23,273 nt of DNA from a virus. The stretch covers positions 1-23,273 of IMG/VR virus record IMGVR_UViG_3300009159_000334. One strand, 5' to 3'. The notes below the pieces were generated by a model. That model was not told the DNA's origin and did no database searches. It was given only the letters and a program-made list of their open reading frames with translations. Within the stretch, counting starts at the first letter, position 1. Every line of letters starts with the position of its first letter. A program made the translations under genes and the position numbers. Below, piece by piece: positions 1 to 23,273 of this stretch.

Positions 1-1
1 T

Positions 2-253
2 ATTGCACATTCACAAAATGTAACAACTATTGTAGATGCTAACAAAGCAGAATATGCTCAATCAGATGAAAAACAAAGATGGAGTGATGATGCGTTTGGT
101 AATAAAATTGCGTCAATTCCTTTAGTCGTATTCCAAGAATTAGAGAAACAAGGTATCACTCGTGGCTTTACTGTATTAGATATGCCACGATTCAAAGCAT
201 GGTTAAATAACCCAGATAACAGAGCATTTAGAACAAGGACAGGCAGAATATAA
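2..253 (+). CDS. C-terminal part of an unrecognised phage gene (5' end outside window)
   Basis: An open frame enters from the left edge in frame 2 and ends at the TAA at 251-253, giving 83 residues. The visible part is polar and ends in a basic stretch (PDNRAFRTRTGRI). It has no membrane segment and no motif I can assign. The stop codon overlaps the start of the adaptor gene in a TAATG junction, so the two are translationally coupled. Its position just before the adaptor, where capsid genes normally end, suggests a head or head-completion protein. This is inference from context only. Confidence 0.75.
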   Translation: MAHSQNVTTIVDANKAEYAQSDEKQRWSDDAFGNKIASIPLVVFQELEKQGITRGFTVLDMPRFKAWLNNPDNRAFRTRTGRI

Positions 254-879
254 TGGCAATAACAAACTATACAGACCTACAGTCTACCATAGCCGACTAC
301 TTGGCTCGTACAGATTTGACAACACAAATCCCATTGTTTATTCAATTAGCAGAAAACAGATTAAGACGTGATTTGCGTATTAGACCTATGCTTAAAGTGG
401 TAACAACACTCACAACTGCTTCAGACCCAACAATAGCATTACCTAGTGACTTCCTAGAAATGCGTGATATGCACATAGAGTCTAGCCCTATACAAACGCT
501 TGTGTACCAAAACCCAAGTAACTTTTATAGAAATACAAAGGCATCAACATCAGATAGTGGTGCTCCTAAATTCTATACTGTCATGGGTTCAGAGTTTCAA
601 TTTGCACCTATTCCAGACTCTGCATACACGCTTAAAATGGTTTATTACGCAACACCATCATATTTAAGTTCAACAGTTACATCTAATGCGTTTTTAGCTA
701 ATTGTCCAGACTTATTATTGTATGCAAGTCTTGGTGAAGCAGAGCCATATTTGATGAATGATGCAAGGGTTCAAACATGGGCAACATTATACGACAGAGG
801 TCTTAACTCATTAACAGTATCAGATAGTGCTGGTGAAAATCCATCTGCACCAATGGTAATTTCATTAGCAACACGATAA
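253..879 (+). CDS. Head-tail adaptor protein (phage adaptor family)
   Basis: The 208-residue product resembles the phage adaptor family seen in podoviruses such as SU10. It has a helical N-terminus (TDLQSTIADYLARTDL...IQLAENRLRRDLR), then a beta-rich part with a PSDFLEM segment, and a helical C-terminal part (LLLYASLGEAEPYLMNDARV). Adaptors form a ring below the portal and join it to the tail. The length and internal order fit the family. The ATG overlaps the upstream stop (TAATG). The next gene follows after a 9-base gap containing the AAGGA ribosome binding site. Family assignment rests on recalled sequence pattern; the role in the particle is inferred from the family. Confidence 0.75.
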   Translation: MAITNYTDLQSTIADYLARTDLTTQIPLFIQLAENRLRRDLRIRPMLKVVTTLTTASDPTIALPSDFLEMRDMHIESSPIQTLVYQNPSNFYRNTKASTSDSGAPKFYTVMGSEFQFAPIPDSAYTLKMVYYATPSYLSSTVTSNAFLANCPDLLLYASLGEAEPYLMNDARVQTWATLYDRGLNSLTVSDSAGENPSAPMVISLATR

Positions 880-888
880 GGATAAATC

Positions 889-1275
889 ATGGCAGAAATG
901 AGCAATTATTTAGAGAACGCACTTATTAATGGCACTCTACGAGCAACATCTTACACAGCACCTACAACAGTTTATGTAGCTTTATACACTACAGACCCAA
1001 CAGACGCAGATACAGGTACAGAAGTAACTGGTGGATCTTATGCTAGACAATCTGTTACATTTGCTGCACCTTCTAACGGTGTAACTACTAACTCTGCTGA
1101 CATTACATTTCCAACAGCTACCGCAGCACAAGGCACTGTAACTCACATGGGTATTAGAGATGCACTTACAGCAGGTAATCTTCTTTACCATACACCTTTA
1201 GATGCAAGTAAAACTATTGATTTAGGTGACATATTTAAAATCACTACTGGTAATCTTTCAGTAACATTAGCGTAA
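889..1275 (+). CDS. Gp80-like phage tail fibre protein
   Basis: The 128-residue protein begins MAEMSNYLENALINGTLRAT and continues with VYVALYTTDPTDADTGTEV. This is a distinctive signature of a small tail protein family usually labelled tail fibre (Gp80-like). The rest is beta-rich with a THMGIRDALTAGNLLY segment and a C-terminal SVTLA strand, also typical. The length is normal for the family, so the gene looks intact. Its start has AAGGA eight bases upstream. It opens the fibre block and sits between the adaptor and the first repeat-rich fibre. The precise structural role in this family is not well settled. Confidence 0.7.
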   Translation: MAEMSNYLENALINGTLRATSYTAPTTVYVALYTTDPTDADTGTEVTGGSYARQSVTFAAPSNGVTTNSADITFPTATAAQGTVTHMGIRDALTAGNLLYHTPLDASKTIDLGDIFKITTGNLSVTLA

Positions 1276-1284
1276 GGATAACTC

Positions 1285-2871
1285 ATGGCTCTCGTAGTTA
1301 AAGATAGGGTACGAGAAACCAGTACCACTACAGGCACAGGTGCACTCACGCTTGCAGGTGCAGTCACTGGATTCCAAACATTCTCTAGTGCTATTGGTAA
1401 CACAAATACAACATACTATACCATTACTAATGGTGCAGAATGGGAAACAGGTATTGGTACAGTAGGTGCTGGCACATTAACTAGAACAACTGTATTGGCA
1501 TCATCCAATGCTGGTTCTGCTGTAACATTTAGTGCAGGTACAAAAGATGTATTCTGTACATATCCAGCAGGTAAGGCACTTTATACAGACGCTTCTGGTA
1601 ACGCTATTGGTTTAGGTACAGTTGCATCTACAACAACGCTTACAAATGCCACAGGATTGCCAATTTCAACAGGTGTAAGTGGTTTAGGTACAAACGTAGC
1701 TACTGCATTAGGTACAGCAGTAGGTAGTGCTGGTGCTGTAGTCGTCAATGGTGGTGTATTAGGTACTCCTTCATCTGGTACATTAACAAACTGCACATTT
1801 CCTACACTAAACCAAAATACTTCTGGTAGTGCTGCATCACTTTCAGCAACATTAGTAGCAACAAGTGGTGGTACAGGACAATCTACTTATGCAGTAGGTG
1901 ATTTATTGCAAGGTGCTGCAACTAATACACTAGCTAAATTAGCTGCTGTAGCCACAGGTAACGCACTTATTTCTGGTGGTGTTACAACTGCTTCATCATG
2001 GGGTAAGATTGGTCTTACAACTCATGTATCTGGTACATTGCCTATTGCTAACGGTGGAACTAACTTAACTGCATATACTACTGGTGACATTATTTATGCT
2101 TCTGCTACTAACGTATTATCAAATTTAGCAGACGTTGCAACTGGTAATGCTTTAATATCTGGTGGTATTGGAGTAGCTCCAAGTTATGGTAAAATTGGTT
2201 TAACTACTCATGTTTCTGGAACACTTCCAATAGCAAATGGTGGAACTAACTCTACAGCAACTCCTACAGCAGGTGGTGCAGCTTATGGTACTGGCACAGC
2301 AAATGCTTATACAGCAGTAGGTACAAGTGGTCAGCCATTAATATCAGCAGGTGCAAGTGCTCCAGCTTTTGGTACATTAGCTTTAGGTACAGCAAATACA
2401 AACGTATCTGGCACATTAACAGTAACTAACGGTGGTACTGGTGCATCAACATTAACTGGTGTTATAAAAGGTACTGGTACAACTGCAATGGTAGCAGCCA
2501 CAGCAGGTACTGACTTTGTAGCTCCAGCAACAGCAACTAACTTTACTGCTCAACAATACTTTGGTACATCTACCTTAACAGACGGTGCAACAATATCATG
2601 GGCAGTAGGTGCAGCTCAAGTAGCTACAGTAACTATTGCTGGTAACAGAACATTTGGTGCTCCAACTGGTTTAGTATCTGGTGCTTTCTATTCACTTAAT
2701 GTCATTCAAGATGCAACAGGTTCACGAACAATAACATGGAACGCTGTGTTCAAGTGGACTGGTGGTACAGCTCCTACACTTTCAACAGCAGCATCAGCAA
2801 AAGATTTCTTTGTATTCCGTTCAGACGGTACAAACTTATACGAACAAGGTCGTAGTTTAGGAGTAGCATAA
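1285..2871 (+). CDS. Repeat-rich tail fibre protein with shared C-terminal domain
   Basis: This 528-residue, Gly/Ala/Thr-rich protein has few charged residues and the low-complexity beta pattern of fibre shafts. Residues about 195-425 hold four tandem units, each opening with GGTG or GGTN. Two of them are very similar (62-residue period, both containing GKIGLTTHVSGTLPIANGGT). Residues 432-528 form a C-terminal domain that recurs in the fibre at 3288-4238. The N-terminal 100 residues (about GAVTGFQTFSSAIGNTNTTY) probably attach to the particle. The gene starts after an AAGGA site and ends in a TAATG overlap with the next gene. Receptor binding by the C-terminal domain is inferred. Confidence 0.75.
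   Translation: MALVVKDRVRETSTTTGTGALTLAGAVTGFQTFSSAIGNTNTTYYTITNGAEWETGIGTVGAGTLTRTTVLASSNAGSAVTFSAGTKDVFCTYPAGKALYTDASGNAIGLGTVASTTTLTNATGLPISTGVSGLGTNVATALGTAVGSAGAVVVNGGVLGTPSSGTLTNCTFPTLNQNTSGSAASLSATLVATSGGTGQSTYAVGDLLQGAATNTLAKLAAVATGNALISGGVTTASSWGKIGLTTHVSGTLPIANGGTNLTAYTTGDIIYASATNVLSNLADVATGNALISGGIGVAPSYGKIGLTTHVSGTLPIANGGTNSTATPTAGGAAYGTGTANAYTAVGTSGQPLISAGASAPAFGTLALGTANTNVSGTLTVTNGGTGASTLTGVIKGTGTTAMVAATAGTDFVAPATATNFTAQQYFGTSTLTDGATISWAVGAAQVATVTIAGNRTFGAPTGLVSGAFYSLNVIQDATGSRTITWNAVFKWTGGTAPTLSTAASAKDFFVFRSDGTNLYEQGRSLGVA
1867..2430 (+). repeat. Tandem fibre-shaft repeats (GGTG/GGTN units)
   Basis: Three consecutive units start at 1867, 2053 and 2239, with a fourth, divergent one at 2431. 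The first two are each 186 bases (62 codons) and encode closely similar residues such as VATGNALISGG and GLTTHVSGTLPIAN. At the DNA level many third positions differ, so the copies are old or have diverged under protein-level selection. The third unit is 64 codons and more divergent. Such repeats usually form trimeric beta shafts and set fibre length. Confidence 0.8.
2578..2868 (+). repeat. 97-codon C-terminal fibre domain, copy A
   Basis: This segment codes for the last 97 residues of the first repeat-rich fibre. It matches the last 97 residues of the fibre at 3288-4238 without gaps, with about 70 of 97 positions identical by eye. The last block, AKDFFVFRSDGTNLYEQGRS, is identical in both. 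The shared region includes a conserved TWN-VFKW core. It is most likely a trimeric fibre tip or knob, or a folding cap. Confidence 0.8.
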
Positions 2872-3284
2872 TGTTTGGGCTAGGTGGGTTTTCCCAAGCA
2901 CCATTCAGCACAGCGTTTACTGGCATACAAGTATCTAGTGCTGTAATTAATGGTATTGCAACTGTAACAGCAAATGGTTTTTCTATTGCTTATGACTACG
3001 CAAGTATAACAGCAACTGCAACAGTAGCAGCATTAGGTGGGTTAGTTCGTTATGGTTCAATTGCAATTAATGCTACAGCAACAGTTACAGCATTTCCAGT
3101 GGCTACATACGGTAGACGTGCATTTATTAATGGTAATGCTTTAATCACAGCAACAGGTACAAGATTTGGTTACGATTGGAATAATACAACAGTAGGTTCA
3201 GAAACATGGACAGATGTAGCAGTAGGATCTAATACATGGGAAAATGTTGCATCTGGTTCAAATACATGGTTATTAAAAGGGTAA
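2871..3284 (+). CDS. Small repeat-containing virion or fibre-associated protein
   Basis: The 137-residue product is beta-rich and weakly charged. It contains several copies of a short unit of the form I-N-x-x-A-x-V/I-T-A (INGIATVTA, INATATVTA, INGNALITA). It ends in three 10-residue units: VGSETWTDVA, VGSNTWENVA, SGSNTW. I do not recognise a named family. It is coupled to the fibre before it by a TAATG overlap, and the next fibre starts three bases after its stop. This makes a minor fibre component or a base-to-fibre connector plausible. The regular Trp-containing tail could be a stacked solenoid edge. Confidence 0.65.
   Translation: MFGLGGFSQAPFSTAFTGIQVSSAVINGIATVTANGFSIAYDYASITATATVAALGGLVRYGSIAINATATVTAFPVATYGRRAFINGNALITATGTRFGYDWNNTTVGSETWTDVAVGSNTWENVASGSNTWLLKG
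3192..3269 (+). repeat. 10-residue GS-x-TW repeats
   Basis: Three consecutive 30-base units encode V-G-S-E/N-T-W-x-x-V-A, the last one truncated to SGSNTW. Each places one Trp in the same position. They form the C-terminus of the 137-residue protein. Confidence 0.75.
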
Positions 3285-3287
3285 AAA

Positions 3288-4238
3288 ATGGCAAAGACAA
3301 AAATTAGTGAATATGACTCAACCGCAGGGAATAATACTGACATAAACAGTATTAACATTGACGAGGGATGTTCACCTTCTGGCATTAATAATGCAATTCG
3401 TGCACTCATGTCACACCTTAAAAACTGGCAAGGTGGTACAAGTGGTGATGCTTTACCTATTGCCTCTGGTGGCACAGGTGCAGTGACTGCTGGTGCAGCT
3501 AGAACAGCTTTAAGTGCTGCTTCTACAGGCTCTAACTCTGACATTACAGCACTCACAGCACTCACTACAGCACTTACCCTCATGCAAGGTGGTACAGGTG
3601 GCTCTAAATCATCAGTATCCAACGTAGCAAGAACAACTAACGTAGCAACTATTACAACATCATCAGCACATGGCTATACAACTGGTGATAAGGTTACAAT
3701 TTCTGGTGTTACAACTGCAAATTTCAACGCAGCAAATGTTACAATAGCATCTGCACCTACAACAACCACATTTACTTATGCAAATACAGGATCTGATGTA
3801 GCTACAACTACAGATACCACTGGTGTAGCAATTAGTTTAACAAGTATTAGAAGTAATTTAGGCATGGTATTCGGCACAGATATTCCTGCTGTCAATACTG
3901 CAACAACATTTACTAAACAACAAAACACATCTAACGTAACATTAACAGATGGTGCTAACATTGATTGGGATTTATCTTTGGCTCAAGTAGCAACAGTAAC
4001 TTTAGGTGGTACTCGTACATTTAACGCACCAACCAATATGGTGAATGGTGGATTCTACGCATTAGCAGTATACCAAGACGGTACTGGCGGTAGAACACTT
4101 ACTTGGAACTCTGTATTCAAGTGGAATGTTGGAACTGCACCTACATTATCTGGCACAGCAGGTGCTAAAGACTTTTTTGTATTCAGAAGTGATGGAACTA
4201 ATCTTTACGAACAAGGTCGTTCACAGGGAGTGGCTTAA
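3288..4238 (+). CDS. Tail fibre protein sharing its C-terminal domain with the upstream fibre
   Basis: The 316-residue protein opens with MAKTKISEYDSTAGNNTDI, a start common among phage fibre proteins, followed by INIDEGCSPSGINNAIRALM, a recurrent particle-attachment region. Residues about 50-110 hold two GGTG repeats. Residues about 114-181 contain a small beta module with SSAHGYTTGDKVTISGV that is also present in the nozzle gene at 7048-8862. The last 97 residues duplicate the C-terminal domain of the fibre at 1285-2871. The gene starts four bases after the previous stop and ends in a TAATG overlap. The whole looks like a mosaic of fibre modules. Confidence 0.75.
   Translation: MAKTKISEYDSTAGNNTDINSINIDEGCSPSGINNAIRALMSHLKNWQGGTSGDALPIASGGTGAVTAGAARTALSAASTGSNSDITALTALTTALTLMQGGTGGSKSSVSNVARTTNVATITTSSAHGYTTGDKVTISGVTTANFNAANVTIASAPTTTTFTYANTGSDVATTTDTTGVAISLTSIRSNLGMVFGTDIPAVNTATTFTKQQNTSNVTLTDGANIDWDLSLAQVATVTLGGTRTFNAPTNMVNGGFYALAVYQDGTGGRTLTWNSVFKWNVGTAPTLSGTAGAKDFFVFRSDGTNLYEQGRSQGVA
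3945..4235 (+). repeat. 97-codon C-terminal fibre domain, copy B
   Basis: This is the second copy of the domain at 2578-2868, of identical length, at the end of the 316-residue fibre. Similarity extends weakly upstream (T-A-T-x-F-T-x-Q-Q). Differences are concentrated in the first two thirds; the last third is nearly invariant. Confidence 0.8.
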
Positions 4239-6604
4239 TGCTTATTTTAGCAGCTAATGGCTCATCTAGTTATAACTTAACTAATTCTTTAAGATTTAGA
4301 AGTAGTGCAACTGCTTATTTAAACAGGACTGCAAGTGCATCTAACAGGAAAACTTGGACTTGGAGTGGTTGGATAAAAAGAGGAACTTTATCTACTAACC
4401 AAGCAATATTTACTGGAAATTCTGCATTAACAGCTAATGGATATTTTTCATTTTATTTAACTACAAGTGATACAATAATTATTGGAGATTATGCAACAAA
4501 TTGGGCAACTACTACACAAGTATTTCGTGACCCATCTGCGTGGTATCATATTGTTTTAGCTATAGATACAACACAAGTAACATCAACAAATAGAATGAAA
4601 TTATATGTAAATGGAACTCAAGTTACAGCATTTAGTGCAACAAGTTATCCAGCATTAAATTTTGACACAGGGGTTAATTCTGCTGGTGCTCATTATATTT
4701 CTACTTTTAATGCTTCAAGTCAACCTTTAGACGGTTATTTATCTGAAGTAAACTTCATTGACGGACAAGCCCTAACACCATCATCATTTGGCTCTACAGA
4801 CGCTACTACAGGCTCATGGATACCTAAAAAATATACAGGAACTTATGGTACTAATGGATTCTATTTAAACTTTGCTGACAACTCTGCACTCACAACTGCA
4901 TCTAACGTAGGTCTTGGTAAAGATAATAGTGGTAACGGTAACTATTTTGCTACAAGCGGCATAAGTATCACAGCAGGTACAACATATGACTCAATGACAG
5001 ATGTGCCTACTAATACAAGTGCTACTGTGGCTAATTATGCTGTAATGAATCCTATAAATATTTCAGGGATGACATTAAGTGAAGCTAATTTAAAAGTTAG
5101 TCAAACTGCTACAGCACAAGGATGTAGAAGTACTATTGCCATGACTTCAGGTAAATGGTATTGGGAAGTAACTAATACCACTGGTAGTGTTCATGATGGT
5201 ATAGGAATAGTACCTGATACAACTGCATTAACAACAGATTTAACTACTGTTGGTTCTAATGCAATTCTTTATTATGCTTTTTCAGGACAAAAATATATTA
5301 ATGGAACATCTTCTGCTTATGGAGCAACATATACTACCAATGATATTATTGGTATAGCAGTAGATATAAATAACAATACTGTAACATATTATAAAAACAA
5401 TACATCACAAGGTGCAATTACAGGATTAAGTCTTTCAGGCTCTACTTGGTATACTGTAAATGGTAATGGAAATAATATATCAAATGTTAAAGCATATAAC
5501 TTTGGACAACGCCCATTCTCATACACACCACCTACAGGATTTGTAGCACTAAATACATATAACCTACCTACAAGCACTATTGTAAAAGGTAATAAGTATA
5601 TGGATGCTACTACATATAGTGGAACAGGTGCTAATCAAGCAATAACTAATGCTGGTTCTTTTAAACCAGATTTTTTATGGTTAAAATGTAGAAGTACAGC
5701 AGCTACTGACCATGTAATACTAGATACCACACGAGGAACAAGTTTAAGACTTGCATCTGATACAACACAAGCAGATACAACACAAACCAATAATATTGTT
5801 TCTTTTGATACAGGTGGATTTACTGCAAGTACAGGTGGTGATGCTAACGGTAGTGGAAGAACTTATGTAGCTTGGCAATGGAACGCTAATGGTGGCTCTA
5901 CATCATCTAATGCAAATGGCACTATTACATCTACTGTTCAAGCAAATACAACTGCTGGATTTAGTATTTTGACTTATACAGGAAATGGAAGTGCAGGGTC
6001 TACAATAGGTCATGGATTGGGTGTAGCACCTTCTATGATTATTACCAAAAGAAGAAGTGCAGTAGAAAATTGGGGTGTATACCATATATCAATGGGTGCA
6101 ACTAAAGATATGTTTTTAAGTTTAACTAATGCAGCATTTACAGGTGCTAGATGTTGGAATAATACAAGCCCTACTTCATCCGTATTTACTGTAGGTACAG
6201 ATAGTGCTGTTAATACATCTACTGTGACTTATGTAGCCTATTGCTGGGCAGAAATAGCAGGGTTTAGTAAATTTGGTTCTTACACAGGTAATGGTAGTGC
6301 TGATGGAACTTTTGTTTACACAGGATTTAGACCTAAATATATTATGTATAAACGAACAGACTCAACTGGTTCATGGGGTATTTTTGATACATCTAGAAAT
6401 ACTTATAATCTTTCTACAAATGTTTTATATGCAAATCTTTCAGATGCAGAATATACAAGCACAGGTGCTGGATTTGATAATATAGATATATTAAGTAATG
6501 GATTTAAACCAAGACAAAGCAATTCTGGAGTAAACGCTTCAGGTGGAACATACATATACATGGCATTTGCAGAAAACCCATTCAAAAACTCTAACGCAAG
6601 ATAA
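4238..6604 (+). CDS. Large lectin-like tail fibre (LamG, SPRY-like, repeated C-terminal domains)
   Basis: The 788-residue protein is the largest in the fibre block. Residues about 17-185 look like a concanavalin A/LamG domain: WTWSGWIKRG, a WYHIVLAIDTT strand, MKLYVNGTQV and a YLSEVNFIDGQAL ending. Residues about 265-425 look SPRY-like (SGKWYWEVTN, then DIIGIAVDINNNTVTYYKNN). From residue 459 onward three related units of 100-120 residues begin near TYSGTGA, TYTGNGS and SYTGNGS and each continues to a KP/RP/AP-x-hydrophobic-K strand. The multi-domain lectin layout indicates binding to surface glycans of the host. It is joined to the previous fibre by TAATG. Domain names rest on pattern recognition. 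Confidence 0.8.
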   Translation: MLILAANGSSSYNLTNSLRFRSSATAYLNRTASASNRKTWTWSGWIKRGTLSTNQAIFTGNSALTANGYFSFYLTTSDTIIIGDYATNWATTTQVFRDPSAWYHIVLAIDTTQVTSTNRMKLYVNGTQVTAFSATSYPALNFDTGVNSAGAHYISTFNASSQPLDGYLSEVNFIDGQALTPSSFGSTDATTGSWIPKKYTGTYGTNGFYLNFADNSALTTASNVGLGKDNSGNGNYFATSGISITAGTTYDSMTDVPTNTSATVANYAVMNPINISGMTLSEANLKVSQTATAQGCRSTIAMTSGKWYWEVTNTTGSVHDGIGIVPDTTALTTDLTTVGSNAILYYAFSGQKYINGTSSAYGATYTTNDIIGIAVDINNNTVTYYKNNTSQGAITGLSLSGSTWYTVNGNGNNISNVKAYNFGQRPFSYTPPTGFVALNTYNLPTSTIVKGNKYMDATTYSGTGANQAITNAGSFKPDFLWLKCRSTAATDHVILDTTRGTSLRLASDTTQADTTQTNNIVSFDTGGFTASTGGDANGSGRTYVAWQWNANGGSTSSNANGTITSTVQANTTAGFSILTYTGNGSAGSTIGHGLGVAPSMIITKRRSAVENWGVYHISMGATKDMFLSLTNAAFTGARCWNNTSPTSSVFTVGTDSAVNTSTVTYVAYCWAEIAGFSKFGSYTGNGSADGTFVYTGFRPKYIMYKRTDSTGSWGIFDTSRNTYNLSTNVLYANLSDAEYTSTGAGFDNIDILSNGFKPRQSNSGVNASGGTYIYMAFAENPFKNSNAR
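5612..6604 (+). repeat. Three related 100-120 residue units in the large fibre
   Basis: Units begin at about 5612, 5972 and 6278 (residues 459, 579 and 681). Each starts with a Y-S/T-G-T/N-G turn followed by a strand ending in a lysine (FKPDFLWLK, VAPSMIITK, FRPKYIMYK). The copies are divergent at DNA level and were recognised only in translation. Confidence 0.6.
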
Positions 6605-6613
6605 GGAAAAAAT

Positions 6614-7048
6614 ATGTTTTTATTAAACGGTAACAGACTACCAGAAGGCACAGCTTTTACAGACGCTAATGGCAACCAATATCCAGCTAACTGGCTTAAC
6701 CTTTCTACAGAGGAAGAAAAGAACGCTGTAGGTATTACATGGGCAGTAGATCCAGTTCGTGCTGACGATAGATTCTACTGGGATGGTGACGTAAACAACC
6801 CTAAAGATTTAGTAGGACTTAAATCAAACTTTATAGCTCAAGTAAAAGATACAGCAGGTAAATTATTATCACAAACTGATTGGGTTATTATCCGTAAAGC
6901 AGAACGTGGTGTAGAAGTACCAGCAGAAGTAGCTCTAAAACGCACACAAATCGTCACAGAAGCTAATAGATTAGAAACTGATATAAACTCATCAACTACT
7001 GTAGAAGCTCTTATAGAGGTCTTAAATACACAAAATTGGGGTAACTAA
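6614..7048 (+). CDS. Tail fibre/tail assembly chaperone
   Basis: The 144-residue protein has the layout of small phage tail assembly proteins that follow fibre genes. An N-terminal beta part contains LPEGTAFTDANGNQYPANWL. The C-terminal half contains LLSQTDWVIIRKAERGVEVP, followed by a helix (KRTQIVTEANRLETDI). The L-x-x-T-D-W-x-x-x-R-K-A-E motif is characteristic of Phage_tail_APC-like chaperones, which help fibres fold and trimerise. The start has AAGGA about six bases upstream, and the stop overlaps the next start (TAATG). It is likely cytoplasmic and absent from the virion, by family knowledge. Confidence 0.7.
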   Translation: MFLLNGNRLPEGTAFTDANGNQYPANWLNLSTEEEKNAVGITWAVDPVRADDRFYWDGDVNNPKDLVGLKSNFIAQVKDTAGKLLSQTDWVIIRKAERGVEVPAEVALKRTQIVTEANRLETDINSSTTVEALIEVLNTQNWGN

Positions 7049-8862
7049 TGCCTACGCAAAGATTGCAATTTACAGAATGGCTACCAGACCAACCTGCCAT
7101 TGGTACAGGATTACAAGACGCTAAAAATGTCGTTCCTGTATTAGCAGGATACGCACCATTTCCTTTAGCATCTGATTTCTCTAATGCTGCTACTGAAAAC
7201 CTTAATAGCGTATTCGTAGGAAAACTTGGTGACACTGTAAAACTATTTGCTGGCGGTGCTACAAAGTTATTTAACTTTGACCCTACAACACTTAACCTCA
7301 ATAACGTATCAAGAACTGGTGGATACGGTGGATTAACTCGTTGGCAATTTACACAGTACGGTGACGTAGTGTTAGCTGCAAATAATCAACAAAGAATACA
7401 GTTTTGGAATTTAGCAAGTTCAACTGCATTTCAAGATTTAGGTGCGTACATATCAGCAACCTATACTAGAGCAGCTACAACTGTTACAGTAACAACTTCA
7501 TCTGCACATGGATATACCACAGGTAACTCATTCTTATTTTATTTTAAATCTGGTGGTGCAGCAGACGGTACTTATACAATTACCGTTACAGGTGCTACAA
7601 CATTTACACTAACAACAGCCGCTAGTGGAACTATTACCACAAGCAACGTAGACATTTATTCATCATACGCACCTGTAGCTAAAAATGTAGCTGTAGTGCG
7701 TGATTTTTTAGTAGCAGCCAATGTAGACGGTGTAACTAATAAAGTACAATGGGCGGATTTAAATGATGAAACAAAATGGAATGCTGGTGCAACCTCTCAA
7801 TCTGACTTTCAGATTATTGTTGACGGTGGTTCTATACAAAATATTACAGGCGGTGAAATAGGTATCATATTCCTAGAAAAAGCTATCTACCGTATGTCAT
7901 ACATAGGTAGCCCTTACTTCTTCCAGTTTGATGCTATCTCACGCAATCTTGGATGTTTGGTAGGAAATTCTGTAGCACAGTTTGGTGGCATGAGTTACTT
8001 CTTATCTGATGACGGATTCTATTCTTGTGATGGTCGTACCATTACTCCAATAGGTGTAGAAAAAATAGATAGATATTTCTTCTCAACATTTGATTTAAAT
8101 AATGCTGACACAATGTCATCCACTGTAGATCCAATTCGTAAACTTGTGATTTGGAATTATCCAACTGTAGCTGGTGGTCGTGCACTTATAATTTATAACT
8201 GGCAATTGCAAAAATGGACTCGTGCCGACATGGATGTAAACTATGTTGCATCTGCTGCATCTACAGGGGTTACTTTAGAAGGTATCGGTACTTTATATGC
8301 TATTTCAGCAGGTTCTTTTGTAGTTGGAAAAAGATATGAAATAGTTTCTTTAGGAACTACAACAAATGCACAATGGAATACTATTGCAGGCACTTCTGGC
8401 ATAACTTATTCAGTGGGTACTGGATTTTTATGTGCAAATGCAGGAACTGGTTTAGGAAATGGAACTGCTGTCAGCATTGAAGATATACCAGCATCACTTG
8501 ATTCTCGTATCTGGACTGGTGGTAAGTATGTCCTTGCAGGTGCTAGATTAACTAAAATTGTAACATTTACTGGTGCAAACTCTACAGCAGAACTTATATT
8601 ATCTGATATAGAAAACGGATATAACTCTTTAGTAAATCTTGCTAGACCGCTTATTGATGATGGTGCAGCAACAGTATCAGTAGCCTCAAGACGTGAATTG
8701 GATGATAACATTTCATTCTCAACACCAGTTGCAGCAGGTGAAGGTGGTCGTGTACCATTAAGAAGTGCTGGTAGATTTCATAGAATTAAAGTTAATCCTA
8801 CAGGTCTTTGGACAACAGCAATGGCTGTAGATGTCAACACAGAAACACAGGGTAATAGATAA
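7048..8862 (+). CDS. Tail nozzle / DNA-stabilisation protein, P22 gp10-like, with inserted modules
   Basis: The 604-residue protein resembles the P22 gp10 (nozzle, packaged-DNA stabilisation) family. It has an N-terminal LQDAKNVVPVLAGYAPFP segment and beta-propeller-like repeats. A central block has KVQWADLNDETKWNAG, IFLEKAIYRMSYIGSPYFF and MSYFLSDDGFYSCDG. Residues 139-201 carry an extra module with SSAHGYTTGN, like one in the fibre at 3288-4238. Residues 418-474 carry another with VVGKRYEIVSLGTTTNAQWN, a module seen in many phage tail proteins. Without the two insertions the length is about 480, close to P22 gp10 (472). The nozzle closes the tail channel. Coupled at both ends by TAATG. Confidence 0.65.
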   Translation: MPTQRLQFTEWLPDQPAIGTGLQDAKNVVPVLAGYAPFPLASDFSNAATENLNSVFVGKLGDTVKLFAGGATKLFNFDPTTLNLNNVSRTGGYGGLTRWQFTQYGDVVLAANNQQRIQFWNLASSTAFQDLGAYISATYTRAATTVTVTTSSAHGYTTGNSFLFYFKSGGAADGTYTITVTGATTFTLTTAASGTITTSNVDIYSSYAPVAKNVAVVRDFLVAANVDGVTNKVQWADLNDETKWNAGATSQSDFQIIVDGGSIQNITGGEIGIIFLEKAIYRMSYIGSPYFFQFDAISRNLGCLVGNSVAQFGGMSYFLSDDGFYSCDGRTITPIGVEKIDRYFFSTFDLNNADTMSSTVDPIRKLVIWNYPTVAGGRALIIYNWQLQKWTRADMDVNYVASAASTGVTLEGIGTLYAISAGSFVVGKRYEIVSLGTTTNAQWNTIAGTSGITYSVGTGFLCANAGTGLGNGTAVSIEDIPASLDSRIWTGGKYVLAGARLTKIVTFTGANSTAELILSDIENGYNSLVNLARPLIDDGAATVSVASRRELDDNISFSTPVAAGEGGRVPLRSAGRFHRIKVNPTGLWTTAMAVDVNTETQGNR

Positions 8863-9182
8863 TGGCTCGTGATATGTACCGTAAGCTCAACCCTAGTGGA
8901 AGTGAGCCTCGTGAAATTTCAGAGATAGTAAATAATCTAGTTGAAGGTAAAACTAACAACACAGGTGACATTACTTTAAATGCTGCTAGTGCTACTACAA
9001 CGACCATTTCTGATGAACGTATAGGATATAATAGTATTATACTTCTTATGCCTACAACAGCTAATGCGGTTGCATCTTTAACTAATGTATATGTAAGTGC
9101 TAGAACAAAAGGAACTGCAACATTAACACATTCAGCAAATACAAATACAGATAAAACATACGGATATATTATAGTCGGATAA
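8862..9182 (+). CDS. Small conserved phage virion-region protein
   Basis: The 106-residue protein starts MARDMYRKLNPSGSEPREIS and then has EIVNNLVEGKTNNTGDITL, followed by a beta-rich part ending in KTYGYIIVG. I recognise this layout as a small protein widely conserved next to nozzle and tail genes in aquatic podoviruses, without an assigned function. It is coupled on both sides by TAATG overlaps. A minor virion component, possibly attached to the nozzle, is the most economical guess. There is no signal peptide or membrane segment. Confidence 0.6.
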   Translation: MARDMYRKLNPSGSEPREISEIVNNLVEGKTNNTGDITLNAASATTTTISDERIGYNSIILLMPTTANAVASLTNVYVSARTKGTATLTHSANTNTDKTYGYIIVG

Positions 9183-9571
9183 TGGAATTAAAATACGTCA
9201 ACCCTAACGAATTAAAACAAGTTTGGAATCAAATTAAACCAAGTCTAGGTGAAATATCTGCACTAGGTGGTGATTGGATTCCAGAAGATGCCTATTGCGA
9301 TATTAAGGTAGGCAAGGCTCAACTATATCTAGGTATTAAAGACGGTTACTTTATAGGTTACATTATAACACAGCTTATAAACAACTCACTTCATGTATGG
9401 GCTGCTTACAGTAGTTCACATGACATACTGTCAGAAGGTCTTAAACAGATAGCTGACATTGCTAATCAGATGAACGCTAAAGAAATAACATTTAGCTCTT
9501 ATCGTAAGGGCTTTGAAAAGATTGCACCTAAACTTGGATTCAGACCATATACATGGAGGTTTGAGTGTTAA
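9182..9571 (+). CDS. GNAT-fold acetyltransferase-like protein (first of a pair)
   Basis: The 129-residue protein has the size and secondary-structure order of a compact GNAT domain. It has GKAQLYLGIKDGYFIGYIIT as central strands, a helix (SEGLKQIADIANQMNAKEI) and a C-terminal GFEKIAPKLGFRPYTWRFE, matching the usual KLGF ending. The acetyl-CoA loop (Q/RxxGxG/A) is not evident, so it may be catalytically inactive. T7 internal virion protein gp13 and other podoviral proteins have this fold and position. It may therefore be an ejected or assembly protein rather than an enzyme. It overlaps the next gene by seven bases. Confidence 0.6.
   Translation: MELKYVNPNELKQVWNQIKPSLGEISALGGDWIPEDAYCDIKVGKAQLYLGIKDGYFIGYIITQLINNSLHVWAAYSSSHDILSEGLKQIADIANQMNAKEITFSSYRKGFEKIAPKLGFRPYTWRFEC
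9555..9559 (+). promoter_or_regulatory. Ribosome binding site fixing a GTG start
   Basis: GGAGG lies five bases before the GTG at 9565. It is among the strongest Shine-Dalgarno matches in the window and supports the non-ATG start of the second GNAT-like gene inside the end of the first. Confidence 0.7.
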
Positions 9572-9972
9572 AGTTTTTTGTAGTTCCTACAGAACATATC
9601 CAACAAACATGGGATAAGGTAGAAATCATGCTAGACAGAGCTATGGCTCATTCTGGTGGTGAGTATGACCTTGACCAACTTAAAGTATTACTTACACAAG
9701 GAAGGCAAGTATTATGTGTAGGTGCAGAAGAAGATTTAATAATTAAATGTGCTATGACTATAGAGTGGATTAATTATCCTAACGACAGAGTAGCATTTAT
9801 AACAGCTATTGGTGGCAAAACAGATAAGCAAGGCTTTGGTGAGTTTGAACAATGGGTTAAAGCCAATGGTGGTACAAAAATACAGGGAGCAGCATTTGAA
9901 GCAGTAGCTAGGCTTTGGAAACGTGCTTACGGATTTGAAAACAGATACATAATCGTAGAAAAAAGGATATAA
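9565..9972 (+). CDS. GNAT-fold / T7 gp13-like protein (second of a pair), GTG start
   Basis: The 135-residue protein starts with GTG, supported by a GGAGG site five bases upstream, and overlaps the previous gene by seven bases. The sequence fits a GNAT-like fold: an N-terminal helix, CVGAEEDLIIKCAMTIEWI strands, FGEFEQWVKANGG helix, and a C-terminal AAFEAVARLWKRAYGFENRY segment. That ending resembles T7 gp13-type proteins. It differs from the preceding GNAT-like protein, so the pair arose by an old duplication or by separate acquisition. A role in assembling or delivering internal virion proteins is inferred from T7. Enzyme activity cannot be argued from the sequence. Confidence 0.6.
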   Translation: MLKFFVVPTEHIQQTWDKVEIMLDRAMAHSGGEYDLDQLKVLLTQGRQVLCVGAEEDLIIKCAMTIEWINYPNDRVAFITAIGGKTDKQGFGEFEQWVKANGGTKIQGAAFEAVARLWKRAYGFENRYIIVEKRI

Positions 9973-9973
9973 C

Positions 9974-10339
9974 ATGGGCGGTTTCGCAAATACACAGCAA
10001 GAAAATCAACCAACACAGGTCTATTATGACCCAGCAAAACAACAATACTTTAGCTATAAACCAAGTCCAGCTACAAACTCCAATGTAATTAACACAATGT
10101 TTGGACTAAATACAGCAGACCGAGAAAGAAATTATTATGGAAATTCTTTAACATCACCTACTGATAGATTTACTCCTCAAACTGTTGTACCTAATTACCC
10201 AGACATGAATCAATTATTTCCTGCATTAAATGCTGGTCTTGCACAAAATTTACAACAAAGTTTATTAGCACCTACAGATACACAATCATCTGGTGCTGGT
10301 CGTTTCCTAGCTCCATCTAACACTTCACAAGGTAAATAA
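9974..10339 (+). CDS. Small Gln/Asn-rich virion-region protein
   Basis: This 121-residue protein is rich in Gln, Asn, Pro, Ser and Thr, with little predicted regular structure. Its opening MGGFANTQQENQPTQVYYDP includes a Tyr-rich stretch (VYYDPAKQQYFSYKP). I do not recognise a family. It follows the second GNAT-like gene after one base, with AAAGGA upstream, and precedes the first ejection-type protein by two bases. Position and composition fit a flexible internal virion or scaffold component. Confidence 0.55.
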   Translation: MGGFANTQQENQPTQVYYDPAKQQYFSYKPSPATNSNVINTMFGLNTADRERNYYGNSLTSPTDRFTPQTVVPNYPDMNQLFPALNAGLAQNLQQSLLAPTDTQSSGAGRFLAPSNTSQGK

Positions 10340-10341
10340 AT

Positions 10342-11454
10342 ATGATAAATCTTAATAACTGGCTATTTAATTTAGTAGACAATTTTACATTTTATAAAGG
10401 CGGTGGTGGTGGAGGTGGAACTTCACAAACTAATAATCAATTAGACCCAACTGTTAGACCATTTGTTGAATACGGTCTTAATGAAGCTAAAAGTCTTTAT
10501 AATACGTCTACTCCACAATATTATGGTGGTCAAACTTATGTAAGTCCATCTGCACAAACACAAACAGCATTACAAGCTGCTCAAAATCGTGCATTAGGTG
10601 GTAACCCATTACTTCCTGCGGCTCAACAACAACAACAAGATGTAATTAGTGGTCAATACTTACAAAACAATCCATACTTTAACCAAGCCCTAGCTGGTGC
10701 TTCACAAGGTGCTACACAAACTTACATGGATGCTATCAAGGCTGCACAATCTGGTGCATCACAAGCTGGTCGTTATGGTTCTAATGTATCTGCTGACATT
10801 CAAAATCGTGCTGCTAATACTTTATCTAATACACTTGCCAACAAGTATGGTGAGTTAGCTTACCAAAACTATGCTAATGAACGTGGTATGCAAAATCAAG
10901 CTGCTCAATATGCTCCAACATTAGCTAATGCTGACTATGGTGATATTCAACAACTTATGAACGTAGGTAAGACTGCTGAAGATTATCAAAAAACTGCTCT
11001 ACAAGCTGACATTGATAAATTTAACTTTGAACAAAATAAACCATATCAAAAATTATCTGCTTATCTTGGTGCTGCTTACGGTGCTCCTACAGGTCAAGTA
11101 TCTACTACTACTCAATCTGGTGGTGGTAAAATAGTATGTACTGCTATGAATAAAGCATACGGTTTTGGTTCATTCCGTCAAGCTATCTGGTTACAACATT
11201 CAGCTACAATGCCTAATGCTAAAATAATTGAAAAAGGTTATCACAAACTATTCTTACCAGTAGTAGCATTTGCATTTAGTGATAAACAAACATTTGCTCG
11301 TAAACTTGTTCGTAAAGTTTCAGAACATATTGCAAGACATAGAACTGCTGACTTATGGAAAGAAATGCGTGGTAAAAGACGTGACCCATTAGGTCGTTTA
11401 TATCGTGCAATCATTGAACCAATTTGCTATTTAGCAGGCAAGGTAGGTAAATAA
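10342..11454 (+). CDS. Internal virion / DNA ejection-type protein with Gly7 tract
   Basis: The 370-residue protein has a seven-glycine run at residues 20-26. Next comes a long Ala/Gln/Asn-rich helical region (residues about 50-260, for example AALQAAQNRALGG-type segments), typical of podoviral internal or ejected proteins. Residues from about 264 to the end form a distinct, basic, probably globular domain starting KIVCTAMNKAYGFGSFRQAI and ending with Arg/Lys-rich helices (FARKLVRKVSEHIARHR, KEMRGKRRDPLGRLYRAI). I recognise the C-terminal domain as recurrent in phage structural regions, but not its function. DNA contact by the basic helices is inference. Confidence 0.55.
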   Translation: MINLNNWLFNLVDNFTFYKGGGGGGGTSQTNNQLDPTVRPFVEYGLNEAKSLYNTSTPQYYGGQTYVSPSAQTQTALQAAQNRALGGNPLLPAAQQQQQDVISGQYLQNNPYFNQALAGASQGATQTYMDAIKAAQSGASQAGRYGSNVSADIQNRAANTLSNTLANKYGELAYQNYANERGMQNQAAQYAPTLANADYGDIQQLMNVGKTAEDYQKTALQADIDKFNFEQNKPYQKLSAYLGAAYGAPTGQVSTTTQSGGGKIVCTAMNKAYGFGSFRQAIWLQHSATMPNAKIIEKGYHKLFLPVVAFAFSDKQTFARKLVRKVSEHIARHRTADLWKEMRGKRRDPLGRLYRAIIEPICYLAGKVGK

Positions 11455-11455
11455 T

Positions 11456-12196
11456 ATGGGTATGCCAATGTTGATTGGTGCTGGTGTTGGTGCTTTAAGC
11501 TCTGCTGCAATGGGTAAAAGCCCATTTACAGGTGCTTTATTAGGCGGTGCTACTGGAGGTATGTTTGGTGGGTCTGAAAGTTTATTTGGAAATCCATTAA
11601 GCAGTTTAATGAAGCCAACAGATTTTGCTGGAGGAATTCCTGTAACTGGCGGTGCTATTCCATCAGTAGGAATTAATGATCTTGGAACAGGTGCTATGTT
11701 AAATAGCAATATTACACAAACTCCATTAGAAAATCTTGCTGGATCATGGAATATTGGTCAAGGTGCATTACCTGCAACAACTACAGAAGGTGCTTTTTCT
11801 GGCGGTATACCTTTATCTACAGGTGATCTTGCTGGCAATGGTGCTAATATGTCTAGATTATTTAACTATACACCTCCAACAGCAATGGAAAAAATTCAAG
11901 GTGCTGGTAGTGATTTATTATCGTATGGAAAAGACAATCCTCTTACAGTTGGAAAAACTGCATTAGAATTGGCTACTCCAACACCTCAACCACCAATTCA
12001 AACTCAAACTGGCGGCATTACTCGTGGTAATTATGATCCATCAACTTCATTATTTAATGTACCGCCAAGTTATGGATTATCTAAAGAAGAAGTTATGGCA
12101 GGCAAAAAAGGACAAATTGGATTATTGTCACAATTAACTGATCCACAAAAAGTAAGATTAAAACAATTTGCTCCCTCATTATTTGGAGATTATTAA
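11456..12196 (+). CDS. Gly-rich internal virion protein with hydrophobic N-terminus
   Basis: The 246-residue protein begins MGMPMLIGAGVGALSSAAMG and continues with alternating GALLGGATGGMFGG, a Gly/Ala-rich hydrophobic stretch that could insert into or line a membrane channel. The rest is Thr/Pro/Gly-rich and probably extended. The C-terminus is helical (LSKEEVMAGKKGQIGLLSQL). No catalytic motif is seen. It lies among ejection-type proteins, separated by one base from the gene on either side, so an ejected channel-forming protein is plausible. I cannot name a family. Confidence 0.55.
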   Translation: MGMPMLIGAGVGALSSAAMGKSPFTGALLGGATGGMFGGSESLFGNPLSSLMKPTDFAGGIPVTGGAIPSVGINDLGTGAMLNSNITQTPLENLAGSWNIGQGALPATTTEGAFSGGIPLSTGDLAGNGANMSRLFNYTPPTAMEKIQGAGSDLLSYGKDNPLTVGKTALELATPTPQPPIQTQTGGITRGNYDPSTSLFNVPPSYGLSKEEVMAGKKGQIGLLSQLTDPQKVRLKQFAPSLFGDY

Positions 12197-12197
12197 A

Positions 12198-13289
12198 ATG
12201 GCATTATTAGATATGTTTGACGGAATGAATATTTTTGCTGCTAAACCAAGTGAGGCATTAACTGGACTATTAGAAAAAGATCCAAATGCTTTAGAAAAAC
12301 TTAAAAATCAATCTTTAATGTCTGGCTTATTAAGTGCTGGTGCAACTTATTTAGCACAACCTAAAAATCAAAATATTGGTTTAGGTGCTATTTTAGGTAA
12401 AACATATTTAGGTGGTATGCAAGGTGCACAAGGCTCTTATGACACTGCACTTAAAGGAAAAATAGACGCTTACAATCTTGCCAAAACTCAAAAACAAATT
12501 GAGATGGAAGGTGCTCCAGATATTCAAAAATTAATGATGTGGAGAGATAGTTTAAAAACAGATAGTCCAACATATAAACAAGATTTACAGTCCATCAATA
12601 ATGAAATTACCAAAGTTTCTACTCATGCACCACCACAAACAAATATTGACTTATCTAACTTTATGGGCAGGGAATCATATAAACCATTTGTTGAAAAAAC
12701 TACAGCAGTATCTCAAGCTGGTTATAATTCAGCAAAATCAATGCCTTCATTAAACGAAATGGAATCTTTAGTTAAGTCTGGTGTTCCTACTGGTGCTGGT
12801 GCTGAATTTGCTAAATCAGTTTCTAGAGTTGGCCAAATATTTAATCCAGATTTTAATGTTAAAAATCTTTCTGCACAAGAAGCATTTTCAGCTTTATCAA
12901 CGCAAGCAATTTTACCTAGAGTTAAACAGCTTGGTGTTAATCCAACAGATACAGATTTACGCTTTATTGTTGAGGGATCAGCAGGCCTTTCTAAATCTCA
13001 AGCTGGTAATATGTTACTTATTAAAGCACTTAAATTATCTGCACAAAGAGATCAAGAAGTTGCTAAATTTAGTAATCAGTGGAGAGTTAAAAATGCTGCA
13101 CTTGTTAAAAAAGATCCGTATCTTGCTGATGCACAATACGATCAAGATATGATGAATTATGTACAAACTAATCCATTATTTACAGATTCAGCTAATCAAC
13201 TTAAAGCAGAATATAATAGAATTGTTACCAATCAAGGAAATCCAGATGTAAACAATGCTTTACAAAACGGTGGATTAATTAAAAAATAA
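12198..13289 (+). CDS. Internal virion protein (helical, unnamed phage family)
   Basis: The preferred start is the ATG at 12198, one base after the previous stop and preceded by GGAG. An earlier in-frame TTG at 12168 would add ten residues inside the previous gene and lacks support. The 363-residue protein is mainly helical. Its second half contains FSALSTQAILPRVKQLGVNP followed by TDTDLRFIVEGSAGLSKSQAGN. I have seen this motif set (LGVNPTD-D, L-S-K-S-x-x-G-N) in podoviral proteins encoded next to ejection proteins. There is no transmembrane helix apart from a hydrophobic LMSGLLSAGATYLAQ segment. Role in genome delivery is inferred from position. Confidence 0.6.
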   Translation: MALLDMFDGMNIFAAKPSEALTGLLEKDPNALEKLKNQSLMSGLLSAGATYLAQPKNQNIGLGAILGKTYLGGMQGAQGSYDTALKGKIDAYNLAKTQKQIEMEGAPDIQKLMMWRDSLKTDSPTYKQDLQSINNEITKVSTHAPPQTNIDLSNFMGRESYKPFVEKTTAVSQAGYNSAKSMPSLNEMESLVKSGVPTGAGAEFAKSVSRVGQIFNPDFNVKNLSAQEAFSALSTQAILPRVKQLGVNPTDTDLRFIVEGSAGLSKSQAGNMLLIKALKLSAQRDQEVAKFSNQWRVKNAALVKKDPYLADAQYDQDMMNYVQTNPLFTDSANQLKAEYNRIVTNQGNPDVNNALQNGGLIKK

Positions 13290-13298
13290 GGAAAATAA

Positions 13299-15413
13299 AT
13301 GGCTGACAATATTACATTGCAAGCACCAGAAGTTGTAGTTAAACCTAATGTTCGTCATAAACTTGAAGAAGTTTATACGTCTTTAAAATCAGCTCAAGAT
13401 CAAAATTTATTAGAGTTAGATGGAGAAAAACTTTTAAAAGCTATTGAAAATGGTGCTATTGTTCCTAGTGGTGCTGGAGTTGCATTACAGGGTGCATCAT
13501 TAAATATGTCAGATGAACTTTTGGGAACATTACATTCTATATTTGGTGGGGATGTTACTACAGTGCAAAAAGGTTTAGAACCATTAAAAAACAAAGGATT
13601 TGGTGTAGAAAATTTATCAAAACAAGACATTGGTATTGGACTTGAAAGATTAAGTGCAGAAAGATTTAAAAAAGAGCATCCATATGCTGGAATGGGATTA
13701 GAACTTGCTGGTGGAATTGTTCCTGCTTATTTTTCTAAAGGTGCTTCTACCCCATTAACATTTACAAAGGCTGTGGGTCAAGGTATTGGATATGGTGCTG
13801 CGTCTGGATATGGTGCTACCGAAGAAACTCAACCAAAAGAACAGGGTTTAGCTTCTGCATTTGGTGGTTTAAGTGGGGGTGCATTTGGAGGTACACTTCA
13901 AGCTGCTGGTAATGTTGGTTTTAAAGCTGGCAAATCAATTATTAATGCAATGTTTGGAAGTCCAGAAAAGCAAGGAATTGAAGCAGGAAAACAACTTGTT
14001 AGACAGGCAATTGAAAGTGACGTAGGAAGTTTAGATAATGCATTAACAATGATTGCTAGTAAAAAATCTGGAAAACAATATACTCCAGCAGATCTTGGAA
14101 CAAATGCTCAAACTGCATTAGATGCAGCATATTCATTGCCAGCTGCAAATAAACAAGTAGCTAAAAAATTCCTAGAAAATCGTAACAAAGGAATCCCATC
14201 AAGATTAACATCTGATATTCAAGATGCGTTTGGATCAACAGCATCATTTTTTGATGATTTTAATGCACTTAAAATGGGTAGGTCAGAAAATGGCAAGGCT
14301 ATGTATGGTATTGCATTTGAAAGACAAATTCCAATAGATAAAACATTTACAACCTTATTGCAAAGACCAAGTATTCAAGAAGCGTATCAAAAAGGTTTAC
14401 AAATTGCTGCTGAACGTGGAATTAAAAATCCTAAAATTGCATTAGATGCTACAGGTAAATTAGTTACATCTAAAGGACAGGTAGTTAATGCTGCTGATAC
14501 AGAGTTTTTACATTATGTAAAAATGGGATTAGACGATCTTGTATATACTGGAAAATCACCATCTAGCGGTATAGGTGCTACACAACTTAAATATATTAAA
14601 GATACTAGAAGAGAATTATTAGATTACATTGATTCTAAAAATCCATCATATAAACGTGCAAGAGATTATTGGGCTGATGATACTGCTGCATTAGATGCAA
14701 TGAAAAATGGAAGAAGTTTTTTAAAGGCAGATCCAGATCAATTAAAATATGATATTTCAGTAATGTCTAATTCTGAAAAAGAAGCATTTAGACTTGGTGC
14801 AATGTCAGAATTAATTGATAAAGTTGGAGGTTCAGCAACATCAACTATTAAAGATGGTGTTACAACAGTTGTAGGAAATCCAGCTAGAAATCTTCTTAAA
14901 GATCCAAAACGTGCAAGACTTATTCGTGCAACATTTCCAGACGGTGCAGCAGGGGAAGCAAAGTATAAAAAATTTGTTAATAATTTTCTTGATGAAATGG
15001 ATATGCAATCTACATTTAGTAAAGTATTAGGTGGATCACAAACTCAACCAAGACAAGAAGCTGCAAAAGCATTTAGAGGTACTGTTGAAGAAGTTACACC
15101 ATCAACATCATTAACGGATATTGTTATTAATTTAATTAAACAAGATAAAAAATCTACTGTAGCAGCACATGAAAAAGCAGCAGCAACAGAAGCAATTAAA
15201 ATTTTAACAGAATCAAACCCTGCAAGATTAAGAACTATATTTCAAGAAATGCAAACTCGTAAACCAATGGATGTTATTAATGACATTCTTCAAAAAGCTG
15301 GAAGATCAACAATTAGCCCTCGTGCTACATCTGGATTAGCTGGTCAAATGGGTGCAGGTTTTGAATCACAATATTTTGCAGATCAAAAGCCAAATGGTTT
15401 ACTAACATTTTAA
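13299..15413 (+). CDS. Large internal virion / ejection protein
   Basis: The 704-residue protein is the largest in the internal-protein block. Residues about 125-205 contain Gly/Ala-rich hydrophobic helices (GMGLELAGGIVPAYFSKGAS, GGLSGGAFGGTLQAAGNVGF) of the type proposed to cross membranes in ejected podoviral proteins. The remainder is long, charged and helical, including SKNPSYKRARDYWADDTAAL, a motif common in large phage ejection and polyvalent proteins. There is no transglycosylase motif that I can see, unlike T7 gp16. The start has AAGGA about seven bases upstream. The most likely role is as an ejected protein that helps carry DNA into the host. Confidence 0.6.
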   Translation: MADNITLQAPEVVVKPNVRHKLEEVYTSLKSAQDQNLLELDGEKLLKAIENGAIVPSGAGVALQGASLNMSDELLGTLHSIFGGDVTTVQKGLEPLKNKGFGVENLSKQDIGIGLERLSAERFKKEHPYAGMGLELAGGIVPAYFSKGASTPLTFTKAVGQGIGYGAASGYGATEETQPKEQGLASAFGGLSGGAFGGTLQAAGNVGFKAGKSIINAMFGSPEKQGIEAGKQLVRQAIESDVGSLDNALTMIASKKSGKQYTPADLGTNAQTALDAAYSLPAANKQVAKKFLENRNKGIPSRLTSDIQDAFGSTASFFDDFNALKMGRSENGKAMYGIAFERQIPIDKTFTTLLQRPSIQEAYQKGLQIAAERGIKNPKIALDATGKLVTSKGQVVNAADTEFLHYVKMGLDDLVYTGKSPSSGIGATQLKYIKDTRRELLDYIDSKNPSYKRARDYWADDTAALDAMKNGRSFLKADPDQLKYDISVMSNSEKEAFRLGAMSELIDKVGGSATSTIKDGVTTVVGNPARNLLKDPKRARLIRATFPDGAAGEAKYKKFVNNFLDEMDMQSTFSKVLGGSQTQPRQEAAKAFRGTVEEVTPSTSLTDIVINLIKQDKKSTVAAHEKAAATEAIKILTESNPARLRTIFQEMQTRKPMDVINDILQKAGRSTISPRATSGLAGQMGAGFESQYFADQKPNGLLTF

Positions 15414-15427
15414 TAGAAAGTTAATCA

Positions 15428-15637
15428 ATGAGTAATGAAATTGATCCAATACAATATGGCAAATTAATTGCACAAGTTCAAAACCTGCAAGATAAGGTGG
15501 AGAACCTAGAAACAGATATTAAACTACTTCTTGAGCTTGCAAATAAAAGCAAGGGAGGATTTTGGGCTGGCATGGCCATTGCTTCTGCTATTGGTGGTTT
15601 TATGACATTTATAGCTAACCATTGGTTAGGCAAATGA
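15428..15637 (+). CDS. XhlA-like coiled-coil membrane protein (holin accessory)
   Basis: The 69-residue protein has a polar heptad-patterned N-terminal helix (IAQVQNLQDKVENLETDIKL), a short basic linker (NKSKGG) and one transmembrane segment (FWAGMAIASAIGGFMTFIA) before a short basic C-terminus. This resembles XhlA-type haemolysin/holin accessory proteins. It opens the lysis block and overlaps the next gene by ATGA. It may support the three-helix holin at 16509-16895. It could instead be a small membrane anchor unrelated to lysis. Confidence 0.6.
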   Translation: MSNEIDPIQYGKLIAQVQNLQDKVENLETDIKLLLELANKSKGGFWAGMAIASAIGGFMTFIANHWLGK

Positions 15638-15993
15638 GTTTTATTACAGAGAACAATATAGCAAATCTATATAGTGCTCTAATAGATATGCCAATCTTTG
15701 ATGAGTACAAACTTCCTCCTGCCTCTAGAGTTGATTTTGTTATTGTACATGATGCAAGTATATGTGGACAGTATGAACCACCAGAGCAAGGTGAACCACA
15801 TATAATTACTATTTCCACTGCACGTCATGCTCATTTATACAGCGTCCTAGTGACACTTTGTCATGAAATCATCCATATGTGTGTTTATTTAGATTCTCCT
15901 AAAACAGAAAAATATACAAGCCATAAAGGTTTATTTTTAAAACTACAAAAGCGTGTAGCTAAAATGTATGGTTTTGACCCAAAGGAATTATAA
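15634..15993 (+). CDS. SprT-like zinc metalloprotein (HExxH)
   Basis: The start is placed at the ATG at 15634, which overlaps the previous stop (ATGA). An upstream in-frame TTG at 15622 is less likely. The 119-residue protein contains HEIIH at residues 77-81, within LCHEIIHMCV, and a downstream SHKGLFLKLQKR in which His97 would be the third zinc ligand. This is the SprT-like arrangement (HExxH plus H, no zinc ribbon). Phages often carry such short SprT-like proteins next to lysis genes. Whether it cleaves a protein (for example DNA-protein crosslinks, as Spartan does) or a cell-wall target is unknown. Confidence 0.7.
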   Translation: MSFITENNIANLYSALIDMPIFDEYKLPPASRVDFVIVHDASICGQYEPPEQGEPHIITISTARHAHLYSVLVTLCHEIIHMCVYLDSPKTEKYTSHKGLFLKLQKRVAKMYGFDPKEL

Positions 15994-16500
15994 ATGGATT
16001 TAACAGAATTTTTAAAACAAATTAATTTACTAGCTCCACAAGGCACATCTATAGGAAGTCAAGATTTAAATATTAACGCATACACAAGGCCTACATTGGG
16101 TGTTAGTGCTAATGCCACACAACCTACAGATATGGGTTTATTAAGTGCCACTATAGGTAAAGAATTAAATCAACCATCTTATAAAGACATAGCTTTAAAT
16201 ACAGATAATATGCGTTATGGTGTTACAAGTCAGGCTGATAATACTGCACCTTACGCACAGTACGCAGATCCAAATATGATGGTTAAGGCTATGGGAGGCA
16301 ATTACCCTAATGTTGCTGCAAATTATATGACTGATTTAGTTGGTGGTAAGGCCAGTGTTGGTGGCCAATATGACGCATCTGGATTATCTGCAATGGCTGC
16401 TTATAAAAAGAAATTAGCTGATGATTGGCTATTAAATTTATATGGCAGAATAAATCCTAATGATCAATCAGCAGGAATTCAATTAGGCAAAAACTTTTAA
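15994..16500 (+). CDS. Unrecognised protein in the lysis region
   Basis: The 168-residue protein starts directly after the SprT-like gene's stop, with AAGGA upstream, and has no clear family. The first two thirds are polar and low in structure, with YAQYADPNMMVKAMGGNYPN. The end (SGLSAMAAYKKKLADDWLLN, then LYGRINPNDQSAGIQLGKNF) has alternating residues and a terminal Phe reminiscent of an outer-membrane beta signal, but there is no signal peptide, so membrane insertion is doubtful. It is more likely a virion or lysis-associated protein. Confidence 0.5.
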   Translation: MDLTEFLKQINLLAPQGTSIGSQDLNINAYTRPTLGVSANATQPTDMGLLSATIGKELNQPSYKDIALNTDNMRYGVTSQADNTAPYAQYADPNMMVKAMGGNYPNVAANYMTDLVGGKASVGGQYDASGLSAMAAYKKKLADDWLLNLYGRINPNDQSAGIQLGKNF

Positions 16501-16508
16501 GGAGTAAT

Positions 16509-16895
16509 ATGGGCGGATTATTAAGTTTAATTTTACCAGCTTTAGTGCCAGCATTTACTGACGGTGCTAGAGGCATTATTGCAAAATTTACAGGTGGTGC
16601 AGGTGGCCAACCTCAAAACGTGGCAGAACGAATTCAATTAATGCAAGCTGAAGCTGCAAAACTTCAAGCTATGTCAGCTTTAGATACTCCAGTAGGCCAG
16701 CCTTCACAATGGATTGTTGATTTGCGTGCTGCATTTAGATATGTAATTATTAGTGCAATTCTAATATTTACTGGGGTAACTCTTTACTTTGGCGATATTG
16801 TAGGTGCTTCAGCTGTATCAGTACTGCTTGATATGTCTGGCTGTGCAATGTCATTCGTTGTTGGAGAAAGAATGTACCTACAGCTTAAAAAATGA
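16509..16895 (+). CDS. Holin (GTA-type three-helix family)
   Basis: The 128-residue protein has an amphipathic N-terminus (MGGLLSLILPALVPAFTDGA), a charged middle with AERIQLMQAEAAKLQ, and two clear transmembrane segments (about residues 76-95 and 98-119). The motif RAAFRYVIISAILIF and the overall layout match GTA_holin_3TM holins. A canonical GGAG site precedes it. The next gene, the probable endolysin, starts in its stop codon (ATGA at 16892), the usual holin-endolysin pairing. Function: timed permeabilisation of the inner membrane. Confidence 0.75.
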   Translation: MGGLLSLILPALVPAFTDGARGIIAKFTGGAGGQPQNVAERIQLMQAEAAKLQAMSALDTPVGQPSQWIVDLRAAFRYVIISAILIFTGVTLYFGDIVGASAVSVLLDMSGCAMSFVVGERMYLQLKK

Positions 16896-17281
16896 AATTA
16901 GAATTAAAACGTTTTGAATTTGGTGATACATACACCATAGGTAAGTTCTATATAGATGGCATATATCATTGCTACTCCCTAGAAGATAAGGTTAGAACAG
17001 GAGCTAAAGTAAATGGACAAACAGCTATTCCTAATGGCACTTACTCTGTCGTTATTGATGTTTCTACTCGTTTTCATAAGCAACTTCCCCACATATTAAA
17101 CGTACCTAATTTTGAAGGTGTCAGAATACATTCTGGCAATACTTCAGCAGATACTGAAGGATGTATATTACTTGGTCATACATGGGCTGGTAAAGATTTT
17201 ATAGGTAATTCTAAAATTGCATTTGATGCATTTTTTCATAAGTTAGAAAAGGCTAAAACAGCAATTATAACAATCACCTAG
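16892..17281 (+). CDS. DUF5675 protein, probable endolysin
   Basis: The 129-residue protein matches the DUF5675 layout: N-terminal beta strands with TYTIGKFYIDGIYHCYSLED, AIPNGTYSVVI, and a signature VRIHSGNTSADTEGCILLG in which His80, Asp87 and Cys91 are the likely active residues. The His-...-Gly-Cys pattern resembles L,D-transpeptidase-type peptidoglycan enzymes, but the true reaction is not established. It overlaps the holin by four bases (ATGA), which supports a lysis role. It has no export signal. Its stop codon lies in the left arm of the inverted repeat before the exonuclease gene. Confidence 0.65.
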   Translation: MKLELKRFEFGDTYTIGKFYIDGIYHCYSLEDKVRTGAKVNGQTAIPNGTYSVVIDVSTRFHKQLPHILNVPNFEGVRIHSGNTSADTEGCILLGHTWAGKDFIGNSKIAFDAFFHKLEKAKTAIITIT

Positions 17282-17308
17282 TGTATAATTAATTGTCAAA
17301 ACACTAGG
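17277..17308 (+). promoter_or_regulatory. Inverted repeat able to hide the exonuclease ribosome binding site
   Basis: CCTAGTGT (17277-17284) and ACACTAGG (17301-17308) are perfect 8-base complements separated by 16 bases. The left arm contains the stop codon of the endolysin (TAG, 17279-17281). The right arm contains AGG of the AGGA Shine-Dalgarno (17306-17309) for the ATG at 17316. A read-through transcript could fold and block translation. A transcript starting at the -10 at 17284 would lack the left arm. The same repeat could instead be a protein operator. Confidence 0.5.
17281..17289 (+). promoter_or_regulatory. -10 promoter element before the exonuclease gene
   Basis: GTGTATAAT contains a perfect -10 hexamer (TATAAT, 17284-17289) with a TG directly upstream. 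No good -35 is seen at the right distance. The same nine bases occur before pqqA at 22827-22835. A start site near 17296 would give a leader of about 20 bases. Confidence 0.45.
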
Positions 17309-17315
17309 ATGCTAT

Positions 17316-18053
17316 ATGAAAATTTTACTACTTGATATTGAATGTGCTCCAAACCTTGCAACTGTATGGGGTATATGGCAACAAAACGTAGCTCTAAATC
17401 AACTTCTTGAATCATCTTATACACTTTGCTATGCCGCAAAATTTTACGGTGAATCCAAGATCATGTTTGATTCAATATATAAAACAGATCGTAAGCATAT
17501 GCTAAAAAGCATTCATGAGCTTATGGAATCGGCTGACGTGATCGTGCACTATAATGGCCTACGCTTTGATATTCCCATGTTGAATAAAGAGTTCCTAGAG
17601 GCTGGCATGAACCCTCCAAGCCCAGTAAAACACATTGACTTGTTAAGAGTAGTAAAAAGTAATTTTAGATTTGTTTCAAATAAATTAGATTATGTTTCAC
17701 AGCGTTTAGGTATTGGTAAAAAAACTGCACATGAAGGCCACGAACTATGGCTCAAGGTTATGAACAATGATCGTGCAGCATGGAAACGCATGGAAGAGTA
17801 CAACAAGAATGACGTTGTGCTGCTTGAATCACTCTACAATCGCCTTAAGGGATGGATCAAATCACATCCAAACCATAACGCATATTCTGATGAAATTTGT
17901 TGTATAAATTGCGGCTCACGCAAATTGCATAAACGTGGTGAAGTAAGATCAAGAACATCAATATTCCAACGCTTTCAATGTCAAAATTGTGGTGCTTGGT
18001 CAAGATCAAATAAATCACAAAAAGTTGGTAAAGAATCTCTTGTAAACATTTAA
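17316..18053 (+). CDS. DnaQ/RNase H-like 3'-5' exonuclease with C-terminal zinc ribbon
   Basis: The 245-residue protein has the DEDD exonuclease pattern: DIE at residues 7-9 (Exo I), HYNGLRFDIPML with Asn80 and Asp85 (Exo II), and EYNKNDVVLLESLY with Tyr162 and Asp166 (Exo III, YxxxD type). It resembles the RNase H-like (YprB) branch. Residues 196-225 form a zinc ribbon with C196-x2-C199 and C222-x2-C225. Such proteins degrade single-stranded DNA or RNA ends. It lies after the lysis genes, not in a replication block, and has its own promoter and a possible RNA switch. No polymerase is fused. Confidence 0.75.
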   Translation: MKILLLDIECAPNLATVWGIWQQNVALNQLLESSYTLCYAAKFYGESKIMFDSIYKTDRKHMLKSIHELMESADVIVHYNGLRFDIPMLNKEFLEAGMNPPSPVKHIDLLRVVKSNFRFVSNKLDYVSQRLGIGKKTAHEGHELWLKVMNNDRAAWKRMEEYNKNDVVLLESLYNRLKGWIKSHPNHNAYSDEICCINCGSRKLHKRGEVRSRTSIFQRFQCQNCGAWSRSNKSQKVGKESLVNI

Positions 18054-18061
18054 GGATTATC

Positions 18062-18235
18062 ATGTCTGGCGATATTCAAAAACTATGCAATAACATTGTA
18101 GGGAAAACTGTTGTCGGATGCGAAGTAGACTTTGATAACCAAATCATCAATATGGAATTTGATGACGGTAGTCTATTGGAAATTGCAGGTGACGAGCTAG
18201 ATATTTATATGGACTTTTTGGAACTAGATAGTTAA
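18062..18235 (+). CDS. Small acidic protein, unrecognised
   Basis: A 57-residue frame fills the gap between the exonuclease and the last rightward gene. The ATG at 18062 has AAGGA (18052-18056) five bases upstream, and the next gene has its own AAGGA directly after this stop. The product starts MSGDIQKLCNNIVGKTVVGC and is strongly acidic in its second half (MEFDDGSLLEIAGDELDIYM). It looks like a small alpha/beta protein with no known motif. Acidic phage proteins of this size often mimic DNA or bind host enzymes, but nothing here proves that. Confidence 0.7.
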   Translation: MSGDIQKLCNNIVGKTVVGCEVDFDNQIINMEFDDGSLLEIAGDELDIYMDFLELDS

Positions 18236-18244
18236 AGGATTAAT

Positions 18245-19933
18245 ATGGCATTATCAGATTATGGTAATTTAGATTGGCTATTTCAAGGGTCAGATGCTGA
18301 CTGGAAAAAAGCATTAGCAGAATCTAAACTTATTGCTCAAGGCAAAGAAGCACTTAAATCTGGATCATACACACCTACAGAACGCATGGTTACCAATCCA
18401 TTATCTAGTGGCCTAGAGTTTTTAAATGTAGATCCTAGATATGCTAGACAAACATCAGCTAAACTTGCTAATGTTGTTGGTGCTGCACCAGTAATGGGTG
18501 CTGAAGGCGGTGACATATTTGGTCGTGCTGTTGCAAATCAAGATCCATTAAGCATGGCTGGTGGACTTGGCCTTGCTGCACTTGGAACTATTGGAGGTGC
18601 TGGTAAAAAAGGTGCTACAACTATTGAAGATATAGTTAAGTCTATTGAAAGCAAAAAAGTTACTGAAGGTCTTGGTCAATTTAAATCCACAAAACCATCT
18701 GAAATTTATAATAAAACAATGGGTGGCGGATATTCTGTAAACGTACCTACTGGCAATATACCCAATGAAGGCCTTATGATGGGTATATATAAAAATACAG
18801 ATCCAAGAAATAAAGTTTTAGACAAGCTCACTAAAAAAGATATTGAACAACAATATTTAACAAATAAAAAAGCATTAGATCAAACAGATAATTACTTTGG
18901 AACATGGCTAGAGCCAGAAACTAACAAAACATATTTAGATGTTTCAAAAAGATTTGAACCAAATGATTTGCGTAAAGCAGTAAAGTTTGGTGAACGTACA
19001 AATCAAATTGCTGGATATAACGTTGGCAAAGGTGAATCATTTCCAGTGGGTAATTGGAATGATTATATTAAAAGTAATGAACTTTCCAATAGATTGCATG
19101 AAGCAAATAAATGGGGAGCAGATTATTTAGCACAACATCCAACTGTAAATTGGTGGGATTTAAAAGGTACTCCAATTGCTGATGTATATGGATTAAATGA
19201 AAATCCAGAAGGACTAAAAAGAATGGCTGGATTTTTAGCTGCTACTTCACCAGTATCAGATGTTCCAAGAAATGCAAGAATTGGATCTGAATATTATAGA
19301 AGATGGCTTGCTAATGAACCTGTAAGACAACCAAATTTTAGAATGCCAGAAAATTCAGTATTTGAAACTGCTGGTAACATGATGCCTATGGAAAGTGGTA
19401 GAGCAAATAATTTAAAAGCTGCTTATGAAGGTAGAATTAATGATTTGCGTAATGAAAAAGTTAATAACATGGGTCTTGCTTTAATGGGAGATCCAAATGC
19501 TGTTGTATTAGATAGACATATGGCTGCTGTTATGGAAGATCCATCAAAAAATATATTTACTGCTGCGGAAAAAGGAATATTTCCATCTGGAAAACCTTAT
19601 GCAGACGCTAAAGATATTTTTATTCAGCAAGCACAACAAGCAAATCCTCCATTAAGTCCAAGAGATTTTAGTGCTAATGTATGGACTGGCTATAGAAATA
19701 AAGCACAACAAGAAGGAAATGCATTTGGACAAAAAACATCTGGTGCAGGCATTCAAGGTGAATCCAAATCAATTGCAGATACTATGATGGATCAAGTAAA
19801 AATTAAAGCTCAAAAACTTGGTATTCCATTTGAAGAAATGGTAAAAAAATTAAAATCTGGTGAAATTAGTTTATTATCATTAATGCCAATTAGTGTTGGT
19901 GGCGGCTTATTAGGATCTGATAACAATAAATAA
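18245..19933 (+). CDS. Large protein with possible HhH/DNA-glycosylase-like domain
   Basis: The 562-residue protein is the last rightward gene. Residues about 75-120 contain Gly/Ala-rich hydrophobic helices (MAGGLGLAALGTIGGAGKKG) like those of the ejection proteins. A globular domain from about residue 300 to 500 contains GFLAATSPVSDVPRNARIGS, then KVNNMGLALMGDPNAVVLDR followed by HMAAVM. The pattern K-V-x-N-x-G-L-x-L-x-G-D-x-x-x-x-x-x-D-R-H resembles DUF7178-type phage domains related to helix-hairpin-helix DNA glycosylases, with Asp in the catalytic-like position. It ends at a strong terminator. It may be an ejected protein that acts on DNA. This is a tentative reading. Confidence 0.55.
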   Translation: MALSDYGNLDWLFQGSDADWKKALAESKLIAQGKEALKSGSYTPTERMVTNPLSSGLEFLNVDPRYARQTSAKLANVVGAAPVMGAEGGDIFGRAVANQDPLSMAGGLGLAALGTIGGAGKKGATTIEDIVKSIESKKVTEGLGQFKSTKPSEIYNKTMGGGYSVNVPTGNIPNEGLMMGIYKNTDPRNKVLDKLTKKDIEQQYLTNKKALDQTDNYFGTWLEPETNKTYLDVSKRFEPNDLRKAVKFGERTNQIAGYNVGKGESFPVGNWNDYIKSNELSNRLHEANKWGADYLAQHPTVNWWDLKGTPIADVYGLNENPEGLKRMAGFLAATSPVSDVPRNARIGSEYYRRWLANEPVRQPNFRMPENSVFETAGNMMPMESGRANNLKAAYEGRINDLRNEKVNNMGLALMGDPNAVVLDRHMAAVMEDPSKNIFTAAEKGIFPSGKPYADAKDIFIQQAQQANPPLSPRDFSANVWTGYRNKAQQEGNAFGQKTSGAGIQGESKSIADTMMDQVKIKAQKLGIPFEEMVKKLKSGEISLLSLMPISVGGGLLGSDNNK

Positions 19934-19959
19934 AAAAGGGATAATCACTTATCCCTTTT
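19934..19959. terminator. Bidirectional intrinsic terminator between convergent gene blocks
   Basis: AAAAGGGATAA (19934-19944) and TTATCCCTTTT (19949-19959) form a perfect 11-base-pair stem with the four-base loop TCAC. A-tract and T-tract flanks make it work in both directions. It starts one base after the stop of the last rightward gene. The leftward gene's TGA stop (19945-19947 on the minus strand) lies in the loop. Confidence 0.9.
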
Positions 19960-20112
19960 GTCCATCTCTTTTTTGTGCCAGAACTTGAATTGAGAAAACT
20001 TATTCCATTTCTGGTACTCACCTTTAACATAAGGTGTATTTAAAAATTTGCATATTTGTTTAATATGCTCTTCACTTAATAGCGTAGGTTTATATTTAAA
20101 TTTAGCTGTCAA
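19945..20112 (-). CDS. Small basic protein, unrecognised, TTG start
   Basis: The preferred start is the TTG at 20112, preceded by AAAGGGG on the minus strand. It gives a 55-residue basic protein (MTAKFKYKPTLLSEEHIKQI, ending in KKEMDKRDK) and overlaps the previous gene by 11 bases. A longer reading from 20205 would overlap the upstream gene by 104 bases and is less likely. The sequence is helical and rich in Lys and aromatic residues, with no known motif. It is the last gene of the leftward operon and ends in the shared terminator loop. Confidence 0.55.
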   Translation of the reverse strand: MTAKFKYKPTLLSEEHIKQICKFLNTPYVKGEYQKWNKFSQFKFWHKKEMDKRDK

Positions 20113-20431
20113 TATTCCCCTTTCCAAAAAGTGTTGCTGCCTGTTCAGATATATCAGTATAATTTTCTGTATCTGAAATAAAACCAGCGTCACCTTCCTC
20201 CGCATAATCTCCTTGCACTACAATATTATCACCAGCCCACTTACCAACTAACTCATGATCGTTAAAATCACCACCTCCACGACCATTACTATTAGCAAGT
20301 AATAAAAATAATATATCTGCCACTGATCCCTCAAACCCTATTTGCTCAACAAGTTTAAGGCCTTGACCTAACTTGTGTGCGTGTAGGCATTCTTTTTTAG
20401 TGACGTTATACACTTGATGATATTGACCCAT
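20102..20431 (-). CDS. Conserved MGQYH-type protein of unknown function
   Basis: The 109-residue protein starts MGQYHQVYNVTKKECLHAHK and contains KLGQGLKLVEQ, an NSNGRGGGDF loop and GKWAGDNIVVQGDYAEEGDA. I recognise this block order from a family of small proteins found in diverse bacteria and phages, without known function. The acidic C-terminal half (EEGDAGFISDTENYTDISEQ) could bind a metal ion. It begins in the stop of the preceding gene (TAATG at 20431). There is no membrane segment or signal peptide. Confidence 0.65.
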   Translation of the reverse strand: MGQYHQVYNVTKKECLHAHKLGQGLKLVEQIGFEGSVADILFLLLANSNGRGGGDFNDHELVGKWAGDNIVVQGDYAEEGDAGFISDTENYTDISEQAATLFGKGNIDS

Positions 20432-20856
20432 TACACACTCCTTCCAATTGTAATAATTTCAAGTTTACCAAGATCATGTAAAGCATTAATTATATTTTTT
20501 GGTTCATTATAAACATAACGCTTTTTCCATTTACCAATATTAATTGAAATATAAAAAGCAGTATTAAAATAATCAATTTGTGCATTTGATTCGTCATACC
20601 ATTCACCAGCTTGTTTAATAGTATCTAAAATTTCATTTAAACATTGTTTTGCAATGCCATCAAAATATTTATCTACATGGTAAACATTAACTACATCTAC
20701 ATCAGATCCAAAATCAATATTTCCAGATTTAAGATTTACAACTAATGTTGATTTGTAATAGTTTCTAGCGATCGTGGCCTTAATACCATATTTTTTAAAT
20801 ACAGGTTTTAAAGCTGCTTGAATTTTTGATTTTTTTTCGTTATTGACATAAGCCAT
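20431..20856 (-). CDS. Conserved phage protein of unknown function (possibly LPD-like)
   Basis: The 141-residue protein starts MAYVNNEKKSKIQAALKPVF and continues with KKYGIKATIARNY, a strand STLVVNLKSGNIDF, and a C-terminal IDYFNTAFYISINIGKWKKR. This layout recurs in phage accessory regions and resembles the small domains found in large polyvalent proteins (LPD29-like), but I would not insist on the name. It is probably cytoplasmic. The ribosome binding site AGGAG lies upstream of its ATG, and it is coupled to the next gene by TAATG. Confidence 0.6.
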   Translation of the reverse strand: MAYVNNEKKSKIQAALKPVFKKYGIKATIARNYYKSTLVVNLKSGNIDFGSDVDVVNVYHVDKYFDGIAKQCLNEILDTIKQAGEWYDESNAQIDYFNTAFYISINIGKWKKRYVYNEPKNIINALHDLGKLEIITIGRSV

Positions 20857-20867
20857 GTTGTATTCTC

Positions 20868-21059
20868 CTAGTGTATTTGTGATTGATTAATAATTCCAGC
20901 ATCAATAAGATCAGATGCTGTTCGTCCAAACCAGCCTTGCAACTGCCATGCTAGGCCTGTGTCCACTAGGTACTGCCATGCTTCTAGTACTTCTTCTTCT
21001 GTGCCTTCTACAAAGCCTTCAGCGAGGCCTACTGCGTCATAACTTGATAAGATAGTCAT
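20868..21059 (-). CDS. Small conserved phage protein (first gene after the leftward promoter)
   Basis: The start is the ATG at 21059, preceded by AAAGGAGA at optimal distance. An upstream in-frame start at 21077 is rejected. The 63-residue acidic protein contains AEGFVEGTEEEVLEAWQYLV, then DTGLAWQLQGWFGRTASDLI. I recognise this pattern as a small protein found in many phages and in some bacterial proteins, function unknown. It follows a consensus promoter with a leader of about 60 bases, so it should be strongly and early expressed. Confidence 0.7.
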   Translation of the reverse strand: MTILSSYDAVGLAEGFVEGTEEEVLEAWQYLVDTGLAWQLQGWFGRTASDLIDAGIINQSQIH

Positions 21060-21124
21060 GTAATTCTCCTTTAGCAAAATTTCTTGATCGCCTGCAAGTG
21101 GATTGATAAATCAGCGATATAGTT

Positions 21125-21152
21125 ATTTTATATAATTACAATATAATGTCAA
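21125..21152 (-). promoter_or_regulatory. Consensus sigma70-type promoter, leftward
   Basis: On the minus strand a perfect -35 (TTGACA, 21152-21147) is followed by a 16-base spacer and a -10 (TAAAAT, 21130-21125) that matches five of six consensus bases. It points to the operon 21059-19945. The leader also holds a weak inverted repeat (ATCGC...GCGAT, about 21082-21119). The 127 bases between genes here hold no other feature I can support. Confidence 0.75.
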
Positions 21153-21186
21153 CACTTTTTTTAATTATTTTATAAGTCATTGATTC

Positions 21187-21342
21187 TTATACACAAAGAA
21201 CTATATTTTGGCCTGTGGTGCATATTGTTACAGTACCGTCTGGAGCTAATATAGTGGTGGAATCAGCAAGTGCCTTTTCAGTTCCCCAGATAGCTAATGC
21301 AGCCATAACTATAATAAATATCCAATAAATTTTATTCATCAT
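21187..21342 (-). CDS. Small secreted or membrane-anchored protein with Cys pair
   Basis: A 51-codon frame runs leftward from an ATG at 21342 (a second ATG follows at 21339). Its AGGAAGGG ribosome binding site is seven bases upstream, inside the end of the DUF3310 gene. The product starts MMNKIYWIFIIVMAALAIWG and then has TEKALADSTT, a good signal peptide with a likely cleavage after ALA. The mature part is about 25 residues with two Cys (TICTTGQNIVLCV), which could form a disulfide in the periplasm. There is no lipobox. It has the features of a small exported phage protein, for example one acting on the envelope or in superinfection exclusion. That role is inference. Confidence 0.7.
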   Translation of the reverse strand: MMNKIYWIFIIVMAALAIWGTEKALADSTTILAPDGTVTICTTGQNIVLCV

Positions 21343-21607
21343 CAACCCTTCCTAGTATGGCCTCAAGTTCTGGTGGATTTACCACATCAACTTGCCTCAT
21401 TGTTTCAATAAGTTTATTTTTATACCATTCAGATTTAGCTAAATCTTCTTCTGGCTTGCCTTTGAATGGGTAACGTAAATCATATTTTAATTTACATCCC
21501 TTTAAATAACCAATAAACTCTTCACGAGATAAACGACTCTCAATGATGTCTATGGCCTCTATGCCTCCCATATTATAATGCTTTGGGTGATTTACATTAT
21601 CTACCAT
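21332..21607 (-). CDS. DUF3310 family protein
   Basis: The start is the ATG at 21607, with AGGAGAG upstream. An earlier in-frame start at 21667 lies in the preceding gene and is rejected. The 91-residue protein contains NHPKHYNMGGIEAIDIIESR, EEFIGYLKGCKLKYDLRYPF and a DLAKSEWYKNKL segment, the full signature of DUF3310, a domain shared with T7 gp1.7, a nucleotide kinase. The usual N at GN-x-LKY is Cys here (GCKLKY). A role in nucleotide supply is suggested by T7, but most DUF3310 proteins are untested. Confidence 0.8.
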   Translation of the reverse strand: MVDNVNHPKHYNMGGIEAIDIIESRLSREEFIGYLKGCKLKYDLRYPFKGKPEEDLAKSEWYKNKLIETMRQVDVVNPPELEAILGRVDDE

Positions 21608-21848
21608 ATTCTCTCCTATGATTAACTGATAAACGTCCGTAATACGATTTGCCTCTAGCCATAGCAAGTGTTTGTTGTAATGACATTGGCGGAGGCAACT
21701 TAATAAGGCCAGCTTCAGTAAGAATCTTTGCCCTATATTTTGTTATATTGCATTTATTAAAAATTTCTTTTTGATAGGTATTCGGATTATTAGCAATGTA
21801 ATCCATAATCTCTTTAGCTTTTTTTTGATCGTCTAGTATTGTGTACAT
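21597..21848 (-). CDS. Small helix-turn-helix-like protein
   Basis: The 83-residue protein has a helical start (LDDQKKAKEIMDYIANNPNT) and then YQKEIFNKCNITKYRAKILT leading to EAGLIKLPPP, which fits a winged-helix or HTH unit. The C-terminus is basic (NHRREYGR). It could regulate the neighbouring promoters. The start is uncertain. The ATG at 21848 overlaps the preceding small gene by 35 bases. The in-frame ATG at 21806 has AAAGAG upstream and removes the overlap, but would cut the first helix. It overlaps the start of the DUF3310 gene by 11 bases. Confidence 0.55.
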   Translation of the reverse strand: MYTILDDQKKAKEIMDYIANNPNTYQKEIFNKCNITKYRAKILTEAGLIKLPPPMSLQQTLAMARGKSYYGRLSVNHRREYGR

Positions 21849-21933
21849 CTTTATGTTCCAATTCAGATAATATATAACCTACAGTCATCCCTAATACAAA
21901 TGCCCAAAAATAACATATAACGTATTCAATCAT
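21814..21933 (-). CDS. Small single-pass membrane protein
   Basis: This is a 39-codon frame whose ATG overlaps the stop of the preceding gene in an ATGA junction (21933-21930), the same coupling used in this phage's lysis block. The product has one hydrophobic segment (VICYFWAFVLGMTVGYILSE) and a short basic tail (DVHNTRRSKKS). This is the usual layout of small phage membrane proteins. It shares 35 bases with the longest reading of the next gene. Function unknown. Confidence 0.55.
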   Translation of the reverse strand: MIEYVICYFWAFVLGMTVGYILSELEHKDVHNTRRSKKS

Positions 21934-22163
21934 AATCCTATATTGGCCTCCACCATACGCTTTGTAGCGTCTTTAAGGCTCTTAATATTTTTATGTATCT
22001 CAACGGTATCCATGTCTTTATTTAATGCTGTAATACGCAGCGTATGAGTTTTAGAGGGCATATCTTTATACCACTGCATATCAACTGGCCTTTGACGTAC
22101 AATGCATTCCCAAACCACGTCACCATTATGATTAATTTCTTCTATGATCCAAGCATCAGCCAT
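21930..22163 (-). CDS. Small protein, unrecognised
   Basis: The start is placed at the ATG at 22163, which overlaps the previous stop (TAATG), giving 77 residues. A start at 22214 would overlap the hydrolase by 52 bases. The sequence starts MADAWIIEEINHNGDVVWEC, then has VRQRPVDMQWYKDMPSKTHT and a helical end (KSLKDATKRMVEANIGL). It looks like a compact alpha/beta protein, with no motif I can name. Confidence 0.6.
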   Translation of the reverse strand: MADAWIIEEINHNGDVVWECIVRQRPVDMQWYKDMPSKTHTLRITALNKDMDTVEIHKNIKSLKDATKRMVEANIGL

Positions 22164-22543
22164 TAATAAAACACCATCCGTCCTATGTGCGTTTTCTTTT
22201 TGTGACCAAACCATTCTTTTTTTGGCGGTATTGAGTCATCATGGAAATATAGCGAATTTGCCACCAAGTTTGGGTGTTTATTATAAATAATCGTATCAAT
22301 AACCAGTAATTTAGTTTCCAAATACGCTTTTTCATCAACTGGATTGTGGGCTTCATCCTGCACAGCGAACTGATTATTAGCATAAACGACAGAGCATACA
22401 GAATAACCCCAGCGACCAGAATGCAACCTATTACGAATAACATTAATAACTCCTACTTTTTCCTCTAGCGAACGAGTGTTGACCTCATGATACACTGCTG
22501 TTGCATAGCACGCAACATCTAATTCCAAATTATTAATATCCAT
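22163..22543 (-). CDS. SleB-like cell-wall hydrolase
   Basis: The 126-residue protein matches the Hydrolase_2 (SleB) domain: ATAVYHEVNTRSLEEKVGVI with Glu20 in the catalytic position, VINVIRNRLHSGRWGYSVCS (Asn38, Arg39), VVYANNQF, and a late LYFHDDSIPP with His101. SleB-type enzymes are lytic transglycosylases that cut peptidoglycan glycan strands. There is no signal peptide, so it would need a holin or act from inside. It is encoded in the leftward, probably early, cluster, far from the holin/DUF5675 lysis block. It is coupled on both sides by TAATG. Confidence 0.75.
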   Translation of the reverse strand: MDINNLELDVACYATAVYHEVNTRSLEEKVGVINVIRNRLHSGRWGYSVCSVVYANNQFAVQDEAHNPVDEKAYLETKLLVIDTIIYNKHPNLVANSLYFHDDSIPPKKEWFGHKKKTHIGRMVFY

Positions 22544-22782
22544 TATCTTTTCTCACTTATAATTCTCTGGACGTATTGCTGATCGTATCCAGATAAAATT
22601 AAACATATGTCTTTAACCACGTTGTCATGTTCGTTAAGCCACCTAATAGCTGATTCACGTTCTGTGCCATATCCTTCTAATGCATCCCTCATGGCCAGTA
22701 ACAATATAGCATGAAACAATCTAGCGTGTGGTGTTGTTGCTAATTCAGCCCTTATGGACTCCTTAAACTCAAACTTAAACAT
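22543..22782 (-). CDS. Small helical protein of phage type, unrecognised
   Basis: The 79-residue protein is all helical: LFHAILLLAMRDALEGYGTE, then RESAIRWLNEHDNVVKDICL, then SGYDQQYVQRII. The combination of an A-x-x-D helix, a WL-x-x-H/S-D segment and an x-IC-x-x-L-x-G/x-D-x-x-x-V end recalls small phage proteins with possible DNA-binding roles. The match is loose. It starts after AGAGG and ends in a TAATG overlap with the SleB-like gene. It is the first leftward gene after pqqA; no convincing promoter was found in front of it. Confidence 0.6.
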   Translation of the reverse strand: MFKFEFKESIRAELATTPHARLFHAILLLAMRDALEGYGTERESAIRWLNEHDNVVKDICLILSGYDQQYVQRIISEKR

Positions 22783-22826
22783 AGACCTCTTTCATGGTTT
22801 TCTTTATATTCCAGATAGCTTGCTGG

Positions 22827-22835
22827 GTGTATAAT
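22827..22835 (+). promoter_or_regulatory. -10 promoter element of pqqA
   Basis: GTGTATAAT holds a perfect -10 hexamer (22830-22835) 40 bases before the pqqA start, and is identical to the nine bases at 17281-17289. No good -35 is visible. The leader includes a small hairpin, TGGC-ATAA-GCCA (22844-22855). AAGGA (22864-22868) stands seven bases before the ATG, within a CCTTAAGG palindrome. Confidence 0.5.
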
Positions 22836-22875
22836 CCAACTAATGGCATAAGCCAGAAACCTTAAGGATAATACC

Positions 22876-22947
22876 ATGTGGACAACTCCAGCAGCTACTG
22901 AAATGCGTTTTGGCTTTGAAGTAACTATGTACGTAATGAACAAGTAA
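22876..22947 (+). CDS. pqqA: PqqA, precursor peptide for the cofactor PQQ
   Basis: A 23-residue peptide starts MWTTPAATEMRFGFEVTMYV and ends MNK. It has the same length and alignment as Klebsiella PqqA, with Trp2, Pro5, Gly13 and the core E15-V-T-M-Y19. PqqE, with PqqD, joins Glu15 and Tyr19 by a carbon-carbon bond. The pair is then excised and converted to PQQ by the other Pqq enzymes. One peptide is consumed per PQQ. The gene has its own -10 element, an AAGGA site seven bases upstream and a terminator directly downstream, and lies on the + strand amid leftward phage genes. No pqqB-E is visible. It is most likely an auxiliary metabolic gene that supports the host's PQQ-dependent dehydrogenases, such as methanol dehydrogenase, during infection. 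Confidence 0.9.
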   Translation: MWTTPAATEMRFGFEVTMYVMNK

Positions 22948-22954
22948 CTCCAAT

Positions 22955-22983
22955 TGGGGATGTCCTAAAATGGGACATCCTCA
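22955..22983 (+). terminator. Intrinsic terminator after pqqA
   Basis: TGGGGATGTCC-type left arm (22955-22965) pairs with GGACATCCTCA (22973-22983) through 11 pairs, one of them G-U, around a seven-base loop. ATTGTTTT follows on the + strand. It begins eight bases after the pqqA stop and has no T-tract in the other direction. The leftward gene's stop codon (22965-22967) lies at its loop edge. Confidence 0.8.
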
Positions 22984-23186
22984 TTGTTTTCTACAGACTT
23001 TGCAGCCTCTTTCATTTGCACAGATCCGCTAATAAATTTACCACTAGCACCTTCACGAATCCAGCCACTAATTCTAAATTCAATTCCATCTACATTAGCG
23101 TTGCCTGTGTAGTCTGGACGTTTAGGATTGTCACCTTTATCGTTCTTAAACAATACAAAAGTATTGGTATTATCATAATCCGCCAT
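22965..23186 (-). CDS. Small protein with SSB-like acidic tail
   Basis: The 73-residue protein starts MADYDNTNTFVLFKNDKGDN, continues with a beta-rich part (VDGIEFRISGWIREGASGKF) and ends ENNEDVPF. It resembles small DUF736-type proteins of phages that look like an OB fold. The acidic C-terminus ending in PF copies the tip that bacterial single-stranded DNA binding protein uses to recruit partners. It may bind single-stranded DNA near the replication genes, which probably lie to the right. AAGGAG precedes the ATG at 23186. Function is inferred. Confidence 0.65.
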   Translation of the reverse strand: MADYDNTNTFVLFKNDKGDNPKRPDYTGNANVDGIEFRISGWIREGASGKFISGSVQMKEAAKSVENNEDVPF

Positions 23187-23189
23187 ACA

Positions 23190-23273
23190 TTACTCCTTAA
23201 TAAAAATTGGCTTACGTTTCCATCTTACTGGTTCAACGTCATCATCAAGAGATTTTAAAAACTCTAATGCTAA
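23190..23273 (-). CDS. C-terminal end of an unrecognised leftward gene (start outside window)
   Basis: An open frame enters from the right edge and stops at TAA (23190-23192 on the minus strand), giving 27 residues that end in KRKPIFIKE. The AAGGAG of the next gene overlaps its last codons. The visible part is too short to identify; it shows an acidic patch (SLDDDVEP) followed by a basic one (VRWKRKP). Confidence 0.6.
   Translation of the reverse strand, partial: LALEFLKSLDDDVEPVRWKRKPIFIKE

Follow-up and report, generated by a model that had tools for sequence, protein, structure and literature searches.

The pqqA gene and its surroundings

The stretch of DNA analyzed here (23,273 nucleotides in full; hereafter, the window) is a 23.3-kb tailed-phage fragment, in which head, tail, endolysin, exonuclease, and single-stranded DNA-binding protein (SSB) genes were recognized by PHROG matches. 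Near its end lies a 23-codon gene, pqqA, encoding a peptide with the features of PqqA, the precursor of pyrroloquinoline quinone (PQQ). As listed in Table 1, the gene forms part of a compact unit that extends from an operator-like inverted repeat to a terminator-like hairpin and spans positions 22792 to 22983, approximately. The original prediction had placed the gene among phage genes, and it is indeed flanked by a cell-wall hydrolase gene and an SSB-like gene, both on the opposite strand. The convergent SSB-like gene has its final codons (DVPF) in the 3' arm of the hairpin, so one sequence has two roles.

Table 1. Positions of pqqA, its associated elements, and the neighboring genes in the window
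Feature	Position	Strand	Evidence
Cell-wall hydrolase/endolysin	22163..22543	-	PHROG 938, E = 2.1e-11; bait for the pqqA-blind search for relatives
79-aa protein, divergent from pqqA	22543..22782	-	No PHROG match
Operator-like inverted repeat TCATGGTTTTCTTTAT, phage counterpart of the host pqq operator	22792..22807	+	19.9 bits, random-seed motif
-10 box TATAAT	22830..22835	+	Sequence; 38 bases after operator start; no sigma-70 -35 hexamer
Ribosome-binding site AAGGA	22864..22868	+	Sequence; 7 bases before ATG
pqqA, 23 codons and stop, product MWTTPAATEMRFGFEVTMYVMNK	22876..22947	+	Translation, family profiles, conservation
Terminator-like hairpin	22955..22983	+	13 pairs, T-rich tail
Single-stranded DNA-binding protein (SSB-like), convergent with pqqA	22965..23186	-	PHROG 18154, E = 3.9e-14

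In PQQ synthesis, a glutamate and a tyrosine of PqqA are the residues joined by PqqE, and PqqD assists PqqE in this cross-linking. PqqA is the only protein component of the pathway that is consumed one-for-one, whereas PqqB, PqqC, and PqqD/PqqE are reusable. In the window peptide, the corresponding residues are Glu15 and Tyr19, which lie within an E-V-T-M-Y core. The predicted size and key residues were confirmed by translation and by two family profiles, and the proposed alignment with PqqA families placed the peptide above both curated cut-offs: it matches Pfam PF08042 (PqqA) with an E-value of 3e-10 and 40.3 bits (cut-off 21.1) and the NCBIfam equivalog TIGR02107 with an E-value of 5.6e-10 and 38.8 bits (cut-off 20). 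It also shares the short length (about 20 to 30 residues) and the Glu-x3-Tyr arrangement of the family. The TIGR02107 model found no match in 14 control genomes, so the match of the window peptide is above chance level. Judged by its sequence, the frame is confirmed as a true pqqA, the gene of the PQQ precursor peptide.

Occurrence in phages

A peptide identical to that of the window is encoded by an unannotated frame of Methylophilaceae phage P19250A, and close forms of PqqA occur in Venkman, MEP301, MEP401, MEP402, four Melnitz isolates, and the spring phage ctXG6705. At the DNA level, the sole match between the window and P19250A covers positions 22862-22947, i.e., pqqA and its ribosome-binding site, with 91% identity. 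A search of phage genomes for short E-x3-Y frames, as originally suggested, was carried out with degenerate DNA patterns, and it located pqqA in nine cultured phages of Methylophilales (P19250A, Venkman, MEP301, MEP401, MEP402, and the four Melnitz isolates; this count was taken without MEP431-434, and its denominator is incomplete) and in more than 120 viral contigs (three IMG/VR pattern scans with at least 120 matches each). In the first IMG/VR scan, 118 of the 119 frames read among the matches listed were PqqA-like, and conserved pqqA genes were found at more than 160 viral loci. These are bona fide viral genomes carrying a host-derived metabolic gene, as seen from the cultured phages and from the structural and replication genes in the window.

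The expectation that such a short gene escapes most gene finders was borne out: pqqA is unannotated in P19250A, Venkman, MEP301, MEP401, and MEP402. In the deposited records of ctXG6705 (L005, 2067-2195, minus strand) and Melnitz-1 (L004, 3961-4056, minus strand), an antisense hypothetical protein is called over pqqA. One record named Acinetobacter phage MD-2021a (CAKLQF020000010.1) has a complete pqqA-pqqB-C-D-radical-SAM cluster next to polyphosphate kinase and was left out as a probable mis-sorted piece of host chromosome; a second record, CAKLQH020000055.1, bears the same name.

The neighbors and the orientation of phage pqqA vary widely among the loci, and some copies adjoin SSB or Erf recombination genes. 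In the clusters around loci L123 and L114, pqqA directly follows the gene of the major head (capsid) protein; such copies would be expressed late and at a high level, unlike the divergent unit of the window. This varied placement suggests that the timing of expression differs among phages. The recurring feature is the pqqA unit itself and not its location.

Conservation and selection

The first search patterns demanded E-V-T-x-Y and thus could not test the conservation of Glu15 and Tyr19; they were replaced by an N-terminal pattern and by a search based on a neighboring gene. Among the matches listed for the N-terminal pattern, all 119 frames are 23 codons long and retain Glu15 and Tyr19, and only positions 4, 6, 12, 16, 18, 20, 21, and 23 vary, with mostly conservative substitutions. 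Nucleotide variation in phage pqqA is almost all synonymous and is concentrated in third codon positions. Across the free codons 14-23 of 108 distinct sequences, the pN/pS ratio is approximately 0.02, a rough value, with synonymous sites near saturation.

For a sample blind to pqqA, relatives of the neighboring cell-wall hydrolase with at least 1.2 kb of sequence on the relevant side were collected (n = 67). All 67 have pqqA at the same place on the opposite strand, and all 67 copies retain Glu15 and Tyr19, including two divergent ones that read MEITAY. The gene behaves as a core gene in the phage group of the window, and the anticipated conservation of both residues in related phages held in the pattern-based set (119/119, matches listed) as in the neighbor-based set (67/67).

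Likely hosts and the orphan state of the gene

When 84,980 bacterial and archaeal genomes were scanned for the core EMRFGFEVTMY, most of the matches fell in records titled Methylophilales. Among 130 motif matches in bacterial genomes, the commonest complete peptide (53 occurrences) is identical to the window peptide. The phage of the window therefore likely infects a Methylophilales bacterium. Given this identity to host PqqA, the window peptide is also very likely to be a substrate for PqqD-assisted cross-linking by PqqE.

Twenty-three phage records (six reference genomes and 17 long contigs) each contain exactly one pqqA. In a profile search of these records, no pqqB, pqqC, pqqD, or pqqE scored over the cut-off, and the radical-SAM and PqqD-like matches were weak and far below it. 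In the window record, too, no pqqE was found, in keeping with the originally noted lack of pqqB-E near pqqA. Conversely, the prediction had relied on pqq genes in the host, and these were found: pqqB, pqqC, pqqD, and pqqE are all present in the OM43 strain LSUCC0665, a Methylopumilus genome, and Methylotenera mobilis 13, and pqqE scored over the cut-off in nine of ten host genomes. The tenth is the uncultured OM43 assembly AG-390-L14, which is about 0.9 Mb and may be incomplete. The pqqBCDE genes needed in the same cell are therefore supplied by the likely hosts and are absent, at the cut-off, from the phages.

The host genomes carry 1 to 12 copies of pqqA each, and 3 to 12 copies have been reported in Methylophilales bacteria (PMC4109929). 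Several host genomes (L161, L226, L191, and G025 at C2:67903 and 69728) have two oppositely oriented pqqA copies about 1.7 to 5 kb apart. All three hosts checked have PQQ-dependent alcohol dehydrogenases. Of the 23 phage records, a single one has such a gene, which indicates that most of the phages rely on the dehydrogenase of the host. The exceptional record is L051, a 72,356-base contig (IMGVR_UViG_3300025120_009955), in which a full-length gene for a PQQ-dependent alcohol dehydrogenase lies approximately 6 kb from pqqA, similar to the Baikal viruses described below.

Operator and promoter region

Words enriched upstream of phage pqqA comprise a purine-rich ribosome-binding site at approximately -15, a TATAAT-type box near -56, and a further element near -88. 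The purine-rich words, e.g., GAAAGGAGA and TAAGGAGAA, are strongly enriched and are related to the AAGGA of the window. The phage and host sets were analyzed independently by random-seed motif discovery, which returned an inverted repeat in both cases, namely T[AC]ATGATTTTCn[TG]TA[TG] for the phages and T[CA]ATGA[AT][AT][TA]TC[AC]T[TG]AG (consensus TMATGAwwwTCMTKAG) for the hosts. The inverted repeat common to both is TMATGAwwwTCMTKAK. With the threshold set so that 2% of the background passes, the phage motif marks 78% of the host upstream regions; the host motif marks 68% of the upstream regions of phage pqqA; about a fifth of the phage copies have no recognizable operator. In most hosts, the -10 box starts 60 or 61 bases after the operator start (61 counts from 64 genes); in phages, the preferred spacing is 37 or 38 bases (28 counts from 72). 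In the aligned host regions, a half-site, TTCATGA, occurs about 23 bases after the operator start.

In whole-genome scans, the best operator matches precede host pqqA copies. In Methylotenera mobilis 13, a site with one mismatch lies before the pqqA copy beside pqqBCDE. A one-mismatch operator is also located just upstream of pqqB in LSUCC0665 (G018, 768141-768157) and in Methylopumilus (G019, C21:4473-4489), both of which are streamlined hosts. The operator so appears to mark the PQQ-synthesis regulon of the host (pqqA/pqqB), and the shared element would define this regulon in the hosts; no description of it was found in the literature searched. The regulator was sought through other operator matches, most of which, among those examined, fall inside reading frames and gave no lead.

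A sigma-70 scan of the window returned no promoter that uses the TATAAT box, a silence that fits an activator-type promoter rather than the lack of a promoter. With the -10 hexamer taken to start at -12, the center of the phage operator would fall near -41.5, a typical position for an activator site, and activation as opposed to repression by a candidate host regulator may be read from this position. The phage unit is apparently a stand-alone pqqA wired into the PQQ regulon of the host.

Downstream hairpin

Clustering of the phage pqqA loci by their flanking DNA yielded 55 unrelated surroundings. The hairpin behind pqqA in the window (-21.0 kcal/mol) is the most stable of the 55 representative downstream regions. 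In 55% of the 55 surroundings, the downstream hairpin is among the lowest 5% of the energies of random stretches from the same contig; these controls include coding DNA, so part of the excess is attributable to gene ends as such.

The unit may be comparable to phage morons, i.e., small independent transcription units that are best known from prophages. Promoter- and terminator-like elements are present in the window, where the unit runs against the direction of its neighbors, and across the phages the orientations are mixed and some copies follow the capsid gene. Unlike the typical moron, pqqA is found in phages of free-living plankton and carries a host-type operator.

Proposed role and alternative explanations

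We consider it probable that pqqA is an auxiliary metabolic gene of Methylophilales phages (infecting Methylopumilus, OM43, and Methylotenera) that supplies substrate under a host-type operator and sustains PQQ during infection. In the proposed mechanism, a candidate host regulator would act on the phage operator as it does on the operators of host pqqA, and phage replication would multiply the gene dose. The phage peptide would then be converted to PQQ by PqqD/PqqE, PqqB, and PqqC of the host, and the supply of PQQ to PQQ-dependent methanol and alcohol dehydrogenases would be kept up while the phage replicates. The original interpretation, in which the phage brings just the consumed substrate and uses host enzymes, is supported by every computational test named with it, from the family match and conservation to the pqq genes of the host. 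Because PQQ is used repeatedly as a cofactor, it is not obvious what would be gained within a single infection cycle. PMC11317620 cites work on Methylovorus, which has five pqqA copies, in which the availability of PqqA was reported to be rate-determining.

The operator, rather than the peptide, might be the active part: phage copies of the operator could titrate the host pqq regulator and so alter how strongly pqqBCDE and pqqA of the host are expressed, and the peptide would then be of secondary importance. The operator is common to host pqqA genes and pqqB, and phage replication would multiply its copies. On the other hand, a decoy of this kind needs no coding frame, ribosome-binding site, or terminator, and a recognizable operator is lacking in about a fifth of the phage copies. 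The peptide is under extreme purifying selection, which would not be expected if the operator acted purely as a decoy, and we regard this reading as quite improbable.

That both cross-linked residues are invariant bears on a second alternative, in which phage PqqA occupies PqqD/PqqE or is diverted, thereby lowering host PQQ or serving another use, e.g., lanthanide handling. A possible non-cofactor role of orphan PqqA in lanthanide uptake is raised in PMC11317620; however, mere binding would not require both Glu15 and Tyr19, and many phages encode a peptide that matches the host's own substrate in every residue. A decoy or inhibitory peptide is thus quite improbable.

There is very little chance that pqqA is a functionless passenger, stemming either from recent capture of a host copy or from host DNA wrongly sorted into viral collections. 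The peptide and operator are host-like, and the related records are mostly metagenomic contigs; this reading is nonetheless contradicted, because the gene is present in nine cultured phages, in 67/67 syntenic relatives, and in at least 55 unrelated surroundings, and selection acts against amino acid changes in it. A chance frame, with the antisense hypothetical protein annotated under the match in ctXG6705 and Melnitz being the real gene, is ruled out for practical purposes by the curated family scores, the third-position variation in the pqqA frame, and the ribosome-binding site at a fixed distance.

Supply of the consumed substrate is the simplest reading and the one we retain. On balance, we also favor the view that in phages of methylotrophic bacteria a near-universal, stand-alone pqqA under the host PQQ operator is driven by a host regulator in step with PQQ synthesis of the host, and that pqqA has been gained independently in phages of other PQQ-making hosts of alphaproteobacterial type.

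Comparison with known systems

Phage PqqA itself is already known from one population, the Lake Baikal T4-like VP_266, which also encodes methanol dehydrogenase (PMC7678222, 2020). Similar to the phages described here, VP_266 has a predicted Methylophilaceae host, and a boost of PQQ and methanol oxidation was proposed for it; in contrast, the unit reported here is near-universal, free of the dehydrogenase, distributed over several phage groups, and equipped with a host-type operator. What appears to be new here is the ubiquity, the shared operator, and the architecture of the unit, of which no report was found in the mainly openly accessible literature searched. The string pqq is absent from both papers on MEP301 and MEP401/402, and the Melnitz paper mentions PQQ solely as a medium ingredient.

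The closest relatives of the phage peptide are the PqqA peptides of Methylophilales (PF08042, TIGR02107), with which it shares the length, Glu15 and Tyr19, often every residue, and the operator element. The hosts likewise have orphan pqqA copies away from pqqBCDE. The phage copy differs in being single and without pqqBCDE, and its operator is usually nearer to the -10 box (37/38 versus 60/61 bases). Photosynthesis genes of cyanophages such as psbA supply a fast-turnover host component and keep energy metabolism running. The pqqA gene resembles psbA as a phage-supplied host component for energy metabolism, but its product is a 23-residue cofactor precursor that is stoichiometrically consumed and not an enzyme or reaction-center protein.

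Lakes and coastal seas harbor abundant Methylophilales, which oxidize methanol through PQQ enzymes. The presence of pqqA throughout their phages, mostly missed in annotation, suggests that cofactor supply during infection is under strong selection that has been overlooked, and it implies an influence of viruses on methanol oxidation. Phages, it appears, can borrow just the consumable part of a pathway together with its regulatory site. If the proposed role is true, viruses would control central energy metabolism via a ribosomally made, consumable cofactor precursor. Very short frames deserve inclusion in phage annotation.

Other PqqA types in viruses

Separate scans of viral contigs revealed other PqqA types, including MAWTAPKVAEVQVGMEINMYACAKQK and its relatives and a Methylobacterium-like PqqA, MKWSAPIVQEVCVGMEVTSYDSAEIDTFN, in a 266-kb viral contig. 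The tested examples exceed the family cut-off, and pqqE scored over the cut-off in none of the 19 records checked with these types. One pattern, GTNGGNATGGARGTNACNNNNTAY, was mostly off-target and was rejected (PqqA in only 2 of 29 matches). Orphan pqqA genes of alphaproteobacterial appearance were observed at L347, L349, L350, L352, L353, L355, L358, L361, and L375; these types suggest independent gains of pqqA in phages, and their putative alphaproteobacterial hosts are assigned through resemblance only. The copy at L353 has likely tRNA genes before it and a terminator-like hairpin after it, as judged by eye. Further viral types (RLGFEVTMYFKN-, MKWETPSFEDLRFGFEVTMYINASN) were found at L032, L011, L020, L025, L031, and L035, and portal- and terminase-like frames lie near the copy at L032.
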